Source of the DNA: Streptomyces sp. NBC_00572
GTDB lineage: Bacteria; Actinomycetota; Actinomycetes; Streptomycetales; Streptomycetaceae
Assembly (NCBI RefSeq): GCF_026341815.1
Contig: NZ_JAPENX010000001.1
Coordinates: 5,704,001-5,768,000, forward strand
DNA length: 64,000 bases
Direction of reading: 5' to 3'
How positions within the stretch are numbered: position 1 is the stretch's first letter; every line of letters starts with the position of its first letter. Positions 1 to 64,000 of the stretch are shown piece after piece. The notes under the pieces are model-generated. The model had not been told where the DNA came from. It did no database searches and saw nothing but the letters and a program-made list of their open reading frames with translations. A program made the translations under genes and the position numbers.

Positions 1-951
1 GGTGATCAGGGCGTGCGCCGCGATCGAGCCGTCCGGGGCCTCGGCCACGTACGACAGGCCCGGGAGCCAGGCGTCGGGGTCCCGCCGGAGCGCGTCGACC
101 AGATCGGCCTCCGTCTCCGAGGCGTCGGCCTCCGACCCGAAGGCGGTGGCCACGACCTGCCAGATCGCCGAGGCGTCCTCGGCGGTCTCCGGGCGGGTGC
201 GCCAGCGCTGATCGGCGGGCCGCAGGACGAATCCCGCGTACCCGTAGTCGGAGCCGTGCTCGCGCCGCAGCGTGATCTCGGCGCGGGCCCCCGCCACCGC
301 CTCGGCCATGCCGGGCACGGTGGTGTCCGCCGCGTCGGCGTGCGCGGCGAGCGGACCGTAGTACTCGTCCCAGTCGCTCTCGGGCTGCGGGACGGTCCCC
401 AGGACGTGGTAGCCGGCCCCGACCGCCGCCGCCGCGTTCCCGGCGACGGTGCGGAGCGCGTAGTGCTCCTCCCAGAAGGCACGGGCCACCGGGCCCGGCT
501 CCTGGGTGGTCCAGACGCACTCGGTCAGCACCAGGGTGCCTCCCGGTGCGAGCAGCCTGCGCCACTCGGCGAGCGCCCGGTCGAAGCCGAGGACGAAGAC
601 CGAGCTCTCGGCCCAGACCAGGTCGAAGGAGCCGTCGGGGAACGGCAGTGCGCCCATGTCGGCGCGGAGGGTGCGGATCGAGCCGTCGAGCCCGCGGGCG
701 GCGGCGGACCGCCGCAGCTCCGCGAGGAACGGCTCGTGGGTGTCGACGGCGGTCACCTCGGCGCCCGCCTCGGCGGCCAGGAGCAGCGCGGAACGGCCGG
801 GGCCGCAGCCCAGGTCGAGCACGCGCGGACGCTCGGGCAGCTTCCCGGAGAGCGCGAGGAGTCGACGCGTGGTGGCGTCGGAGCCGGGACCCTGCCGCGG
901 AAGACCGTGGTGCAGGGCGAAGAAGGAGTCGTGCAGAGCGTTGTCGGACAA
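1..951 (-). CDS. SAM-dependent methyltransferase fused to a GNAT acetyltransferase domain (3' end cut by window edge)
   Basis: At least 317 codons, running off the left edge. The N-terminal half is a class I methyltransferase: motif I reads VLDLGCGPG, followed by an acidic residue in AEVTAVDTHEP and by a post-I motif FDLVWAES. The C-terminal part (from about residue 255, ETAEDASAIWQVVATAF onward) looks like the start of a GNAT fold and is incomplete. The start is taken as TTG (951-949) behind AAAGGG on the minus strand, because no ATG/GTG lies upstream in frame. Substrate unknown. The methyltransferase call is firm; the GNAT fusion rests on the truncated tail only. Confidence 0.75.
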   Translation of the reverse strand, partial: MSDNALHDSFFALHHGLPRQGPGSDATTRRLLALSGKLPERPRVLDLGCGPGRSALLLAAEAGAEVTAVDTHEPFLAELRRSAAARGLDGSIRTLRADMGALPFPDGSFDLVWAESSVFVLGFDRALAEWRRLLAPGGTLVLTECVWTTQEPGPVARAFWEEHYALRTVAGNAAAAVGAGYHVLGTVPQPESDWDEYYGPLAAHADAADTTVPGMAEAVAGARAEITLRREHGSDYGYAGFVLRPADQRWRTRPETAEDASAIWQVVATAFGSEADASETEADLVDALRRDPDAWLPGLSYVAEAPDGSIAAHALIT

Positions 952-1146
952 CGTGGGAAACCCTTTGTGAGAGGGCCCCGGCCGACGACGTGACGGACCG
1001 GTGGGAACCGGGATCAGGTCAGCCGGAGACCCGGAAGCTGAGGAAGGACCGGGTGCTGCCGCTGGGGGCAGCCTCCATCGCGACGGTCATCAACCTCAGC
1101 TCCTCTCTCCACGCGTTCGTACGAAAAGACTAGCAGGGGGCGGTTC

Positions 1147-2088
1147 TCACAGACAGAGCTTCGCCTCGTGCTCCGCGTGCCCGACCGGCTCCAGCTGGAA
1201 GGTGCAGTGCTCCACGTCGAAGTGCGAGCCCAGGCATCCCTGGAGGGAGTGGAGCATCTTCTCGTGCCCGACCGAGTCCAGCGCGCCCTGGTCCACGACC
1301 ACGTGCGCCGAGAGCACCGGCATCCCCGAGGTGATCGTCCAGGCATGCAGGTCGTGGACGTCCTCGACGCCCGGCAGGGCCAGGATGTGGGCCCGTACCT
1401 CCATCATGTCGACGCCCTTGGGGGCCGCCTCCAGAAGGACGTCCAGCGTCTCGCGCAGCAGCTTGACCGTACGGGGGACGATCATCAGACCGATCAGGAT
1501 CGAGGCGATCGGGTCCGCGTACTGCCAGCCCGTCACCAGGATGATGCCGGCCGCGACGATCACGGTGACCGAGCCCAGGGCGTCCGCGAGCACCTCCAGA
1601 TACGCGCCGCGCACATTGAGGCTGTCCTTCTGGCCCCGCATGAGCAGCGACAGCGAGATCACGTTGGCGACCAGGCCGATCGCCGCGACCGCGATCACCA
1701 GACCGCCCTTGGTCTCGGCCGGCTCGAAGAACCGCTGGATCGCCTCGTACAGCACGTAGCCGCCGACGACGAGGAGCAGCAGACAGTTGGCGAGCGCCGC
1801 CAGGATCTCGGCCCGGGCGAACCCGAAGGTGCGGTTCCCCGAGGGGGGCCGGTTGGCGAAGTGGATCGCGAGCAGCGCCATCGCGAGGCCCACCGCGTCG
1901 GTCGCCATGTGCGCCGCGTCGGCGATCAGCGCGAGCGAGTCGGAGAGCACGCCGCCGATGATTTCGATCACCATCACGGAGAGCGTGATGCCGAGCGCGA
2001 TGCGCAACCGGTTCTTGTACGCGGCCCCGGCCGTCCCCGTCGGCGCCGGTCCGCCGTGACTGTGCCCGTGGTCGTGTCCAGCCCCCAT
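1147..2088 (-). CDS. Cation diffusion facilitator (CzcD/ZitB-like) metal exporter
   Basis: 313 residues, normal for the family. A His-rich start (HDHGHSHGG) is followed by six predicted membrane helices and a cytoplasmic C-terminal domain. The TM2 metal site HMATD (HxxxD) is clear. In TM5 the expected His is Glu (YLEVLAD), so the site would be H/D/E/D; related actinobacterial proteins may share this. Proteins of this family export Zn2+ or other divalent cations by proton antiport. The start is ATG 2088 with GGAGG 7 nt upstream. A possible ArsR-like operator lies about 80 bases upstream. The metal cannot be named from sequence. Confidence 0.9.
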   Translation of the reverse strand: MGAGHDHGHSHGGPAPTGTAGAAYKNRLRIALGITLSVMVIEIIGGVLSDSLALIADAAHMATDAVGLAMALLAIHFANRPPSGNRTFGFARAEILAALANCLLLLVVGGYVLYEAIQRFFEPAETKGGLVIAVAAIGLVANVISLSLLMRGQKDSLNVRGAYLEVLADALGSVTVIVAAGIILVTGWQYADPIASILIGLMIVPRTVKLLRETLDVLLEAAPKGVDMMEVRAHILALPGVEDVHDLHAWTITSGMPVLSAHVVVDQGALDSVGHEKMLHSLQGCLGSHFDVEHCTFQLEPVGHAEHEAKLCL

Positions 2089-2169
2089 GACATGGCCTCC
2101 AGATCGTCTGTTCGCAAGTGCCCCAAGTCGCAAGTGAACTACGGGTGGGGGGTATGTGCAACACGGTAC

Positions 2170-2187
2170 TGAACACCGTTGTCATAT
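2170..2187 (-). promoter_or_regulatory. Possible ArsR/SmtB-type operator upstream of the metal exporter
   Basis: The imperfect inverted repeat TGAACA-CCGT-TGTCA sits inside a wider imperfect dyad (about 2153-2190) roughly 80 bases upstream of the exporter start. The shape resembles metal-sensor operators of the ArsR/SmtB type. No sensor gene is in the window, so this is a weak call. Confidence 0.3.
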
Positions 2188-2316
2188 GCTCTGACCTGCG
2201 GCGATGCATTCAGGACCGGCCGTGGCGGGAAGGCGCCGCCCGGAGCCCTCGCGACCGGATCCGACCGTCGTTCGTGAGGCGGGCCACCGGTCGCCCATGG
2301 TGATCTCCACCGGATC

Positions 2317-2346
2317 GGGCCCACCCGTGAGGACACGGGTGGGCCC
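2317..2346. terminator. Strong hairpin between divergent genes
   Basis: A perfect 13-bp stem (GGGCCCACCCGTG / CACGGGTGGGCCC) with an AGGA loop. No gene ends here: the exporter starts leftward at 2088 and the phosphotransferase operon starts rightward at 2503. It may be a leader hairpin or insulator of the rightward operon, or the terminator of an unannotated transcript. The rest of 2089-2487 shows no convincing gene. Confidence 0.6.
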
Positions 2347-2487
2347 GGGGGAGTCCGGCCCGCGAAGCCTCGGTGAACTCATGCTCTGTTTCATCCGATA
2401 GCCTCAGCCGACGTGTCGCCGCCCCGTGCCGGGCCGCACCGCCGCGCCCGGGGCCGCCAGGGTCCCGCCGGCCCCTCCGTCAGCTCC

Positions 2488-2493
2488 AAGGAG
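2488..2493 (+). promoter_or_regulatory. Ribosome binding site that sets a CTG start
   Basis: AAGGAG at ideal distance (9 nt) from CTG 2503. An in-frame stop (TGA 2494-2496) lies between this site and the CTG, and no ATG/GTG/TTG occurs in frame until GTG 2680, 59 codons later. Confidence 0.7.
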
Positions 2494-2502
2494 TGAGTTC
2501 GT

Positions 2503-4287
2503 CTGTCGACCGCCATCCTCACCGGCCCGCCGGCACCCGGATCCTCGCTCGACGGAGATCTGCGGTCGCTCGGCTTCGACGTCAAGGCAGCCTCCGGCGC
2601 CGATGAGACCGGCGCCCTGCTGGCCGCCGTCCCGGCGGGCGAGCGCGTCGCACTCGTCGACCCCCGGTTCGTCGGCCATGTGCACGCGCTGCGCCTCGCC
2701 CTCACCGACCCCCGGTTCCCCGCGGCCGCCGCACCCGGCGCGCTCACCGTGCAGAACGGGGCCCGCCCCGCGCTCGCCCGCGCCCTGACCGGCGCCTCCG
2801 GCACCGACGACCTCACCGGCGCGCTCGCCGACGCCCTCGACGCCGACGGCGTCGCCGTGCACCGGCCCCAGCTCGGCACGCTCGTCGCCACCGTGCCCAC
2901 CGACGCCGAGGCCCGCCACGAGGCCCGCGCCGCCGTGGACGCCGTCGACGACGAGGCCGTACGCCTCCGCTCCGCCGTGAAGGCCCACGACGGCTTCTTC
3001 ACCACCTTCTTCATCAGCCCGTACTCGCGCTACATCGCCCGCTGGTGCGCGCGCCGCGGACTGACCCCCAACCAGGTCACCACCGCCTCGCTGCTCACCG
3101 CCCTGATCGCGGCCGGCTGCGCGGCCACCGGCGAGCGCGGCGGCTACATCGCCGCCGGCGTCCTGCTCCTGGTCTCCTTCGTCCTGGACTGCACCGACGG
3201 GCAGCTCGCCCGGTACGCGCTGAAGTACTCGACGATGGGCGCCTGGCTCGACGCCACCTTCGACCGCGCCAAGGAGTACGCCTTCTACGCGGGCCTCGCC
3301 CTCGGCGCCGCCCGCAACGGCGACGACGTCTGGGCCCTGGCGCTCGGCGCGATGATCCTCATGACCTGCCGGCACGTCGTGGACTTCTCGTTCAACGAGG
3401 CCAACCACGACGCCACCGCCAACACGAGCCCCACCGCGGCCCTCTCCGACCGGCTCGACAGCCTCGGCTGGACCGTCTGGGCCCGCCGCATGATCATCCT
3501 GCCGATCGGCGAGCGCTGGGCGATGATCGCCGTGCTCACCGCCGTCACCAACCCCCGGATCGTCTTCTGGGCGCTGATCATCGGCTGCGCCTTCGGCGCC
3601 TGCTACACCACGGCCGGGCGCGTCCTGCGCTCCCTGACCCGCAAGGCGAAGCGCACCGACCGGGCCGCGCAGGCCCTGGCGGACCTCGCGGACTCCGGCC
3701 CGCTCGCCGGGATCGCGGGCCGGATCCTCGGCCGCACCGGAATCCTCATGCTTCCCCCGCTGGTCCTCGCGGTGATCGCCACGGGCGCGCTGCTCGCGGC
3801 GGTCCTCGGCCGCCCCTTCGGGTCCCAGCAGACGATCGTCGCGGCCGTCCTCTACGTGGTGTTCTCCGGCGCGGCCGTCGCCCGCCCCCTCAAGGGCCCC
3901 CTCGACTGGCTGCTGCCGCCGCTCTTCCGCGCCGCCGAGTACACCACCGTCCTCGTGCTGGCCGCCCGCTCCGACTCCCCGCAGGCCCTCCCGGCGGCGT
4001 TCGGGCTGGTCGCGGCCGTCGCCTACCATCACTACGACACGGTGTACCGCATTCGCGGAGGCACCGGCGCGCCGCCCGCCTGGCTGGTGCGCGTCACCGG
4101 CGGACACGAGGGGCGCACGCTCCTGGTGACCGTCCTCGCCGCCCTGCTGGCGGACCGCGGCGACGACTTCACCTTGGCCCTGACCGCTCTCGCGGTGGCC
4201 GTCGCACTCGTGGTGCTCGTGGAGTCCGTTCGCTTCTGGGTCTCCTCCGGAGCACCCGCAGTTCACGACGAAGGAGAAACAGCATGA
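2503..4287 (+). CDS. CDP-alcohol phosphotransferase, multidomain membrane enzyme (CTG start)
   Basis: 594 residues if read from CTG 2503. An N-terminal soluble domain (about 1-150) precedes a CDP-alcohol phosphatidyltransferase core. The complete signature D(x)2DG(x)2AR(x)8G(x)3D(x)3D is present at residues 229-254, starting DCTDGQLAR and ending WLDATFD. A long C-terminal membrane region resembles the domain usually called DUF5941. The enzyme would move a phosphoalcohol from a CDP-alcohol to an acceptor at the membrane. The neighbouring nucleotidyltransferase and glycerol-1-phosphate dehydrogenase could supply the CDP-alcohol. The CTG start is chosen because coding character (STAILTGPPAPG) begins right after it, the RBS fits, and a stop blocks any earlier start. 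A caller limited to ATG/GTG/TTG would start at 2680 and lose 59 residues. The stop overlaps the next ATG (ATGA). Confidence 0.85.
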   Translation: MSTAILTGPPAPGSSLDGDLRSLGFDVKAASGADETGALLAAVPAGERVALVDPRFVGHVHALRLALTDPRFPAAAAPGALTVQNGARPALARALTGASGTDDLTGALADALDADGVAVHRPQLGTLVATVPTDAEARHEARAAVDAVDDEAVRLRSAVKAHDGFFTTFFISPYSRYIARWCARRGLTPNQVTTASLLTALIAAGCAATGERGGYIAAGVLLLVSFVLDCTDGQLARYALKYSTMGAWLDATFDRAKEYAFYAGLALGAARNGDDVWALALGAMILMTCRHVVDFSFNEANHDATANTSPTAALSDRLDSLGWTVWARRMIILPIGERWAMIAVLTAVTNPRIVFWALIIGCAFGACYTTAGRVLRSLTRKAKRTDRAAQALADLADSGPLAGIAGRILGRTGILMLPPLVLAVIATGALLAAVLGRPFGSQQTIVAAVLYVVFSGAAVARPLKGPLDWLLPPLFRAAEYTTVLVLAARSDSPQALPAAFGLVAAVAYHHYDTVYRIRGGTGAPPAWLVRVTGGHEGRTLLVTVLAALLADRGDDFTLALTALAVAVALVVLVESVRFWVSSGAPAVHDEGETA

Positions 4288-5021
4288 TCGGCCTCGTACT
4301 CGCAGCCGGTGCCGGACGGCGTCTGCGCCCCTACACCGACACCCTTCCGAAGGCCCTCGTGCCCGTCGACGGCGAGACCACGATCCTCGACGGAACGCTG
4401 AAGAACTTCGCCGAGATCGGCCTCACCGAGGTCGCGATCGTCGTCGGCTACCGCAAGGAGGCCGTCTACGACCGCAAGGAGGCCCTGGAGGCGAAGTACG
4501 GCCTCCGGATCACCCTCGTCGACAACGACAAGGCCGAGGAGTGGAACAACGCCTACTCCCTGTGGTGCGCCCGCGAGGTCCTCAAGCGCGGTGTGATCCT
4601 CGCCAACGGCGACACCGTCCACCCGGTCTCCGTCGAGAAGACCCTGCTCGCCGCCCGCGGCGACGGCAAGAAGATCATCCTCGCCCTCGACACGGTGAAG
4701 AACCTCGCCGACGAGGAGATGAAGGTCATCACCGCCGAGGGCAAGGGCGTCCAGCGCATCACCAAGCTGATGGACCCGGCCACCGCCACCGGCGAGTACA
4801 TCGGTGTCACCCTCATCGAGGCCGAGGCCGCCGAGGAGCTCGCCGACGCCCTCAAGGCCACCTTCGAGCGCGACCCCGACCTGTACTACGAGGACGGCTA
4901 CCAGGAGCTCGTCAACCGTGGCTTCACCGTCGACGTCGAGCCCATCGGTGACGTCAAGTGGGTCGAGATCGACAACCACGACGACCTCGCGAAGGGCCGT
5001 GAGATCGCGTGCCAGTACTGA
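4284..5021 (+). CDS. Nucleotidyltransferase, likely CTP- or NTP-dependent (phospho-alcohol/sugar activation)
   Basis: 245 residues with the nucleotidyltransferase signature LAAGAGRRLRP at the N-terminus, then PKALVPVDG and NGDT. The size and the EWNNAYSLW segment resemble LicC-type phosphocholine and phosphonate/inositol-phosphate cytidylyltransferases rather than large glucose-1-phosphate enzymes. It sits between a CDP-alcohol phosphotransferase (ATGA overlap) and a glycerol-1-phosphate dehydrogenase (13-nt overlap). The simplest reading is that it makes the CDP-alcohol used by the two phosphotransferases of this operon. The substrate is inferred from context only. Confidence 0.85.
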   Translation: MIGLVLAAGAGRRLRPYTDTLPKALVPVDGETTILDGTLKNFAEIGLTEVAIVVGYRKEAVYDRKEALEAKYGLRITLVDNDKAEEWNNAYSLWCAREVLKRGVILANGDTVHPVSVEKTLLAARGDGKKIILALDTVKNLADEEMKVITAEGKGVQRITKLMDPATATGEYIGVTLIEAEAAEELADALKATFERDPDLYYEDGYQELVNRGFTVDVEPIGDVKWVEIDNHDDLAKGREIACQY

Positions 5022-6070
5022 CCCGACTGATTCCCTCGCCGGTCGTCGTCGACATCCGCCGGGGAGCGCTGGACGACCTGTCCGCGCTCCTCGCGGACCA
5101 GCGGATCTCCAGCAACGGCAAGATCGCCGTCGCGATCAGCAGCGGCTCGGGCCTGAAGCTGCGTGACCACTTCGCGCCCGAGCTGCCCGGCGCCGACTGG
5201 TACCCGGTCTCCGGCGGCACCATCGACGAGGCCGTGAAGCTCGCCGACGCCATGCGCGGCAAGCGGTACGACGCCGTGGTCGCCCTCGGCGGCGGCAAGA
5301 TCATCGACGTGACGAAGTACGCGGCGGCCCGGGTCGGGCTGCCGCTGGTGGCCATCGCCACCAATCTCTCGCACGACGGGATCTGCTCCCCGATCTCGAC
5401 CCTGGACAACGACAACGGCCGGGGTTCGTACGGTGTGCCCACCCCGATCGCCCTGGTCATCGACCTGGACGTGATCAGGGACGCGCCGGTCCGCTTCGTG
5501 CGGTCCGGCATCGGTGACGCGATCTCCAACCTCTCCGCCATCGCCGACTGGGAGCTCTCCCACCAGGTGACCGGCGAGCCCGTCGACGGCCTCGCGGCCG
5601 CCATGGCCCGCAGCGCCGGAGAGGCCGTGCTCCGCCACCCCGGCGGCGTCGGCGACGACGACTTCCTCGTCACCCTCTCCGAGGGCCTCGTGATGTCCGG
5701 CATCGCGATGTCGATCAGCGGGGACAGCCGCCCCTCCTCGGGCGCCTGCCACGAGATCAGCCACGCCTTCGACCTGCTCTTCCCGACCCGCGCCGCCAGC
5801 CACGGCGAGCAGTGCGGTCTCGGAGCGGCCTTCGCCATGCACCTTCGCGGCGCCCACGACGGGTCCGGCCAGATGGTCGAGACGCTCCGCCGGCACGGAC
5901 TTCCCGTCACGCCGGAGGAGATGGGCTTCAGCGTGGACGAGTTCGTCCAGGCGGTGTCCTTCGCCCCGCAGACCCGGCCGGGCCGCTTCACCATCCTCGA
6001 ACACCTCGACCTGTCCGACGACCAGATCAGGGACGCGTACGCCGACTATGCCAAAGCCATCGGTAGCTGA
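5009..6070 (+). CDS. sn-Glycerol-1-phosphate dehydrogenase-like enzyme (AraM/EgsA family)
   Basis: 353 residues of the iron-containing alcohol dehydrogenase / 3-dehydroquinate synthase fold. Visible are the dinucleotide loop VALGGGKIIDV, the segment ATNLSHDGICSPIS, and metal-ligand regions CHEISHAFD and ASHGEQCGLG. Family members reduce dihydroxyacetone phosphate to sn-glycerol-1-phosphate, the enantiomer used in archaeal lipids and by AraM in some bacteria. It starts at GTG 5009 inside the end of the upstream gene, so the pair is translationally coupled. Together with its neighbours it may feed an unusual glycerophosphate polymer or head group. Product stereochemistry is inferred from the family. 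Confidence 0.8.
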   Translation: MPVLTRLIPSPVVVDIRRGALDDLSALLADQRISSNGKIAVAISSGSGLKLRDHFAPELPGADWYPVSGGTIDEAVKLADAMRGKRYDAVVALGGGKIIDVTKYAAARVGLPLVAIATNLSHDGICSPISTLDNDNGRGSYGVPTPIALVIDLDVIRDAPVRFVRSGIGDAISNLSAIADWELSHQVTGEPVDGLAAAMARSAGEAVLRHPGGVGDDDFLVTLSEGLVMSGIAMSISGDSRPSSGACHEISHAFDLLFPTRAASHGEQCGLGAAFAMHLRGAHDGSGQMVETLRRHGLPVTPEEMGFSVDEFVQAVSFAPQTRPGRFTILEHLDLSDDQIRDAYADYAKAIGS

Positions 6071-6827
6071 GCTCCGCCCGGTCGTTCACCCCCCGGGTGT
6101 GAAGGACCGGCGCAGCGGGGAGCACTGGGGCGGCCGCCTGTACATGCGGGAGATCTCGCTCAGGATCACCCGGCGGCTCGTCGGCACGAAGATCACGCCG
6201 AACCAGCTCACCTATGTGATGACGCTCGCGGGCGTCCTCGCGGCACCGGCCCTGCTGGTGCCCGGGATCCCCGGGGCGCTGCTCGGCGCGCTCATGGTCC
6301 AGCTCTACCTGCTGCTCGACTGCGTCGACGGCGAGGTGGCCCGCTGGAAGAAGCAGTTCTCCCTGGCGGGTGTGTATCTGGACCGGGTCGGCGCCTACCT
6401 GTGCGACGCGGCCGTGCTCGTCGGCTTCGGCCTGCGCGCGGCCGACCTGTGGGGCTCCGGCCAGATCGACTGGCTGTGGGCCTTCCTCGGCACCCTCGCC
6501 GCCCTCGGCGCCATCCTGATCAAGGCCGAGACCGACCTCGTCGGTGTCGCCCGGCACCAGGGCGGTCTGCCGCCGGTCAAGGAGTCGGCCTCCGAGCCGC
6601 GCTCCTCGGGCATGGCGCTGGCCCGCAGGGCGGCCGGGGCGCTGAAGTTCCACCGGCTCGTCCTCGGCATCGAGGCCTCGCTGCTGATCGTCGTCCTGGC
6701 GATCGCGGACCAGGTCAGGGGCGATCTGTTCTTCACCCGTCTCGGTGTCGCGGTCCTCGCCGGCATCGCGCTGCTCCAGACCGTGCTGCACCTGGTGTCG
6801 ATCATGGTCTCCAGCAGGCTGAAGTGA
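6048..6827 (+). CDS. Second CDP-alcohol phosphotransferase, with an altered catalytic motif
   Basis: 259 residues, integral membrane protein. The motif begins normally (DCVDGEVAR, residues 91-99) and continues G108, D112, but the fourth aspartate, usually the catalytic base, is Ala116 (GCC at 6393-6395) in GVYLDRVGAYLCD. An acidic residue follows at D120. Start ATG 6048 overlaps the previous gene by 23 nt and the stop overlaps the next GTG. It is either a divergent enzyme using another base, or a non-catalytic partner of the first phosphotransferase. Confidence 0.8.
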   Translation: MPKPSVAELRPVVHPPGVKDRRSGEHWGGRLYMREISLRITRRLVGTKITPNQLTYVMTLAGVLAAPALLVPGIPGALLGALMVQLYLLLDCVDGEVARWKKQFSLAGVYLDRVGAYLCDAAVLVGFGLRAADLWGSGQIDWLWAFLGTLAALGAILIKAETDLVGVARHQGGLPPVKESASEPRSSGMALARRAAGALKFHRLVLGIEASLLIVVLAIADQVRGDLFFTRLGVAVLAGIALLQTVLHLVSIMVSSRLK

Positions 6828-7720
6828 GGCCGGCCGTCAGTACGCCGCTCAAGGTGGGAGCCGTCGTCATCACGATGGGCAACCGCCCCGACGACCTGCG
6901 CGCGCTCATCGACTCGGTCGCCAAGCAGGAGGGCGACCGGATCGAGGTCGTCGTCGTCGGACAGGGCACCCCGGTCGCCGGGGTGCCCGACTGGGTGCGG
7001 ACCGTCGATCTTCCGGAGAACGTCGGCATCCCCGCCGGCCGGAACGTGGGCATCGAGGCCTTCGGCCCCGGCGGCACCGACGTCGACGTCCTGCTCTTCC
7101 TCGACGACGACGGGCTGCTCGCCCACGCGGACACCGCCGAACTGGTCCGGCAGGCCTTCACGGCCGACCCGCGGCTCGGCATCATCACCTTCCGGATCGC
7201 CGATCCGGAGACCGGGATCACCCAGCGCCGGCACGTCCCGAGGCTCCGCGCCTCCGACCCGATGCGCTCCTCCCGGGTGACGACCTTCCTCGGCGGCGCC
7301 AACGCCGTCCGCACCAAGGTCTTCGCCGAAGTGGGCGATCTGCCGGGCGAGTTCTTCTACGCGCACGAGGAGACCGACCTCGCCTGGCGCGCGCTCGACG
7401 CCGACTGGATGATCGACTACCGTTCGGACATGGTGCTGTTGCACCCCACCACAGCGCCCTCCCGGCACGCCTCGTACCACTTCAACGTGGCCCGCAACCG
7501 AGTCTGGCTGGCACGCCGCAATCTGCCCGCGCCCCTGGTGCCGGTGTATCTCGGCGTCTGGCTCCTGCTCACCCTGGCCCGTCGGCCCTCGCTCTCCGCC
7601 CTGAAGGCATGGTTCGGCGGATTCCGCGAAGGCTGGAAGACCCCCTGCGGACCGCGCCGCCCCATGAGGTGGCGTACGGTGTGGCGGCTGACCCGGCTGG
7701 GTCGCCCCCCGGTCGTCTGA
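6824..7720 (+). CDS. Family 2 glycosyltransferase
   Basis: 298 residues. GT-A fold marks: VVITMGNRPDDL near the N-terminus, ENVGIPAGRNVG, the acidic metal motif LLFLDDDG, GGANAVR, and FFYAHEETDLAWR, the usual acceptor-site ED-type region. A C-terminal hydrophobic stretch (VPVYLGVWLLLTLA) suggests membrane association. Start GTG 6824 overlaps the stop of the phosphotransferase. It probably adds sugars to the polymer or lipid made by this operon before export. Confidence 0.85.
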   Translation: MRPAVSTPLKVGAVVITMGNRPDDLRALIDSVAKQEGDRIEVVVVGQGTPVAGVPDWVRTVDLPENVGIPAGRNVGIEAFGPGGTDVDVLLFLDDDGLLAHADTAELVRQAFTADPRLGIITFRIADPETGITQRRHVPRLRASDPMRSSRVTTFLGGANAVRTKVFAEVGDLPGEFFYAHEETDLAWRALDADWMIDYRSDMVLLHPTTAPSRHASYHFNVARNRVWLARRNLPAPLVPVYLGVWLLLTLARRPSLSALKAWFGGFREGWKTPCGPRRPMRWRTVWRLTRLGRPPVV

Positions 7721-7767
7721 CATCGTGGTACCGACGTGCCGCGCATTGAACACGAAAGTTTCGACTT

Positions 7768-8697
7768 GTGAGTGACACACAGCAGGGCGGGGCGGTCGCG
7801 ACGAGCGCGCCCCCGTCCGTCGACCAGGGCCTGACGCCGGCCGCGCTGGCCGCCAAGTACGGCCTCTCGGTCAGCGGCGCCAGGCCCGGACTGTTCGAGT
7901 ACGTCCGTGACCTGTGGAGCCGGCGCCACTTCATCATGGCCTTCTCCTCGGCGAAGCTGACCGCCCAGTACAGCCAGGCGAAGCTCGGCCAGGTGTGGCA
8001 GGTGGCGACCCCGCTGCTGAACGCCCTGGTCTACTACCTGATCTTCGGGCTCATCCTGGGCGCGAGTCAGGGAATGAGCAAGGACGTCTACATCCCGTTC
8101 CTTGTCACCGGCATCTTCGTGTTCACCTTCACCCAGAGCTCGGTCATGGCCGGCGTCCGGGCGATCTCCGGGAACCTGGGCCTGGTCCGGGCCCTGCACT
8201 TCCCCCGGGCCTCGCTGCCGATCTCCTTCTCGCTCCAGCAGCTCCAGCAGCTGCTGTACTCGATGATCGTGCTCGTGGCGATCGTGGTCTCGTTCGGCAG
8301 CTACCCCTCCCTCCGGTGGCTGCTGGTGATCCCGGGACTGTTCCTCCAGTTCGTGTTCAACGTCGGACTGGCCATGATCATGGCCAGGATGGGCTCCAAG
8401 ACCCCCGACCTGGCACAGCTGATGCCGTTCGTGATGCGCACCTGGATGTACGCGTCCGGCGTGATGTTCTCGCTCCGCACGATGCTGGCCGACAAGCCCG
8501 CGTGGATCGCCGACATCCTCATGTACAACCCGGCGGCCATCTACATGGACCTCATCCGCTACGCCCTCATCGACGGCTACGGCTCCGAGAACCTGCCCGC
8601 GCACGTCTGGATGACAGCGCTCGCCTGGGCCGTGGTCTTCGGCATCGGCGGCTTCGTCTACTTCTGGAAGGCCGAGGAGAAGTACGGCCGTGGCTGA
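7768..8697 (+). CDS. ABC-2 type polysaccharide/teichoic-acid exporter permease (TagG/Wzm-like)
   Basis: 309 residues with a soluble N-terminal 60-residue tail and about six membrane helices. The segment YSQAKLGQVWQVATPLLNA and the late hydrophobic pairs are typical of ABC-2 polysaccharide export permeases. Start GTG 7768, 47 nt after the glycosyltransferase. The ATPase gene follows with an 8-nt overlap, so the two form one exporter for the product of the upstream enzymes. Confidence 0.9.
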   Translation: MSDTQQGGAVATSAPPSVDQGLTPAALAAKYGLSVSGARPGLFEYVRDLWSRRHFIMAFSSAKLTAQYSQAKLGQVWQVATPLLNALVYYLIFGLILGASQGMSKDVYIPFLVTGIFVFTFTQSSVMAGVRAISGNLGLVRALHFPRASLPISFSLQQLQQLLYSMIVLVAIVVSFGSYPSLRWLLVIPGLFLQFVFNVGLAMIMARMGSKTPDLAQLMPFVMRTWMYASGVMFSLRTMLADKPAWIADILMYNPAAIYMDLIRYALIDGYGSENLPAHVWMTALAWAVVFGIGGFVYFWKAEEKYGRG

Positions 8698-9493
8698 CAC
8701 GAACACGAACGCGAACACGAACCGGTCCGAGGTTCCCACCGTCATCTGCGACGACGTCCACATCGTCTACCGGGTCAACACCGGTGGCGGTGGCAAGGGC
8801 AGCGCCACCGCGGCGCTCAGCCGGATCGTCGGCCGCGGCAAGGCCGAGGTCAACCGGGGCGTCCGCAAGGTCCACGCCGTCCGCGGCGTCACCTTCACCG
8901 CCTACCGCGGCGAGGCCATCGGCCTCATCGGCTCCAACGGCTCCGGCAAGTCCACGCTGCTGCGCGCCGTCGCCGGGCTGCTCCCCACCGAGAGCGGCAA
9001 GGTCTACACGGACGGCCAGCCCTCGCTCCTGGGCGTCAACGCGGCCCTCATGAACGACCTCACCGGCGAGCGCAACGTGATCCTGGGCGGCCTCGCGATG
9101 GGCATGAGCCGCGAGGAGGTCCGCGAGCGCTACGAGGGCATCGTCGACTTCTCCGGGATCAACGAGAAGGGCGACTTCATCAGTCTGCCCATGCGCACGT
9201 ACTCCTCCGGCATGGGCGCCAGGCTCCGCTTCGCCATCGCCGCCGCCAAGAACCACGACGTCCTCCTCATCGACGAGGCGCTGGCGACCGGTGACCGCAA
9301 GTTCCAGATCCGCTCCGAGGAGCGCATCCGCGAGCTCCGCAAGGAGGCCGGCACGGTCTTCCTGGTGAGCCACAGCAACAAGTCCATCCGGGACACCTGC
9401 GACCGGGTGCTCTGGCTGGAGAAGGGGCAGCTCCTGATGGACGGCCCCACGGACGAGGTCCTCAAGGCGTACGAGCGGGAGACCGCCCGCTGA
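8690..9493 (+). CDS. ABC transporter ATPase for surface polymer export (TagH/Wzt-like)
   Basis: 267 residues. Walker A GSNGSGKST, signature YSSGMGARLRF, Walker B VLLIDEALATGD and the switch His in VSHSN are intact. As in TagH-type proteins, an insert (about residues 25-60) lies between the first strand and the Walker A. The N-terminus is a short Asn/Thr repeat (DTNTNANTN) encoded by repeated ACGAAC units, probably variable in length. No C-terminal carbohydrate-binding domain is present. Last gene of the operon, followed by a terminator. Confidence 0.92.
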   Translation: MADTNTNANTNRSEVPTVICDDVHIVYRVNTGGGGKGSATAALSRIVGRGKAEVNRGVRKVHAVRGVTFTAYRGEAIGLIGSNGSGKSTLLRAVAGLLPTESGKVYTDGQPSLLGVNAALMNDLTGERNVILGGLAMGMSREEVRERYEGIVDFSGINEKGDFISLPMRTYSSGMGARLRFAIAAAKNHDVLLIDEALATGDRKFQIRSEERIRELRKEAGTVFLVSHSNKSIRDTCDRVLWLEKGQLLMDGPTDEVLKAYERETAR

Positions 9494-9509
9494 CTCCGAA
9501 CCCCGAGAG

Positions 9510-9535
9510 CCGCCCCCACCTTCCGGTGGGGGCGG
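9510..9535 (+). terminator. Terminator of the surface-polymer operon
   Basis: Perfect 11-bp stem (CCGCCCCCACC / GGTGGGGGCGG) with loop TTCC, followed by TTCCGTTTTCC, 17 nt after the ABC ATPase stop. Confidence 0.9.
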
Positions 9536-9567
9536 TTCCGTTTTCCGCGCGTCGCGCCCCACCTGGA

Positions 9568-9586
9568 ATGTTCATGCTGGCAACAT
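9568..9586 (+). promoter_or_regulatory. Probable TetR autoregulatory operator
   Basis: ATGTT-CATGCTGGC-AACAT, a 5-bp perfect dyad 16 nt before the tetR start. The right half extends to GGCAACAT, the half-site typical of TetR proteins with the YHHGDLR N-terminus. Confidence 0.5.
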
Positions 9587-9602
9587 CGGGCAGGATGAGG
9601 CC

Positions 9603-10250
9603 ATGCCAGCGATCTCGGGGGGAAAGACCTACCACCACGGCGATCTGCGCAACGCGCTGATCTGTGCCGCCGTCGACCTGGCCACCGAGGGCGGCCCCGA
9701 ACGGGTCGTCCTGCGCGAGGCGGCCCGCCGGGTCGGCGTCTCGCCCACCGCCGCCTACCGGCACTTCGACGGACGGGGCGAACTCCTCCGCACCGTCAGG
9801 AGCCACGCCCAGTGCGTGCTCGCCGACGCCATGGAGCGGGCCGCGGGCCGCGAGCCGGGCGCCGACGACCCGGCCCTCGCGGCGGAGCGCCGGCTCGCCG
9901 CCCTCTGCCGGGGGTACGTCGGCTTCGCCGTCGACCAGCCCGGCCTCTACCGGGCTGCCTTCTGCGTGCCCCGCCCGGCGGAGGCGGACGAGCCGATGTC
10001 GGGGCGGCAGGCGCCCGAGCCCGAGATCCGCGCGTTCACCCTGCTCCGGGAAGCCCTGGAGGCCCTCGCCCGCGTCGGCACCGCGCACCCGACCGTCCGA
10101 CCCGCCGCCGGTGCCGCAGCGTGGTCGGCCGTGCACGGACTGTCACTTCTGTTGCTCGACGGGCCTCTTCGGCGCCTTCCCGCACAGCGAAGGAACGCCG
10201 TCGTCGAGACCACCCTCGCCATGGTCGTCTCCGGAACGCGCGCTCTCTGA
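9603..10250 (+). CDS. TetR/AcrR family transcriptional regulator
   Basis: 215 residues. The N-terminal helix-turn-helix reads YHHGDLRNALICAAVDL ... VLREAARRVGVSPTAAYRHF, very typical of TetR. The C-terminal ligand domain is unassigned. It stands alone between the exporter operon and the hopanoid operon, both on the same strand, with a likely self-operator directly upstream. Its targets beyond itself cannot be read here. Confidence 0.92.
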   Translation: MPAISGGKTYHHGDLRNALICAAVDLATEGGPERVVLREAARRVGVSPTAAYRHFDGRGELLRTVRSHAQCVLADAMERAAGREPGADDPALAAERRLAALCRGYVGFAVDQPGLYRAAFCVPRPAEADEPMSGRQAPEPEIRAFTLLREALEALARVGTAHPTVRPAAGAAAWSAVHGLSLLLLDGPLRRLPAQRRNAVVETTLAMVVSGTRAL

Positions 10251-10313
10251 GCTCCTGTGGAGCCGAACTTCCTTGCGGTGCAGGAGGGTTGACGACCCGT
10301 ACGAGTGAGGTCC

Positions 10314-10330
10314 GGGGTGCCCGGCACCCC
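10314..10330 (+). terminator. Weak terminator hairpin after tetR
   Basis: Stem GGGGTGC/GCACCCC with loop CCG, 63 nt after the tetR stop. Short and without a T-tract. The remaining sequence to 10502 presumably holds the hopanoid operon promoter, but I find no convincing -35/-10 pair. Confidence 0.35.
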
Positions 10331-10502
10331 CGAATGGCGACGGCCGTCGTACAACGTAAGCTGGACCGGTCTGTTTCGCGGCAAGTAGGGCGATACCCCA
10401 CGGCCATCGGGCCTCCGGCGGCGGCTCTACGGGCAGGGGTCGGCGGCGTGTCCGAAATAGGATGGATTGACTCGGCAGTGTAGAACGGGAGACGTGACGG
10501 CC

Positions 10503-10565
10503 ATGACGCAGAATCTCCAGCTCCACGAGGGTCTCGCCGTCCCTCCGTCGGGCAGTGACCTGTGA
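10503..10565 (+). CDS. 20-codon leader ORF coupled to hpnC
   Basis: ATG 10503 follows GGGAGA with 10-nt spacing. The ORF encodes MTQNLQLHEGLAVPPSGSDL and its stop (TGA 10563-10565) overlaps the hpnC start GTG 10562. hpnC has no Shine-Dalgarno-like sequence of its own in the preceding 20 bases, so this ORF probably delivers ribosomes to hpnC by translational coupling. The peptide shows no known motif. GTG 10494 in the same frame is an alternative start but lies too near the RBS. Confidence 0.55.
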   Translation: MTQNLQLHEGLAVPPSGSDL

Positions 10566-11473
10566 CGGAAACCCGGCAGGCGCGCACCGACGCCTCCTCG
10601 CGCGCCACCCTCGGCAAGGCCGCGGACGAGAACTTCCCCGTGGCCCCCTTCTTCCTGCCCCGGGCCTGGCGCGACGACCTGATGGCCGTCTACGGCTTCG
10701 CCCGCCTCGTCGACGACATCGGAGACGGCGACCTCGCCCCCGGCGGCGCCGACGCCCGCCACCTCGGGCTCGACCCCGAGACGGCGCGGGACCGGCTCGC
10801 CTTCCTCGACGCCTTCGAGGCCGACCTCCGCCGCGTCTTCGACGGGACCCCCCGCCACCCGCTCCTCCAGGCCCTCCGGCCGACCGTGCTGCGGTGCGGG
10901 CTCACCCCCGAGCCCTTCCTCGGCCTGATCGCCGCCAACCGCCAGGACCAGCAGGTCAGCCGCTACGAGACGTACGACGACCTCCTCGCGTACTGCGAGC
11001 TCTCCGCCAATCCCGTCGGCCGGCTCGTCCTCGCGATCACCGGCACCGACACCCCCGAGCGGATCCGGCGCTCCGACGAGATCTGCACCGCCCTCCAGAT
11101 CGTCGAGCACCTCCAGGACGTCGCCGAGGACCTCGGCAACGACCGGATCTACCTTCCCGCCGAGGACCTCAAGCGGTTCCACGTCACCGAGAGCGACCTC
11201 GCCCGGCCCACCGCCGGCGCCTCCGTCCGCGCCCTGATCGCCTTCGAGGCCGAGCGGGCCCGCGACCTGCTCCACGCGGGCGCCCCGCTCGTCGGCAGCG
11301 TCCACGGCCGGCTCCGGCTGCTCCTGGCGGGCTTCACCGGCGGCGGACACGCGGCACTCGACGCGATCACCGACGCCGGATACGACGTGCTGACCGGACC
11401 ACCGAAGTCCACCAAGCCGAGCCTGATGCGCCAGGCAGGAGCGGTTCTGCTCCGGGCGCGGAGAGAGGGGTGA
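10562..11473 (+). CDS. hpnC: Hydroxysqualene synthase HpnC
   Basis: 303 residues of the squalene/phytoene synthase fold. The first Asp-rich region is YGFARLVDDIGDG and the second is HLQDVAEDLGNDRIYLP. In bacterial hopanoid pathways HpnC converts presqualene diphosphate to hydroxysqualene, with HpnD upstream and HpnE downstream in the reaction order. The start GTG overlaps the leader-ORF stop and the stop overlaps the hpnD GTG (GTGA). First enzyme gene of the hopanoid operon. Confidence 0.93.
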   Translation: MTETRQARTDASSRATLGKAADENFPVAPFFLPRAWRDDLMAVYGFARLVDDIGDGDLAPGGADARHLGLDPETARDRLAFLDAFEADLRRVFDGTPRHPLLQALRPTVLRCGLTPEPFLGLIAANRQDQQVSRYETYDDLLAYCELSANPVGRLVLAITGTDTPERIRRSDEICTALQIVEHLQDVAEDLGNDRIYLPAEDLKRFHVTESDLARPTAGASVRALIAFEAERARDLLHAGAPLVGSVHGRLRLLLAGFTGGGHAALDAITDAGYDVLTGPPKSTKPSLMRQAGAVLLRARREG

Positions 11474-12420
11474 GCGCGACCGTGGAGGCACAGCCCCAGC
11501 CGTCCGCACCGGTCCAGGCCGCCTACCGCTACTGCGAGGCGGTCACCGGACAGCAGGCACGGAACTTCGCCTACGGAATCCGGCTGCTGCCGACCGAGAA
11601 GCGCCAGGCGATGTCCGCGCTGTACGCGTTCTCCCGGCGCGTCGACGACATCGGCGACGGCACCCTCGCGCCCGAGGCCAAGCGGGAGCGCCTGGAGGCC
11701 ACCCGCGCCCTGCTCGACCGGATCCGCGCCGGCGGGATCGACGAGGACGACACGGACCCCGTCGCCGTCGCCCTCGCCGACTCGGCCCGCCGCTTCCCGA
11801 TCCCGCTCGAAGGCCTCGACGAACTCATCGACGGCGTCCTCATGGACGTCCACGGCGCGACCTACGAGACCTGGGACGACCTCAAGGTCTACTGCCGCTG
11901 CGTCGCCGGCGCGATCGGCCGGCTCTCCCTGGGCGTCTTCGGCACCCAGCCCGGCGCCCCGGGCGCCGACCGCGCCCCCGAATACGCCGACACCCTGGGC
12001 CTCGCGCTCCAACTCACCAACATCCTCAGGGACGTACGCGAGGACGCAGGGAACGGGCGGACCTATCTGCCCGCCGACGACCTGGCCAAGTTCGGCTGCG
12101 GCGAGGGCTTCGGCAGCGAGACCCCGCCCGCCGGTGCCGACTTCGCCGGGCTGGTCCACTTCGAAGTGCGGCGCGCCCGCGCCCTGTTCGCCGAGGGCTA
12201 CCGGCTGCTGCCCATGCTCGACCGGCGCAGCGGCGCCTGCGTCGCCGCCATGGCGGGCATCTACCGCCGCCTCCTCGACCGGATCGAACGCGACCCCGAG
12301 GCCGTGCTGCGCGGCCGCGTCTCGCTGCCGGGCCGGGAGAAGGCGTACGTCGCGGTGCGCGGCCTCTCCGGCCTCGACACCCGCCACATCGCCCGGCGCG
12401 CCGTCAGGGGGCGTGCCTGA
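11470..12420 (+). CDS. hpnD: Presqualene diphosphate synthase HpnD
   Basis: 316 residues, paralogue of the preceding gene. The motifs YAFSRRVDDIGDG and NILRDVREDAGNGRTYLP are the two Asp-rich sites that bind the Mg-diphosphates of two farnesyl diphosphates. Family knowledge: HpnD condenses them to presqualene diphosphate. Start GTG 11470 overlaps the hpnC stop. It ends with an ATGA overlap into a small ORF, so translation is continuous through this part of the operon. Confidence 0.93.
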   Translation: MSATVEAQPQPSAPVQAAYRYCEAVTGQQARNFAYGIRLLPTEKRQAMSALYAFSRRVDDIGDGTLAPEAKRERLEATRALLDRIRAGGIDEDDTDPVAVALADSARRFPIPLEGLDELIDGVLMDVHGATYETWDDLKVYCRCVAGAIGRLSLGVFGTQPGAPGADRAPEYADTLGLALQLTNILRDVREDAGNGRTYLPADDLAKFGCGEGFGSETPPAGADFAGLVHFEVRRARALFAEGYRLLPMLDRRSGACVAAMAGIYRRLLDRIERDPEAVLRGRVSLPGREKAYVAVRGLSGLDTRHIARRAVRGRA

Positions 12421-12566
12421 TGAGCCCGTACGCCCCCGCCCGCCGGGCAACCTCGGGCACCGTACCGGCGTCCCTGCCGTCGGCGGCTCCGGCTGCCGCG
12501 ACCCCGACCATGGCGAGCCGGCCCGCACCGGCGCTGCCCGCGACGACCCGAACGGAGGCCGTGTGA
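12420..12566 (+). CDS. Small Ala/Pro-rich ORF between hpnD and hpnE
   Basis: 48 codons. ATG 12420 overlaps the hpnD stop (ATGA) and follows AGGGGG. The stop overlaps the hpnE GTG (GTGTGA). The product begins MSPYAPARRATSG and is rich in Ala, Pro and Thr, with no hydrophobic helix or motif. Coupling at both ends argues it is translated, if only to link hpnD and hpnE. It may be a real small protein or a spacer ORF. I would not assign a function. Confidence 0.5.
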   Translation: MSPYAPARRATSGTVPASLPSAAPAAATPTMASRPAPALPATTRTEAV

Positions 12567-13963
12567 CCCAGGAAGGAACCGGGGAGCACACCCGGCAGCC
12601 CCACGCCGTCGTCGTCGGCGGCGGGCTCGCCGGGATCACCGCCGCGCTCCAGCTCGCCGACGCCGGCGTCGGCGTCACCCTCCTCGAAGGCCGGCCCCGG
12701 CTCGGCGGCCTCGCCTTCTCCTTCCGCCGGGGCGACCTCACCGTCGACAACGGCCAGCACGTCTACCTCCGCTGCTGCACCGCCTACCGCTGGTTCCTCG
12801 ACCGGGTCGACGCCGCCCGGCTCGCCCCGCTCCAGGACCGCCTCGACGTTCCCGTCCTCGACGTCGGGCACCCGCGCGGACCGCGGCTCGGCCGGATCCG
12901 CCGCGACAACCTCCCCGTACCCCTGCACCTGGCGCGCAGCCTCGCCACGTACCCGCACCTCTCCCTCGCCGAGCGGGCCTCCGTCGGCCGCGCCGCGCTC
13001 GCCCTGAAGAAGCTCGACCCCGCAGACCCGGCGCTCGACGGCATCGACTTCGCCACCTGGCTCGGCAGGCACGGCCAGTCCCCGCGGACCGTCGACGCCC
13101 TCTGGGACCTCGTCGGCATCCCCACCCTCAACGCCCCCGCCCCGCAGGCCTCCATGGGCCTCGCCGCGATGGTCTTCAAGACCGGCCTCCTCTCCGAGCC
13201 CGGCGCCGCGGACATCGGCTGGGCCCACGTCCCGCTCGGCGAACTCCACGACACCCGGGCCGCGAAGGAACTCGACGCCCTCGGGGTGCGCACCGTCCTC
13301 CGTACCAAGGCCGAGCGGATCTCCCGTACCGACGACGGACGTTGGGCCGTCGACGTACCCGGCGAGACGATCACGGCGGACGCCGTCGTCCTCGCCGTCC
13401 CGCAGGAGGAGACCCACGGCCTGCTGCCCGAGGGCGCACTCGAAGACCCCGACCGGCTCCTCGACATCGCCACCGCGCCCATTCTCAACCTGCACGTGGT
13501 CTACGACCGCAAGGTGCTGAAGCGGCCCTTCTTCACCGCCCTCGGCTCCCCGGTGCAGTGGGTCTTCGACCGCACCGACTCCTCCGGGCTCACCGGCGGC
13601 GGCCAGTACCTCGCCGTCTCCCAGTCCGCCGCCCAGGACGAGATCGACGAACCCGTCGCCGCCCTGCGCGCGAAGTACCTCCCCGAGCTGGAGCGGCTGC
13701 TGCCCGCCACCCGCGGCGCCGGGATCCGCGACTTCTTCGTCACCAGGGAGCGGACGGCCACGTTCGCCCCCACCCCGGGCGTCGGCCGGCTCCGCCCCGG
13801 CGCCCGCACCCAGGCACCGGGGCTCTTCCTGGCCGGGGCCTGGACCGCCACCGGCTGGCCCGCGACCATGGAGGGTGCCGTCCGCAGTGGTTTCAGCGCC
13901 GCGGGCGCAGCGCTCTCCGCCCTCGGCCGCCGCCATGACCATCCGCTGCAGGAGGCGGCATGA
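12563..13963 (+). CDS. hpnE: Squalene-forming FAD oxidoreductase HpnE
   Basis: 466 residues of the amine oxidase / phytoene desaturase fold. The FAD-binding Rossmann motif VVVGGGLAGITAALQLADAG with the following LLEGRPRLGG is near the N-terminus, and the C-terminal FAD motif GLFLAGAWTATGWPATMEGA is present. HpnE reduces hydroxysqualene to squalene, completing the HpnCDE route. GTG 12563 has a GGAGG 4 nt upstream. It overlaps the next ATG. Confidence 0.93.
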   Translation: MTQEGTGEHTRQPHAVVVGGGLAGITAALQLADAGVGVTLLEGRPRLGGLAFSFRRGDLTVDNGQHVYLRCCTAYRWFLDRVDAARLAPLQDRLDVPVLDVGHPRGPRLGRIRRDNLPVPLHLARSLATYPHLSLAERASVGRAALALKKLDPADPALDGIDFATWLGRHGQSPRTVDALWDLVGIPTLNAPAPQASMGLAAMVFKTGLLSEPGAADIGWAHVPLGELHDTRAAKELDALGVRTVLRTKAERISRTDDGRWAVDVPGETITADAVVLAVPQEETHGLLPEGALEDPDRLLDIATAPILNLHVVYDRKVLKRPFFTALGSPVQWVFDRTDSSGLTGGGQYLAVSQSAAQDEIDEPVAALRAKYLPELERLLPATRGAGIRDFFVTRERTATFAPTPGVGRLRPGARTQAPGLFLAGAWTATGWPATMEGAVRSGFSAAGAALSALGRRHDHPLQEAA

Positions 13964-15060
13964 GTGTGAGTACCGGAACAAGAGGAGAGACCGTGCCGAC
14001 TGTGCCGCCGGGTAATCCGGCCGTCGACACCGCGGACGTGTCCGCACTGCTGGAGCGGGGGCGGACCCTGTCCACCCCCGTACTGCGGGCGGCCGTCGAC
14101 CGCCTCGCGCCGCCCATGGACACCGTGGCCGCCTACCACTTCGGCTGGATCGACGCGCAGGGCAACCCCACGGAGGGGGACAGCGGCAAGGCCGTCCGTC
14201 CCGCGCTCGCCCTGCTGTCGGCCGAGGCCGCGGGCGTCGCCCCCGAGGTCGGGGTCCCCGGCGCCGTCGCCGTGGAGCTCGTCCACAACTTCTCGCTGCT
14301 GCACGACGACCTGATGGACGGGGACGAGCAGCGCCGCCACCGCGACACCGTGTGGAAGGTGCACGGCCCCGCGCAGGCCATCCTGGTCGGCGACGCCCTG
14401 TTCGCCCTGGCCAACGAGATCCTGCTGGAGCTCGGCACGGTGGAGGCCGGCCGGGCGACCCGCAGGCTCACCACCGCCAGCCGCAAGCTCATCGACGGCC
14501 AGGCGCAGGACATCTCCTACGAGCACCGCGAGCGGGTCACCGTCGAGGAGTGCCTGGAGATGGAGGGCAACAAGACGGGCGCCCTGCTCGCCTGCGCCGT
14601 CTCCATCGGTGCGGTCCTCGGCGGTGCCGACGACCGGACCGCCGACAAGCTGGAGGAGTACGGGTACCACCTCGGGCTCGCCTTCCAGGCCGTCGACGAC
14701 CTGCTCGGCATCTGGGGCGACCCGGAGGCCACCGGCAAGCAGACCTGGAGCGACCTGCGCCAGCGCAAGAAGTCCCTGCCGGTCGTCGCCGCCCTCGCCG
14801 CCGGCGGCGAGGCCTCCGAGCGGCTCGGCGAACTGCTTGCCGCGGACGCCAAGTCCAACGACTTCGACACCTTCTCCGAGGAGGAGTTCGCCACCCGCGC
14901 GGCCCTCATCGAGGAGGCCGGAGGACGCGAGTGGACCTCCCAGGAGGCCCGCCGTCAGCACGCGATCGCGATCGAGGCCCTGGACGAGGTGGACATGCCC
15001 GCCCGCGTGCGGGCGCAGCTCACCGCGCTGGCCGACTTCGTGGTCGTACGGAAGAGATGA
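13960..15060 (+). CDS. Polyprenyl (probably farnesyl) diphosphate synthase
   Basis: 366 residues. The first Asp-rich motif HDDLMDGD (D116-D117) and the second, DDLLGIWGD, are both complete. Bulky residues before the first motif would set chain length. In this operon the expected product is farnesyl diphosphate for HpnD. ATG 13960 is coupled to hpnE, but GTG 13993 in frame has a better-placed AGAGGAG and is a reasonable alternative start. Confidence 0.9.
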   Translation: MSVSTGTRGETVPTVPPGNPAVDTADVSALLERGRTLSTPVLRAAVDRLAPPMDTVAAYHFGWIDAQGNPTEGDSGKAVRPALALLSAEAAGVAPEVGVPGAVAVELVHNFSLLHDDLMDGDEQRRHRDTVWKVHGPAQAILVGDALFALANEILLELGTVEAGRATRRLTTASRKLIDGQAQDISYEHRERVTVEECLEMEGNKTGALLACAVSIGAVLGGADDRTADKLEEYGYHLGLAFQAVDDLLGIWGDPEATGKQTWSDLRQRKKSLPVVAALAAGGEASERLGELLAADAKSNDFDTFSEEEFATRAALIEEAGGREWTSQEARRQHAIAIEALDEVDMPARVRAQLTALADFVVVRKR

Positions 15061-15167
15061 TCACCATCACCCTGATATGAGTTCGCGGTCGCCGGCCGGT
15101 GCCACGCGGCGCCGGCCGACGGCAGACCCGTAGAAGCAGAAGTTACCGACTGCGCAAAGGGGAAGCC

Positions 15168-17177
15168 ATGACAGCGACGACCGACGGAAGCGCCGGGGCC
15201 ATGGGCCCCCGGGCAGCCGCGGCCAGCAAGACGAACGACACCGACGCCTTCGCGTCGGGGCTCGGCGGGACCGCCGCGCCCGGCCTCGACGGGGCCGCCG
15301 CGCGGGCGGCGGAACGGGCCGTCGGGCACCTGCTCGCCCGACAGGACCCCGAGGGCTGGTGGAAGGGCGACCTGGAGACCAACGTCACCATGGACGCCGA
15401 GGACCTCCTCCTCCGCCAGTTCCTGGGCATCCTCGACGCCGACACCACCCGCGCCGCGGCCCTCCACATCCGCCGGCAGCAACGCGAGGACGGCGCCTGG
15501 GCCACCTTCTACGGCGGACCCGGCGAGCTCTCCGCCACCATCGAGGCCTATGTCGCCCTGCGGCTCGCCGGAGACCTGCCCGAGGCCCCGCACATGGCCC
15601 GCGCCGCCGCCTGGGTCCGCACCGGGGGCGGGATCGCCGCCGCCAGGGTCTTCACCCGGATCTGGCTCTCCCTCTTCGGCTGGTGGCGCTGGGAGGACCT
15701 GCCCGAGCTGCCCCCTGAGCTGATCTTCCTGCCCAAGTGGTTCCCGCTCAACATCTACGACTTCGGCTGCTGGGCCCGGCAGACCATCGTGCCGCTCACC
15801 GTGGTCTCCGCCAAGCGCCCGGTCCGCCCCGCGCCCTTCCCGCTCGACGAGCTGCACACCGATCCGGCCCTGCCCAACCCGCCCAGGCCGCTCGCCCCGG
15901 CCACCGGCTGGGACGGGCTCTTCCAGCGCCTCGACAAGGCACTGCACGGCTACCGCCGGGTGGCGCCGCGCGCCCTGCGCAGGACGGCGATGAACCAGGC
16001 CGCGCGCTGGATCATCGAGCGCCAGGAGAACGACGGCTGCTGGGGCGGCATCCAGCCCCCCGCCGTCTACTCGGTCATCGCCCTCCATCTCCTCGGCTAC
16101 GACCTCCAGCACCCCGTCATGCGGGCCGGACTCGAATCGCTCGACCGGTTCGCCGTGTGGCGCGAGGACGGCTCGCGGATGATCGAGGCCTGCCAGTCGC
16201 CCGTCTGGGACACCTGTCTCGCCACCATCGCGCTCGCCGACGCGGGGCTCGAACCCGACCACCCGGCCCTGGTGAAGGCCGTCGACTGGATGCTCGACGA
16301 GGAGATCACCCGGACCGGGGACTGGGCCGTGCGGCGGCCCGGACTGCCCCCGGGCGGCTGGGCGTTCGAGTTCCACAACGACAACTACCCCGACATCGAC
16401 GACACCGCCGAGGTGCTCCTCGCCCTCCGCCGGGTCAGGCACCCCGACCCCGACCGGCTGGAGGCGGCCGTCGCCCGGGGCGCGCGGTGGACGCTCGGCA
16501 TGCAGTCGAAGGGCGGCGCCTGGGGCGCCTTCGACGCCGACAACACCAGTGCCCTCCCCAACAAGCTGCCGTTCTGCGATTTCGGCGAGGTGATCGACCC
16601 GCCCTCCGTCGACGTCACCGCCCACGTGGTGGAGATGCTCGCCTTCGAGGGACTGGCCCGGGATCCCCGTACCCGCAGGGGAATCGACTGGCTGCTCGCC
16701 GAACAGGAGCCGAACGGCGCCTGGTTCGGCCGCTGGGGCGTCAACCACGTGTACGGCACGGGGTCCGTGCTCCCCGCGCTCACCGCGGCCGGGCTGCCCG
16801 TCTCCCATCCGGCGATCCGCCGGGCCGTCCGCTGGCTCGGGTCCGTCCAGAACGAGGACGGCGGCTGGGGCGAGGACCTCCGCTCGTACCACGACGAGGC
16901 GTGGATCGGGCGCGGTGCCTCCACCGCCTCCCAGACCGGCTGGGCGCTGATCGCGCTCCTCGCGGCCGGCGAGCGGGACTCCGAACCCGTCCGGCGGGGC
17001 GTCGCCTGGCTGGCCGAGACCCAGCGCGAGGACGGCTCCTGGGACGAGCCGTACTTCACGGGCACCGGCTTCCCCTGGGACTTCTCGATCAACTACCACC
17101 TCTACCGTCAGGTCTTCCCGCTCACGGCGCTCGGACGCTACCTGCACGGGGAGCCCTCGCCCGGCAAGGCCCGCTGA
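15168..17177 (+). CDS. shc: Squalene-hopene cyclase
   Basis: 669 residues, normal length. The acid motif DxDD is present as DIDD (residues 409-412). Several QW repeats are visible, for example QREDGAW, QENDGCWGG, QSKGGAW, QEPNGAWFG, QNEDGGWGE and QREDGSWDE. The enzyme is a monotopic membrane protein cyclising squalene to hopene/hopanol. Start ATG 15168 with AAAGGGGAAG upstream; a 107-nt gap separates it from the prenyl synthase gene. The stop overlaps the next ATG. Confidence 0.97.
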   Translation: MTATTDGSAGAMGPRAAAASKTNDTDAFASGLGGTAAPGLDGAAARAAERAVGHLLARQDPEGWWKGDLETNVTMDAEDLLLRQFLGILDADTTRAAALHIRRQQREDGAWATFYGGPGELSATIEAYVALRLAGDLPEAPHMARAAAWVRTGGGIAAARVFTRIWLSLFGWWRWEDLPELPPELIFLPKWFPLNIYDFGCWARQTIVPLTVVSAKRPVRPAPFPLDELHTDPALPNPPRPLAPATGWDGLFQRLDKALHGYRRVAPRALRRTAMNQAARWIIERQENDGCWGGIQPPAVYSVIALHLLGYDLQHPVMRAGLESLDRFAVWREDGSRMIEACQSPVWDTCLATIALADAGLEPDHPALVKAVDWMLDEEITRTGDWAVRRPGLPPGGWAFEFHNDNYPDIDDTAEVLLALRRVRHPDPDRLEAAVARGARWTLGMQSKGGAWGAFDADNTSALPNKLPFCDFGEVIDPPSVDVTAHVVEMLAFEGLARDPRTRRGIDWLLAEQEPNGAWFGRWGVNHVYGTGSVLPALTAAGLPVSHPAIRRAVRWLGSVQNEDGGWGEDLRSYHDEAWIGRGASTASQTGWALIALLAAGERDSEPVRRGVAWLAETQREDGSWDEPYFTGTGFPWDFSINYHLYRQVFPLTALGRYLHGEPSPGKAR

Positions 17178-17848
17178 TGGGGCGCGAGCCGGGCCCCGGC
17201 GCCCCACCGCCGCTGCTGATCGCCTGCGCCCTCGGCATCGAGCAGCTCGCCCTGCGCACCGGGGACCGCGCCGGCGCCCCCGGGCCCGTCACCGTGCTCC
17301 GTACGGGCATGGGGCCGGACAAGGCCCGTCGGGCCGTCTCCCGGGCCCTCGGCGAGCACGGATGGCGGGACGCCGCCGTCATCGCCTCCGGCTTCTGCGC
17401 CGGACTCGCCCCCGGCATGCACCCGGGGGACCTGATCGTCGCCGACGAGACCCGCGGTCCCGACGGCACGATCTCCTGCACCGGGACCGAGCTCCTGGTG
17501 AAGGCCCTGGTCAGGGCCGTGCCCGGGCGGGCCGTCCACACCGGGCCGCTGACCGGCTCCGACCATGTGGTGCGCGGCCCCGAGCGGGCCGCGCTGCGGG
17601 CCACCGGCGCCATCGCCGTCGACATGGAGTCCGCGGCGACGCTCGGCACCGCTCGCGGCGGTCCCGGGCCGGACGGCGAGCCGGCCGCCCGCCCGGTTGC
17701 GGCCGTCCGAGTGGTCGTGGACGCTCCAGAACATGAACTGGTACGGATCGGCACGGTACGCGGGGGAATATCGGCCTTCCGTGTTCTTCGTGCCGTCCTT
17801 CCCGCATTCTTCGAATGGCACCGTTCTTTGCTGCTCCCCAGGAGGTGA
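17177..17848 (+). CDS. hpnG: Adenosylhopane nucleosidase/phosphorylase HpnG
   Basis: 223 residues of the nucleoside phosphorylase superfamily (MTA/SAH nucleosidase fold): TGMGPDKARRAV, ASGFCAGLAPGMHPGDLIVAD and VDMESAA are the usual conserved blocks, and the last holds the purine/ribose-binding Met-Glu. In hopanoid biosynthesis HpnG removes adenine from adenosylhopane made by HpnH. Start ATG 17177 overlaps the shc stop. A GGAGG in its last codons serves hpnH. Confidence 0.88.
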   Translation: MGREPGPGAPPPLLIACALGIEQLALRTGDRAGAPGPVTVLRTGMGPDKARRAVSRALGEHGWRDAAVIASGFCAGLAPGMHPGDLIVADETRGPDGTISCTGTELLVKALVRAVPGRAVHTGPLTGSDHVVRGPERAALRATGAIAVDMESAATLGTARGGPGPDGEPAARPVAAVRVVVDAPEHELVRIGTVRGGISAFRVLRAVLPAFFEWHRSLLLPRR

Positions 17849-17855
17849 GCGAGTT

Positions 17856-18878
17856 ATGGCCATGCCGCTCCGTCAGTCCATCCGGGTCGGGACCTACCTC
17901 ATCGAACAGAAGCTCCGCAAGCGGGACAAGTTTCCGCTGATCGTCGAGCTGGAGCCGCTCTACGCCTGCAACCTCGCGTGCGAGGGCTGCGGAAAGATCC
18001 AGCACCCGGCGGGTGTCCTCAAGCAGCGCATGCCGGTCGCACAGGCCGTCGGCGCGGTCCTGGAGTCCGGCGCGCCCATGGTGTCCATCGCGGGCGGCGA
18101 GCCCCTGATGCACCCTCAGATCGACGAGATCGTGCGCCAGTTGATGGCGAAGAGGAAGTACGTCTTCCTGTGCACCAACGCGGTGCTGCTCCGCAAGAAG
18201 CTGGACAAGTTCACGCCCTCGCCGTACTTCGCGTTCGCCGTGCACATCGACGGCCTGCGTGAGCGGCACGACGAATCCGTCGCCAAGGAAGGCGTGTTCG
18301 ACGAGGCGGTGGCGGCCATCAAGGAGGCCAAGCGGCGCGGTTTCCGCGTCACCACCAATTCGACCTTCTTCAACACCGACACACCGCAGACCATCATCGA
18401 GGTGCTCAATTACCTCAACGACGACCTCCAGGTCGACGAGATGATGATCTCGCCCGCGTACGCGTACGAGAAGGCCCCCGACCAGGAACACTTCCTCGGC
18501 GTCGAGCAGACCCGCGAACTCTTCAAGAAGGCCTTCGCCGGCGGAAACCGGCGCCGCTGGCGCCTCAACCACTCGCCGCTCTTCCTGGACTTCCTCGAAG
18601 GAAAGGCCGATTTCCCCTGCACGGCCTGGGCCATTCCCAACTACTCGCTCTTCGGCTGGCAGCGCCCCTGCTATCTGATGAGCGACGGATACGTCCCCAC
18701 GTACCGCGAACTCGTCGAGGACACCGACTGGGACAAGTACGGCCGCGGAAAGGACCCGCGCTGCGCCAATTGCATGGCGCACTGCGGCTACGAACCCACC
18801 GCCGTCCTCGCCACCATGGGGTCCCTCAAGGAGTCCCTGCGTGCGATCAGGGAGACAGTCTCCGGGAACAGCGCGTGA
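17856..18878 (+). CDS. hpnH: Adenosylhopane synthase HpnH (radical SAM)
   Basis: 340 residues. The radical SAM cluster motif is CNLACEGC (C38, C42, C45), followed by SIAGGEPLMHP, the SAM-binding GGE region. A C-terminal Cys pair in CANCMAHCGY belongs to the usual HpnH tail domain. The enzyme adds a 5'-deoxyadenosyl group to diploptene, giving C35 hopanoids. Start ATG 17856 lies 10 nt after GGAGG; ATG 17862 is also possible. In the S. coelicolor hopanoid cluster, as I recall it, ispG and dxs follow hpnH; here hpnO follows directly. Confidence 0.95.
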   Translation: MAMPLRQSIRVGTYLIEQKLRKRDKFPLIVELEPLYACNLACEGCGKIQHPAGVLKQRMPVAQAVGAVLESGAPMVSIAGGEPLMHPQIDEIVRQLMAKRKYVFLCTNAVLLRKKLDKFTPSPYFAFAVHIDGLRERHDESVAKEGVFDEAVAAIKEAKRRGFRVTTNSTFFNTDTPQTIIEVLNYLNDDLQVDEMMISPAYAYEKAPDQEHFLGVEQTRELFKKAFAGGNRRRWRLNHSPLFLDFLEGKADFPCTAWAIPNYSLFGWQRPCYLMSDGYVPTYRELVEDTDWDKYGRGKDPRCANCMAHCGYEPTAVLATMGSLKESLRAIRETVSGNSA

Positions 18879-18900
18879 GAGCGGGGAAGGAGAGCGGGCG

Positions 18901-20286
18901 ATGAGCGGCGAGTTCGACCTGCGGGCGCTGCTGGCCGAGCGCGGCGGCGAGCGGTACGAGCTGCACGCCCGCTACCTCAACCACCAGCTGCCGCGCATGC
19001 TCCACACCATCGGCTTCGACAAGGTGTACGAGCGGGCCGAGGGCGCCCATTTCTGGGACGCCGACGGCGCCGACCACCTCGACATGCTCGCCGGCTTCGG
19101 CGTGATGGGCCTCGGACGACACCACCCCGTCGTCCGCAAGGCCCTCCACGACGTGCTGGACGCCCAGCTCGCCGACCTCACCCGCTTCGACTGCCAGCCG
19201 CTGCCCGGACTCCTCGCCGAGCGGCTGCTCGCCCACAGCCCGCACCTCGACCGGGTCTTCTTCGGCAACAGCGGCACGGAGGCCGTGGAGACCGCCCTCA
19301 AGTTCGCCCGGTACGCCACCGGGCGGCCCAGGGTCGTCTACTGCACCCACGCCTTCCACGGGCTCACCACCGGCTCCCTCTCCGTCAACGGCGAGAACGG
19401 CTTCCGGGACGGCTTCGCCCCGCTGCTGCCCGACACGGCGATCGAGCTCGGCGACCTCGACGCCCTGGAGCGGGAGCTGCGCCGGGGCGACGTGGCCGCC
19501 TTCGTCGTGGAGCCGATCCAGGGCAAGGGCGTCCACGAGGCGCCGCCCGGCTTCCTGCGCGCCGCGCAGGAGCTGCTGCACCGGCACGGCGCGCTGCTCA
19601 TCGCCGACGAGGTGCAGACCGGCCTCGGCAGGACCGGCGACTTCTACGCGTACCAGCACGAGGAAGGGGTCGAACCGGATCTCGTCTGTGTCGCCAAGGC
19701 GCTCTCCGGCGGCTACGTGCCGGTCGGCGCCACCCTCGGCAAGGACTGGATCTTCAAGAAGGTCTACTCGTCGATGGACCGAGTCCTGGTGCACTCGGCG
19801 AGCTTCGGATCGAACGCGCAGGCCATGGCGGCCGGGCTCGCCGTCCTCGCCGTCATGGAGGACGAGGGGACGGTCGCGCACGCGCGCCGGATCGGCGACC
19901 TGCTCTCCGGGCGACTGAAGGAGCTCGTGCCCCGGTACGAGCTGCTCCACGAGGTCCGCGGGCGCGGGCTGATGATCGGGATCGAGTTCGGCCGGCCGTC
20001 CTCGCTGGGGCTGCGCGGGCGCTGGACGATGCTCCAGGCGGCCCGCAAGGGCCTCTTCGCCCAGATGGTCGTCGTCCCGCTGCTCCAGCGGCACCGGATC
20101 CTCACCCAGGTCTCCGGGGACCACCTGGAGGTGATCAAGCTGATCCCGCCGCTGGTCATCGACGAGGCCGACGTGGACCGGTTCGTCACCGCCTTCACGG
20201 CGGTCATGGACGAGGCCCACGGCGGTGGCGGGCTGATGTGGGACTTCGGGAAGACCCTGGTCAAGCAGGCGGTCGCGCAGCGCTGA
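18901..20286 (+). CDS. hpnO: Class III aminotransferase HpnO (aminobacteriohopanetriol formation)
   Basis: 461 residues, PLP-dependent fold type I. Marks: FFGNSGTEAVETALK (phosphate site), HAFHGLTTG, LIADEVQTGLGRTG (Asp to PLP nitrogen) and CVAKALSGGYVPVG with the Schiff-base Lys. The position right after hpnH fits the aminotransferase that converts ribosylhopane to aminobacteriohopanetriol. RBS AAGGAGAG. Last gene of the operon; no strong terminator follows before the next regulator. Confidence 0.9.
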   Translation: MSGEFDLRALLAERGGERYELHARYLNHQLPRMLHTIGFDKVYERAEGAHFWDADGADHLDMLAGFGVMGLGRHHPVVRKALHDVLDAQLADLTRFDCQPLPGLLAERLLAHSPHLDRVFFGNSGTEAVETALKFARYATGRPRVVYCTHAFHGLTTGSLSVNGENGFRDGFAPLLPDTAIELGDLDALERELRRGDVAAFVVEPIQGKGVHEAPPGFLRAAQELLHRHGALLIADEVQTGLGRTGDFYAYQHEEGVEPDLVCVAKALSGGYVPVGATLGKDWIFKKVYSSMDRVLVHSASFGSNAQAMAAGLAVLAVMEDEGTVAHARRIGDLLSGRLKELVPRYELLHEVRGRGLMIGIEFGRPSSLGLRGRWTMLQAARKGLFAQMVVVPLLQRHRILTQVSGDHLEVIKLIPPLVIDEADVDRFVTAFTAVMDEAHGGGGLMWDFGKTLVKQAVAQR

Positions 20287-20305
20287 CCGTGCGAAAGCCG
20301 AACTT

Positions 20306-20340
20306 TTGCCTCTGAGGCAAGAAACTTGCCTCAGAGGCAC
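20306..20340 (+). promoter_or_regulatory. Two tandem palindromic operators upstream of the XRE-cupin regulator
   Basis: TTGCCTCTGAGGCAA (20306-20320) and TTGCCTCAGAGGCAC (20326-20340). Each core TGCCTC-N-GAGGCA is a perfect 6+6 palindrome and the centres are 20 bp apart, so two dimers would bind one DNA face. The pair ends 20 nt before the regulator start, so it must overlap the promoter. Autoregulation by the XRE protein is the natural reading. Confidence 0.8.
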
Positions 20341-20360
20341 GTTCCTGGCGGAATGGACGC

Positions 20361-21017
20361 ATGGACCACGTCCCCGGGGAAGCCTCCCCGGACCCCGCCA
20401 CCCCGGGCGTCCCGCCCGACGTCGCCACCTCCGGCGCCCTGCCCGACGTCGCCCCGCAGCTGCGGGCCCTGCGCCGCCGCCGGGGGCTCACCCTGGAGGC
20501 CGCAGCCCAGCGGGCCGGCCTCTCGCCGGCCCACCTCTCGCGTCTGGAGACGGGGAACCGGCAGCCTTCGCTTCCGATGTTGCTCGCCCTCGCCCGTATC
20601 TACGGTACGACGGTCTCCGAGCTCCTCGGCGAGACGCTGTCCGAGCGCGACCCCGTCGTCCGGGCCGGCCGCTCCGAACCCGTCGAGGCCGACGGCTGGA
20701 TCTACCGCCAGGTGGGCGGCGCCGGACGCGCCCTGCAGTGCCTGCGGGTCCACGTGCCGTACGCCACCCGGGCCGACATCGTGCGCGTCCACCCGGGCGA
20801 GGAGTGGATCCACGTCCTGGAGGGCCGGGTGCGGCTCTCGCTCGGCGAGGCCGTCCATGTCCTCGATCCCGGGGACAGTGCGCACTTCGACTCGCTCACC
20901 CCGCACCGGATCGGGGCCGCGACCCCCGGTGGGGCCGAGCTCCTCTTCGTCCACACCCTGATGCAGAGCCCCGTCGCCGAGCTGTGTCTCGGCGACGGGA
21001 CCCCGCACCGGCGCTGA
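20361..21017 (+). CDS. XRE family regulator with C-terminal cupin domain
   Basis: 218 residues. The N-terminal HTH (about 30-90) reads LRALRRRRGLTLEAAAQRAG LSPAHLSRLETGNRQPS. The C-terminal cupin (about 130-200) has VHPGEEWIHVLEGRV and DPGDSAHFDSLTPHRI, as in PuuR-type regulators that sense a small ligand. Start ATG 20361 lies only 20 nt after the twin operators and lacks a good RBS, so a leaderless or very short-leader transcript is possible. The gene follows the hopanoid operon on the same strand; whether it controls that operon is unknown. Confidence 0.93.
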   Translation: MDHVPGEASPDPATPGVPPDVATSGALPDVAPQLRALRRRRGLTLEAAAQRAGLSPAHLSRLETGNRQPSLPMLLALARIYGTTVSELLGETLSERDPVVRAGRSEPVEADGWIYRQVGGAGRALQCLRVHVPYATRADIVRVHPGEEWIHVLEGRVRLSLGEAVHVLDPGDSAHFDSLTPHRIGAATPGGAELLFVHTLMQSPVAELCLGDGTPHRR

Positions 21018-21049
21018 CCCTGCCCGCCTCTTCCAGGAAAGAGACCGAG

Positions 21050-21205
21050 ATGTCCGAGAAGTCACGAACCGTCACTGGCGAGGAGCGCGGGGAAGGCAAG
21101 TTCCCCAAGGGTCTCGTCCTCCGCCTCTTCGCCTATCTGATCGCCGGGCACCTCTTCGCAGGCTTCCTCTACCTGCTCTTCATGCTGGGCGGGCAGAACC
21201 AGTAG
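21050..21205 (+). CDS. Small single-pass membrane protein (DUF6126-like)
   Basis: 51 residues: a charged N-terminus (MSEKSRTVTGEERGEGKFP) and one hydrophobic helix (GLVLRLFAYLIAGHLFAGFL plus YLLFML). ATG 21050 has AGGAAAG upstream, 32 nt after the XRE stop, so the two are one operon. I recall such proteins next to XRE-cupin regulators in streptomycetes; function unknown. It could be a ligand sensor, transporter subunit or partner of the regulator. Confidence 0.8.
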   Translation: MSEKSRTVTGEERGEGKFPKGLVLRLFAYLIAGHLFAGFLYLLFMLGGQNQ

Positions 21206-21212
21206 ATCCCGC

Positions 21213-22034
21213 TCAGGCCTCGGTGAGGAGCCGCTCCCGCAGGCGCTCGCGGGTCTCCGGAGAGAGCTTCAGACCCTCCGTGAGGTAGGCGTCCACCGAG
21301 CCCCAGGTCGCCTCGATCGTCTCGAAGGCGCCCCGCAGGTACTCCACCCGCGCGTCGAACAGCGGGCTCAGCAGCTCCATCACCTCGGGCGACATCGCGT
21401 CCGGGTCGGTGGAGCTGCGGCGCACCTTGTAGCGGCGGTGCGGGGCGTTCGACTTCACGTAGTCGGCCTCGATTGCCTCCCGCTCGACCCCGAGGGCGAG
21501 CAGGGTGATCGCGATGGACAGCCCGGCGCGGTCCTTGCCGGCGGCGCAGTGCATCAGGGCGGGGAGGCTGTCCTCCGCCATGGAGTGCAGGACCCGGCTG
21601 TGCTCCTCGGTCCGCTCGACAATCATCTTCCGGTACGAGTCGGACATTCGGGTCGCGGCCTTGCCGTCGCCGAGGAGCTCCCGCAGTTGCTCGATGTCGC
21701 CCTCGCGGACCAGCTTCCAGAACTCCTTGCCCGCGGCCGGATCGCTGAGCGGTATGTTCACGTTCCGCACGCCGGGGAGGTCCACGTCCTGGCCCTCGAC
21801 CTTCCGGTCGACCAGGTTCCGGAAGTCGAAGACGGTGTGCAGTCCGAGCGAGTCGAGGAAGACGACGTCCTCCTCGGTGGCGTGGGCGAGGTGGCCGCTG
21901 CGGAAGAGGCGGCCGGGGTGCACGGCACGCCCGTCCGTCGTCGGCAGGCCGCCCACGTCCCGGAAGTTGCGGACCTCGGCCAGCTCGGGTTCGTTCGCTT
22001 CGATGGGCGGGACCTGCGGCAGCTGCTGCGTCAC
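21213..22034 (-). CDS. Tyrosine/phosphoinositide-type protein phosphatase (PtpB-like)
   Basis: 273 residues. The active-site P-loop HCAAGKDRAG (C-x5-R) with Lys-Asp matches the MptpB/Y_phosphatase3 family. Other marks are NFRDVGGL near the N-terminus, LFRSGHL and the DFRN segment. Start GTG 22034 follows AGGAGC; the longer reading from 22091 adds 19 unconvincing residues. The gene ends 8 nt from the oppositely oriented small membrane gene. No signal peptide is visible. Confidence 0.92.
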   Translation of the reverse strand: MTQQLPQVPPIEANEPELAEVRNFRDVGGLPTTDGRAVHPGRLFRSGHLAHATEEDVVFLDSLGLHTVFDFRNLVDRKVEGQDVDLPGVRNVNIPLSDPAAGKEFWKLVREGDIEQLRELLGDGKAATRMSDSYRKMIVERTEEHSRVLHSMAEDSLPALMHCAAGKDRAGLSIAITLLALGVEREAIEADYVKSNAPHRRYKVRRSSTDPDAMSPEVMELLSPLFDARVEYLRGAFETIEATWGSVDAYLTEGLKLSPETRERLRERLLTEA

Positions 22035-22354
22035 GGATGCTCCTGATGGTCGACGTTCGGATGCCCGATGCGCGATCGGCTCCGGGGGCAATCATCCAGG
22101 TGGGGCCGCGATGACGCACCCCCCTGGACGGGAATGGGGGATCTGTCCGAATTGAGGCGTTGTGTGTAACGCGCCCTGTTTACGGGCGAGATGGGCCCGA
22201 GCGCGTGAGCAGGGTCATAGAAGTGACGGATCGTGGCCGTCGGCCCGGAGCAATTGCCGTACGGAAAAAGGAGATCGAGGGCCCGTCATCCACGGAGGGT
22301 GACCGGAATTCCGGGTGAAAGGCCGTACGGGGAAAGCCGTTGGAAATCATTGGC
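22035..22354. other. Intergenic region upstream of phosphatase and riboswitch
   Basis: About 320 bases between divergent units. It must hold the phosphatase promoter (leftward). No ORF has convincing coding character and I see no strong repeat. Confidence 0.6.
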
Positions 22355-22384
22355 TTGTTCGCGCAGACCCCGCTCGTCTAGCGT
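22355..22384 (+). promoter_or_regulatory. Likely housekeeping promoter for the riboswitch transcript
   Basis: TTGTTC (22355-22360), an 18-nt spacer and TAGCGT (22379-22384). Transcription would begin near 22391, just before the riboswitch aptamer. Confidence 0.5.
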
Positions 22385-22400
22385 CACCGTCAATCCGGTC

Positions 22401-22572
22401 GGACCGCCGAATCCTGCCACCGTCCGGAATTCCACTCATCCCATGCGTGGCAGGAGCGGGGGACCCAGGAAGTACGCCGGTCCCGCGACGCAGGACGGCT
22501 TGGGGTGAAGCCGCGTGAGAACGCGGCCGGGCATCTCCAGTCCGAACCCGACAGCTCACCTCGCAGGCGCCG
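22401..22572 (+). ncRNA. c-di-AMP riboswitch (ydaO-yuaA type)
   Basis: The conserved blocks of the class appear in order: GCCGAATCCTGCC at the 5' side, GGCAGGAGCGGGGGACCCAG, then TTGGGGTGAAGCCGC, a variable stem, GGGCATCTCC, TCCGAACCCGACAGCT and ACCTCGCAGGCG. It ends just before the RBS GAGAGGA of a cell-wall hydrolase gene, the classic streptomycete target of this riboswitch. High c-di-AMP would turn the gene off. Boundaries are approximate. Confidence 0.93.
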
Positions 22573-22586
22573 GAGAGGAATTCGCC

Positions 22587-23555
22587 ATGCCCGCGAAGGG
22601 TAAGCACCGCCGCATCAAGTCCAACCGCCTCACCCGCGGAATCGCCGCCGCCGGTACGGGAGGCGCCGTCGTCGCCCTCCCGCTCCTCGGTGCCACCGGC
22701 GCCCACGCCGCCGAGCAGGCCGCCCCGGCCACCGCTCCCGGCCAGGCCGTCACCGCCGCCGCCCAGGTGAAGGCCCCCGCCTCCGCCAAGGCCGCGCCCA
22801 CCACCACGAAGGCCGCGCCGAAGACGTACTCCGTCGTGCGTGGCGACTACCTGTCGAAGATCGCCGCCGAGCACGACCTCACCGGTGGCTGGAAGAAGCT
22901 GTACGCGGACAACCGCCAGGTCGTCGGCGACAACCCCTCGCTCATCCTGCCGGGCATGAAGCTCACCCTCGGCGCCAAGAGCACCGCCAAGGCCGCCGCG
23001 CCGAAGAGCACCGCCAAGGCCGCCGCCCCCAAGAGCTCCGCGAAGAACGGCGACACCGCGCGCGCCTCCCGGAGCAGCGAGCGCGCCGCCGCCCCGGCCG
23101 CGAGCACCCAGTCGTCCGGCTCCTCCTCGTCGGCCGGCGCGACCTCCGCCTCCGGCTGGTTCGCCCCCGTCAGCGGCGGCATGTCCACCCCGTACCGCGC
23201 CGCGGGCTCGATGTGGTCCTCCGGCTACCACACCGGTGTCGACTTCATGGCCTCCACCGGCACCACGATCGTCGCGGTCGGCCCCGGCACCGTCTACTCC
23301 GCCGGCGACGGCGGCGCGTACGGCAACCAGGTCGTCATCCAGCACGCCGACGGCACCTTCTCGCAGTACGCCCACCTCTCCTCGATCTCCGTCTCCGCCG
23401 GCCAGACCGTGAGCGGCGGAGAGCAGATCGGTCTCTCCGGCGCGACCGGCAACGTCACCGGACCGCACCTGCACTTCGAGATGCGCACCGGGCCGGAGTA
23501 CGGCTCCGACATCGACCCGATCTCCGCCCTGCGTTCGCACGGCGTGAACATCTGA
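22587..23555 (+). CDS. Secreted LysM - M23 peptidase (cell-wall hydrolase)
   Basis: 322 residues. A signal peptide (KHRRIKSNRLTRGIAAAG..., ending GAHAAEQ) is followed by a LysM domain (YSVVRGDYLSKIAAEHDL ... NPSLILPGMKLTLG), a low-complexity Lys/Ala/Ser linker with KAAAPKSTA repeats, and an M23 endopeptidase domain. Zn ligands are visible in HTGVD and HLHFE. It would cut peptidoglycan cross-links outside the cell. Expression is placed under the c-di-AMP riboswitch directly upstream. A terminator follows. Confidence 0.95.
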   Translation: MPAKGKHRRIKSNRLTRGIAAAGTGGAVVALPLLGATGAHAAEQAAPATAPGQAVTAAAQVKAPASAKAAPTTTKAAPKTYSVVRGDYLSKIAAEHDLTGGWKKLYADNRQVVGDNPSLILPGMKLTLGAKSTAKAAAPKSTAKAAAPKSSAKNGDTARASRSSERAAAPAASTQSSGSSSSAGATSASGWFAPVSGGMSTPYRAAGSMWSSGYHTGVDFMASTGTTIVAVGPGTVYSAGDGGAYGNQVVIQHADGTFSQYAHLSSISVSAGQTVSGGEQIGLSGATGNVTGPHLHFEMRTGPEYGSDIDPISALRSHGVNI

Positions 23556-23574
23556 CGCCCCGTCGTCACTCGGG

Positions 23575-23600
23575 GGCCCGGCACGCAGGCGTGCCGGGCC
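23575..23600 (+). terminator. Terminator after the M23 peptidase gene
   Basis: Perfect 11-bp stem GGCCCGGCACG / CGTGCCGGGCC with loop CAGG, 20 nt after the stop codon. Confidence 0.85.
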
Positions 23601-23720
23601 TCCGGCGTGTTCCCGCTCTATTCCGGCTTGGCAAATTCTTTATCGGTGGCATATGTCACCCAGCGTCAACCCCTCCTTACGGTCGCGTAGGTCACATCCG
23701 AAAGGGAAGGATGTGCTCCC

Positions 23721-24515
23721 GTGGCAGACGATTCGAGATCAAGAGACAAGAACGCATTCGGGTCGTACGCGGCGATCGGTGACAGCTTCACCGAAGGTGT
23801 CGGAGACCCCGGGCCCGACGGGACGTACGTCGGCTGGGCGGACCGCTTCGCGGTGCTGCTCGCCGACCAGCTGCCGGAGCACGACGGCTTCCGCTACGCC
23901 AATCTGGCCGTACGCGGACGCCTCCTCGACCAGATCGTGGCGGAACAGGTCCCCCGGGCGAAGGAACTCGCCCCCGACCTGGTGACCTTCTGCGCCGGCG
24001 GAAACGACATCATCCGCCCCGGCACGGACCCCGACGACGTCGCCGAGCGCTTCGAGCGGGCCGTCGCCGATCTGACCTCCGCCGTCGGCACCGTCATGGT
24101 GACCACCGGCTTCGACACCCGCGACGTGCCCGTGCTCAAGCATCTGCGCGGCAAGATCGCCACCTACACCGCCCACGTCCGCTCCATCGCGGACCGCTAC
24201 GACTGCCCGGTCCTCGACCTGTGGTCCCTGAAGTCCGTGCAGGACCGGCGCGCCTGGGACGACGACCGGCTGCACCTCTCGGCCGAGGGACACACCCGGG
24301 TGGCCCTGCGCGCCGCCCAGGTCCTCGGCCTTCCGGTGCCGGCCGACCCGGACCAGGCGTGGCCGCCGGAGCCCCCGCGCGGCCCGCTGGAGGTGCGGCG
24401 CGACGACATCCACTGGGCGAAGGAGTACCTCGTGCCGTGGATCGGGCGCCGGCTGCGGGGCGAGAGCTCCGGCGACCACGTCGAGGCGAAGCGCCCCGAC
24501 CTCATGCCCCTGTAG
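23721..24515 (+). CDS. SGNH/GDSL-family hydrolase
   Basis: 264 residues, no signal peptide, so probably cytoplasmic. Block I is AAIGDSFTEG (catalytic Ser), block III AGGNDI, and block V DDRLHLSAEGH (Asp and His). Acts on esters of unknown identity. Start GTG 23721 behind GGGAAGGA. Its last 14 bases overlap the tail of the oppositely oriented radical SAM gene. Confidence 0.92.
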   Translation: MADDSRSRDKNAFGSYAAIGDSFTEGVGDPGPDGTYVGWADRFAVLLADQLPEHDGFRYANLAVRGRLLDQIVAEQVPRAKELAPDLVTFCAGGNDIIRPGTDPDDVAERFERAVADLTSAVGTVMVTTGFDTRDVPVLKHLRGKIATYTAHVRSIADRYDCPVLDLWSLKSVQDRRAWDDDRLHLSAEGHTRVALRAAQVLGLPVPADPDQAWPPEPPRGPLEVRRDDIHWAKEYLVPWIGRRLRGESSGDHVEAKRPDLMPL

Positions 24516-25380
24516 TTCCGGGGCCGGCCGGCGGGTGTACGACGGCGGGGATCCGCTCCAGGACCCCGCCGGCGAACACGTCGTACAGCGGCAGCGTCTC
24601 CAGGTGGACGTAGCCGATGTGACAGTCGCAGAGGGCGAGGGGGCAGGCGCGGGGGCGCAGGGCGGAGCGGTACGAGCCGTCGTACAGGTTCCCCAGCTCG
24701 GCCTTGACGAAATGGCAGCGCCGCACCGTCCCCTCGCCGTCCACCGAGATCACCGACTCCCCGGTCCGGCAGGGCAGCCCCGCCGAGCGGTGCGGATGAC
24801 GGCTGTACGGGAAGAGCGGGTCGATCCCCGTCCACTCCGCGGCCTCCGCGTCGGTGTACGTGTGCCCCTCCGCCGCGTTCACCCAGAGGTAGACGTGCGG
24901 CGGCAGTTCGGCCCGCAGCCGCCGGGCGTGCTCCGCGTGCTCGGGAAGCCCGACGACGCCGACACTGAAGCGGACGCCCCGCTCGGTCAGCTCCCCGCAC
25001 TTGGCGAGGAAGCGCTCGTACGGCGTCTGCCCGGGGTGGTACGTGCACCAGAGCGCCACGCTCTCCGGGTCCGCCTCCGCCAGCCAGTCGGTCCGGCAGC
25101 TCAGATTGGTCTGGATCGCGACCCGCTCGACGTGCGGGAGGCGGGACAGCTCGACGAGCGCCCGCCGGTACCAGGAGCGGACCAGCCCCTCGCCCCACGG
25201 GGTGAAGAGGATCCGCAGCCGGTCCCCGGTCTGCGCGGCGGCCCAGCCGGTGAACCGTTCGAGCGCTGCCCGGTCGGCGCGCAGCTGCTCCCGGCTGTCC
25301 CGGCGCTTGGCGAAGGGACAGTAGGGGCAGTCGAAGTCGCAGGAGGAGAGCGGCCCGCGGTAGAGGAGCGTCAGGTCCAT
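24502..25380 (-). CDS. STM4011-family radical SAM protein
   Basis: 292 residues. The cluster motif CDFDCPYC (CxxxCxxC) is at the N-terminus. A second Cys-rich region near the C-terminus (RRCHFVK and CPLALCDCHIGY) suggests an auxiliary Fe-S cluster. Last gene of a five-gene minus-strand operon matching the STM4015-4014-4013-4012-4011 order; it starts 9 nt after the STM4012-type stop. Biochemical role undescribed to my knowledge. Confidence 0.9.
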   Translation of the reverse strand: MDLTLLYRGPLSSCDFDCPYCPFAKRRDSREQLRADRAALERFTGWAAAQTGDRLRILFTPWGEGLVRSWYRRALVELSRLPHVERVAIQTNLSCRTDWLAEADPESVALWCTYHPGQTPYERFLAKCGELTERGVRFSVGVVGLPEHAEHARRLRAELPPHVYLWVNAAEGHTYTDAEAAEWTGIDPLFPYSRHPHRSAGLPCRTGESVISVDGEGTVRRCHFVKAELGNLYDGSYRSALRPRACPLALCDCHIGYVHLETLPLYDVFAGGVLERIPAVVHPPAGPGTTGA

Positions 25381-25389
25381 GTGCGCCCT

Positions 25390-26727
25390 CTACTTCGGCT
25401 CGTACGCGGCCATCGCGGCCCGCACCGAGGAGGAGAAGAGCTCGGGGCCGAGGCCGTCCGAGTGGGCGAGCCCCTCCGGCGACAGCCGCACGAGCCCTTC
25501 CGGTGCCCCTTCGTCCAGCCAGCCCAACGCCTCGAACCGGCCCAGTTCCGCCGGGAAGTCCACGAACGGCGAGGTACCGAACCGCTCCTCGTAACCGGCG
25601 ACCGGCATGCCCTCGGCCTGGAGCAGCGACTGGAGCAGATGGCGGCGGCGGGCCTCGTCGGCGTCGACCCACCGGCCGACCTCGGCCCGTGAGAAGTCCG
25701 CGGTCTCCGTGTAGGCGTCGATGATCGTGCGTATCTCCCGCATGTCGACCGCGTAGTCGAAGGAGTAGTGGAGGGCCGAGGTGTACGAGCGGGCCCCGCA
25801 GCCCAGGCCGATCATCCCGTCCGTCTGACAGGCGTAGTCGTCGGGGCCGAGCGGTGCGGCGTCCGTCCGCCGGAACATCCGCATCGACACCTGCTCGTAG
25901 CCGTGCGCGAGGAGGTGGTCCCGGCCGCACCGGTAGAGGCGCAGTCGCTGCTCGTCCCACTCCCGGTCGGCGGCGGGGGAGATCCGGCCGAGACCGGTGA
26001 GCGGCCGGACGTACAGCGGATAGAGGTACAGCTCCTCCGGGCGCCAGGCGAGTGCGGCGTCGAGCGAGGAGCGCCAGGACTCCTCGGTCTGGCCGTCGAT
26101 GCCGTAGATCAGGTCGATGTTGAGGACCGGGACGCCGGTGTCCCGGATCCGGCCGAGCGCCGATTCGACGTCGGCGCGGCGCTGCGGGCGGACGGCGGCC
26201 CGTGCCTCGGCCTCCACGAAGCTCTGCACCCCGATGCTGAGCCGGGTCGCGCCCCGATCGGCGAGCAGGGCGAGGCGGTCGGCGGTCGCCGTCGCGGGCG
26301 AGGTCTCCACGGAGAGCGGCACCGCCCGCAGATCCACCCCCATCCGCTTCTCGGCGATGTCGCAGAGCCGCTCCAGCTCGCCGGCGGTGAGGAAGGTGGG
26401 CGTGCCGCCGCCGAACGCGGCCGTCGCGAACCGCACGGGAGCCTCGTCGCCGAGGGCCTCGCGGACGGCCGTGGCCTGGCGGTCGAGGGCGTCGAGGTAG
26501 CGCGTGGTCAGCTCGTCGGGGGCGCCGATCCGGGTGAAGAGGTTGCAGAAGCCGCAGCGGACCTCGCAGAACGGGATGTGCGCGTAGAGGGAGAGCGCGT
26601 CCTTCGGCTCGTCCCGCCAGAGCGCGGCGAGGGAGGGCGCCGGGTCGGGGAGCGGCCGGTACGCCGTCTTGTGCGGATAGGCGTAGACATAGCTCCGGTA
26701 CGGACGCGGGACGGTGCCGTCGCTCAT
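25390..26727 (-). CDS. STM4012-family radical SAM protein (HemN/HemW-like)
   Basis: 445 residues. YAHIPFCEVRCGFCNLF carries the CxxxCxxC motif in the HemN-like setting (CEVRCGFC). AFGGGTPTFL, LSIGVQSF and LNIDLIYGIDGQTEESW are also HemN-like, and a C-terminal HemN-type domain follows. Start ATG 26727 has GGGAGG 7 nt upstream and overlaps the previous stop (ATGA). True coproporphyrinogen oxidase activity is unlikely given this operon; HemW-like proteins act in haem transfer or unrelated radical chemistry. Confidence 0.92.
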   Translation of the reverse strand: MSDGTVPRPYRSYVYAYPHKTAYRPLPDPAPSLAALWRDEPKDALSLYAHIPFCEVRCGFCNLFTRIGAPDELTTRYLDALDRQATAVREALGDEAPVRFATAAFGGGTPTFLTAGELERLCDIAEKRMGVDLRAVPLSVETSPATATADRLALLADRGATRLSIGVQSFVEAEARAAVRPQRRADVESALGRIRDTGVPVLNIDLIYGIDGQTEESWRSSLDAALAWRPEELYLYPLYVRPLTGLGRISPAADREWDEQRLRLYRCGRDHLLAHGYEQVSMRMFRRTDAAPLGPDDYACQTDGMIGLGCGARSYTSALHYSFDYAVDMREIRTIIDAYTETADFSRAEVGRWVDADEARRRHLLQSLLQAEGMPVAGYEERFGTSPFVDFPAELGRFEALGWLDEGAPEGLVRLSPEGLAHSDGLGPELFSSSVRAAMAAYEPK

Positions 26728-27560
26728 GCCACGGCCTCCCGCTCCGGGCCCGCGAGCTCGAACTGCGCGTACGGGACGGTCCACACGACCTCGTGGCCGA
26801 GCCGGTGCCCGGTGTGGCCGTCCTCCCCGTACGCGGTGCCGTGGTCGGAGCAGACGATCGCGAAGCACGGGCGGCGGCTGCTCATCGCGGCGAAGAGCCG
26901 ACCGATGTGCCGGTCGACGTACTCGAGGGCGGCCGCGTGGGTGGCCCGGGAGTCGCCGGCCTCGCGGGTGGCGTCCGGCAGGTGGAACCAGTTGGGCTGG
27001 TGCAGGGCGGACACGTTGACGAAGAGGAAGAGCCGCCGCTCGTGCGGGAGACCGGCGACGACCTCCTCGGCGCGGGTCACCTGGGACTCGAAGGAGGTCG
27101 GGGAGGCGACACCGAACGCGGGCTCCCAGTGGCTCTCCTGAAAGAGGCCGGGGAGCACGGAACCGAGCGGCGGCTGCTTGTTGAAGAAGCCGACGCCGCC
27201 GACGCAGACCGTCCGGTAGCCCTCGCCCGCGAGAGCGGACACGAGGTCCGGGGTGTCGTGGACGTAGGTGCCGTCGGCGGTCGACTCACTGCCCGCGAAG
27301 CGCGCCGCGAACAGGCGCGGGTGTGGGCCCGGAGTGGCCGGGGTCGGCAGGAAACCGGCGAAGATCGCCTGGTGGGAGGCGTAGGTGAAGCTGCCGGGCG
27401 CGTGCCGCCGCTCCCAGACGCCGCCGGGCAGATGACGGGCCAGGTTCGGGATGCGGCCCTCGGCCGCGAGCTCGACCGCCACGTCGTACCGCAGCGTGTC
27501 GAGGGTGACCAGGAGCAGATCGTGGCTCCCGACGATCGTGTTCATGTCGGGCTGGTTCAC
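26724..27560 (-). CDS. STM4013-family sulfatase/phosphatase-like hydrolase
   Basis: 278 residues of the alkaline phosphatase/sulfatase superfamily. The N-terminal metal and nucleophile region is LLLVTLDTLRYD. The C-terminal metal site is SDHGTAYGEDGHTGHRLGH. The position after Asp where arylsulfatases have Cys is Thr, so a phosphodiesterase or phosphotransferase activity is as likely as sulfatase. Start GTG 27560 overlaps the upstream stop (GTGA); ATG 27545 is possible. Confidence 0.88.
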   Translation of the reverse strand: MNQPDMNTIVGSHDLLLVTLDTLRYDVAVELAAEGRIPNLARHLPGGVWERRHAPGSFTYASHQAIFAGFLPTPATPGPHPRLFAARFAGSESTADGTYVHDTPDLVSALAGEGYRTVCVGGVGFFNKQPPLGSVLPGLFQESHWEPAFGVASPTSFESQVTRAEEVVAGLPHERRLFLFVNVSALHQPNWFHLPDATREAGDSRATHAAALEYVDRHIGRLFAAMSSRRPCFAIVCSDHGTAYGEDGHTGHRLGHEVVWTVPYAQFELAGPEREAVA

Positions 27561-28714
27561 GCGGTGCTCGTTCCTGTGGTGCGGGTGATGCGGGTGGTGG
27601 TGTGCGGGGTACGGCTGTCCGGGAACTGGGCGGCGACCTGGGCCGCGTACGTGTCGAGGCCCTCGGCACCGCTGCCGGGCAGGCCCGTGAGGCCCGGCAG
27701 CAGATCGCCGAACGCGTTGACCTCGCCCACGGCGAAGCGGCGCCAGCCCGTGGCGGGCAGCAGGTCGACGCCGACGCACCGGGTACCGGGGAAGACGGCG
27801 GCGGCCCGCTCGCACACGTCGAGCGCGTCCGACCACCGGGCGCCGGCCCCGGCGATCGCGGCCCGGGCCGCGTCGAGGTCGCCCCGGGTGCCGCCCAGAT
27901 GCAGATTGGTCATGGGGGAGCGGCTGGTGCGCAGCACCGCGTGGGTGGCCCGGCCGTCGATCACCACCACCCGCAGGTCGGCCGCCCGGCCGCCCTGGGC
28001 GGCCTTGGGCAGCCACCGCTCGACGTGCAGACCGTCCGGGGCGAGGGCGTCCACGATCGCGGCGACCTCGTGCTCGCTCGTGTAGCGGCGGACCCGAAGG
28101 GAGTTGAAGAGGGGCCCGTCCGGCCCGCGCTCCACCGAGGTGGTGGCTTGGACCCGGCCGGCGGCGTTCGTCTCGACCGCGAGCACTCCCGAAGCGGAGG
28201 AGCCGTGCGCGAGCTTCACGAAGAACCGGCGCAGACCGGACTCGGCGGTCAGGCACTTGACGTCCTCCCAGCCGCGCACGGCCGGGGCGGAGGGACCGGA
28301 GGTCGGCGACTCGGGCACCGCCACCCCGGCCGCGTGGAGCAGGCCGTGGCTCAGCCGCTTGTCGAACAGGGCCGCGAGCTCGGTGGGGTCGTCCACGAGA
28401 ACAGCGCCCGCCTCGGTGACCGACCGGGCGAGATCCGCGGTGGCGGCGACGAACCGCTCGTACCAGCGGCCGGTGCCCTCGACCCGGGCCGGATCGTCGA
28501 CCTCCCGAAGGAGCCGGTCGGCCTCCGGATCCTCCCCGGGCGAGTCCAGGCGTACGGTCTCGCCCTCCGCGAACCGTGCCCGGCCGTGCAGGACCTCGGG
28601 CCAGGACACCACCCGCGCCTCGGGCAGCCCGGCGGTCCGCAGCGCGTCCTGGAAGAACGCGACGCGGCGACCCGCCGGATCGCCGACGACCACGAGGCGC
28701 GGGCGGGCGGTCAT
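27557..28714 (-). CDS. STM4014-family ATP-grasp protein
   Basis: 385 residues. The central part resembles an ATP-grasp ligase: FFVKLAHGSSASGVLAV (Lys and flexible loop), HVERWLPK, LRVVVIDGRATHAVLR and VGVDLLPATGWRRFAVGEVNAFGD with the Mg-binding Glu/Asn. Such enzymes form amide or ester bonds through acyl-phosphates. Start ATG 28714 overlaps the STM4015-type stop (ATGA). The C-terminal tail is Thr/Arg-rich and probably disordered. Confidence 0.88.
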   Translation of the reverse strand: MTARPRLVVVGDPAGRRVAFFQDALRTAGLPEARVVSWPEVLHGRARFAEGETVRLDSPGEDPEADRLLREVDDPARVEGTGRWYERFVAATADLARSVTEAGAVLVDDPTELAALFDKRLSHGLLHAAGVAVPESPTSGPSAPAVRGWEDVKCLTAESGLRRFFVKLAHGSSASGVLAVETNAAGRVQATTSVERGPDGPLFNSLRVRRYTSEHEVAAIVDALAPDGLHVERWLPKAAQGGRAADLRVVVIDGRATHAVLRTSRSPMTNLHLGGTRGDLDAARAAIAGAGARWSDALDVCERAAAVFPGTRCVGVDLLPATGWRRFAVGEVNAFGDLLPGLTGLPGSGAEGLDTYAAQVAAQFPDSRTPHTTTRITRTTGTSTA

Positions 28715-29670
28715 TCGGCGACCGCGACGTACCGCCAGACCCGGCCGTCCTCCTCGTCGTCCGCCTCCTGCGGGTCGTCGAGGTCGACGACCACGCCGTG
28801 CGGGGCGAGCGCGGCGAGCACGCGCGAGCGCATGTCCTCCGACAGGTAGTGGTGGGAGAGGTCGAGGTGAGTGAGGTGGGTCAGCGGCTGTCCGTCGAGC
28901 AGGGCCGCCGCGCCCTCGTCCGTGAGGACGCCCATCGACAGGTCGAGCCGCTCGATCCGGGCGAGGACGGGGGCGCCCGCCACGGCGGCTGCCACGGCGT
29001 CCTGGATCACGCTGTTGCGCAGCCCGAGCGAGCGAAGGGCGGGGAACGCCGCGCCCGAGAGCAGCGGCGCGAGGTCGTCCGCCGTGCTGTCGCCGCCGTA
29101 CTCGTCGGTGCCGAGCCAGAGTTCCAGCTTCTCCAGGGCGGGCAGGTCACTGCCCACGATCCCGCGAACGACCTCGGCACCCAGACCGCCGGTCTCCACG
29201 ACCAGGCTCTCCAGACCGGTGTGCCGGATCGAGGGGAAGACGAGGTTCGTGCCACCGCGGACCCCGAACTCCCGCAGGGCCGGGTAGGCGGCGAGCAGCG
29301 GGGTCACATCGGACTGGATGATCCAGGAGATCTCGCAGTCCTCGCCCGCCATGTCGCCGAGGAAGACCGCCTCCAGGGTGGTGAACCGGTTGTTGGCGGC
29401 GATGAGCGCCGTGACGATGTCGGCCGACGAGTTCTCGTACGCCTCGTCCCAGCCGCCGACGACCAGGGCGCGCACCCGGCCCACGTCGACCGTCTTCAGG
29501 AACCGCTCGAACCGCGCACCCCACTGCTCGTCGTCGTCCTCGCAGTAGGTCGGCGAGGAGAGCCGCCAGGCGACGGCCGCGGCGTCGGGCAGCTCGATCT
29601 CCGTGTCCGTGTCCGGGAAGTGGAACACGGGCAGGCCGTGGAATTCCTCGATGTAGTGGCCAACGGTCAT
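28711..29670 (-). CDS. STM4015-family leucine-rich-repeat protein
   Basis: 319 residues. After an N-terminal domain of about 120 residues come LRR-like units such as YPALREFGVRGGTNL, LESLVVETGGLG, LPALEKLELWLG, FPALRSLGLRNS, IERLDLSMGVLTDEGAAALL and LTHLDLSHHYLSEDM. It is likely a protein-interaction module. First gene of the five-gene operon, starting 47 nt downstream of a PafBC-like promoter. Confidence 0.9.
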   Translation of the reverse strand: MTVGHYIEEFHGLPVFHFPDTDTEIELPDAAAVAWRLSSPTYCEDDDEQWGARFERFLKTVDVGRVRALVVGGWDEAYENSSADIVTALIAANNRFTTLEAVFLGDMAGEDCEISWIIQSDVTPLLAAYPALREFGVRGGTNLVFPSIRHTGLESLVVETGGLGAEVVRGIVGSDLPALEKLELWLGTDEYGGDSTADDLAPLLSGAAFPALRSLGLRNSVIQDAVAAAVAGAPVLARIERLDLSMGVLTDEGAAALLDGQPLTHLTHLDLSHHYLSEDMRSRVLAALAPHGVVVDLDDPQEADDEEDGRVWRYVAVAE

Positions 29671-29716
29671 GACTGCGCTCCCGGCAACGGACGGCGTGGA
29701 TCGGCTGATCCCAAGA

Positions 29717-29739
29717 GTTCTACCAAGCGGCACCGACAG
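29717..29739 (-). promoter_or_regulatory. PafBC/RecA-NDp-like DNA-damage promoter for the STM4015-4011 operon
   Basis: On the minus strand: CTGTCGGTG, exactly 8 nt, then TAGAAC. The published actinobacterial DNA-damage motif is TTGTCRGTG-N8-TAnnnT: 8 of 9 -35-side bases and the TA of the -10 match, with exact spacing. The ATG of the first gene lies 46 nt beyond the -10. Confidence 0.6.
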
Positions 29740-29779
29740 CGCCCGCCGGTGGGTGGGCCTCCAGGGTGAGCGGGGTCGA

Positions 29780-29802
29780 TTGTCAGACCCGGCCTCTAGC
29801 GT
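29780..29802 (+). promoter_or_regulatory. PafBC/RecA-NDp-like DNA-damage promoter for the divergent operon
   Basis: TTGTCAGAC, 8 nt (CCGGCCTC), TAGCGT. It matches TTGTCRGTG-N8-TAnnnT at the first seven positions, the exact spacing and the full -10. The next start codon (29849) lies 46 nt beyond, mirroring the leftward promoter. Confidence 0.65.
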
Positions 29803-29848
29803 CGTTCTCGTGTTCGGCCGCACCGCGCCGAACGGGGAGGGGAGAGCC

Positions 29849-30175
29849 ATGTACCGGCAGGGAGACGTACTGATCGCGCCCGTCGCGGAGACGGCCGTTC
29901 CGGAGCGGGTGAAGACGGTGGCGGGGGAGCCGAGGGACGCCCGGGGGCGCCTGGTCCTCGCCCTCGGCGAGGTGACCGGCCACGCCCACGCGATTCCCGG
30001 CCCCGGCCGACTCGTGCGGGAGCCGGGGCCCTTCGGCCCTTTCCTGCTCGAACTGCCCGAGGGCGGCCGGGTGGTGCACGAGGAGCACGCTCCGATACCG
30101 CTGCCCAAGGGCTGGTACCGGGTGGTGCGCCAGCGGGAGTACGTGCCCGGGGCGTACCGGATCGTCGCGGACTGA
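29849..30175 (+). CDS. Small uncharacterised protein, partner of the DUF6745-like gene
   Basis: 108 residues beginning MYRQGDVLIAPV, with a conserved-looking GEVTGHAHAI and VVHEEHAPIPLPKGWYRVVRQREY. It appears to be a compact beta-rich soluble protein with a possible His cluster (GHAH, HEEH). Strong RBS GGGGAGGGGAG before ATG 29849. It lies 26 nt upstream of the DUF6745-like gene and behind a PafBC-like promoter. No known function. Confidence 0.8.
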   Translation: MYRQGDVLIAPVAETAVPERVKTVAGEPRDARGRLVLALGEVTGHAHAIPGPGRLVREPGPFGPFLLELPEGGRVVHEEHAPIPLPKGWYRVVRQREYVPGAYRIVAD

Positions 30176-30201
30176 CCGAGAGAATCCCTGGGGGCTTCCA
30201 C

Positions 30202-31290
30202 ATGAACCACGCCGACATGAACCACACCACCGCACAGGACAAGTGGCGGTCCGTCGCCGCGGCCACCGGGCCCGCCGACCGCGCCGCCGCGGAGGCCGGC
30301 GTCCGGCTCGCCTACCGCACGGCCGGCCTGGCCGAACCCGCGCGCGTGCTCTGGGCGGACTCGCCGCTCGCGGCCGTCGCGCTCGTACGGGGGCTGAGCG
30401 ATCAGGGCCGTTCGGTACGGGACGAGGTGCGCACCCGGCCGTGGGCCGAGGAACGGCGCCGACTCCACGACGCCCTCGGCCCGGCGGGCTGGGCGGCCCA
30501 CTGGCAGGCGACCGGGGCCCACCTCTGGGACCTCACCCGAAGCCTGGCCGACCGGATACGGGCGGGGGTGACGGAGGCCGCCACGTCGGCCGGCTCCGTG
30601 ACGCCGGCCGACTCCGATGCGTCCGAGTCCGCCTCGTCCGGCACCGCCTCGTCCTCGCGAGCGGCCACCGCCGTGCGGCTCGTGCTGCTCGACGCGGTGC
30701 TGGGTCAGCACGACGCCGCCTGGCTCGCCGCCTTCGACGGTCAGGGGGACCGTCTCGCGGGCCTCGCCGTCGTTGCCGGACACGCGGGCTGGTGGTGGCC
30801 GTACGAGAACGTCGCCGTGGTCTGCGAGCGGCCCGTGGAGCTTCACCGGGACGAGGCGGGGCGCCTCGACCGGGGCGACGGCCCCGCGCTCGCCTTCGCC
30901 GACGGATTCGCCCTGCACGCCTGGCGGGGCATGCCGGTGCCCGCCGAGTTCCTCGCCGGTCTCGCAGGCCTCACCCCGGAGCGGATACGGCAGGAGGAGA
31001 ACGCCGAACTGCGGCGGGTGATGCTGGAGTACTACGGCTACGACCGCTACCTCGCCGCCTCGGGAGCCCGGCACCAGCACCGCGACGAGACCGGTGTCCT
31101 GTGGCGCATCGAGCTGGACGACGACGAGGACGTGGCGATGGTCGAGGTGGTCAACTCGACGCCCGAGCCCGACGGCAGCCACCGCACGTACTGGCTCCGG
31201 GTCCCGCCCGCGACCCGGACCGCGCGAGAGGGCGTCGCGTGGACCTTCGGGCTGCACCCCGACGCGTACGAGCTGCTCGTCCAGACCTGA
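30202..31290 (+). CDS. DUF6745-like protein of unknown function
   Basis: 362 residues. The C-terminal half has blocks I associate with DUF6745: WWWPYENVAVVCERP, LHAWRGMPVP and a Glu/Asp-rich region around RIELDDDEDVAMVEVVNST. The N-terminal half is Ala-rich and helical. No catalytic motif recognised. Start ATG 30202, co-transcribed with the small upstream gene. Its placement divergent from the STM401x operon, with a matching promoter type, suggests a common process. Confidence 0.75.
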   Translation: MNHADMNHTTAQDKWRSVAAATGPADRAAAEAGVRLAYRTAGLAEPARVLWADSPLAAVALVRGLSDQGRSVRDEVRTRPWAEERRRLHDALGPAGWAAHWQATGAHLWDLTRSLADRIRAGVTEAATSAGSVTPADSDASESASSGTASSSRAATAVRLVLLDAVLGQHDAAWLAAFDGQGDRLAGLAVVAGHAGWWWPYENVAVVCERPVELHRDEAGRLDRGDGPALAFADGFALHAWRGMPVPAEFLAGLAGLTPERIRQEENAELRRVMLEYYGYDRYLAASGARHQHRDETGVLWRIELDDDEDVAMVEVVNSTPEPDGSHRTYWLRVPPATRTAREGVAWTFGLHPDAYELLVQT

Positions 31291-31450
31291 GCGCGTGATC
31301 CGGGAGTGGGCGGCGCGGCCGGTCCGGAGGGTGACTGGTACGGAGAGGTGAAGGGGGCCGACGGTCAGGAGTGGCGTACGGGAGGCGGCGGCGCCGGGTG
31401 CTGGGATGTGGCCGCCGGAGCCCCGGCACCCACCCTCGAAGGGACCGCCT

Positions 31451-32218
31451 GTGACGATCCGCCGGCCCAGCGCCGCCCGTACCGTTCGTCTGCTCGCCGC
31501 CACCGCCGTGCTCGGCGGTCTGCTCGTCGGCACCACGGCCCCCGCACTGGCCGCCGCGCCCGAGCGGACGGCCCCGCGTGCCGTCCGGGCGGAGGCGCCC
31601 GCGACGGTCACCGTCACCGGTCACGGCCGCGCGGCCGCCGCGCCCGATCTGGCGATCCTGTCCGTCGGGGTCGAGGCCACCCGCAAGACCGCGAAGGAGG
31701 CCATGGCCGCGCAGAAAACCGCCGCCGAGGCCCTCCTCGCAGTGCTGGACAAGCAGGGGATCGCCGAGCGGGACATCCGTACCGACAGCCTCTCCCTGTC
31801 CCCGGTCTACACCCAGAACGCCGCGGGCGAGAGCAAGGTGACCGGGTACCAGGCCGGGCAGTCCTTCTCCGTGAAGGTCCGGGAGATCGACCGGGCCGGG
31901 CAGGTCATCGGCGCCGTCAACGACGCGACCGGGGACTCCGTCCGGATCAACGGGGTCGTCTTCGACGTCGCCGACCCGTCGGCGCTGCGGGTGAAGGCAC
32001 GGGAGGCCGCCTACCGGGACGCCTACGACAAGGCGGCGCAGCACGCGCGGCTCAGCGGCCACGAGCTCGGCCGGCTGGTCTCGCTCAGCGAGGGTGAGTC
32101 CGCGCGCCCCGGCCCCGGCGCCGTCGGCGCCATGCCCGCGGACGAGGCGAGCGTCCCGCTGGCGCCGGGCGAGATCGAGGAGCAGGTCACGGTCTCGGCG
32201 GTCTTCGAGCTGGTCTAG
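31451..32218 (+). CDS. Secreted SIMPL-domain (DUF541) protein
   Basis: 255 residues with a signal peptide (RTVRLLAATAVLGGLLVGTT, then APALAA). The SIMPL domain starts at ATVTVTGHGRAAAAPD and includes DIRTDSLSLSPVYTQ and GYQAGQSFSVKVREID. Such proteins are periplasmic or secreted and linked to oxidative or envelope stress. GTG 31451 after AAGGGA. The stop overlaps the stop of the convergent tetR gene. Confidence 0.9.
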   Translation: MTIRRPSAARTVRLLAATAVLGGLLVGTTAPALAAAPERTAPRAVRAEAPATVTVTGHGRAAAAPDLAILSVGVEATRKTAKEAMAAQKTAAEALLAVLDKQGIAERDIRTDSLSLSPVYTQNAAGESKVTGYQAGQSFSVKVREIDRAGQVIGAVNDATGDSVRINGVVFDVADPSALRVKAREAAYRDAYDKAAQHARLSGHELGRLVSLSEGESARPGPGAVGAMPADEASVPLAPGEIEEQVTVSAVFELV

Positions 32219-32931
32219 GGGCCGACCGGACCGACGGGGCCGATCGTCTCCCTCTCCGCCCCTGCCACCGGCGCGGTCTCCGTCTCCGTCTTCAGATCCG
32301 AGAAGGGGGCGGGGAGCCCGGCCGGGTCCCCGTCCTCGTGCGGCAGGTTCAGTTCCCGGGCGAGGGCGGCGTCGGCCCAGCGGAGCATCGCGGTCCGCGA
32401 GAGGGAGCCGGCGTAGGCCGTCGTCTGGACCGCGAGGCCGTCGAGGAAGGCGGTGAGCCGCCAGGCCGCCGCGGCCGGGTCCGTACAGCGGAACTCCCCG
32501 GCCTCGGCACCCTCCGCGATCACCCGGGTCAGCGCCGCCTTCCACTCCTGGTCGAGGGAGGCGGCGACCCGGCGCAGTCCGGGGTCGCGCAGGGAGGCCG
32601 CCCAGCCCTCGATCCAGAGGCGCCAGCCCTTGGCCTGTCCGGTCGGCGCGTACCAGCGCACCGCGGCGCGGAGTCGTCGTACGGCGGTGGAGCGGCGCCC
32701 GAGGAGTCGGCGCAGATGGGCGAGGTCGGCCTCGGCGGCGTGGGCGAAGGCCGCGGCGACCAGTTGTTCCTTGGACGAGAAGTGGTAGAGCACCAGGGCG
32801 TTGCTCACCCCGAGCGCGGAGGCCACGTCGGCGATCCGGACGGCCGCGACCCCGCGCGCCTCGATCTGCTCGACGGCGGCCCGCAGCAGCTCCTCCCGCC
32901 GCTCGGCCACGCTCAACCGCACTCTCGCCAC
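32215..32931 (-). CDS. TetR/AcrR family regulator
   Basis: 238 residues from GTG 32931. HTH: RREELLRAAVEQIEARG ... VRIADVASALGVSNALVLYHFSSKE. The C-terminal domain has LWIEGWAASLRDP, as in TetR proteins with a BetI-like C-terminal domain. It lies 64 nt downstream of the dehydrogenase gene on the same strand. A perfect dyad at 34221-34248 between that gene and the metallo-hydrolase gene is its likely operator. A longer reading from 32952 is possible. Confidence 0.92.
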   Translation of the reverse strand: MARVRLSVAERREELLRAAVEQIEARGVAAVRIADVASALGVSNALVLYHFSSKEQLVAAAFAHAAEADLAHLRRLLGRRSTAVRRLRAAVRWYAPTGQAKGWRLWIEGWAASLRDPGLRRVAASLDQEWKAALTRVIAEGAEAGEFRCTDPAAAAWRLTAFLDGLAVQTTAYAGSLSRTAMLRWADAALARELNLPHEDGDPAGLPAPFSDLKTETETAPVAGAERETIGPVGPVGP

Positions 32932-32995
32932 GCCACGCAGCCTACACAGCACATGACGCGAGCATGATTGTCAACGGCTCCGGAGTGTGGCCGCA

Positions 32996-34174
32996 TCAGT
33001 ACCAGCCGTAGCGTTCGGCGATCTGCGGCAGTCGCTCCTCCACGAGCGCGTGCGCCGCGGCGCGCGGGCTCGTGCCGTCCGCCGCCGCCCGGTCGAGCAT
33101 CCCGCCGACGAGCGTCCGCATCGCCGTGCGCACCCGGTCGAAGGACTGGTCGGCGTCGGCCTCGATGTCGCCGAAGAGCGTCCACCACCACCAGGCGTTG
33201 GTGCAGGAATTCACGACCACGTCGGGCAGCACCGTGACCCCGCGCGCGGCGAGGGCCTCCTCGGCCTCCGCACGGACCGGCATGTTGGCCGCCTCGGCGA
33301 TCCAGCGGGCCGTGATCCGTCCCTGGTTCCCGGCGTCGATCGCGTACGACACGGCCGCCGGGACCAGGACCTCCGCCTCGGCCGTGAGCCAGGCGTCCCC
33401 GGGCTCCTCACGGTCCCCGGGGCGCAGCGCGGAGCGGTCGACGGCCCCGTGGGCGTCGCGGGCCGCGAGCAGTGCCTCGACGTCGAGGCCGTCGGGGTTC
33501 ACGATCGTGCCCCGGACGTCGGCCACGGCCACCACCCGCAGCCCGGCCCGTGCCAGGAACCGGGCGGTCGCCCCGCCCATCGTGCCGAGGCCCTGCACGG
33601 ACACCCGGGTCCCGGCGTACTCCCGGCCGGCCCGGTCGAGGGCGACGAGCACGGACTCGGCGACCCCGAGACCGCCCACCAGCTCGTCGAGGCCGATGCC
33701 GTCGACCTCGATCGCGAAGGCGTCGGCGAGCCGCTTCCGGGCCGCCGCCTCGTCCTCCAGGAGCGGGTACACGGCCTGCACCGAGGAGACGAGGCCCGCC
33801 TCGGCCACGGCGCGGTCCACCAGGTCCTGGGTGAGCCCCAGGTCCTCCCCGGTGGTCCAGAACCGCTCGACGTACGGCCGCATCGCCCGCAGATAACGCA
33901 CGAGCACGCCGTACGCCTCGGGGGAGCGGGGGTCGCAGTCGATGCCCCCCTTGGCGCCGCCCAGTGGGACGTACCGGCCCTTCGGGTCGTAGTGCAGGGC
34001 CTCCTTCATGGTCATCCCGCGGGCGAGTCCGGCGACCTCCTCCGCCGTGCACCCCTCCCGCATCCGCAGACCGCCGCTGGCCACTCCGCGCACCAGCCGG
34101 TCGATCACCAGGTGGCCCCGGCGGCCGGTCACGTGGTCGGTCCAGCCGACGGAAAGCAGGGGGGCGGTACTCAT
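32996..34174 (-). CDS. Glu/Leu/Phe/Val dehydrogenase
   Basis: 392 residues. The catalytic Lys region is YVPLGGAKGGIDCDP and the substrate region MTMKEALHYDPKGR. The Rossmann motif VSVQGLGTMGGATARFL is followed by VADVRGTIVN, and EAANMP and VLPDVVVNSCTN are also typical. The enzyme oxidatively deaminates an amino acid with NAD(P). Start ATG 34174 with GAGGAG upstream. Divergent from the metallo-hydrolase gene and probably co-controlled by the downstream TetR. Confidence 0.92.
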   Translation of the reverse strand: MSTAPLLSVGWTDHVTGRRGHLVIDRLVRGVASGGLRMREGCTAEEVAGLARGMTMKEALHYDPKGRYVPLGGAKGGIDCDPRSPEAYGVLVRYLRAMRPYVERFWTTGEDLGLTQDLVDRAVAEAGLVSSVQAVYPLLEDEAAARKRLADAFAIEVDGIGLDELVGGLGVAESVLVALDRAGREYAGTRVSVQGLGTMGGATARFLARAGLRVVAVADVRGTIVNPDGLDVEALLAARDAHGAVDRSALRPGDREEPGDAWLTAEAEVLVPAAVSYAIDAGNQGRITARWIAEAANMPVRAEAEEALAARGVTVLPDVVVNSCTNAWWWWTLFGDIEADADQSFDRVRTAMRTLVGGMLDRAAADGTSPRAAAHALVEERLPQIAERYGWY

Positions 34175-34220
34175 CGGGCATCTCCTCGGGAGGACGGTCC
34201 GGCCGCCCTCGGCGAGGGTA

Positions 34221-34248
34221 GCCATACTGAATGGTGGTTCAGTATGGC
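34221..34248. promoter_or_regulatory. Perfect inverted repeat, probable TetR operator in the divergent promoter region
   Basis: GCCATACTGAA-TGGTGG-TTCAGTATGGC: 11-bp perfect arms with a 6-nt centre. It lies 47 nt from the dehydrogenase start and 69 nt from the metallo-hydrolase start, well placed to control both. Confidence 0.8.
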
Positions 34249-34316
34249 CGACCGTCCCGACCGTTCGCCGCGCGGTCCGCCCATAATGGAACGACCCCCA
34301 GAGATCAGGAGGTCCT

Positions 34317-35612
34317 GTGACCGGTACCGGCTCCGACCGTTCGCCGCGGGCCCGGCTGCGCGCGCTGCGCCCCGAGTCCTTCGGCGCGGACCCCACGGGC
34401 GAGCGCCTCGCCCGTATCCACCGCTCGCCGAACTTCGCGGACGGGATCTTCCAGAACCCCGAACCTGCCCGACGCGGCCCCTCCGGCTCCAGTGTCGAGT
34501 TCGCCAAGATCTACTTCGACAAGGAAGGCCGTTCGCGCCGCGCCCCCACCGGCACGATCCCCGTCCACCCCACCACGGTCGCCGACCTGGCCAGGCCCCC
34601 GGCCACCGGCCTGCGTCTGACCTGGATGGGGCACTCCGGCGTCCTCGCCGAGATCGACGGCCACCGGGTCCTCTTCGACCCCGTCTGGGGCGAGCGCTGC
34701 TCCCCCTTCCCCTTCGCCGGCCCCAAGCGGCTGCACCCGGTGCCCGCGCCCCTCGCCGCGCTCGGTCCGGTCGACGTCGTCGTGATCTCGCACGACCACT
34801 ACGACCACCTCGACCTGCCGACGATCAAGGCGCTCGCCACCACCGACACCGTCTTCGCGGTGCCGCTGGGCGTCGGCGCGCACCTGGAGCGCTGGGGGGT
34901 GCCCGCCTCCCGCCTCCGCGAGCTGGACTGGAACGAGGCCACCGAGATCGGCGAGCTGCGGCTCACCGCCACCCCGGCCCGGCACTTCTGCGGCCGCGGA
35001 CTGCGCAACCGGCAGATGACGCTCTGGGCCTCCTGGGTGGTGACGGGACCCTCCCACCGGATCTTCCACAGCGGGGACACCGGATACTTCTCCGGATTCA
35101 AGGACATCGGCGCGGCCCACGGCCCCTTCGACGCCACCATGATCCAGATCGGTGCCTACTCGGAGTTCTGGACCGACATCCACATGACCCCGGAGGAGGG
35201 CATGCGGGCGCATCTGGACCTCCAGGGCGGCGGTCCCGCCGGGGTGATGCTGCCGATCCACTGGGGCACCTTCAACCTCGCCCCGCACCCGTGGGCCGAA
35301 CCGGGGGAGGGCACCGTCGAGGCCGCCGCCGGAGCCGCCCAGCGGATCGCCCTGCCCATCCCGGGCGAGCCCTTCGAGCCGGGCGCCGAGCAGGTGCCGG
35401 ACAGCCCCTGGTGGCGTCCGGTCGCCCGGGTCCCCTCGGGTGGCTGGGCAGCTCCGGCTCTCACCGACGGTAATCGGTCACTCACCGGCGTGTCGGACGG
35501 GAACGCGGACGCGAACACGGCCGCGAACGAGGACGTGGACGCCGGGTCGACGTCCGGCGAGCCCGGCACGGACGCCGGCCGCGGGGCACCGGAGGCGGCA
35601 CGGACCCCCTGA
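34317..35612 (+). CDS. Metallo-beta-lactamase-fold hydrolase (NAPE-PLD/UlaG-like)
   Basis: 431 residues. The metal motif ISHDHYDHLD (HxHxDH) is preceded by LTWMGHSGVLAEIDGHRVLFDPVW and followed by ATPARHFCGRG, FHSGDTGYFSGF and LPIHWGTFNL, the pattern of NAPE-phospholipase-D-like lactamase folds. The last 60 residues are a disordered Asp/Asn/Ala/Thr tail encoded by repeated GAACGCGGAC-like units. GTG 34317 follows AGGAGG. Substrate unknown. Confidence 0.92.
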   Translation: MTGTGSDRSPRARLRALRPESFGADPTGERLARIHRSPNFADGIFQNPEPARRGPSGSSVEFAKIYFDKEGRSRRAPTGTIPVHPTTVADLARPPATGLRLTWMGHSGVLAEIDGHRVLFDPVWGERCSPFPFAGPKRLHPVPAPLAALGPVDVVVISHDHYDHLDLPTIKALATTDTVFAVPLGVGAHLERWGVPASRLRELDWNEATEIGELRLTATPARHFCGRGLRNRQMTLWASWVVTGPSHRIFHSGDTGYFSGFKDIGAAHGPFDATMIQIGAYSEFWTDIHMTPEEGMRAHLDLQGGGPAGVMLPIHWGTFNLAPHPWAEPGEGTVEAAAGAAQRIALPIPGEPFEPGAEQVPDSPWWRPVARVPSGGWAAPALTDGNRSLTGVSDGNADANTAANEDVDAGSTSGEPGTDAGRGAPEAARTP

Positions 35613-35672
35613 GGGCCGAGCGGACCGGTCGGTCCGCACCCCGCCCGGGGATTCCGGTCGGGGGCGATTTCC

Positions 35673-35710
35673 GAAGAGGGCGGAGGCGTGGGAACGCCTC
35701 CGCCCTCTTC
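35673..35710 (+). terminator. Strong terminator after the metallo-hydrolase gene
   Basis: Perfect 17-bp stem, GAAGAGGGCGGAGGCGT with its complement, loop GGGA, 60 nt after the stop. Confidence 0.92.
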
Positions 35711-36060
35711 CGTTCCCGGCGCTCGACGCCCCTTCCCCGTCGCGACGTCGACTTTCGGCCGAAGCTTCTCGGCCTGTTGCGGAAGAGGTGATACCAGAGC
35801 GGGCGGCTCTACGGGTAAGTTTGCCAACTGCGCACCGCACATGAACGGTTGACGACTACAGTGTGTGGTTGGTGATCATCGGTAGGCTCATCGCAGTCAT
35901 GTCGTCCACCATGTGAACCACCCCCGCAGGACCCCTTGCAAGAACCCCCGTAACACCCTTGCAAAGCCCCCGAGTCCACCCCCTCAGCACACTTCGCACC
36001 ACGCCGAAGCACACCCCCGCAGTACGCCGATTCCTGGGCACGTACGTACCAAGGACACTC
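35711..36060 (+). other. Long upstream region of the conservon
   Basis: 350 bases with no convincing gene. Contains TTGACG (near 35849) and TAGGCT (near 35891), not at a standard spacing, and an unusually C-rich, A-containing stretch with a direct repeat. The conservon promoter must lie here. Confidence 0.5.
35934..35972 (+). repeat. Direct repeat in the conservon leader
   Basis: CCTTGCAAGAACCCCCG (35934) and CCTTGCAAAGCCCCCG (35957), offset by 23 bp, about two helical turns. Each contains the palindrome TTGCAA. Possible regulator site or leader element. Confidence 0.4.
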
Positions 36061-38043
36061 ATGTCTCAACTTCGCGCACCCGCCTCGCGGTCCGATCGAC
36101 GCGAGGGCGGGCGGCACGGCCGGTCAGGCGCCCGCCCCGCCCCCGGTACCGGTAGCAACCCCCCGGCGCAGTCCCCCGCGTCGCACACGACAGAAGCCCG
36201 CATACGCCCCCAACTCCTCCGCACCTCCGTGCTTCCCGCCGTCGCGGTGGCACTGGGCGGAGCCGCGGCAGTGCTCTTCACCATCCGCTCCACCGGCGCC
36301 ACGCCGACGCCCGGCCTCTGGGCCGCGCTCACCGGCGCCGCCGCCCTCACCGTCGCCTCGGTGACGGCTGCCGCGCTCGGCGCGGACAGGGCCGCCAAGG
36401 CCGTCCTCGACCGCTGCAACACCCTGCGCCGCACCAGCAGCAACAGCCAGGGCGAACTGCGGACGATCGTCGAACAGTTGCGCAAGGGCGAGGGCATCGC
36501 GCCCCGCCCCGCGCTGCCGACCGGCACCGCGTCCGGCGACGAGTTCGACCTGCTCTCGCAGGAGCTGACGCGTTCTCACGAGGCCGCCGTGGCAGCCGTC
36601 GTGCAGGCGTCCCGGCTCTCCAGCAGCGTCGGCAACGAACAGAAGGTCGAGGTCTTCGTCAACCTCGCCCGGCGCCTGCAGTCCCTGGTCCACCGCGAGA
36701 TCCAGCTCCTCGACGAACTGGAGAACGAGGTCGAGGATCCGGAGCTGCTCAAGGGGCTGTTCCACGTCGACCACCTGGCCACCCGCATCCGCCGGCACGC
36801 CGAGAACCTCGCCGTGCTCGGCGGCGCCATCTCCCGCCGCCAGTGGTCGAACCCGGTCACCATGACCGAGGTGCTGCGCTCCTCGATCGCCGAGGTCGAG
36901 CAGTACCCGCGTGTGAAGCTCGTACCCCCGATCGACGGTACGCTCCGGGGCCATGCCGTGGCCGACGTCATCCACCTCCTGGCCGAACTCGTCGAGAACG
37001 CCACGCTGTTCTCCGCGCCGCACACCACGGTGCTGCTCCGCGCGCAGTACGTCACGGCCGGCCTCGCGATCGAGGTCGAGGACCGCGGACTCGGCATGCC
37101 CGTCACCGAGCAGAACAAGATGAACGCCCTGCTCGCCGACCCCGACCAGGTCAACGTCGCGCATCTGCTCCAGGACGGCCGTATCGGACTCTTCGTCGTC
37201 TCGGCGCTCGCCCGCCGCCACGGCATCGCCGTACGCCTGCAGTCCAACATCTACGGCGGAGTCCAGGCCGTTCTCGTCCTCCCGCAGGGCCTCCTCGGCG
37301 CCGACCCCGAGGGTCTCGCCCAGCACGAGCGCCAGGCCGCCGCGACCGCCGGTTCCGCCGCGGTCCCGCCGAACCAGGTGCAGATGCAGCCCCAGCCGAC
37401 GGCGCAGTCGCAGGCGCCGTCGCAGCCCGCGCCCGTGGTCACCGCCCCGATGACGGCCCCGGCGCCCATGACGGCGCCCATGCCGGCGCCGGCCCCCATG
37501 ACGGCTCCGATGGCCCCGGCACCGGCCCACCCCTACGCGCCCGTCCCCGCGGCCATGGGCACGACGGCCCCCACCGGACTCGTCCCGCAGCCCGTGCCTC
37601 AGTCGGCACCTCAGTCGGCACCGCACTCCATGCCGCAGTCCGCGCCCTCCCCGGAGCGGACCGCCGTCCGCCACGAGAAGACCCACGACCCGCTCACGCA
37701 CCCCCGTACCACCGAGCGGTCGAACGGGTACGCGGACTCCGGCCGTACGCCCGCGATACCGGCCCAGGCGGCCGGCGGCGCACACCCGGGCCCCCCGGCC
37801 TCCCTCATGTCGCCACTCCCCCCGGCGGCGCCCGAGCCCAACGGCCGGCCCGTGCTCCCCAAGCGGCGCGCCCAGGAGCACATCGTCCCGCAGCTGCGCG
37901 ACGAGCCCGTGGCCCGCAAGCCCGAGGAGCACGCCCTGCACGACCCCGGCTTGATGGCCGCGTTCCAGCGCGGCATCGGTCTCGCCGAGTCCCAGCCCGC
38001 CCCCCATGAATCGCTGCGTCCAGGCGACGCGCACAAGGAGTAG
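36061..38043 (+). CDS. cvnA: Conservon sensor ATPase-like protein CvnA
   Basis: 660 residues. Two membrane helices near residues 50-110 (LPAVAVALGGAAAVLFTI and AALTGAAALTVASVTAAAL) precede a helical domain and a histidine-kinase-type ATPase domain: N box ELVENATLFSAP, G1 EDRGLGM, and GIGLFVV-like GRIGLFVVSALA. There is no classic phospho-His H box. The C-terminal 250 residues are Pro/Ala/Met/Gln-rich (MTAPAPMTAPMPAP) and disordered. ATG 36061 follows AAGGA. First gene of a five-gene unit with the cvnABCD order; family proteins form a membrane complex resembling eukaryotic GPCR/G-protein signalling. Confidence 0.92.
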   Translation: MSQLRAPASRSDRREGGRHGRSGARPAPGTGSNPPAQSPASHTTEARIRPQLLRTSVLPAVAVALGGAAAVLFTIRSTGATPTPGLWAALTGAAALTVASVTAAALGADRAAKAVLDRCNTLRRTSSNSQGELRTIVEQLRKGEGIAPRPALPTGTASGDEFDLLSQELTRSHEAAVAAVVQASRLSSSVGNEQKVEVFVNLARRLQSLVHREIQLLDELENEVEDPELLKGLFHVDHLATRIRRHAENLAVLGGAISRRQWSNPVTMTEVLRSSIAEVEQYPRVKLVPPIDGTLRGHAVADVIHLLAELVENATLFSAPHTTVLLRAQYVTAGLAIEVEDRGLGMPVTEQNKMNALLADPDQVNVAHLLQDGRIGLFVVSALARRHGIAVRLQSNIYGGVQAVLVLPQGLLGADPEGLAQHERQAAATAGSAAVPPNQVQMQPQPTAQSQAPSQPAPVVTAPMTAPAPMTAPMPAPAPMTAPMAPAPAHPYAPVPAAMGTTAPTGLVPQPVPQSAPQSAPHSMPQSAPSPERTAVRHEKTHDPLTHPRTTERSNGYADSGRTPAIPAQAAGGAHPGPPASLMSPLPPAAPEPNGRPVLPKRRAQEHIVPQLRDEPVARKPEEHALHDPGLMAAFQRGIGLAESQPAPHESLRPGDAHKE

Positions 38044-38048
38044 ACACC

Positions 38049-38483
38049 ATGGCGAGCAATGTGCCGACCGGCCATTCCTCGGATCTCGACTGGCTGCTGA
38101 GCGGCCTGGTCCAGCGGGTCCCGTACACCCGCAACGCCGTTCTGCTCTCCTCCGACGGCCTCGTGAAATCCGTCCACGGTCTCGACCCCGACGCCGCCGA
38201 CCACATGGCGGCCCTCGCCTCCGGGCTCTACTCGCTCGGCCGGAGCGCGGGCGCCCGGTTCGGCGACGGCGGCGAGGTGCGCCAGGTGGTCGTGGAGCTC
38301 GACTCCACCCTCCTGTTCGTGTCCACCGCGGGCTCCGGCACCTGCCTGGCCGTCCTCGCCGGGCGCGAGGCGGACGCCGCGGTCCTCGGGTACGAGATGG
38401 CGATGCTCGTCAAGAGCGTCCGGCCGTACCTGGTCACCCCCGCCCGGCAGGCAGCCGGAGCGGTGGGCGGCATCGGCCAGTGA
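38049..38483 (+). CDS. cvnB: Roadblock/LC7 protein CvnB
   Basis: 144 residues. A Roadblock/LC7 fold: LDWLLSGLVQRVPYTRNAVLLSSDGL ... GLDPDAADHMAALASGLYSLG. Such proteins act as GTPase-activating partners of the conservon GTPase. ATG 38049 uses AAGGAG that overlaps the cvnA stop. Stop overlaps the cvnC GTG. Confidence 0.93.
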   Translation: MASNVPTGHSSDLDWLLSGLVQRVPYTRNAVLLSSDGLVKSVHGLDPDAADHMAALASGLYSLGRSAGARFGDGGEVRQVVVELDSTLLFVSTAGSGTCLAVLAGREADAAVLGYEMAMLVKSVRPYLVTPARQAAGAVGGIGQ

Positions 38484-38857
38484 ACGTGACGACCCCCCAG
38501 GAAGGGCCCTGGCTCGACGACGCGGCCGGCCGGCTGATCCGCCCGTACACCGTCAGCGGTGGCCGGACCAAGCCGACCACCGCACTGGATCTGCTGTCCA
38601 TGGTGATGGCGACCGGGTCGTCACCCCAGACCCACATGGGCCCCGAGCACAGCCTGGCCCTCGGGCTGTGCGACGGGCCCACCTCGGTGGCCGAGATCGC
38701 GGCACACTTACGGCTCCCCGCCGTGGTGACCAAGGTCCTGCTCTCCGACCTCGTGGACTGCGGGGCGCTCACCGCCCGCGCTCCCCGGTTCCACGCCAAC
38801 CCAACCGACCGTTCCTTGCTGGAGGCAGTGCTCGATGGCCTACGACAGCGGCTCTGA
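38480..38857 (+). CDS. cvnC: DUF742 protein CvnC, with a TTA codon
   Basis: 125 residues. The DUF742 pattern is complete: RLIRPYTVSGGRTKP, LALGLCDGPTSVAEIAAHL RLPAVVTKVLLSDLVDCGAL, where the second half is a winged-helix-like fold. Codon 77 (38708-38710) is TTA, the rare leucine codon read by the bldA tRNA in Streptomyces, so full translation may be limited to late growth. Because cvnD starts inside cvnC, a stall here could also lower cvnD and the GAF gene. Confidence 0.93.
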   Translation: MNVTTPQEGPWLDDAAGRLIRPYTVSGGRTKPTTALDLLSMVMATGSSPQTHMGPEHSLALGLCDGPTSVAEIAAHLRLPAVVTKVLLSDLVDCGALTARAPRFHANPTDRSLLEAVLDGLRQRL

Positions 38858-39458
38858 GCGCCACGACAGTCTCGCGACCGACCCGTTCCCCACCGCGCTC
38901 AAGATCCTGGTGGCGGGCGGCTTCGGCGTGGGCAAGACGACCCTCGTGGGCGCGGTCAGCGAGATCGAACCCCTGAGCACCGAAGAGCTGCTGACCTCGG
39001 TCAGCGCCGCCACCGACAGCCTGGAGGGCGTGGAGTCCAAGACCACGACCACCGTCGCCATGGACTTCGGCCGCATCACGCTCGACGACCGCCACGTCCT
39101 CTACCTGTTCGGCACCCCCGGCCAGGAGCGCTTCTGGTTCATGTGGGACGAACTCTCCGAGGGCGCGCTCGGGGCGGTCGTCCTCGCCGACACCCGCCGG
39201 CTCCAGGAGTGCTTCTCCGCCGTGGACTTCTTCGAACGACGGGGCATCCAGTTCGTCGTGGCGGTCAACGAGTTCGACGGCTCCTTCCGCTACGAACCGG
39301 ACGAGATTCGGGCCGCGCTCGACCTCAAGCCGGAGGTGCCGGTCGTCCTCTGCGACGCCCGGATCTCCAGCTCCGGCATCCGCACCCTGCTGACCCTCGT
39401 CCAGCATCTGCTCACCACCATCCCGGCCGCCGTGCCGAGCTACGGAGCCACGCCATGA
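38835..39458 (+). CDS. cvnD: Conservon small GTPase CvnD
   Basis: 207 residues. P-loop VAGGFGVGKTT, switch II GTPGQERF, and a base-recognition loop VNEFD in place of NKxD, as in other conservon GTPases. It starts 23 nt inside cvnC (ATG 38835). Its stop overlaps the next ATG. Expected to bind the CvnA/B/C complex at the membrane and to switch by GTP hydrolysis. Confidence 0.95.
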   Translation: MAYDSGSERHDSLATDPFPTALKILVAGGFGVGKTTLVGAVSEIEPLSTEELLTSVSAATDSLEGVESKTTTTVAMDFGRITLDDRHVLYLFGTPGQERFWFMWDELSEGALGAVVLADTRRLQECFSAVDFFERRGIQFVVAVNEFDGSFRYEPDEIRAALDLKPEVPVVLCDARISSSGIRTLLTLVQHLLTTIPAAVPSYGATP

Positions 39459-40027
39459 CGTACGACCCCACCGGTCACCTCCTGCTGACCCCCGTCGACA
39501 AGGACGCGCCCGCCCGTGTGCAGCGGCTGCGCGAACTCGGTCTCGGGGAGCGGCCGGAGCCGGCGTTCGACGAGTTCGCCCACCGCCTCGCGGACGTGAC
39601 CGGCGCCCCGTTCTCGATGGTCAACTTCATCGACGAGAACCGGCAGTTCTTCGCCGGCCTGCACACCCCCGAGGGCACTCACTCCGGCAGCGACCTGGGC
39701 GCGGCCGCAGCGGGCGCCGGCGGCGTCGGCCGCTTCATGGCCCGCGACCACGGCTACTGCCCGCACGTGGTGGTGCGGCGCAAGGCGCTCGTCCTGGAGG
39801 ACGTCTGCGACTACCCGCGCTTCGCGGGGAACCCGGTCGTGGACGAGATCGGCATCCGCTCCTACATGGGGGCGCCGCTGATAGACCGCACCGGTGTCGC
39901 GCTCGGCACCATCTGCGTGGTCGACACCGACGTCCGGCCGTGGGGGCGCGCCGGTCTTGAGACGATCAAGGCGATGGCGGCCGAGCTGATGGAGCAGATC
40001 AACCGTCGCGAGGACGGCATGTTCTGA
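39455..40027 (+). CDS. GAF-domain protein appended to the conservon
   Basis: 190 residues, a single GAF domain: LADVTGAPFSMVNFIDENRQFFAGL ... PHVVVRRKALVLEDVCDYPRFAGNP ... IRSYMGAPLIDRTGVALGTICVVD. The ATGA overlap with cvnD shows it is part of the unit. Some conservons carry a cytochrome P450 after cvnD; here the extra protein is a sensor-type GAF, perhaps the signal input or output partner. Ligand unknown. Confidence 0.9.
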   Translation: MTYDPTGHLLLTPVDKDAPARVQRLRELGLGERPEPAFDEFAHRLADVTGAPFSMVNFIDENRQFFAGLHTPEGTHSGSDLGAAAAGAGGVGRFMARDHGYCPHVVVRRKALVLEDVCDYPRFAGNPVVDEIGIRSYMGAPLIDRTGVALGTICVVDTDVRPWGRAGLETIKAMAAELMEQINRREDGMF

Positions 40028-40101
40028 CCGGCGTATCCACGACCGGCGCGTCTCCGACCGTCAGCCTCTGACCGTCGTATCCGAGATGCCCCGACATGCC
40101 G

Positions 40102-40137
40102 GGAGCCCCGGTGCGGCGATGGCCGTACCGGGGCTCC
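40102..40137. terminator. Bidirectional terminator between conservon and acyl-CoA dehydrogenase gene
   Basis: 11-bp stem GGAGCCCCGGT / ACCGGGGCTCC around a 14-nt loop, between convergent genes. Confidence 0.75.
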
Positions 40138-40159
40138 TGGCGTATCGGGGGGCGACGCG

Positions 40160-41368
40160 TCAGGCGTGCACGGGCTCCGGCTCCGGTGTGCGGACCAGCT
40201 CGGAGAGGCGCTCCGACCAACTGCCCTTGTCCTGGCCGAGGGCGACCTCGGCCAGCCGGAGCAGCTGGATGTCGGAGGTGCCGGCCGGGGCGAAGATGTG
40301 GTGGGCGTCGCGGAGGTACCGCTCGATGGCCCGGTCCGTGAAGAGACCGGCGGCGGCGTGGATCTCCATGGCGTTACGACCGGAGTCGATCGCCGACTCG
40401 ACATTCACGAGCTTGGCGTTCATCAGCTCGGTGTCGCAGGAAAGCCCCTGGTCGAGCAGGTGCACTGCGTGGTACGCGGCCAGCCGGGCGGTCATGAGAC
40501 GGGACTGCATCTGGCCCAGCTTCAGCTTGACCGTGGGGAGGTCGTGGAGCGGCTTTCCGTACCGGATGCGCTCGGAGGCGAAGCGGGTGGTCTCCTCCAG
40601 GATCGCCTGGTGGATGCCGAGCGATACGGCGGTGAGGTTGGCCCGCCCGTACAGGACGCTGGAGGAGTACGCGACGGAGAGGCCGTCGCCCTCGTCGCCG
40701 AGACGGTTGGCGGCCGGAACCCGGCAGTTCTCGAAGATCAGCTCGCCGAAGCTGAAGCCGTGGAGCCCCATGGCCGGTTGCTGCGGTCCGGTCCTGAACC
40801 CCGGGCGATCGGATTCGACCAGGAATGCGGTGAGGCCCTTCGAACCGGGACCGGTCCTGACCACGACACCGTGCAGATCGCCGACGTGGCTGTTGCCGAC
40901 GTAGACCTTGCTGCCGTTGAGGATGTAGTCGTCGCCGTCCCGCACCGCGCTGGCGGTCATGCCGAGGACATGACCACCGGACTCGGGCTCGGTGACCGCG
41001 ATGGTCGGCAGGCACTCACCGGCGGCGATGGCCGGAAGCCAGGTCTTGCGCTGCTCGTCGCTGCCGAAGTGGACGATCTTGGCGGTGCCCAGCTGTGAGG
41101 CCTGGACCATGGCGCCCATGGCGCCGCTGACCCGGGACAGCTCCTCGATGATGATGGTCTTGGCCAGGTGACCGGCGCCCATGCCGCCGTACTCCTGGTT
41201 GATGGTGGCGCCCAGCCAGCCCTGCTCGGCGATCAGCCGTGACAGCTCGTGATGGACCGTCCGGGACGCCTCCATCTCGGCTATCCGTGGCCGAACCTCA
41301 CGCTCTGCGAAATCGCGCACCGTCTCCCTGAGCTGATGATGCAGTCGACTGCTGAAGTAGCCGTCCAT
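40160..41368 (-). CDS. Acyl-CoA dehydrogenase
   Basis: 402 residues with the full family pattern: N-terminal helical domain (RETVRDFAEREVRPRIAEME), the middle FAD region AVTEPESGGHVLGM, NGSKVYVGNS, and the C-terminal RIRYGKPL, MEIHAAAGLF and RYLRDAHHIFAPAGTSDIQ. The catalytic base region differs slightly between subfamilies, so chain length is not assigned. Start ATG 41368 follows AGGAGAGG. Stands alone; could serve fatty acid, branched amino acid or secondary metabolism. Confidence 0.93.
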   Translation of the reverse strand: MDGYFSSRLHHQLRETVRDFAEREVRPRIAEMEASRTVHHELSRLIAEQGWLGATINQEYGGMGAGHLAKTIIIEELSRVSGAMGAMVQASQLGTAKIVHFGSDEQRKTWLPAIAAGECLPTIAVTEPESGGHVLGMTASAVRDGDDYILNGSKVYVGNSHVGDLHGVVVRTGPGSKGLTAFLVESDRPGFRTGPQQPAMGLHGFSFGELIFENCRVPAANRLGDEGDGLSVAYSSSVLYGRANLTAVSLGIHQAILEETTRFASERIRYGKPLHDLPTVKLKLGQMQSRLMTARLAAYHAVHLLDQGLSCDTELMNAKLVNVESAIDSGRNAMEIHAAAGLFTDRAIERYLRDAHHIFAPAGTSDIQLLRLAEVALGQDKGSWSERLSELVRTPEPEPVHA

Positions 41369-41863
41369 CCGGAGTACCTCTCCTGCGAAACGCCTGATCG
41401 GTTGTCCGGTCAGGTGGTGCATCGGCGGTGGCCCCGTCGCGTACAGGCCGACCCATTCATGGTGTTGATCTTTCTGGGACGGAGCAATATCGCCACGATT
41501 TTTGTCCGAAACCCGAGTGGTTGACGATGGAACCTGACTGTGTTTCGCGTGGTCTTGGCCTACTCGGCCCGATCCGAGCGGCATTCCGCTTAGGCGTATT
41601 CCTGCCACGTCCCCCCGGCGGCGAGGGCGCCGAAGCAGGGCCATGAGAGCGACCGGTACGCCACATGAGCGGCTTCATGACCGATTCCGGAAGTCTTCCC
41701 CTCTTCTTCCTGTACGGCTGGTGCCCCCCTCCGCCCCACCGGACCCCGCGTTCGCCCTCCAGGGGGAGGCGCGCGAGCACGCGCCCCGGCGCACAGAAGC
41801 GTCACGGAGAGTGAGTGCTCCGCTCCGCGCGCACGCCCGTCTCCGGGTGCCGGGAAAGGGTTC
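41369..41863. other. Gene-free region between acyl-CoA dehydrogenase and tRNA-Pro
   Basis: About 500 bases, slightly lower in GC than the flanks near 41460-41530. It must contain the leftward promoter of the acyl-CoA dehydrogenase gene. Short ORFs here lack streptomycete codon bias. I see no further element. Confidence 0.6.
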
Positions 41864-41891
41864 GTGACCACCAGGGAAAGTGCGGTATTGT
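41864..41891 (+). promoter_or_regulatory. Probable tRNA-Pro promoter
   Basis: GTGACC (41864-41869), 16-nt spacer, TATTGT (41886-41891), ending 45 nt before the tRNA. Confidence 0.5.
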
Positions 41892-41936
41892 TCTCATGCG
41901 CGTCCAGCCGGGGGAAACCCCAGGTCAGACGGGCAA

Positions 41937-41991
<55 letters not shown>

Positions 41992-42013
<22 letters not shown>

Positions 42014-43443
42014 TGCGGAAACGCAGGTCGGAGGCCGTTCTCTCGTGAGCGAGAGGGCGGCCTTTCGTGCGTTCCAGGCCTTGGTGGTCGCAGTGTGGTC
42101 GCATGCCCCGTCCGGGGCTGGTTCGCCGTGCTGCTGGTGGCGGGCGGTGCGGGGGAGCGGAGCCGGCCGAGGGCTTCGCGGAGACGGTGGAGGTGGTCGC
42201 GCGGTGGTCGCAGCCACGCGGGCCGGTCCGAACGGATAGCCGTCTGCTGGGCTCCGCTGAGGACGTGGTCGATGGTGTCGACGGCCTGATGCGCTGCCTG
42301 TTGGGTGAGGTGGCTGTAGAGGTTCGCGGTCGTCGACAGGGTGGAGTGCCGCAGCGTCTTGGAGACCACGGTGAGCGGGACGCCGGCGGAGATGGTGATC
42401 GTGGCGGCGAGGTGGCGCAGGTCGTGGACCGTGACCCGGGGGACGCCCGCTTCCTCGGACAGCCGGTGGAGTTGGTCGAGCACCAGATGCGGTCCGAGCG
42501 GGCGGCCGTCGGGTCGGCAGAAGACCAGCCCCGCGAACGGATCGTCGGGGTCGCCGCGAAGAGCTGGAGCGGATCGAGCCCGGCGGCGGAGCGCGGTGGC
42601 GACGCGGGGTGAGATGGCGATCCAGCCTCTGCTCGACCGGGTCTTCGGTGTCGTGAGAACGAGGCGGTTGTTGTCGACGGCGGAGAGCGTGCAGCGGATG
42701 TAGAGCACGCCCTGGTTGAGGTGGACGTCGTCCCAGTGCAGGCCGAGGGCTTCGCCCTTGCGCATGCCGGTGCCGATGAGGACCTCGAACAGATCGGCCA
42801 TCTCCGGGTCGGCCTCGTGGCAGTGGGTGAGGAAGCGGGCCGCCTCCTCTGCGGTCCAGATCCGCCGCTCCGGCGACGGCGGTCGACGCAGGACCGGGGG
42901 AGAGGCCGGGTTGTGGGGGAGGCGGTGCTGGCGGACGGCGTCGCCGAGCGCGCTGGAGAGGGTGGCCAGGCACCGATACAGGGTGGTGCGGCCGCGGCCG
43001 GCGGCGAGCTGGCCGGTGACGAAGGCCGCGATGTGGCGGTGGGCGAGCTGGTCGAGCTTGAGGGTGCCGAACGCGGGGACGAGGTCGTTGCGCACGTAGT
43101 CGCGGTACCGGGCCATCGTCGTCGGCTTCAGCACGAGCGCCTTCGCCGCCAGCCACGCGTCCAGGTAGGCGGCGACAGTCTGGTTCGGGTCCGCATCGAA
43201 CCCGCCGGCCGCACCCTCAAGGAACCGCCGCAGTGCCTCTTCGGCCGCATCCTGACTGGCGAAACCACCCCGGCGCACCGTCGACCTGCGGTGACCCGGG
43301 GCAGGGACGTCGACGGCGAAACCCCACGTCCCGTGGGTACTGTCGGTGAGCAGATGAGGACAGCGGGCACCGACCTGGTGACGCTGGGGGTCCCTGCAAC
43401 CACAGCGACGGTAGATGCGGCCGCGGCCGACGCTGGTTCGCAT
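41992..43443 (-). CDS. Tyrosine site-specific integrase
   Basis: 483 residues. N-terminal arm-binding and SAM-like domains (YLDAWLAAKALVLKPTTMARY) precede a catalytic domain with Arg in TGMRKGEALGLHW, HDLRHLAATI (HxLRH) and the late LRHSTLSTTANLYSHLT with the nucleophilic Tyr. All key residues are present, so it may be active. Start ATG 43443 has GGAGG 8 nt upstream. The C-terminal 80 residues are low-complexity and encoded across GTGGTCGC repeats and the tRNA. No excisionase or replication gene accompanies it. Confidence 0.9.
42084..42102 (+). repeat. GTGGTCGC pair 1 (possible integrase arm site)
   Basis: Two copies of GTGGTCGC (42084-42091, 42095-42102) with 11-bp phase, about 70 bp from the tRNA end. 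Confidence 0.5.
42193..42211 (+). repeat. GTGGTCGC pair 2 (possible integrase arm site)
   Basis: Two copies (42193-42200, 42204-42211), again 11 bp apart, inside the 3' end of the integrase gene. Confidence 0.5.
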
Positions 43444-43489
43444 GGCGATCGCCTCCACGAGGCGGAGATGGGCCTGACATCCTCAGCCT

Positions 43490-43507
43490 GCGACCACACG
43501 CGACCAC
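43490..43507 (-). repeat. GTGGTCGC pair 3, inverted, upstream of the integrase gene
   Basis: GCGACCAC at 43490-43497 and 43500-43507, i.e. two GTGGTCGC on the minus strand with 10-bp phase. Together with pair 1 it flanks the integrase gene in inverted orientation. Confidence 0.5.
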
Positions 43508-43644
43508 CACGCCTGTCGGCGAGGTCGTGACCAGCAATTCTCCCTTGTCTGTGCGCCAAGGGACCCGCAGACGCGCAGTAGATTCCTCGAGTGCTGGTGG
43601 TACACGCCTCGTGTGGCCGCTGACCAGCGGAAACGGCCACGATT

Positions 43645-43804
43645 CGGCTGTGGACCAGTTGCCCGTCATGCGCAGAGCATGGTTGTAGACGGCACGCGCG
43701 TACGTCTTGTAGAGCTCGGCGAAAGCCTCGCGGTCGGCCGCCCGGATGCGGGACCACCCGGTGGACCGGCCGGCAGAAGGAGGCGTGGCATCGCTCCGTG
43801 CCAC
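43645..43804 (-). pseudogene. Truncated ECF sigma factor (region 2 N-terminus only)
   Basis: On the minus strand the frame reads RIRAADREAFAELYKTYARA VYNHALRMTGNWSTAE, the typical start of an ECF sigma region 2. It then loses homology abruptly at the point where AED..V is expected, and no region 4 follows. The first codons lie in the terminator hairpin 43779-43810, so the original start is unclear. It looks like a remnant left next to the integrase side of the junction. Confidence 0.7.
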
Positions 43805-43810
43805 GCCTCC
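43779..43810 (-). terminator. Terminator of the sigma/anti-sigma operon
   Basis: 12-bp stem GGAGGCGTGGCA / TGCCACGCCTCC with an 8-nt loop, 36 nt beyond the anti-sigma stop. Confidence 0.8.
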
Positions 43811-43845
43811 ATGCCCTGTCCGCCGCCGTCCGGGGGCGAAGCGGG

Positions 43846-44562
43846 TCAGACCTTGACGGTCACGTACTTCTTGCCCCGGTCGTTCTCGATGACGACCTCG
43901 GCGACGTCGTCCATCGGGACCGCCGCCGAGCCGTCGAGGTTCGAGCCCTTCTCCTCGTCGGCGACGAGCCAGCTGCCGGCGATCTCGCGATCGCCGTTCT
44001 TCGCGACCACCACCAGGCGGCAGCGTTCGCCCGCCGGGACGCCCGTGACCGAGGCGTTGAGGCGGATCCAGTCGGCGGCGGGCGTCACCCGGAGGCGCAT
44101 CTCGCCGCCGGTCTCCGCGCTGCGGCCCTCGAAGAACTTGACGCTCACCGGAGGGGCCGTCGGCGAGGTCGCCGTGACGGAGGGTGGCGGAGGGACGGCC
44201 TGAGCGGTCCGGTCGCCGGTGTTCTGGCCGATCAGGACACCGCCGCCGAGGAGGGCCGCGGAGGCGACGGTCGCGGCCACGGCCAGGAACGCCCGCCGCC
44301 TCAGCGCCTGGGCGGCGCGTTCGCCGCGCACCTGGCGCAGCGTGCGCTGCAGCAGCAGGTCACCGCCCTCCGGGGGACCGTCGAGGAACGCCTCCGGGGG
44401 GACCTCGCCGAGCGCGGACTCCATGTCCCGCAGTTCGTCCAGTTCTTCGCGGCACTTCCGGCACGACGCGATGTGTTCGTCGACGGTCCGCACCTCCTGC
44501 TCGTCGAGAGCGCCGAGGACGTAGGCGCCGAGCAGCGCGCTGTCGTGTTCCTTGATGCTCAT
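43846..44562 (-). CDS. Zinc-finger anti-sigma factor (RskA-like, membrane)
   Basis: 238 residues. The N-terminal ZAS motif has HIASCRKC (H-x3-C-x2-C) within VDEHIASCRKCREELDEL. One membrane helix is near residues 90-110 (AFLAVAATVASAALLGGGVL). The outside domain has a Pro/Thr linker and an RskA-type fold (DWIRLNASVTGVPAGERCRL). It would hold the adjacent sigma factor at the membrane and release it on an outside signal. ATG 44562 overlaps the sigma stop. Confidence 0.92.
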   Translation of the reverse strand: MSIKEHDSALLGAYVLGALDEQEVRTVDEHIASCRKCREELDELRDMESALGEVPPEAFLDGPPEGGDLLLQRTLRQVRGERAAQALRRRAFLAVAATVASAALLGGGVLIGQNTGDRTAQAVPPPPSVTATSPTAPPVSVKFFEGRSAETGGEMRLRVTPAADWIRLNASVTGVPAGERCRLVVVAKNGDREIAGSWLVADEEKGSNLDGSAAVPMDDVAEVVIENDRGKKYVTVKV

Positions 44563-45131
44563 ACCGCCACTCCCTTCAGTTCCACGGCCCTCACTGCCTT
44601 CGGTCGGTCCACGTACATGTCTCTCAGTGCCCTCAGCGCGTAGTGCGACCGGGACTTGACCGTCCCGGGCGGGATCCCGAGTGCCTGCGCCGCCTCCGCG
44701 ACGCTCCTGCCCCGGAAGTAGATCTCCAGCAGCACGTCCCGGTGATCCGGGGAGAGCCGGTCGAGTGCCTCCACGACGACCATCGAGTTCACCACGGCCT
44801 CGGCGTGGTCCTGCTCGACGGGCTGGGTGGTCACCGATTCGGCGACCTCCGTGGGACGGGCGGCCTTGGCCCGGTACCGGTCCGTGACGATGTTGCGGGT
44901 CACGGTGAGCAGCCAGCCGCGCACCGAACCCTTGCCGTTGACGAGGGCTTCCGGATGCTTCCAGGCCCGGATCAGGGTCTCCTGGACCACGTCCTCCGCG
45001 GCGCTGCGGTCGCCGGTCAGGCGCTGCGCGTACGCGAGGAGGGCCCTGCCGTGTTCCTCGTAGAGGGACCGGATCAGTGCCTCGTCACCGGTGTCCTGTT
45101 TCTGCCGACTGCGCAGCCGCAATGCCGCCAT
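44559..45131 (-). CDS. ECF sigma factor, proposed master regulator of the 44-63 kb region
   Basis: 190 residues. Region 2: LYEEHGRALLAYAQRLTGDRSAAEDVVQETLIRAW. Region 4: LDRLSPDHRDVLLEIYFRGRSVAEAAQALGIPPGTVKSRSHYALRAL. Both are complete. Paired with a ZAS anti-sigma by ATGA overlap. Its own promoter (45167-45194) carries TGAACC-N16-CGTGTC, the same motif found before six other units up to 61.8 kb, so it is probably autoregulated and drives them. Confidence 0.95.
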   Translation of the reverse strand: MAALRLRSRQKQDTGDEALIRSLYEEHGRALLAYAQRLTGDRSAAEDVVQETLIRAWKHPEALVNGKGSVRGWLLTVTRNIVTDRYRAKAARPTEVAESVTTQPVEQDHAEAVVNSMVVVEALDRLSPDHRDVLLEIYFRGRSVAEAAQALGIPPGTVKSRSHYALRALRDMYVDRPKAVRAVELKGVAV

Positions 45132-45166
45132 CCCTTCTCTCCGTCCTCTCCTGGGCCAACGCGATG

Positions 45167-45194
45167 GACACGAACGGGAGGGCGCGTCGGTTCA
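45167..45194 (-). promoter_or_regulatory. ECF promoter (sigma/anti-sigma operon)
   Basis: TGAACC - 16 nt - CGTGTC on the minus strand; the sigma start lies 35 nt beyond. One of seven matching sites. Confidence 0.8.
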
Positions 45195-45222
45195 ACCGGT
45201 GGGCGAAGTCGGCCGGATCCCG

Positions 45223-46224
45223 TCACCGGGCCCGGCACTCGCGGCCCTCGTTGACGCAGCGCACGAGCTCCGCCATGCGGTCCCGGGTCATCAGGTTCAC
45301 GAACATGGCGTGATCGGTGACGGGGTTCCGGAGCTGCTCCGGGAAGGAGTCCACGGCGAACGGCGTGCCGTCGGGGAGGTCGTACGCGAGGGTGATCCGC
45401 AGTTGCGGCACGGGGAACGTGGCCCGGGGGCAGGTGCCGTCGGCAGCGGGGAACTGCACATGGGTGCGGTGGCCGGGGCTGTCGGTGGCGAGGCCGTTCC
45501 AGCAGCTGGGGAAGTCCAGGGTGCGGGTGGGGCGGCTGCCCCGCGGGCAGCGCGCGTACTTGGTGGTGAAGCGGTCCGGGTAGCCGAAGCAGCCCCATTG
45601 GGCGCGGATGTCGGCGCTCGGGGTGGTGGCCGCGACCGGGTCGCCCGTCACCAGCCGCAGGAAGCGGGGCATGCCGACGACCGCGCCGGTCGCGTTGCCC
45701 CGGAACTCCACCCGCACCGAGGACGCCATGAGGATCTCGCCGCTGTTGCCGTGCGCGCCGCCGCCGGCCGTGTGGGCGTCGGCGCCCGTGCGGTCGAGGC
45801 GGCGCAGCACGGGCCAGTAGTACGTGGACCGGTCGCCGCCCGCGCAGGTGGTGCCGGCGGCGTCCAGGCTCCGGTCGGTGGAGAGGGCCTCGGTGGAGAG
45901 GTTGCCGACGTAGTCGTGCGTGTGGTGCGCGCCGTTCACGATGCCCGGGGAGATGACGAAGTTGTCCGCGTTGCGGTGGCCCTGTTCGTTGCGGCCGCAG
46001 TCGATGGTGAAGGTGCCGGTGCTGGCGTCGGGTCCCCGGGCGGGCGCGCGCGTCGTCGCCACCGTCGCGATGTCCACGTACTGGTCGTCGGCGGGTACAC
46101 CGGCCGCCCGGGCGGCGCCGTCGGCGCCGAACGTCGCGATGCCAAGGAGCAGGGTCAGCCCGAGCGTCACGGGCAGAGCGATCCAGAACAAGCGGGAACC
46201 GGGGGAGGGAAGAATGATCGGCAC
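45223..46224 (-). CDS. Secreted DUF1996 protein
   Basis: 333 residues. An N-terminal signal/anchor (LFWIALPVTLGLTLLLGIAT) is followed by the DUF1996 pattern: NVxxx-type HHTHDYVGNLSTEA, STYYWPVL, WGCFGYP, FPSCWNGL and the late CP-rich segment GTCPRATFPVPQLRITLAYD. Cysteines suggest disulfides outside the cell. GTG 46224. It lies 85 nt downstream of the CHRD gene on the same strand and has no TGAACC site of its own, so it is probably read from the CHRD promoter. Function unknown; related domains occur in fungal secreted proteins. Confidence 0.88.
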   Translation of the reverse strand: MPIILPSPGSRLFWIALPVTLGLTLLLGIATFGADGAARAAGVPADDQYVDIATVATTRAPARGPDASTGTFTIDCGRNEQGHRNADNFVISPGIVNGAHHTHDYVGNLSTEALSTDRSLDAAGTTCAGGDRSTYYWPVLRRLDRTGADAHTAGGGAHGNSGEILMASSVRVEFRGNATGAVVGMPRFLRLVTGDPVAATTPSADIRAQWGCFGYPDRFTTKYARCPRGSRPTRTLDFPSCWNGLATDSPGHRTHVQFPAADGTCPRATFPVPQLRITLAYDLPDGTPFAVDSFPEQLRNPVTDHAMFVNLMTRDRMAELVRCVNEGRECRAR

Positions 46225-46309
46225 GGAAGCAGAGTTCCACCAGTGGCGTGGGTGGGCAAGATCGCCCGTCTCAGCTGGCCGGAACCATCTTCAGACCCTC
46301 CGGCGAGCA

Positions 46310-47215
46310 TCAGCGGAACAACTGCCCCCGGACGGCTCCGTCCGGGAACTCCCGGGTGGTCAGGTTGACGTAGAAGCCGGTCGGATCCTCCTTGAGGCGG
46401 GTGATCATCGGGGCGTCCGGGGTGCTGACAGCGCCGGAGATCGCGAAGACGTTCTTCGGCACGGGAGAGAGGAACAGCGGCAGCCGAACGTCCCCGTTCT
46501 CGCCCAGGCCTCCTTCGTGGATCCGCCCGGACAGCGGCGGTCCGGTGTTCACCCAGGCCAGGGAGTAGTCGACGCGGTCCGTCCGCGGGTGCAGAAACGT
46601 GGTGCCGTGCCCGTCGGGGTCGCCGGCCTTCTTCGGGTCACCGGCCGGGATCTCCTGTCCGCCGTCCGCGAGGGCGCGCATCCTGCCGCCGTGAATGATG
46701 CCGAGCGGGTTCACCGGCTTCGCGAACGGCCGGAGCTGGCCGCGTACGGCTCCGCCGGGGAAGGCGTCGGTGTGCAGGTCGACGTAGAAGCCGTCCGGGT
46801 CGCGGCGGAGGCGTTCGGCGAGTGCCGCGGAGGACAGCGAGGTCTGTCCGGCGGCGGAATACACCGAGGTCGGCATCGGTGTGGCGAACAGGTCGGCCAC
46901 GACGGCGCCGTCCGACCCGACGGCGCCCTGGTGGAGGTGAGCCCGGGCCGGCCTGTCGACGCCGTTCCAGGAGAGGGCGAAGGTGACACGGTCGCCCTTG
47001 ACCTTGACGAGCGCGATGGCCTTGCCGTCCCGGTCGCCCGCGGCCCTCCCGTCCTTCCCCGGCACCTGCTGGTCGCCGCTGAGACGGGCCACCAGCGACA
47101 CGGCCGTCCCGCCGCCCGGGGAGCCCCCAGGACCGTCGTCGGCCGTCGCCGGGGTCGTACCGGCGAGGCCGGCACATACGATCACGGCCACGACCGCCGC
47201 GGTGAGCCTGCGCAT
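46310..47215 (-). CDS. Secreted protein with two CHRD domains
   Basis: 301 residues with a signal peptide (LTAAVVAVIVCAGLAGTTPA then TADD). Two CHRD repeats: ARLSGDQQVPG ... HLHQGAVGSDG ... YVDLHTDAFPGGAVRGQL and, further on, GRIHEGGLGENG ... YVNLTTREFPDGAVRGQL. CHRD domains occur in extracellular proteins of unknown biochemical role. ATG 47215; preceded by a TGAACC-N16-CGT promoter. Confidence 0.92.
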   Translation of the reverse strand: MRRLTAAVVAVIVCAGLAGTTPATADDGPGGSPGGGTAVSLVARLSGDQQVPGKDGRAAGDRDGKAIALVKVKGDRVTFALSWNGVDRPARAHLHQGAVGSDGAVVADLFATPMPTSVYSAAGQTSLSSAALAERLRRDPDGFYVDLHTDAFPGGAVRGQLRPFAKPVNPLGIIHGGRMRALADGGQEIPAGDPKKAGDPDGHGTTFLHPRTDRVDYSLAWVNTGPPLSGRIHEGGLGENGDVRLPLFLSPVPKNVFAISGAVSTPDAPMITRLKEDPTGFYVNLTTREFPDGAVRGQLFR

Positions 47216-47253
47216 GTCTGTCGTCCTTCCAGAAGTGGGATCCCTTCGCGTCG

Positions 47254-47281
47254 AGCACGCACGCGCCGCCCCGCGGGTTCA
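47254..47281 (-). promoter_or_regulatory. ECF promoter (CHRD-DUF1996)
   Basis: TGAACC - 16 nt - CGTGCT on the minus strand, 38 nt before the CHRD start. Confidence 0.8.
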
Positions 47282-47327
47282 ATCCCGTCCCCCCTCCGCC
47301 CGGCACGGGCACGGCTCGCGAGCGCAC

Positions 47328-47355
47328 TGAACCCTGACGGCTCCCGGGACGTGTG
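47328..47355 (+). promoter_or_regulatory. ECF promoter (repeat lipoprotein 1)
   Basis: TGAACC - 16 nt - CGTGTG, 54 nt before ATG 47410; divergent from the CHRD promoter 47 bp away. Confidence 0.8.
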
Positions 47356-47409
47356 GGCCGCGGGGAACACCACTCCTCGCTTTCCGCACGTACGAGAGAG
47401 GACATCACC

Positions 47410-47889
47410 ATGCGCGCATCCAAGGCTCTGCTCGCCGTACCGCTGGCGCTGGCGCTCGCCGCCTGCGGCGGCGGGAGCGACGGCGGCCCGAACGGCGACG
47501 GGGGACGGAAGGCAGCGGGGAAGCCCGTCCGCGGGGCGACCGTCACGGTGGCGGACTCCGGCCTCGGCTCCATCCTGGTCGACGGCCAGGGCCGCACCCT
47601 GTACGCCTTCACCAAGGACAAGGACACCTCCGGCAGCTGCGGCACGGAGTGCATCGCCGTGTGGCCCGCGCTGACCGGCTCCTCCCCCGCCACTGCGGGA
47701 CGGGGCGTCGAGGCGGACCTGCTGCGCGGGGAGAGGCAGCCGGGCGGCGCCGTGCACGTCGCGTACGGGGACTGGCCGCTCTACTACTACGTCGGCGACG
47801 CAGCCGCCGGGGACGTCAACGGCCAGGGGCTGGACGGAGAGTGGTTCGCCGTCTCGCCCGACGGCAGGCTCGTCCGCACCGCCCCGTGA
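47410..47889 (+). CDS. Lipoprotein with one secreted Y-x4-D repeat module (SCO0930/COG4315-like)
   Basis: 159 residues. Lipobox LALAACGGG gives a lipidated Cys. One module follows: GSILVDGQGRTLYAFTKDK with Cys pair CGTECIAVWP, then DWPLYYYVGD, GEWFAVSPDG. Such modules occur singly or in tandem in actinobacterial lipoproteins; function unknown, with redox or cofactor binding sometimes suggested. First gene of a unit that may continue into the WXG-like gene 76 nt downstream. Confidence 0.92.
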   Translation: MRASKALLAVPLALALAACGGGSDGGPNGDGGRKAAGKPVRGATVTVADSGLGSILVDGQGRTLYAFTKDKDTSGSCGTECIAVWPALTGSSPATAGRGVEADLLRGERQPGGAVHVAYGDWPLYYYVGDAAAGDVNGQGLDGEWFAVSPDGRLVRTAP

Positions 47890-47965
47890 GCGGGCACCGG
47901 CCCGCGCCGGCCCCGGGGCCTTCGTCCCGGACGACACCCACCACGAAACACCCCCAGGGGGAGCC

Positions 47966-48265
47966 TTGGCCGAGATCGACATGCCGGGAGACGAGGTCGA
48001 ACGCCTCGGCGGACTTCTGCGGCGGGTGGTGGAACTCATCGACACCAAGCCGTCCGGGTTCACCGCCGAGGACGTCGGACCGCCGCTGGCGCGCTCCGGC
48101 GGCAACTTCGACGACGAGTGGAACGACGGGCGCACGCAGGTCAAGCGGAACACCAAGGACCTGACGAACGCCTGCGAGGCCATCGTGAAGGCCTTCGACG
48201 ACTTCGACCGCCAGATGGGCGACTCCCTGAAGGGCGACGGCGACGGCGGCCGTCCCCGCCGGTGA
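47966..48265 (+). CDS. WXG100/ESAT-6-like small protein
   Basis: 99 residues, all helical, with a turn around SGGNFDDEWNDG instead of a canonical WxG. Helix 1 covers EVERLGGLLRRVVELIDT and helix 2 RNTKDLTNACEAIVKAFDDFDR. Size and pattern fit the WXG100 superfamily of type VII substrates. TTG 47966 sits close after AGGGGGAG; ATG 47981 (IDMPGD) is an alternative. No TGAACC site directly upstream. Confidence 0.65.
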   Translation: MAEIDMPGDEVERLGGLLRRVVELIDTKPSGFTAEDVGPPLARSGGNFDDEWNDGRTQVKRNTKDLTNACEAIVKAFDDFDRQMGDSLKGDGDGGRPRR

Positions 48266-48310
48266 CCCGCCGGCGGAACCAGACACGACGAGTTTGAGGA
48301 GCACGGTCCC

Positions 48311-48934
48311 ATGACCACTGGTTCGCACAGCTTCGGGATCGGCATCCCGGAGAACTGGACGGAGTACGACCTCCACGGCGACACGCTCGCCGAGCGCCGC
48401 GCCGAAATGCTGCGGCACGCCCCGCAGAAGGAGACCAGGGACGCCATCAACGGGGCGTTCCGGAGCGCGCGGCGGATCATGGACGGCGCCCGCAGGCGCG
48501 GGGCCGTCTACGCGGCGGGCACCACGACCATGTACGAGGACGGCCTGCTGATGGCCGGGCTGATGGTCTTCAGCCTGACCCCGCCGGCCGGCGCGGACTT
48601 CTCCGCGAAGGGCCTCGCCAGGGAGTTCTCGGCCGCCGGGGGCCGCCGCCGCGAGGGCACCTCACGGACCCTCACCACGCATGCGCTTCCCTGGGTGGGG
48701 CCGGTCGGCCGGATGAGCGGCATCGAGGAGACCGAGATCGCCGAGGGCGTCTCGTCCAAGCTGGTGGTGACGCACACCTTCGTGCCGGTTCCCGGGGGAG
48801 GACGCGTGCTGGTCATCACCTGCTTCAGTCCGAACATCCCGCTCGCCGAGCCGCTGTACGACCTCTTCGACGCCATCACGTCGACGTTCTGCTTCGGCGA
48901 CGGGGAGCCGGAGACCGTGGGCACGGCGACCTGA
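48311..48934 (+). CDS. Uncharacterised protein in the type VII-like locus
   Basis: 207 residues, no signal peptide or membrane helix. Begins FGIGIPENWTEYDLHGDTL, with a mixed alpha/beta pattern ending LYDLFDAITSTFCFGDG. It resembles single-domain proteins found beside WXG100 genes in streptomycetes, perhaps a chaperone or secretion partner. 45 nt after the WXG-like gene. Strong terminator follows. Confidence 0.75.
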   Translation: MTTGSHSFGIGIPENWTEYDLHGDTLAERRAEMLRHAPQKETRDAINGAFRSARRIMDGARRRGAVYAAGTTTMYEDGLLMAGLMVFSLTPPAGADFSAKGLAREFSAAGGRRREGTSRTLTTHALPWVGPVGRMSGIEETEIAEGVSSKLVVTHTFVPVPGGGRVLVITCFSPNIPLAEPLYDLFDAITSTFCFGDGEPETVGTAT

Positions 48935-48951
48935 CCGACGCCGCCGTCGCG

Positions 48952-48992
48952 GAAGGGCCCGGCCGTTCCTGATCGGAACGGCCGGGCCCTTC
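48952..48992. terminator. Bidirectional terminator between convergent units
   Basis: Perfect 18-bp stem GAAGGGCCCGGCCGTTCC with its complement, loop TGATC. Confidence 0.95.
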
Positions 48993-49011
48993 GGTGTGCG
49001 GCGTCAGTCGG

Positions 49012-52000
49012 TCAGTCGACCGTCGTCGCGGGAACGCGGACGGTGGTGAACCGGCCGTCACCGAGCTGGAGATGGGCCCGCCCCGGCTCGCTGTCCTGGC
49101 CGAGCAGACCGCGCGGCAGACGGGCGCCCACCAGCTCGCCGTCGCCGATCGCGCGCGGCGCGAGGAGTGCGCCACACCGGTTGCGGCGCACGACGGCCTG
49201 CCAGCCGCCGATGCCGCCGAGCAGCGCCTCGTTGTTGCCGGCCACGATCAGGCCCCAGCCGTCCCCCGCGCTGCCGCGGGCGAGCGCGACGAAGTCGTGG
49301 TCCAGCTCGGAGTTGATCATCATCTCGGCGTCGTCGACGAGGATGGCCCCCGCGGGGGTGTCCACCTTGCCGAGCGCGGTGCGGAAGTCGGCGACCGCGA
49401 GGTCCACGTCCGTGAAGACCTCGACGACGCCGGGCCGTCCGGCCAGCCGGCGCAGCGGGGAGGTGCGCGGAGCGATCACCACGATCTTCGTACCGAGCGA
49501 GGTCAGCGACTTCGCCATGGTGAGCAGGAGCGTGCTCCGGCCGGACCGGGGCGGACCGGCGACGACGAAGGACGGCACCTGAGACAGGTCCGTGCCGAGC
49601 GCGCTCAGTTCGTCGCCGCCGACGCCGATCATCGCCCACAGCGGGGAGACGTCCCTCGGCCGGCGCGCGAGGGCTTCCACGAAGTCCAGCTCGTCGGGGA
49701 GCACATCCACGCGGAACGGCCTGCGCGCCGCGGTCACGTCGCCGTCCCGCTCCCGGAGCCGGTCCGCGAGCGTGCCGAGCGCCCGGGCCTGTCCCGCGCC
49801 GCCGTTGTCGGAGCCGGGGATCAGCGCGGTCTGGACGCTGTTGCCGTCCTTGGCCAGGACGCCGCGTCCGGCGGGCAGGTCCTCGGGCACGCTGCGGGAG
49901 TTGAGGCCGACCATGGAGTAGTCGGAGCGCTCGTTCAGCCGCAGGACGAGCTTGTCCTCGGTATGGGAGGAGAAGCGGTTCTGGCCGAGGATCCGGTCTC
50001 CGGTCGCCACCACGTGGATGCCCGCGCCGGCTCCCTCGCGCAGCAGGAGCGTCATCGCGTCCATCACGGAACCCTGGTCGTAGCCGGAGAAATCGCGCTC
50101 GAACGCCTCGAAGCGGTCCACGAACAGCACGATGTGCGAGGGCCGTTCCTCCTCGGGCAGGATGCGGCGCAGTTCGGTGAGGTCGGCGACGCCCTGCCGG
50201 CCGAGGAGGTCACGGCGCCGGCCGATCTCCGCGCCCAGGCGGTTCAGAAGGCGCACCACCCGCTCGACCTGGGTCCGGTCCACCACGGCGCCGCAGTGCG
50301 GCAGCGGGGTGAGGGCCTGGAGGGCGCCGTTGCCGCAGTCGAGGCCGTACAGGTGGACGTCGGCGCTGCCGTGCGTCTCGGCGAGGGCGGCGGCCAGGGT
50401 GCGCAGGGTCTGGGAGCGGCCGCTGCGGGGTGAGCCGATGACGTACAGGTGTCCCGCCCGGTCGAGGTCGAGGGTGAGGGGGCGGCGCGCCTGCTCGGTG
50501 GGCACGTCCACGATCCCGTACGCCACGGGGGCGAGCCGCCCGTGCTCCGCCTCGGGAAGCGGGGGCAGGTCGGCGAGGGTGAGAGCGGCGGGGAGCGGGG
50601 GGAGCCAGGGGCGGCGGGCGGGCGGGACGGCGAGCTGCTCGGCCGCCCCCCGTACCGCCGCGACGAGGACCGAGAGGTCGGTGACCGGCTGGAAGGCGTC
50701 TTCCCGGGCCGGCGGGCGGGGCATCGGGTCGCCGAGGCCCTCCCAGTGGAGTTCGGTGAGCACCGGGGCGGGGCGGTCCTCGCCCGTCGTCGCCTCGTCG
50801 AGGCGGCGACCGCCGATCCTGCCGGTCTGGAAGGGCAGCAGCGCCGCGTGGCCGAGCCGGGCGTGGGCGCGGCCGGGGGTGCGGGGCGAGAGCTGTCCGG
50901 AGTCGGGGGCGTCGATGATGTCGCGGCTCTCGCTGGTGTCGGTGGTGCGCAGCGCGATCCGCAGGTTGGTGTTGGCGCGGATGTCGGCGGTGACCGCCCC
51001 GGACGGGCGCTGGGTGGCGAGGACGAGGTGGATGCCGAGCGAGCGGCCCCGCTGGGCGATGTTGACGAGGCCGGAGACGAAGTCCGGGAGCTCCCGGACC
51101 ATCGACGCGAATTCGTCGATGACGAGGACGAGCCGGGCCATGGGGGCGAGTTCGGGGCGGCGGGTGCGCTTGTCCGTGTAGTCCTCGATGTCCTTGGCGC
51201 CGGCCTCGGCGAGGATGTGCTCGCGTCGCTTCAGTTCGGCGCCGAGCGAGACGAGGGCGCGCTCGACGAGGTGGGTGTCGAGGTCGGTGACCATGCCGAC
51301 GGTGTGCGGCAGGTCCTCGCATTCGGCGAAGGCGCTGCCGCCCTTGTAGTCGATGAGGACGAAGTTCAGTTCGTCCGGCCGGTTGGCGACGGCGAGGCTC
51401 GCCACGAGGGACTGGAGCAGTTCGGACTTGCCCGAACCGGTGGTGCCCGCGATGAGCGCGTGCGGGCCGTCGGTGGACAGGTCGACGGCGAACGGGCCGT
51501 CGACGCCCTCCCCGAGGACGGCGCGCGTGCCCCGTCCCGAGATCACCCAGCGCGCGGCGACGGCGTCGGGGGTGGGCGGTTCCAGGCCGAGTACGTCGAG
51601 GAGGCGGGCGGAGGCGGGTAGCAGGTTCTCCTGGGTCTCGTCGCCGACGTCCCGGATCGGCGCGAGCGCCCGGGCCACGCCCACGCACCAGGCACGGCTC
51701 GGCGCGTCCATGCGGACCTCGTCGACGGGGTCGGCGGTGTCCTGCTCGACCCGCAGCCACTCGGGTCCGGCCACGGCCACGGCGCGGCACTCCTCGGGCA
51801 GCAGCCGGGCCTCGTCGTCGACGCAGAGCGCGTACACGCCGACGGCCGGTCCTTCGCGCAGGAGCTGGACGACGCCGGGCAGAGAGCGCAGTCTGCGGGC
51901 GCCGTCGAGGACGACAAGGATGTCGGGTTCGCCCGCGGCGCCCCCGCGGGGTGCCCGTTCCCCGGCCTGCCGGCGGGCGGCGACCACGGCGGTGAGTTCG

Positions 52001-53388
52001 GCGATGCGCCGGCCCACGGACTCGGCGTTCGCCCCGACGAGGGCGACGGTGTCCTCGCCGAGGGGCGCGCAGTGCGGCAGCCAGTGCACCCAGGACCAGC
52101 GGTCGGCGCCCGTGCTGCCGGACAGTACGCAGATCCGCAGGTCGGAGGGGCTGTGCAGGACGGCGACCTGGGCGATCAGCCAGCGTGCGAGCGGCTCGGC
52201 GGCGGTGCCGCCGGCGATGCCCATGACCCCGTACGCGCGCAGCGGGACGGTGACGGGCACGGCGTAGGTGGTGCGGTCGATCCTGCGGCGGTGTTCCGGC
52301 TCGGAGGGATCCTGGAGCTCCACGAGGGCGGGCCGGTCCGCGGCGCCCAGGCGCATCAGCAGGAAGTCGTCGTCGCGCCAGCGGCGCTCCCACAGGCGCT
52401 GGCGCGGTCCGGTGGCGATCAGCAGGGCGGCGGCCGGGTCGGGGGCGGCGAGTCGGCGGGCCCGCTGTTCGGCGAGGACCGCCTCGGTGACGTCGTCCTC
52501 CAGGGCGGCCTTCCGCTCCTCGTACTCCTTGAGCTGTTCCTCGTGGCTCTCCTTGCCGCGGCGCTTGTTGGAGAGCTGGGAGATGATGGCGATCACCGGG
52601 GAGAGCAGGCCGAAGACCAGGAACCTGGGGTTGTTGAAGATGGCGACCGAGACGGCGGCCATCAGCAGGGGGGCGAAGATCAGGGTGAGTTGGAGCTTGT
52701 TGCGGGCGGGCTTCCCGGGTGGGACGGGGAGCTGGAAGCGGTTGGCGACCGGCGGGGGAAGGAGCCGGGGCGGCCGGTTGTAGTCGAGGCCGACGCCGTC
52801 GTCGGAGGACTGGAGCGCGGCGTCGGGACGGGAGGGTTCGGTGAGTTCGAGCAGGACGGGGCCGACGGTGAGGACGTCTCCGAGGGGCCACGCGGTCCAG
52901 TCGCGCACTTCGGTCCCGTCGCGGGTGACGCGGTCCTGTTCCGCGGCCCGCACGGTCGCGGTGCCGTCGGCGAGGACCTTCAGGCGGGCCGCGGTCCCGG
53001 CGAGCCCTTCGGCCCTCAGCCGGATGCGGCAGGTCGTGGCCGAGCCGATCTCGTAGTCGCCGGGCGGGAGCCGGAACACCGTTCCCGCGTCGGACCCTCC
53101 GACGCCCCGCAGTTCCACCACGCCGTCGGGTTCGGGACCCGGCTCGGGTGCGGGTGCTCCGAGGGACAGCAGGGTGCCGGCGCGCAGGTCGGTCGCGGCC
53201 ATGGGCTGGTCGGCGGGGAGCCGGGTGGCTCCCCGGTAGAGGACGGGCCGCTCCCCCGAGGTGCCACCGCGCAGGCGCCGGTGGAGGTGTTCGGCGAGTT
53301 CGCCCGCCGGGGACTCGGGGTCGGCCTCGATCATGATGTCCGCGGTCTGGCCCTGTTCCGGGTCGACGGCGGTGACGGTCAGGCGCAT
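49012..53388 (-). CDS. eccC: Type VII secretion FtsK/SpoIIIE-type ATPase with FHA domain (EccC/EssC-like)
   Basis: 1458 residues in one chain. The N-terminus has a ubiquitin-like and an FHA-like domain (DYEIGSATTCRIRLRAEG), then two membrane helices (LTLIFAPLLMAAVSVAIF and FLVFGLLSPVIAIISQL), then three FtsK-type ATPase domains. Walker A of domain 1 is GTTGSGKSE (about residue 648) with LVLVIDEFASM as Walker B and is canonical. Domains 2 and 3 have GSPRSGRSQ and GPPRSGRST (about 984 and 1277), with Arg for Lys, so probably do not hydrolyse ATP, as in EccC proteins. FHA plus single chain resembles EssC. Read from the WXG100 gene promoter across a strong hairpin. Confidence 0.95.
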   Translation of the reverse strand: MRLTVTAVDPEQGQTADIMIEADPESPAGELAEHLHRRLRGGTSGERPVLYRGATRLPADQPMAATDLRAGTLLSLGAPAPEPGPEPDGVVELRGVGGSDAGTVFRLPPGDYEIGSATTCRIRLRAEGLAGTAARLKVLADGTATVRAAEQDRVTRDGTEVRDWTAWPLGDVLTVGPVLLELTEPSRPDAALQSSDDGVGLDYNRPPRLLPPPVANRFQLPVPPGKPARNKLQLTLIFAPLLMAAVSVAIFNNPRFLVFGLLSPVIAIISQLSNKRRGKESHEEQLKEYEERKAALEDDVTEAVLAEQRARRLAAPDPAAALLIATGPRQRLWERRWRDDDFLLMRLGAADRPALVELQDPSEPEHRRRIDRTTYAVPVTVPLRAYGVMGIAGGTAAEPLARWLIAQVAVLHSPSDLRICVLSGSTGADRWSWVHWLPHCAPLGEDTVALVGANAESVGRRIAELTAVVAARRQAGERAPRGGAAGEPDILVVLDGARRLRSLPGVVQLLREGPAVGVYALCVDDEARLLPEECRAVAVAGPEWLRVEQDTADPVDEVRMDAPSRAWCVGVARALAPIRDVGDETQENLLPASARLLDVLGLEPPTPDAVAARWVISGRGTRAVLGEGVDGPFAVDLSTDGPHALIAGTTGSGKSELLQSLVASLAVANRPDELNFVLIDYKGGSAFAECEDLPHTVGMVTDLDTHLVERALVSLGAELKRREHILAEAGAKDIEDYTDKRTRRPELAPMARLVLVIDEFASMVRELPDFVSGLVNIAQRGRSLGIHLVLATQRPSGAVTADIRANTNLRIALRTTDTSESRDIIDAPDSGQLSPRTPGRAHARLGHAALLPFQTGRIGGRRLDEATTGEDRPAPVLTELHWEGLGDPMPRPPAREDAFQPVTDLSVLVAAVRGAAEQLAVPPARRPWLPPLPAALTLADLPPLPEAEHGRLAPVAYGIVDVPTEQARRPLTLDLDRAGHLYVIGSPRSGRSQTLRTLAAALAETHGSADVHLYGLDCGNGALQALTPLPHCGAVVDRTQVERVVRLLNRLGAEIGRRRDLLGRQGVADLTELRRILPEEERPSHIVLFVDRFEAFERDFSGYDQGSVMDAMTLLLREGAGAGIHVVATGDRILGQNRFSSHTEDKLVLRLNERSDYSMVGLNSRSVPEDLPAGRGVLAKDGNSVQTALIPGSDNGGAGQARALGTLADRLRERDGDVTAARRPFRVDVLPDELDFVEALARRPRDVSPLWAMIGVGGDELSALGTDLSQVPSFVVAGPPRSGRSTLLLTMAKSLTSLGTKIVVIAPRTSPLRRLAGRPGVVEVFTDVDLAVADFRTALGKVDTPAGAILVDDAEMMINSELDHDFVALARGSAGDGWGLIVAGNNEALLGGIGGWQAVVRRNRCGALLAPRAIGDGELVGARLPRGLLGQDSEPGRAHLQLGDGRFTTVRVPATTVD

Positions 53389-53438
53389 CGTCGGTGCTCC
53401 TTGGGCGCGGTGGTCACCAGGGGTGGGGGTGGGGCGAG

Positions 53439-53482
53439 CCGGCCGGGCCGGTCCGGGAGGGGGCCCGGTCCGGCCCGGCCGG
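53439..53482 (-). terminator. Intercistronic hairpin between WXG100 and eccC genes
   Basis: 19-bp stem with a single mismatch (arms 53439-53457 and 53464-53482), 6-nt loop. It would make eccC mRNA less abundant than WXG100 mRNA, either as attenuator or 3'-end protection. Confidence 0.7.
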
Positions 53483-53495
53483 TGCCGGTGCGGGG

Positions 53496-53792
53496 TCAGC
53501 CCCGGAGGCTGGCACCCATGTCGCTGTCGAACTGGGTCATGCCCTCGCCGTACTTCTTGATGTACTCCGAGATGCCCGTGAGGCCCTCGGTGACCTTGCC
53601 GTAGTTGCTCGTGTACTCCTCGACGAACGGCCTGAAGTCGCGCTGGGCGGAGGGCGTGTTGTAGCCGTCGGCCGTGAGGGCGTCCAGGTCCGTCTTGATC
53701 TTGTTGAGCTGGGCGACCGCGATGTCGTACTCGTTCATGGTCTGCTGTGCGGCGGACGCGGTCTTCTCGTCGTTGACGATGTAGTCGGCCAT
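53496..53792 (-). CDS. WXG100-family secreted protein
   Basis: 98 residues, two helices (ASAAQQTMNEYDIAVAQLNKI and the second from FRPFVEEYTSNYGKV to GEGMTQFDSD) separated by a turn DGYNTPS in place of WxG. Typical ESAT-6-like size with a C-terminal GASLRG. ATG 53792 after GGGAGA; a TGAACC-N16-CGT promoter is 60 nt upstream. Likely substrate or structural partner of the ATPase encoded downstream. Confidence 0.8.
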   Translation of the reverse strand: MADYIVNDEKTASAAQQTMNEYDIAVAQLNKIKTDLDALTADGYNTPSAQRDFRPFVEEYTSNYGKVTEGLTGISEYIKKYGEGMTQFDSDMGASLRG

Positions 53793-53852
53793 GGGTGTTC
53801 TCCCGTTTCCCGTCGGATGGTGTGGAGCTGGGTCGCGTGGTCCCGCGCCCTC

Positions 53853-53880
53853 TAAACGGAGGGTTCGGGAATTCGGTTCA
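53853..53880 (-). promoter_or_regulatory. ECF promoter (WXG100-eccC), overlapping the stop of the giant gene
   Basis: TGAACC - 16 nt - CGTTTA on the minus strand. The TGA of the -35 hexamer is the stop codon (53880-53878) of the upstream 2028-residue gene. Confidence 0.8.
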
Positions 53881-56800
53881 GACCTTGATGGGGGCTTCTT
53901 CCGGCGGATTGGCCAGCTCGGTGTCCTGCGTGGCGTTGAGACCTCCCAGGGTTTTCTGGGGAAGGGAGGCGAGAGGGACCTCGGGGCCCTTGGTCTTGAA
54001 TCCGTAGTCGTTCTCGATCTTCTTTCCGGCCAGGGAATTGCCGACGCCGTAACCGAGTTTGATGCCCGCGTTCTCCAGCGCGGTCTGGGGGTCGGTACCC
54101 TTGGCGCCGACCTCGTACCCGACGCTCACGGCCTGGCCCACGGCGCCCTTGATGATGCTGGTGAGGGCCTCGTAGCCGTACTCGTGGAGGCTGGTGACCG
54201 AGGTGGGGCCACCGGTGTTGGCGTGGTAGTCGTGGATCGGTGTGTGCTGTTCGTTGTACGAGCCCGCCGCGTCGAGCTTGGTGAGGGTCGTGCCGCCGGC
54301 GTCGGTGACCTCGACGGCGCCGTTGTTCTTGAGGTCGACGTGGAACGTGGCCGGCTGGCCGTTCTGGCCGGTGGTGGTGACGGTGCCCGTCACGCCGTCC
54401 GGGGTGACGGTGAACGTGGTGGTCTCGCCCGCGGCGGTGCCGGTGAAGGTCGCGGTTCCGTCGGGGTTCTGGGTGATGGTCGTGCCCCCGGCCGGGTCGG
54501 TCGTGGTGGCGGTGCCGTTGTTGACGGTGGTGGTCGGGCCGGCGCCGCCGGGCGGGGTGACGACGGGCTGGGTTCCCGGCCCGCCGGTGACGGTGGTGCC
54601 GTCGCTGAGGGTGACCTGCTGGGGTCCGCCGGGCTGGGCCGGTGCGGCCACGCCCGGCCCTCCGAGGGTGCCGTCCGGGCCGATGGCGACCTTGTCGTTC
54701 GGGCCGTTGCCGCCGCCCGCGACGGAGACCTCGAAGGCGCCGCCGCCGGTGGCCTTCACGTCGAAGGGGCCGCCGTGGACGGTGCTGCCGCCCGTGCCGC
54801 CGACCGGGACGTCCAGGCTCGGGCCGCCGTTTCCGGCGCCTGTCACCGTGAAGGTCTCGGGGCCTGGTGCGGGGGCCGGGTCGAGCGGGTTGTGGGGGCC
54901 GTCGATGACGCCCGCCTTCTGGCCCGCGGTGCCGGCGTTCTCCACGTCTCCCGGGCTCTTGGAGACGGTGGTGGTGCCGGTGCCGACGGTGGTGCCGCCG
55001 CCGTAGAAGCCGTCGTGGTGCAGGGTGGGTCCGCCGCCCGGTGTGGGCACGGTGATGCCGCTGTTGCCGTCGCCGCCCACGGTGCTGATGGAGGTCTGCC
55101 CGGGGCCGTTGCCGAGGGGGTTGCCCGCGGTGTCGATCGGCGTGTGGGTGGCGGGGTCGAGGTGGGTGCCGGAGGGGCCGAGGCCGGTGACGCCGCCGGG
55201 GGCGAAGGTGCCGGAGGCGGGTCCGTACGTGACGGAGAACTCGCCCTCGGGGCCGCCCTGGTTCGGTCCGTGGACGACGGTGCTGCCGGGCTCGGACACC
55301 GGATCGGCGCCATGCGTGGTGATGGTGGGACCGTTCGGGCCGTTGGACAGGGTGTTCTGGCCGCCCGTCATCTCCGGGGAGCCGAACAGGCCCCAGCCCT
55401 CCTGCTGCGGGGTGTTCACCGTCACCTGGGTGTGGGTCGCGGTGATGGCGGCGTCGCTCGGCGAGTTGTGGACGGTCAACTGCCCGGTGCCGTCGATGGT
55501 GTGGCCGACGCCGGACTCGTGGTGGATCGTGGTGGTGGTCGGGCCGTTCCCGTCGTTGCCGAGGGTGGTCGTGACGCCGTTCGACTCGTACGTGACGGTC
55601 TGGCCGTCCGTACTCAGCGTGGCGCCGTTGCCGTTGGTGACCGTGGTGGGTGCCGGTGCCGCCACCGGGCCGATGCCGCCGGGCGCGGGGGCGGGGCGCG
55701 GCGGGACCTGGACGCCGGAGCCGTCGGGGTTCTGTGTGGTGATCGTCCCGTCGGGGCCGGAGGAGACGGTGGTGATGCCACCGCCCGCCGGCTGGTGGGT
55801 GAAGGTGGCCTCACCGTTCGGGCCCGTGGTGGTGGTGACGCCCTGGCTGTCGATGCCGTTCGCCCCGACGTCGGCCTGAGCCCCGCCCGCGGTGGTGTCG
55901 GTGAGCGTGGCCACGGGGGTGTTGCCCGCTCCGGTGCCGGCGGTGACGGTGACGGGGCCGCTGGTGGCGGTGCCGGTGTGGTCCACTCCGAACGCGCCGC
56001 CGTTGTCGGTCGCGGTCGTGCCGTTCGGCCCGTGGGTGACGGTGGTGTGGGGGCCCGCCGGAGCCTGGGTGGTGACGCTGCCGTCCTGGTGGACGGTGGC
56101 GCCCGCGGTGCCGGTGCCGCCGACGGACGTCTGGGCGCCGTCTCCGGTGAGGGTGGAGGTGCTGCCGCCGGAGGTGGTGACCTGGGTCGGACCGTTCGCG
56201 GTGGCCGGGGCGACGGTGACGGACGGGGGCTGTCCCTGCTGCCCGACCGTGGTGGGCCCGTCGGCGCTCGTGGTGACGGAGGTGCCGCCCTGGCTGATCG
56301 TGGTGGCGCCGCCCGGAGTCTGGTCGACGTGGACGGGGTTGAGGGTGCCCACGGATCCGGTGGTGCCGTTCGGGCCGTGTCCCGCCTGGAGGGGACCTGA
56401 GGAGACGGCCGTGCCGTCGGTGCCGACCGTGACCGTGGTGCCGCTGCCCGCGCCGCCGACCGTGACGGTCTGACTGCCGGGCCCGGCGGGCGCCGACTTG
56501 GTGACGGTGCCGTCGGCGTGGACGCTGGTGGTGCTGCCGTCGGCGGTGGTGACCTGCGCGGGGGTGGTGCCGGTGGGTCCGTCGACGGTGACCGCCGCGG
56601 GCTGTCCCTGGGGGCCTGCCGTGGTGGGTCCGCCGGCGCTCGTGGTGACGGTGGTGCCGCCCTGGCTGACGGTCGTGACGCCGCCCGGGCCCTGGTGCAG
56701 CTGCACCGGGTTCGGACCGCCGCCGATCGTGCCGGTGACGCCGGCCGGGCCGTGACTGGCCTGGACGGGGCCGGAGCTGACGGTCGTGGTGCCGTTGGCG

Positions 56801-59800
56801 ATGGTGACGGTGGTGCCGTTGCTTCCGTGGACGGTGACGCTGTGGCCGCCCGTCCCGTCGACGGAGATCGTGGTGTTGCCGACGTCCACGGCGCTGCCGG
56901 GGGCCGGCTGCGGGACCGCCGGTGCCACCGGGTTGCCCTGGGCGTCGGTGGCGGTGAAGGTGCCGTCGGGGGCGACGTGGATCTCCTGGCCTCCGTGCGC
57001 GATGCTCGCCGATCCGTCCGGGTCGACCGTGGTGGAGCCGGCGATGGTGACGCCGTCGGCGCCGTGGCTGATGCCGTCGAGGCTGAACTTCCCGTTCGGG
57101 TTGAGGGAGAGCGACGTCCCGTCCGGTGTGCTGAACGTGATCTCCAGCGGGGAGAACGCGATCGTCCCGCCGCCGCCCGCGGCCGTGCCGCCACCGGCGC
57201 CGTCGGTCGTGATGCCGCCCGTGGCGAGACCGCCGCCGGGACCGACCGTCACCTGCGGCTGACCGCCCGGCGGGGTCACGTCGAGACCGCCGCCCGGCTT
57301 GGTGACGACCGAACCGCCGTCCGGAGTGGTGAAGGCGACTCCGGCGGGGCCCGGGGCGCCCACCGCGATGTCGCCGTTCGGGCCGACCGTGAGCGGCGGC
57401 TGGCCGCCGGACGGGTTCAGGTCGAAGGTGCCCTGCGGGGTGACCGACAACGACGTCCCGTCCGGTGTCCCGAGCGTGATGTCGGCCGGGGAGAAGGCGA
57501 TCGTCCCGCCCCCGCCGGCGGCCGTGCCGCCACCGGCGCCGTCGGTCGTGATGCCGCCCGTGGCGAGACCGCCGCCGGGACCGACCGTCACCTGCGGCTG
57601 ACCGCCCGGCGGGGTCACGTCCAGGGTGCCGCCGGGGCCGTTGAACTGGACGATGTCGGGGCGGGGACCTCCGGTGTCCACGGTGAAGCCGGTGTGGTCG
57701 AGGGTGGTGACGGGGCCTCCGGGGGTGGTGATGGTCGCGCCGCCCGCCGGGGGGATGCTGGTGGTGACGTTGCCGTCCGTGACGGTGAGCGGCCCGCCCG
57801 CGCCCTGCGGGGGCAGGGTGACGGTCTGGCCGCCACCGTCGCCGTTGGCGACGTTCACTCCGCCGTCGGCGGCCACGGAGACCTGCGTCCCGTCCGGGAG
57901 GGTGACGCCACCGCCGGGTGGGCCCGTGGGCGCGTGGATCGTGGTGTTGCCGAAGTTCACGTCGACGGACCCGTCGGCCGGGTGGTGGAGCGCCACCGGC
58001 TGGCCGCCGCCCGCCGGGTTGTTGAAGACCGAGGTGACGCCGTTCTGGTTGTCGACGTTCACGCCGCCGCCCCCGACCGACGTGGAGCCGCCGTTCTCCG
58101 TCACGGTGACGCCGGTCGGCGTGGTGATCGTGTTGTTGTTCACGGTGAACTCCGGCGTGGGGGCGCCGTCGCCGGGCGAGCTGAACGTCGTCGTGCCCGC
58201 GGCGTCCTTCGAGACGCCGCCGAAGGGGCCCGAGGTCGAGAAGGTGCCGCCGGGGCCCAGCTCCGTGGAGAGCGCGGGCTTCGTCGACGGGGACGGCGCG
58301 AACTCGCCGCCGAAGACGCCTGCGGCCTTCTCCTTGAAGGTCGGGCCCTCGACCGGGGTGGACACCGTGGTCGTGGTGCCGTTCGAGGTGATGGTGTCCC
58401 CGGCCGGGCTCTCGATGGTGTTCGTGCCGTCCACGGTCGTCGAGGTGAAGCCGTCCGGCGTCGTCGTCTTGGTCGACGTCGCGTCGGGGGCCGTCGGCGC
58501 GAAGGGGAGGTCGTCGGCGGGAGGGGCCTCGGCGGCCTTCGGGGCGGGCGGGGTGGTCTTCGTCTCGGTCTTGGCGCCGTCCGGTGTCGTGACCTTCGTC
58601 TTGATCTCGCCCGTGGACGGGTCGGACTTGGTGGTGCCGTTGATGCCGTGGAAGCCGGTCTTCTGTCCCATCCCCTTGGCGTCGACGAACAGGACGTTGG
58701 ACGGCTTGAACTGTCCGTTGGCGACACCCAGGCTCTCCAGGGAGAACGCCTTGCCGATGTTGCTCTTGAATTTGCCTTTGGTGACGAAGGCGTCCTTGAT
58801 GCTGTTGGCGAACTTCGTGCCGCCGAAGACGGTGAGCGCCCCGGCCGTGGCCGCGCCGAGCGCAGCGCCCTTGGCCGCCGACGCGGCGTCGAACTTCTTG
58901 CCGTCGAACACAGCCGTCAGGCCGCTCGCGACGAAGCCCAGGGCGAACTCGGTGCCCGCGTCGATCGTGAACTTGGCACCGAGGGCCAGCGCGGGCGATG
59001 CCTTGAGTCCGATAAGCCCCTTGCCCAGCGGATCGATGATCTTACGGACGAACGTCGAGCTCTTCAGGGCGCCCGTGACCGCCGCGGAAGTCGTCCCGAT
59101 CCCCTTGCCCACCTTGGCCAGGAACGGCGCGAACTTGGCCAGCTTCCCGGCCGCCGCGACGACCTTGCCGAGCCCGCCGAGCAGCACCCCGCCGGGCACG
59201 AGCGTGAGCAGGCCGATGATGATGTCGCCGGCGTCGATCTTCCCTTGTGACACCATGCGGATCACCGACACCGCGAACAGCACCGCGCCCAGGATGAGCC
59301 CCACGACCGGCAGGAACACCGCGACGATCGCGACGAGGATGCCCGCGATGATCTCCACCAGCGGGTTGTCCGCGAGGAAGTCGCCGAACGCCTTCACGAA
59401 GTCCCGTGCCGGAATGGCCTGCTCGGCAGCCTCATCGAGGATGACGGAGGCCTTCCGGGACCCGTCCTCCCGCAGGCGCTGGGCGTCGCGGCCGAGCGCC
59501 ACGGCCGCCGACAGCTGCTCCTTCGCCGCGTCCACCTCGCCCTGCCGCTCCCGCTGAGCCTCGGCCTGCTCCGGTGTCGCGTCGGGAGCGACCGCCGGCA
59601 CCTCCGTACCGGCGGTCCCGGCCACCTCCTGCCCCTGGTCGATCGCCCGGTCCAGCATCGACTGGGCGTCGGTCAGGGTGGTGGCGTACTCGTCGTACGC
59701 GCTCGCGGCCGTACGGAAGGAGTCCCTGGTCTTCTCCAGGAGCCCCGGCAGGTCCTTGCCCACACGCGTCTTCAGGGCGTCCATCGCCTGGCCCTTGCCC

Positions 59801-59964
59801 CGGCGGATCGCCCCGTCGTCGCGCAGCAGGTCGACGGCCTCGCCCGCTCCGTCGCCCAGTTCCCGATACGTCCCGGCCAGGGTCCTGATCGCCTCGGGGT
59901 CTCCCGGGGTGGGATCCTCTCCGAACCCCAGAACCTCCCAGCCCGTGGTGTGCCGACGCGCCAT
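53878..59964 (-). CDS. 2028-residue Gly/Thr/Pro-rich repeat protein, probable type VII substrate or surface fibre
   Basis: N-terminal 190 residues are helical and WXG-like (MARRHTTGWEVLGFGEDPTP, then long coiled segments), resembling type VII substrate heads. Residues about 200-235 form a strong hydrophobic pair (VEIIAGILVAIVAVFLPVVG), followed by more hydrophobic helices to about 330. From about 430 to 1900 the chain is a low-complexity beta-type repeat region built on TVxxGxxTTVSxGG- and TTPDGT-like units, including two identical segments 113 codons apart. The last 120 residues (LHEYGYEALTSIIKGAVGQA) form a distinct globular tail that may be the effector. No signal peptide. ATG 59964 behind GGGAG; own TGAACC-N16-CGT promoter. 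Confidence 0.85.
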   Translation of the reverse strand: MARRHTTGWEVLGFGEDPTPGDPEAIRTLAGTYRELGDGAGEAVDLLRDDGAIRRGKGQAMDALKTRVGKDLPGLLEKTRDSFRTAASAYDEYATTLTDAQSMLDRAIDQGQEVAGTAGTEVPAVAPDATPEQAEAQRERQGEVDAAKEQLSAAVALGRDAQRLREDGSRKASVILDEAAEQAIPARDFVKAFGDFLADNPLVEIIAGILVAIVAVFLPVVGLILGAVLFAVSVIRMVSQGKIDAGDIIIGLLTLVPGGVLLGGLGKVVAAAGKLAKFAPFLAKVGKGIGTTSAAVTGALKSSTFVRKIIDPLGKGLIGLKASPALALGAKFTIDAGTEFALGFVASGLTAVFDGKKFDAASAAKGAALGAATAGALTVFGGTKFANSIKDAFVTKGKFKSNIGKAFSLESLGVANGQFKPSNVLFVDAKGMGQKTGFHGINGTTKSDPSTGEIKTKVTTPDGAKTETKTTPPAPKAAEAPPADDLPFAPTAPDATSTKTTTPDGFTSTTVDGTNTIESPAGDTITSNGTTTTVSTPVEGPTFKEKAAGVFGGEFAPSPSTKPALSTELGPGGTFSTSGPFGGVSKDAAGTTTFSSPGDGAPTPEFTVNNNTITTPTGVTVTENGGSTSVGGGGVNVDNQNGVTSVFNNPAGGGQPVALHHPADGSVDVNFGNTTIHAPTGPPGGGVTLPDGTQVSVAADGGVNVANGDGGGQTVTLPPQGAGGPLTVTDGNVTTSIPPAGGATITTPGGPVTTLDHTGFTVDTGGPRPDIVQFNGPGGTLDVTPPGGQPQVTVGPGGGLATGGITTDGAGGGTAAGGGGTIAFSPADITLGTPDGTSLSVTPQGTFDLNPSGGQPPLTVGPNGDIAVGAPGPAGVAFTTPDGGSVVTKPGGGLDVTPPGGQPQVTVGPGGGLATGGITTDGAGGGTAAGGGGTIAFSPLEITFSTPDGTSLSLNPNGKFSLDGISHGADGVTIAGSTTVDPDGSASIAHGGQEIHVAPDGTFTATDAQGNPVAPAVPQPAPGSAVDVGNTTISVDGTGGHSVTVHGSNGTTVTIANGTTTVSSGPVQASHGPAGVTGTIGGGPNPVQLHQGPGGVTTVSQGGTTVTTSAGGPTTAGPQGQPAAVTVDGPTGTTPAQVTTADGSTTSVHADGTVTKSAPAGPGSQTVTVGGAGSGTTVTVGTDGTAVSSGPLQAGHGPNGTTGSVGTLNPVHVDQTPGGATTISQGGTSVTTSADGPTTVGQQGQPPSVTVAPATANGPTQVTTSGGSTSTLTGDGAQTSVGGTGTAGATVHQDGSVTTQAPAGPHTTVTHGPNGTTATDNGGAFGVDHTGTATSGPVTVTAGTGAGNTPVATLTDTTAGGAQADVGANGIDSQGVTTTTGPNGEATFTHQPAGGGITTVSSGPDGTITTQNPDGSGVQVPPRPAPAPGGIGPVAAPAPTTVTNGNGATLSTDGQTVTYESNGVTTTLGNDGNGPTTTTIHHESGVGHTIDGTGQLTVHNSPSDAAITATHTQVTVNTPQQEGWGLFGSPEMTGGQNTLSNGPNGPTITTHGADPVSEPGSTVVHGPNQGGPEGEFSVTYGPASGTFAPGGVTGLGPSGTHLDPATHTPIDTAGNPLGNGPGQTSISTVGGDGNSGITVPTPGGGPTLHHDGFYGGGTTVGTGTTTVSKSPGDVENAGTAGQKAGVIDGPHNPLDPAPAPGPETFTVTGAGNGGPSLDVPVGGTGGSTVHGGPFDVKATGGGAFEVSVAGGGNGPNDKVAIGPDGTLGGPGVAAPAQPGGPQQVTLSDGTTVTGGPGTQPVVTPPGGAGPTTTVNNGTATTTDPAGGTTITQNPDGTATFTGTAAGETTTFTVTPDGVTGTVTTTGQNGQPATFHVDLKNNGAVEVTDAGGTTLTKLDAAGSYNEQHTPIHDYHANTGGPTSVTSLHEYGYEALTSIIKGAVGQAVSVGYEVGAKGTDPQTALENAGIKLGYGVGNSLAGKKIENDYGFKTKGPEVPLASLPQKTLGGLNATQDTELANPPEEAPIKV
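57181..57282. repeat. 102-bp identical direct repeat, copy 1
   Basis: Identical to 57520-57621; offset 339 bp (113 codons), so in frame inside the repeat protein. The surrounding homology is longer but diverged. Confidence 0.9.
57520..57621. repeat. 102-bp identical direct repeat, copy 2
   Basis: Second copy of the segment encoding DVTPPGGQPQVTVGPGGGLA and onward. Identity at wobble positions too indicates recent duplication or gene conversion. Confidence 0.9.
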
Positions 59965-60002
59965 CTCCCAGCTCCTCCCGGATACGAGCCATTCGGCACC
60001 TC

Positions 60003-60030
60003 CTCACGAGGCGTGCCGCGATTCGGTTCA
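60003..60030 (-). promoter_or_regulatory. ECF promoter (giant repeat protein)
   Basis: TGAACC - 16 nt - CGTGAG on the minus strand, 38 nt before ATG 59964. Confidence 0.8.
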
Positions 60031-60037
60031 GCTCGTT

Positions 60038-60065
60038 TGAACCGACCCGCGGTCAGGTGCGTTTG
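60038..60065 (+). promoter_or_regulatory. ECF promoter (LysM-like membrane protein)
   Basis: TGAACC - 16 nt - CGTTTG. Its -35 hexamer forms a back-to-back dyad with the leftward one: GGTTCA-GCTCGTT-TGAACC (60025-60043). Confidence 0.8.
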
Positions 60066-60124
60066 ACGGCCGACGCGACCAGCGGTGCGCGTCACCAGGC
60101 CCCTGCCGGAGGAGGACGAGAAAG

Positions 60125-61711
60125 ATGCGTGACGCCCCGAGGAAGACGAACGACGCGCGGCGGACGGCGCGGCGGCGCACCACGGCACGAGTGACGGCGG
60201 TGTGCGGCTTCGTGGCCGTGGCCGCGCTGGCGCTGCCCGGACCGGCCCACGCACGGGACTCCGTACGGGCTCAGGCGTCCGCCGCGGCCTTCGCCTCCGT
60301 CCAGAACCGGCTCCCTCAGGCCGTGCGTGCCGAGGAGTTGACGAAGTACTACGTGATCAAGGCCCCGCAGAACAGAGGCGGTCAGCAGGAGACCCTGTTC
60401 GAGATCGCGCGGCGCACGCTCGGCGACGGCAACCGGTTCGAGGAGGTGCTGGTCCTCAACAGCGGGCGCCCGCTTCCGGACGGCTCGGTGTTCGTGAGTC
60501 CCGAGCAGCTCGTCCCGGACTTCGCGCTGATCCTGCCGGAGGACGCGAAGGGGCCGGGCGTGGAGTTCGGCGTGCTGCCCGAGGCGGCCGTCGACGCGTC
60601 GGCGAGCACCGGGCAGAGCGCGGCCCCCGCTGTCCGTACCACCACCACCAGCCGGACGGCGGGATCCTTCGGCGTGTTCGGCAACCGGATCCAGCTGCCC
60701 TGGCTGATCGGTGGCGTCGGCGGCGTCGCCGCCCTGACCGTGGCGATCGTCGCGCGCCGTCGCATCGCCCGAGCCGCCCGCGCGTCGGGCTCCACGATCG
60801 CCCGGGGCGCCCGTGTGCTGCGGCCTCGACTCCCACGCGGCCTGGCGCTCGCGCTCCGCCGTCGCCGGCGCACCGTGCTGGCTCGGCGGCTCGCGGCGGA
60901 CACCCGCACGCCGGTGGTGGTGCGGCAGGCACTGCGCGAGCTGATCCCCGCTGCCGGCGCGGAGCCGAAGACGGAGCGGCCGGTACGCGTCTACAGCGTG
61001 CTCGCCGAACCCACGAAGCTGCTCGCCTCGGTGTCGGGCGGCCACACGGCCCCCGCGCCGTGGACCGCGCTGGACATGAACCGCTGGGAGCGCACCGGGC
61101 TGCCTGTCGTCGTCGAGAGCGATCCGACGGCCGACCCGACACTGGCGCTGCCCCACCTCGCCAGGCTCGGAGTGAGCGACCGGGGGGCGCAGGCCATGGT
61201 GGACCTCGGGCAGATCAACGGCGCGCTCAGCATCCGCGGCGACCTCACCGTAGCCCAGGACACCGTGGCGGCGCTGGTGCGCGGGCTCCTCGAACTCCCC
61301 CGGCAGAGCACGGTGGTCGTGTCGGTGGACCCGAGCGCGAGCGCACTGCCCGGCCTCAACGGTGTGGTGCGGGTCCGCGGGGTGGCGGAGGTGCGGGACA
61401 AGGCGCCCGAGGAGGTCCTCAACGCCGCCGAGGAGCTGGGCGTCGGTCTGGTGCGCGGGGTCGCCCGAAGCGGCGAGGTCACCGGATTCATCGTGCTCCA
61501 GGACGCGCCGACCGCCGAGGAGGCACGGGCTCTCGCGGACCTGTCCGCGCCCGCGGGCGGCGGCTGGATCGTACTCGCCGTCGGTGACGTGCCCGGCGCG
61601 CACTGGCGGTGGTACGCGGATTCCGACGGCACCGTGGACCTGGGCGTGCTCGGCCTCCGCGTGACCGTCCCCACACAGACGCTGGCGGGCGCGGGCACCG
61701 GACGGGTGTGA
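60125..61711 (+). CDS. Membrane protein with LysM-like domain, part of the type VII-like locus
   Basis: 528 residues. N-terminal signal or first helix (VTAVCGFVAVAALALPGPAH then ARDS). LysM-like segment KYYVIKAPQNRGGQQETLFE IARRTLGDGNRFEEVLVLN, ending in a hydrophobic strand VPDFALILPEDA. A membrane helix (LPWLIGGVGGVAALTVAIVA) follows, with an Arg-rich cytoplasmic side, then a soluble domain of about 280 residues inside the cell. The layout (outside LysM, one helix, inside domain) suits an envelope anchor of a secretion machine. Starts at ATG 60125, 60 nt after its promoter. Confidence 0.8.
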   Translation: MRDAPRKTNDARRTARRRTTARVTAVCGFVAVAALALPGPAHARDSVRAQASAAAFASVQNRLPQAVRAEELTKYYVIKAPQNRGGQQETLFEIARRTLGDGNRFEEVLVLNSGRPLPDGSVFVSPEQLVPDFALILPEDAKGPGVEFGVLPEAAVDASASTGQSAAPAVRTTTTSRTAGSFGVFGNRIQLPWLIGGVGGVAALTVAIVARRRIARAARASGSTIARGARVLRPRLPRGLALALRRRRRTVLARRLAADTRTPVVVRQALRELIPAAGAEPKTERPVRVYSVLAEPTKLLASVSGGHTAPAPWTALDMNRWERTGLPVVVESDPTADPTLALPHLARLGVSDRGAQAMVDLGQINGALSIRGDLTVAQDTVAALVRGLLELPRQSTVVVSVDPSASALPGLNGVVRVRGVAEVRDKAPEEVLNAAEELGVGLVRGVARSGEVTGFIVLQDAPTAEEARALADLSAPAGGGWIVLAVGDVPGAHWRWYADSDGTVDLGVLGLRVTVPTQTLAGAGTGRV

Positions 61712-61752
61712 CCTCCCCGGCACGCATTCGGAAAAGAAATACTCCCGGAGTC

Positions 61753-61780
61753 TGAACCCCCGGCCCGCACGGGCCGTTTG
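61753..61780 (+). promoter_or_regulatory. ECF promoter (repeat lipoprotein 2)
   Basis: TGAACC - 16 nt - CGTTTG, about 178 nt upstream of the lipoprotein start, leaving a long leader. Confidence 0.75.
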
Positions 61781-61833
61781 CGAAGTGACGCGCTTCTGGG
61801 CGGCGGACCGAAACGGTATCCGCATCAAAGACT

Positions 61834-61876
61834 CCGCCCCGGCAGTCGGCCGGCCTCCTCCCCGCTGCCGGGGCGG
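61834..61876 (+). promoter_or_regulatory. Hairpin in the lipoprotein leader
   Basis: 12-bp stem CCGCCCCGGCAG / CTGCCGGGGCGG with a 19-nt GC-rich loop, between promoter and start codon. Possible attenuator or mRNA stabiliser. The rest of 61712-61958 holds no gene. Confidence 0.5.
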
Positions 61877-61958
61877 GCCCCTTCGAAACACGGCGGCGAC
61901 ACCGTCCTCCAAGAACGCGGAAATACGGAAACTCAGAAATTCGGAAAGAGGGATCCTC

Positions 61959-62876
61959 ATGCGTAAATTCACTGTGGTTCCGGCGGTACTGACGGTCGCG
62001 GCGGTCATGCTGACGGCGGCTTGCGGGGCCTCCCCGGACACGGCTGTGACCGGCGCCGGCTCCCCCGAGCGCCCGGCCGCCTCGGACACCGGGGGGCAGC
62101 CCTCGAAGGCGGGGCGCCTGAGCGTCTGGCAGAGCAAGGAGCTGGGCCCGGTCGTCACGGACGGCGCGGGGTTCACCCTCTACCGCTTCGACCAGGACAC
62201 GGCGAATCCGCCCACCTCGAACTGTGCAGAGGGCTGCGCCGCGACCTGGCCTCCGGTGCTCGTCGACGACGTCACGGCGGGCCGCGGCCTGGACGCGGCG
62301 CTGCTCGGTTCGGTGAAGCGCGCCGACGGCTCTCTGCAAGTCACGCTCGCCGGCTGGCCGCTCTACCGCTACGCGCAGGACACCGCGCCCCGGCAGACCC
62401 GTGGGCAGGGCGTCGGCGGCACCTGGTTCGCGGCCGCGCCCGACGGCACGAAGGCCAAGGCAGGGGCGGGGGGCGGGACCGAGGAGACGACGCCGCCGAG
62501 CGGGCCCCCGGCGCCGAAGAACCTCCCGGCCCTGTCCACGGTGAAGGACGAGAAGCTCGGCACGATCGTCCGCGACGGCAAGGGACGTACGCTCTACCGC
62601 TTCACCAAGGACACCGCCTGGCCGATGAAGTCCAACTGCCAGGGCGACTGCCTCAAGCTCTGGAAGCCGGCCAAGCTCGTCGACAAGAAGGACCTCAAGG
62701 GCATCGACCCGAAGCTCGTCATCCCGTACAAGCGCCCGGACGGCACCCAGCAGCTCACTCTCGACTGCTGGCCGCTGTACTGGTACACGGGCGACAAGGA
62801 GCCGGGCGACACCAGCGGCCACGGGGTGAACGGCACGTGGTTCACGGTCCGCCCCGACGGCAAGCTGGCCAAGTAG
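61959..62876 (+). CDS. Lipoprotein with two secreted Y-x4-D repeat modules (SCO0930-like)
   Basis: 305 residues. Lipobox LTAACG in the signal peptide MRKFTVVPAVLTVAAVMLTA. Module 1: VTDGAGFTLYRFDQDTA, CAEGCAATWPPV, GWPLYRYAQDTA, GTWFAAAPDG. Module 2 repeats the pattern: VRDGKGRTLYRFTKDTA, CQGDCLKLWKPA, CWPLYWYTGDKEP, GTWFTVRPDG. A Pro/Gly linker joins them. Paralogue of the one-module lipoprotein at 47.4 kb under the same promoter type. ATG 61959 behind AAAGAGG. Confidence 0.93.
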   Translation: MRKFTVVPAVLTVAAVMLTAACGASPDTAVTGAGSPERPAASDTGGQPSKAGRLSVWQSKELGPVVTDGAGFTLYRFDQDTANPPTSNCAEGCAATWPPVLVDDVTAGRGLDAALLGSVKRADGSLQVTLAGWPLYRYAQDTAPRQTRGQGVGGTWFAAAPDGTKAKAGAGGGTEETTPPSGPPAPKNLPALSTVKDEKLGTIVRDGKGRTLYRFTKDTAWPMKSNCQGDCLKLWKPAKLVDKKDLKGIDPKLVIPYKRPDGTQQLTLDCWPLYWYTGDKEPGDTSGHGVNGTWFTVRPDGKLAK

Positions 62877-62900
62877 CCGCGCCGGCTCCCGGAAGACCGG

Positions 62901-62942
62901 TCAGGGGGCGTTTCGGAGAACATCCGAAACGTCCCCTCCTGA
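62901..62942 (+). terminator. Terminator after repeat lipoprotein 2
   Basis: TCAGG-GGGCGTTTCGGA / TCCGAAACGTCCCC-CCTGA-type stem with one bulge, loop GAACA, then GGTTTTC. 24 nt after the stop. Confidence 0.85.
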
Positions 62943-63187
62943 GGTTTTCGTCATTTCTGTGGGCGCGATGGATGGGCTCGTGGGTGGGACTCTGTTGTCG
63001 TCAATGTACCGACTCGGGAGTCGGCTCCTGCAACGCGGCAGCAGGCGTCCGATCCGTCGCAGCGGGGGGGCGAATGCTGCGATTCGCCAGGGACTCGGCT
63101 TCGACGGGGCCTCGGGCATGAGGACGTTGCGGACGTGGGCTTCGGGCCAACGGTGCTCTGAAGGCACGAGCGACGCTCCCCGGCGAA

Positions 63188-63424
63188 GGCGAGGTTGTAG
63201 AGGCGAGCGATGTTCAGCATGGCCTGGTGAACGCCCTCGTCTTCGAAGCGGCAGCCGTGGAGGATCTTCCACGTCTTCCTGCGTGTGAAGGTGTGCTCGC
63301 CGCGGGCGCGGACCGTGCGGTGGGAAGCGTTGTGCTCCTCCTTCCAGGCCGATAGTTCGGCCTGGCCGCGTTCCGGGTCGGGAATGACCGGGCCGGCACC
63401 GCGGTGGCCGCCGTCATCGGGCAC
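63188..63424 (-). pseudogene. IS5-family transposase fragment (C-terminal end)
   Basis: The minus-strand frame reads AELSAWKEEHNASHRTVRAR GEHTFTRRKTWKILHGCRFE DEGVHQAMLNIARLYNLAFA, the conserved C-terminus of IS5-type DDE transposases with the catalytic Glu region (VRARGEHTF). The 5' two-thirds of the gene are missing and the 3' end runs into unrelated sequence (62951-63187). An old, broken insertion. Confidence 0.75.
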
Positions 63425-63570
63425 AGTTGTCCTGCCGACCGCGGCCTTCGTGCCGGTCGCTTCCCGCGCCGTGCACCAAAACCGACAGCGACGTCAGTCG
63501 CAGGGGACTGCTGCATGGACAGGTGACACCTGACCTGGCTTGCTGAGAGGCGGCCTGGAAGGAGGTCGCA

Positions 63571-63864
63571 GTGCCCAAGCCGTATCCGAAGGAGTTCCGC
63601 GAGGACGTCGTGCGGGTCGCACGCAACCGTGAGCCCGGCGTCACGCTGGAACAGATCGCCGCCGACTTCGGCGTACACCCGATCACATTGTCGAAGTGGC
63701 TGCGCCGCGCCGACACCGACGAGGGTGCCAGGCCCGCACCGGTGTCGGGTGAGTCGGCCGAGCTGCGTGAGGCCCGCAGGCGCATCCGGCTGCTGGAGCA
63801 GGAGAACGAGGTCCTGCGGAGGGCTGTGGCGTATCTGTCGCAGGCGAACCTGGCGGCAAAATGA
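63571..63864 (+). CDS. IS3-family transposase OrfA
   Basis: 97 residues. HTH of the IS3 OrfA type: KPYPKEFREDVVRVARNREP ... LEQIAADFGVHPITLSKWLRRAD, followed by a leucine-zipper helix LREARRRIRLLEQENEVLRR. GTG 63571 after GGAAGGAGG. The stop overlaps the orfB start at AAAATGATG. The left inverted repeat is probably near 63526 (TGACACCTGACC) but cannot be confirmed without the right end. Confidence 0.92.
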   Translation: MPKPYPKEFREDVVRVARNREPGVTLEQIAADFGVHPITLSKWLRRADTDEGARPAPVSGESAELREARRRIRLLEQENEVLRRAVAYLSQANLAAK

Positions 63865-64000
63865 TGTACCCGCTCGTCCGCGAGCTGGCCGCCACCGATG
63901 CCCTTCACCGGGTGCCGGTGGCGGTGACGTGCCGGGTGCTCAAGCTGGCCCGCCAGCCCTACTACCGGTGGCTGGACCGGCCGGTCACCGATACCGCCCT
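63861..64000 (+). CDS. IS3-family transposase OrfB (start only, cut by window edge)
   Basis: Begins at ATG 63861 (or 63864), MMYPLVRELAATDALHRVPV, then TCRVLKLARQPYYRWLDRPV, the typical N-terminus of IS3 OrfB before the integrase core. Overlap AAAATGA with orfA could allow coupling or a -1 frameshift product OrfAB. Catalytic DDE residues lie beyond the window. Confidence 0.88.
   Translation, partial: MMYPLVRELAATDALHRVPVAVTCRVLKLARQPYYRWLDRPVTDTA

Follow-up and report, generated by a model that had tools for sequence, protein, structure and literature searches.

Conserved PafBC-type promoter sequences at an STM4011-4015/DUF6745 gene set of Streptomyces point to DNA-damage control

In Streptomyces, conserved promoter sequences of RecA-NDp/PafBC type (TTGTCRG, then a -10-like element) stand before both transcription units of a seven-gene set comprised of the STM4011 to STM4015 families, a small protein and a DUF6745 protein. 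Linkage of the genes extends to several phyla, and in three Deinococcus plasmids a radiation-response-like palindrome precedes the small-DUF6745 unit. DNA-damage control of the set is well supported, as an inference from sequence for which there are no expression data. The fuller explanation, a DNA-damage-induced system of seven genes in two transcription units with modification of the C-terminal tail of STM4015, could as readily prove wrong as right. Its tail-modification part, inferred without biochemical data, is the weaker one, with the balance tilting against it.

The locus lies in a 64,000-nt stretch of Streptomyces sp. NBC_00572, the whole of which was analysed and is here called the window. 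Its features are as follows.

24502..25380, minus strand: STM4011-family radical SAM protein (NF038073, 422.6 bits vs cut-off 200)
25390..26727, minus strand: STM4012-family HemN-like radical SAM protein (NF006067, 635.4 bits vs cut-off 380)
26724..27545, minus strand: STM4013-family hydrolase of the alkaline phosphatase/sulfatase superfamily (NF038075, 422.6 vs 250; Pfam Sulfatase, 40.4 vs 25)
27557..28714, minus strand: STM4014-family ATP-grasp protein (NF038074, 440.3 vs 175)
28711..29670, minus strand: STM4015-family leucine-rich-repeat (LRR) protein ending ...WRYVAVAE (NF038076, 397.9 vs 275; conserved C-terminal tail)
29717..29739, minus strand: STM4015-operon promoter sequence of PafBC/RecA-NDp type, in the sub-class that has TTGG ahead of TAGAAC (motif match and conservation)
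29780..29802, plus strand: promoter sequence of PafBC/RecA-NDp type for the small-DUF6745 pair; GAC sub-type (motif match and conservation)
29849..30175, plus strand: small protein of 108 aa carrying two invariant motifs, G-H-x-H and H-x-E-H; all-beta by prediction
30202..31290, plus strand: DUF6745 protein (PF20530, E 1.1e-114)

In the family search STM4011, 4012, 4013, 4014 and 4015 all exceed their curated NCBIfam cut-offs; the small protein has no hit to either Pfam or NCBIfam at E up to 0.01. STM4015 is the first gene of the minus-strand operon, separated from the divergent small gene by an intergenic region of 178 bp (29671-29848). The initial annotation, made without database searches, had named two radical SAM proteins, an ATP-grasp protein, an LRR protein, a small protein and a DUF6745-like protein, and these identities held in the family searches. 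Its label of 'sulfatase-like' for STM4013 held only in part; the fold is borne out and the formylglycine motif was not seen.

No paper on the function of STM4011-4015 or DUF6745 was found in the literature searched, where STM4011-4015, SEN3798, SEN3800, PRK08208 and DUF6745 are mentioned only in passing, by Salmonella papers on sigma-54 and on positive selection and by one HMM-threshold paper. Literature on radical SAM, ATP-grasp and LRR proteins in Streptomyces yielded, as far as the search shows, nothing on the gene set. A PafBC response has not been experimentally established in Streptomyces (PMC9380542), and in the same paper, on LexA, the M. smegmatis PafBC motif seemed not to be conserved in S. 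venezuelae. SCO6735 of S. coelicolor has a RecA-NDp promoter and displays 5-fold UV induction (PMC5087735). In mycobacteria PafBC is activated by ssDNA and acts by sigma adaptation (PMC11804915).

The window's promoter sequences, CTGTCGGTG-N8-TAGAAC (minus strand) and TTGTCAGAC-N8-TAGCGT (plus strand), both differ from TTGTCRGTG-N8-TAnnnT at two positions. Within the window alone, three matches at two or fewer mismatches are not significant (1.07 expected; 9 of 100 shuffles reach three); since these counts are within chance, significance was sought in whole genomes and in orthologues. Genome-wide, 101 sites are found at one mismatch or fewer, vs 8 for the reversed pattern used as control. Genes behind the sites examined include, by family search, recA, ruvC, dnaX, a dnaN-like gene, priA, rarA, an AddB-like nuclease and a macro-domain gene. 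A GAC variant, TTGTCAGACC-N7-TAnnnT, has 10 genome sites including the window's own, vs 0 in the reversed control. Genes found by family search behind sites of this sub-type are xth, two of ligA type and one for a SNF2 helicase; at one of the two ligA-type genes the site has no TA in its -10. GAAC-N4-GTTC is the SOS box of LexA. LexA control of the intergenic region was rejected, no such box being present in 29671-29848 at one mismatch or fewer.

Among Streptomyces the motif lies upstream of STM4015 in 53/53 regions and of the small gene in 42/42, and almost never upstream of the other five genes, which served as internal controls. Both window sites, despite two mismatches each, fall in sub-types that are conserved. 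Column counts of the STM4015 promoters show TTG at positions 14-16 in about 50, and a final C in 47, of the 53 Streptomyces upstreams; each of these features occurs in 2/59 of the genome-wide sites used. The STM4015 promoters form a sub-class with an extended -10. The initial annotation had placed both motifs in the 178-bp region, each 46 nt from its start codon, and had read both as PafBC-like damage promoters. The placement held, with the correction that the two promoters are of different sub-types. Conservation at orthologous loci, proposed there as a check, was found, so the claim is not refuted; the reading of damage-type promoters for both units is supported, with induction and PafBC dependence remaining inferences from sequence.

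In other actinomycetes the small-DUF6745 pair no longer adjoins STM4015. The small gene retains the motif in 18 of 19 upstreams. The STM4015 motif is weaker there, reaching a score of at least 5 in 15/29 and of at least 10 in 6/29; 12 of 30 first-copy upstreams outside Streptomyces miss a shuffle p of 0.02, including those of Rhodococcus, Prescottella, Nocardiopsis, Virgisporangium and several Actinomadura.

The seven-gene set is found, in varying order, in bacteria of several phyla. Of 77 genomes with a strong DUF6745 match, 76 also carry STM4015. Because of this co-occurrence and the cross-phylum linkage, the earlier proposal that the seven genes are one system is supported. Salmonella and Paenibacillus plasmid records have STM4011-4015 in the same order as in the window; unlike the latter, the stretches from Salmonella, Paenibacillus and Bacteroides have no small-DUF6745 pair, and pattern scans of them gave no recognised damage-type promoter. 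Upstream of the small gene in other phyla, the actinobacterial motif reaches a score of 10 in only 1 of 18 cases, and 15 upstreams that are neither actinobacterial nor from Deinococcus have no recognised box.

The three Deinococcus plasmids, the whole of the Deinococcus sample, display a 17-bp palindrome resembling the radiation-response motif 25-41 nt upstream of the small gene. The palindromes score 14, 13 and 12 of 17, values reached 0, 0 and 6 times by 30 shuffles each. In each 14.8-kb locus the palindrome is the best match (L153, L154) or tied best (L152); that of L152, at 12/17, is no better than shuffled sequence and is only well placed. No Deinococcus-type palindrome is found upstream of STM4015 on these plasmids.

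The promoters could instead serve a different WYL-type activator, or be constitutive -10 promoters unconnected with a damage response. In favour of this, the STM4015 promoter forms its own sub-class. Against it, the 5' element is common to the recA, ruvC and xth promoters, and Deinococcus has a damage-motif-like palindrome of another type in front of the small gene; the alternative is considered very improbable.

STM4011 has, in alignment, a CX3CX2C cluster motif and five conserved C-terminal Cys, the last three as CX4CXC; with these a SPASM-type auxiliary cluster is no more than possible, and a search for solved relatives at E up to 0.01 found none. The nearest solved sequences to STM4012 are HemN (1olt) and NocN (9p2u); a HemN or HemW function was rejected on curated equivalog cut-offs (131.3 vs 324.95 and 130.2 vs 205.4). 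The formylglycine site of sulfatases is C/S-x-P-x-R. STM4013 has at this position an SFTYAAH-type stretch with an invariant Thr, as well as a DHGT stretch, and an ordinary sulfatase function was rejected because the alignments show no formylglycine motif. STM4014 displays a weak RimK-family match (E 2.7e-6). In the small protein HxH and HxEH are invariant; in the VIA fold search cupins reach only Z 2.0-2.1, below unrelated folds at 2.6-2.7. In the same search nothing exceeds Z 2.7 for the small protein or 4.2 for DUF6745, which shows neither a new nor an old fold, and neither model has a Foldseek match at E up to 0.001. The N-terminal half of DUF6745 is a leucine-rich repeat in the aligned non-actinobacterial members.

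STM4015 has a conserved tail, R-Y-V-A-V-[SGA]-E, with a C-terminal Glu in 160 of 168 sequences (conservation rank 26 among 308 columns) and a wider heptapeptide consensus of R-Y/F-V/I/T-x-V-S/G/A-E-COOH. STM4015 occurs in tandem copies, nearly all of which retain the tail. The protein evolves fast: among loci whose STM4011-4013 are about 74-90% identical to those of the window, most have STM4015 at 49-61%. Copies outside operons have the tail in 20 of 26 cases when the genome has an operon and in 1 of 6 when it does not (Fisher p 0.011), a test that treats related copies as independent. Among the six genomes counted as operon-less, G069 does have an STM4013 match, though to a different subgroup (E 2.3e-99), and the tail-less copies belong largely to one subfamily that is also present in genomes with an operon. 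It remains possible that the tail is a docking or stability signal instead.

In the proposed explanation, damage would raise the level of ssDNA and so activate PafBC, which with RNA polymerase would transcribe both units. For the small-DUF6745 unit of Deinococcus, the equivalent event would be loss of the DdrO repressor. STM4015 would be the client, its LRR binding a partner and its acidic linker presenting the conserved C-terminal heptapeptide. STM4011 and STM4012, STM4014 and STM4013 would install or process a modification on this tail, a plausible site of STM4014 action being the carboxylate of the terminal Glu, by analogy with RimK. Tandem copies of STM4015 may broaden the range of partners, and the small protein, possibly metal-binding, and DUF6745 would make up a second arm, as sensor or effector.

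Three other functions can be considered. The system could repair or clean up damaged nucleotides, nucleic acids or proteins directly, STM4015 being a targeting subunit that stays unmodified. This would fit the sharing of the motif with repair genes and the weak likeness of STM4013 to nucleotide pyrophosphatase/phosphodiesterases. Against it, none of the seven proteins shows a nucleic-acid-binding domain in the Pfam search, and the STM4015 tail is left unexplained; little credence is given to it. Biosynthesis of a small molecule or cofactor, in which the STM4015 tail or a free metabolite becomes a released product (radioprotectant, signal or redox cofactor), is favoured by the RiPP-like tool set of radical SAM, ATP-grasp and hydrolase and by the finding of an STM4013-like hydrolase in a lasso-B2/NUDIX cluster. 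However, the annotated operon records examined contain no recurrent transporter or protease, and a 300-aa LRR scaffold bears little resemblance to known precursor peptides; this route is doubtful. As an immune-type system against phage, the set would recognise phage components through its LRR proteins, STM4015 and DUF6745, with DNA damage as a mere alarm and the enzymes arming the receptor or making a signal. The fast evolution and tandem multiplication of the LRR proteins speak for it, as do patchy presence (193 of the 392 Streptomyces genomes score above the cut-off), copies on plasmid records, and matches of the DUF6745 profile to LRRs in the PDB including those of plant immune receptors, perhaps through mere LRR likeness. 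Against it, PADLOC at E up to 0.1 matches only 2 of the 7 proteins, both partially (STM4012, E 2.5e-7; DUF6745, E 0.029), and the two neighbouring genes scanned, a GDSL lipase and a SIMPL protein (Pfam search; window only), are not defence genes. The anti-phage reading, too, is unlikely.

A bolder form of the preferred explanation, no more than possible, is a new damage response in which LRR proteins bear a C-terminal peptide modified by radical SAM, ATP-grasp and hydrolase enzymes that are produced on demand, governed by PafBC in actinomycetes and by DdrO for the small-DUF6745 arm in Deinococcus, and which amounts to damage-armed, modification-dependent recognition. That two phyla have damage-type control sequences, of unrelated kinds, strongly hints at the system's purpose. 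A likely condition of induction is now at hand for STM4011-4015 and DUF6745, for which no function was found in print; under it DUF6745 and the five NCBIfam families, whose function is unknown, would become amenable to study. The locus is relevant, too, to the question of a working RecA-NDp/PafBC response in Streptomyces, left open by the S. venezuelae LexA paper.

Several known systems invite comparison. RimK-type ATP-grasp ligases are matched by STM4014 only far below the family cut-off (27 bits vs 143.4), and the candidate substrate, STM4015, does end in Glu. PQQ and mycofactocin are products of radical SAM RiPP/cofactor systems. Here too there are two radical SAM proteins, one of them HemN/NocN-like, and a conserved C-terminal peptide, but the candidate substrate is a 300-aa LRR protein and not a short precursor; most full STM4015 copies, at about 300-340 aa, do not fit the RiPP criterion of a short precursor peptide. 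With the DdrO regulon (RDR), one plasmid palindrome differs from the published ddrF site by a single base, whereas the species are others, the sites are plasmid-borne, the L152 site is weak and there are no DdrO binding data. The PafBC (RecA-NDp) regulon shares with this genome the promoter sequence and the kind of genes found behind other sites, and as far as the searches show the STM4015 and small-DUF6745 units are new as its putative targets.

The operon and its divergent partner pair occupy the following places:

G000:C2:5704001-5768000, the window within its genome (G000) and contig (C2), Streptomyces-like as judged by gene content and named relatives
Minus strand, in this order: STM4015 (LRR), STM4014 (ATP-grasp), STM4013 (hydrolase), STM4012 and STM4011 (both radical SAM), by NCBIfam
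Plus strand: a 108-aa protein of no family (here, small), then a DUF6745 protein, by family search

All five minus-strand proteins, STM4011 to STM4015, exceed their NCBIfam cut-offs in the family search. The initial annotation had placed the seven genes, as one DNA-damage-induced system, behind two PafBC-like promoter motifs in the 178-bp divergent region. Both motifs lie exactly where claimed, and the observation of genes and motifs is confirmed as a whole. Regulation of both units by DNA damage is likely and well supported by sequence evidence; expression data are absent, so induction itself is inferred. Consistent with the statement that the set has no described function, no paper on function was found in the literature searched.

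A pattern search of the window alone gave no more motifs than chance can account for. Across the whole genome, the damage-type motif (TTGTCRGTG-N8-TAnnnT) has 101 sites at one mismatch or fewer versus 8 for the reversed pattern, and the GAC variant found before small (TTGTCNGACC) has 10, the window's own included, versus 0 in the control. Because of this genome-wide excess the motif is considered beyond chance despite the null result within the window, although some sites may be non-functional. Downstream reading frames were taken for 40 sites, and 17 of those were family-searched. Among the 17 are genes for RecA, RuvC, DnaX, a DnaN-like clamp, PriA, RarA, an AddB-like nuclease, a macro-domain protein, one WGR protein and one TnpB-like protein; the products behind sites L011, L016 and L025 had no family match. 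The other four of the 17 stand behind the GAC variant:

G000:C2:717973, 4500101, 5468959 and 7037478, GAC-type sites which, as a set, precede a SNF2 helicase gene, two LigA-type genes (ligA) and the exodeoxyribonuclease III gene (xth)

The site at 7037478, one of the two ligA-type sites, is without the TA of the -10. Both sub-types thus stand before a group of genes in which DNA repair is strongly represented. Genes behind two sites outside the 17 (L005, L007) are transporters by eye only. The TnpB/IS605-OrfB-like gene has its perfect PafBC-type site 7 nt before it (L014, G000:C2:6037249), and several damage-type sites lie 6-7 nt before a start codon, the spacing expected of leaderless transcripts.

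The S. coelicolor macro-domain gene SCO6735, which has such a promoter, rose 5-fold after UV (PMC5087735). Its arrangement resembles that of site L002 in the window genome, a perfect site also followed by a macro-domain gene. Counting against PafBC-type control in Streptomyces is a paper on LexA in S. venezuelae, where an initial search suggested a lack of conservation of the PafBC motif known from mycobacteria (PMC9380542).

Conservation at orthologous loci had been named beforehand as a test, and within Streptomyces it held for both promoters. Using a weight matrix built from 59 other sites of the window genome, 200 nt upstream of each gene were scored, with identical upstreams counted once. 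First copies of STM4015 score at least 5 in 53/53 upstreams and at least 10 in 51/53; small scores at least 10 in 42/42. Control genes reach 5 in 1/53 (STM4014), 0/45 (STM4013), 0/34 (STM4012), 0/34 (STM4011) and 0/41 (DUF6745). Because these loci are related, the counts cannot be treated as independent. The promoters of small and STM4015 differ. That of small has TG (20/42) or AC (21/42) at positions 8-9 and almost always GT at 22-23; that of STM4015 has T, T and G at positions 14, 15 and 16 in 50, 53 and 53 of 53, resembling an extended -10, and a final C in 47/53. Only 2/59 genome-wide sites have this TTG, and only 2/59 the final C.

In other actinomycetes the test held for small and only partly for STM4015. 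An STM4013-alignment scan, one genome per species, yielded 80 loci, the top-ranking among at least 570 relatives. Small was scored in 19 actinomycete loci from outside Streptomyces; in these the pair sits beyond STM4011, and its promoter is therefore physically apart from that of STM4015. There small scores at least 10 in 18/19, with shuffle p <=0.02 also in 18/19 (100 single-base shuffles each). The start codon follows the motif by 6-7 nt at 14 of these 18 sites, the distance seen in leaderless transcripts. At STM4015 the motif persists in weaker form, first copies scoring at least 5 in 15/29 and at least 10 in 6/29, versus controls of 1/29 (STM4014), 0/29 (STM4013), 1/29 (STM4012), 0/29 (STM4011) and 0/18 (DUF6745). 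Later STM4015 copies carry the motif in 3/27. By shuffling, 12/30 first copies in these actinomycetes did not reach p 0.02, including those of Rhodococcus, Prescottella, Nocardiopsis, Virgisporangium and several Actinomadura. Small genes from other phyla lack the actinobacterial motif upstream (1/18 at a score of at least 10), a result that also serves as a negative control. In Rhodococcus maanshanensis (L233) there is no forward site before STM4015, but the reverse strand scores 20.7, a strong damage-type site directed away from the operon.

The genes of the two units keep company. Among 199 Streptomyces genomes (here, unless named, those assigned the window genome's genus), STM4015 is above cut-off in 91 and a strong DUF6745 (E 3.8e-107 or better) occurs in 77, of which 76 have both; in 73 genomes the two are divergent neighbours within 5 kb. 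These counts are uncorrected for phylogeny. A larger sample gave STM4015 above cut-off in 193/392 Streptomyces genomes, whereas a phylum sample of 396 genomes had it in a single genome from a different genus. Small was found in 44/91 loci (the 80 scanned plus 11 others), always immediately upstream of DUF6745 and in the same orientation; many of the 91 are truncated, so a missing small says little. Judged by record titles and background taxonomy, loci with small include members of Planctomycetota, Chloroflexota, Armatimonadota, Obscuribacterales, Methylobacterium and Deinococcus. Records of Salmonella, Paenibacillus and Bacteroides contain STM4015, STM4014 and STM4011, but no small-DUF6745 pair appears in the stretch examined.

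Several relatives lie outside complete loci. In genome G142 (L120) a strong DUF6745 beside a mere piece of STM4011 resembles a decayed locus. An STM4013 match of E ~1e-100 is present in some Streptomyces genomes that lack STM4015, and STM4013-like hydrolases of 44-46% identity are encoded on plasmids of Streptomyces albidoflavus (L155 7738-9901) and Kitasatospora (L157), the former adjoining genes for NUDIX and lasso B2 proteins, with type I-E Cas genes close by. Microcystis phages (PP681321, KF356199, others) encode a distant relative of small (33-35% identity), and relatives of small and DUF6745 are present in PHROGs.

In the proposed mechanism STM4015 would be a client acted upon by the operon's enzymes. 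Its identity to the window copy is 49-61% in most loci where STM4011-4013 reach about 74-90%, and it occurs in tandem copies, up to about six. Behind a variable acidic linker it ends in the heptapeptide R-[YF]-[VIT]-x-V-[SGA]-E, the terminal Glu being present in 160/168 copies of 260-360 aa (one protein pair counted twice). By conservation this Glu ranks 26 of 308 columns; the rest of the tail falls between ranks 55 and 149, and the three columns preceding it between 253 and 285. Non-operon copies kept the tail in 20 cases and lost it in 6 where the genome has the operon, versus 1 and 5 where it does not (Fisher 0.011). This association is merely suggestive, since tail-less copies belong mostly to one subfamily and one genome scored operon-less carries an STM4013 match from a different subgroup.

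Two other Streptomyces genomes, G004 (L282, L283) and G756 (L284, L285), have an STM4015 gene broken at codons ~111-117. One half adjoins a gene resembling integrases (Pfam phage-integrase domains, just under cut-off), and in G004 the other half is next to a GntR-type regulator. A single 19-bp repeat, intact in the window's STM4015 at 29320-29338, is shared by the two halves in each genome and resembles an attachment site.

The enzymes fit a modification of protein or peptide. The nearest solved sequences to STM4012 are HemN and the methyltransferase NocN; STM4014 shows weak likeness to RimK and also matches cyanophycin synthase weakly (E 0.0063); in STM4011, alignment shows five C-terminal Cys to be conserved. 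STM4013, an enzyme of the phosphatase superfamily, has Thr at a position where sulfatases have Cys or Ser. The conserved STM4015 tail would be what is modified; the modification, the enzyme responsible and the consequences are all inference. Small has invariant GHxH and HxEH in alignment and a confidently predicted all-beta model (pLDDT 86.5) with only marginal cupin matches, and aligned non-actinobacterial DUF6745 proteins have an N-terminal LRR. Function is still open, but now open to testing.

On three Deinococcus plasmids the pair and the operon point towards each other, and the best match of each whole 14.8-kb locus to the radiation/desiccation response motif (RDRM) lies 25-41 nt before small:

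L153, TTATGTTATAGACGTAA, RDRM-like palindrome, 14/17 to consensus
L154, TTATGTTGCTAACATAA, RDRM-like palindrome, 13/17
L152, TTACGCTAATTACGTAA, RDRM-like palindrome, 12/17, level with one other place in the locus

These scores refer to the general 17-position RDRM consensus; PMC8533742 reports an RDRM consensus and that the sequence by itself is insufficient for DdrO binding. Shuffles reached the score in 0/30 (L153), 0/30 (L154) and 6/30 (L152), so the L152 site is backed by position alone. No RDRM-like site precedes STM4015 in these three loci, which are related to one another. By sequence likeness, and without DdrO binding data, the Deinococcus pair appears to carry a second damage-type motif. 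The listed positions of Deinococcus RDRMs are similar to those before small, and the L153 palindrome is one base off the listed ddrF site (PMC1978522).
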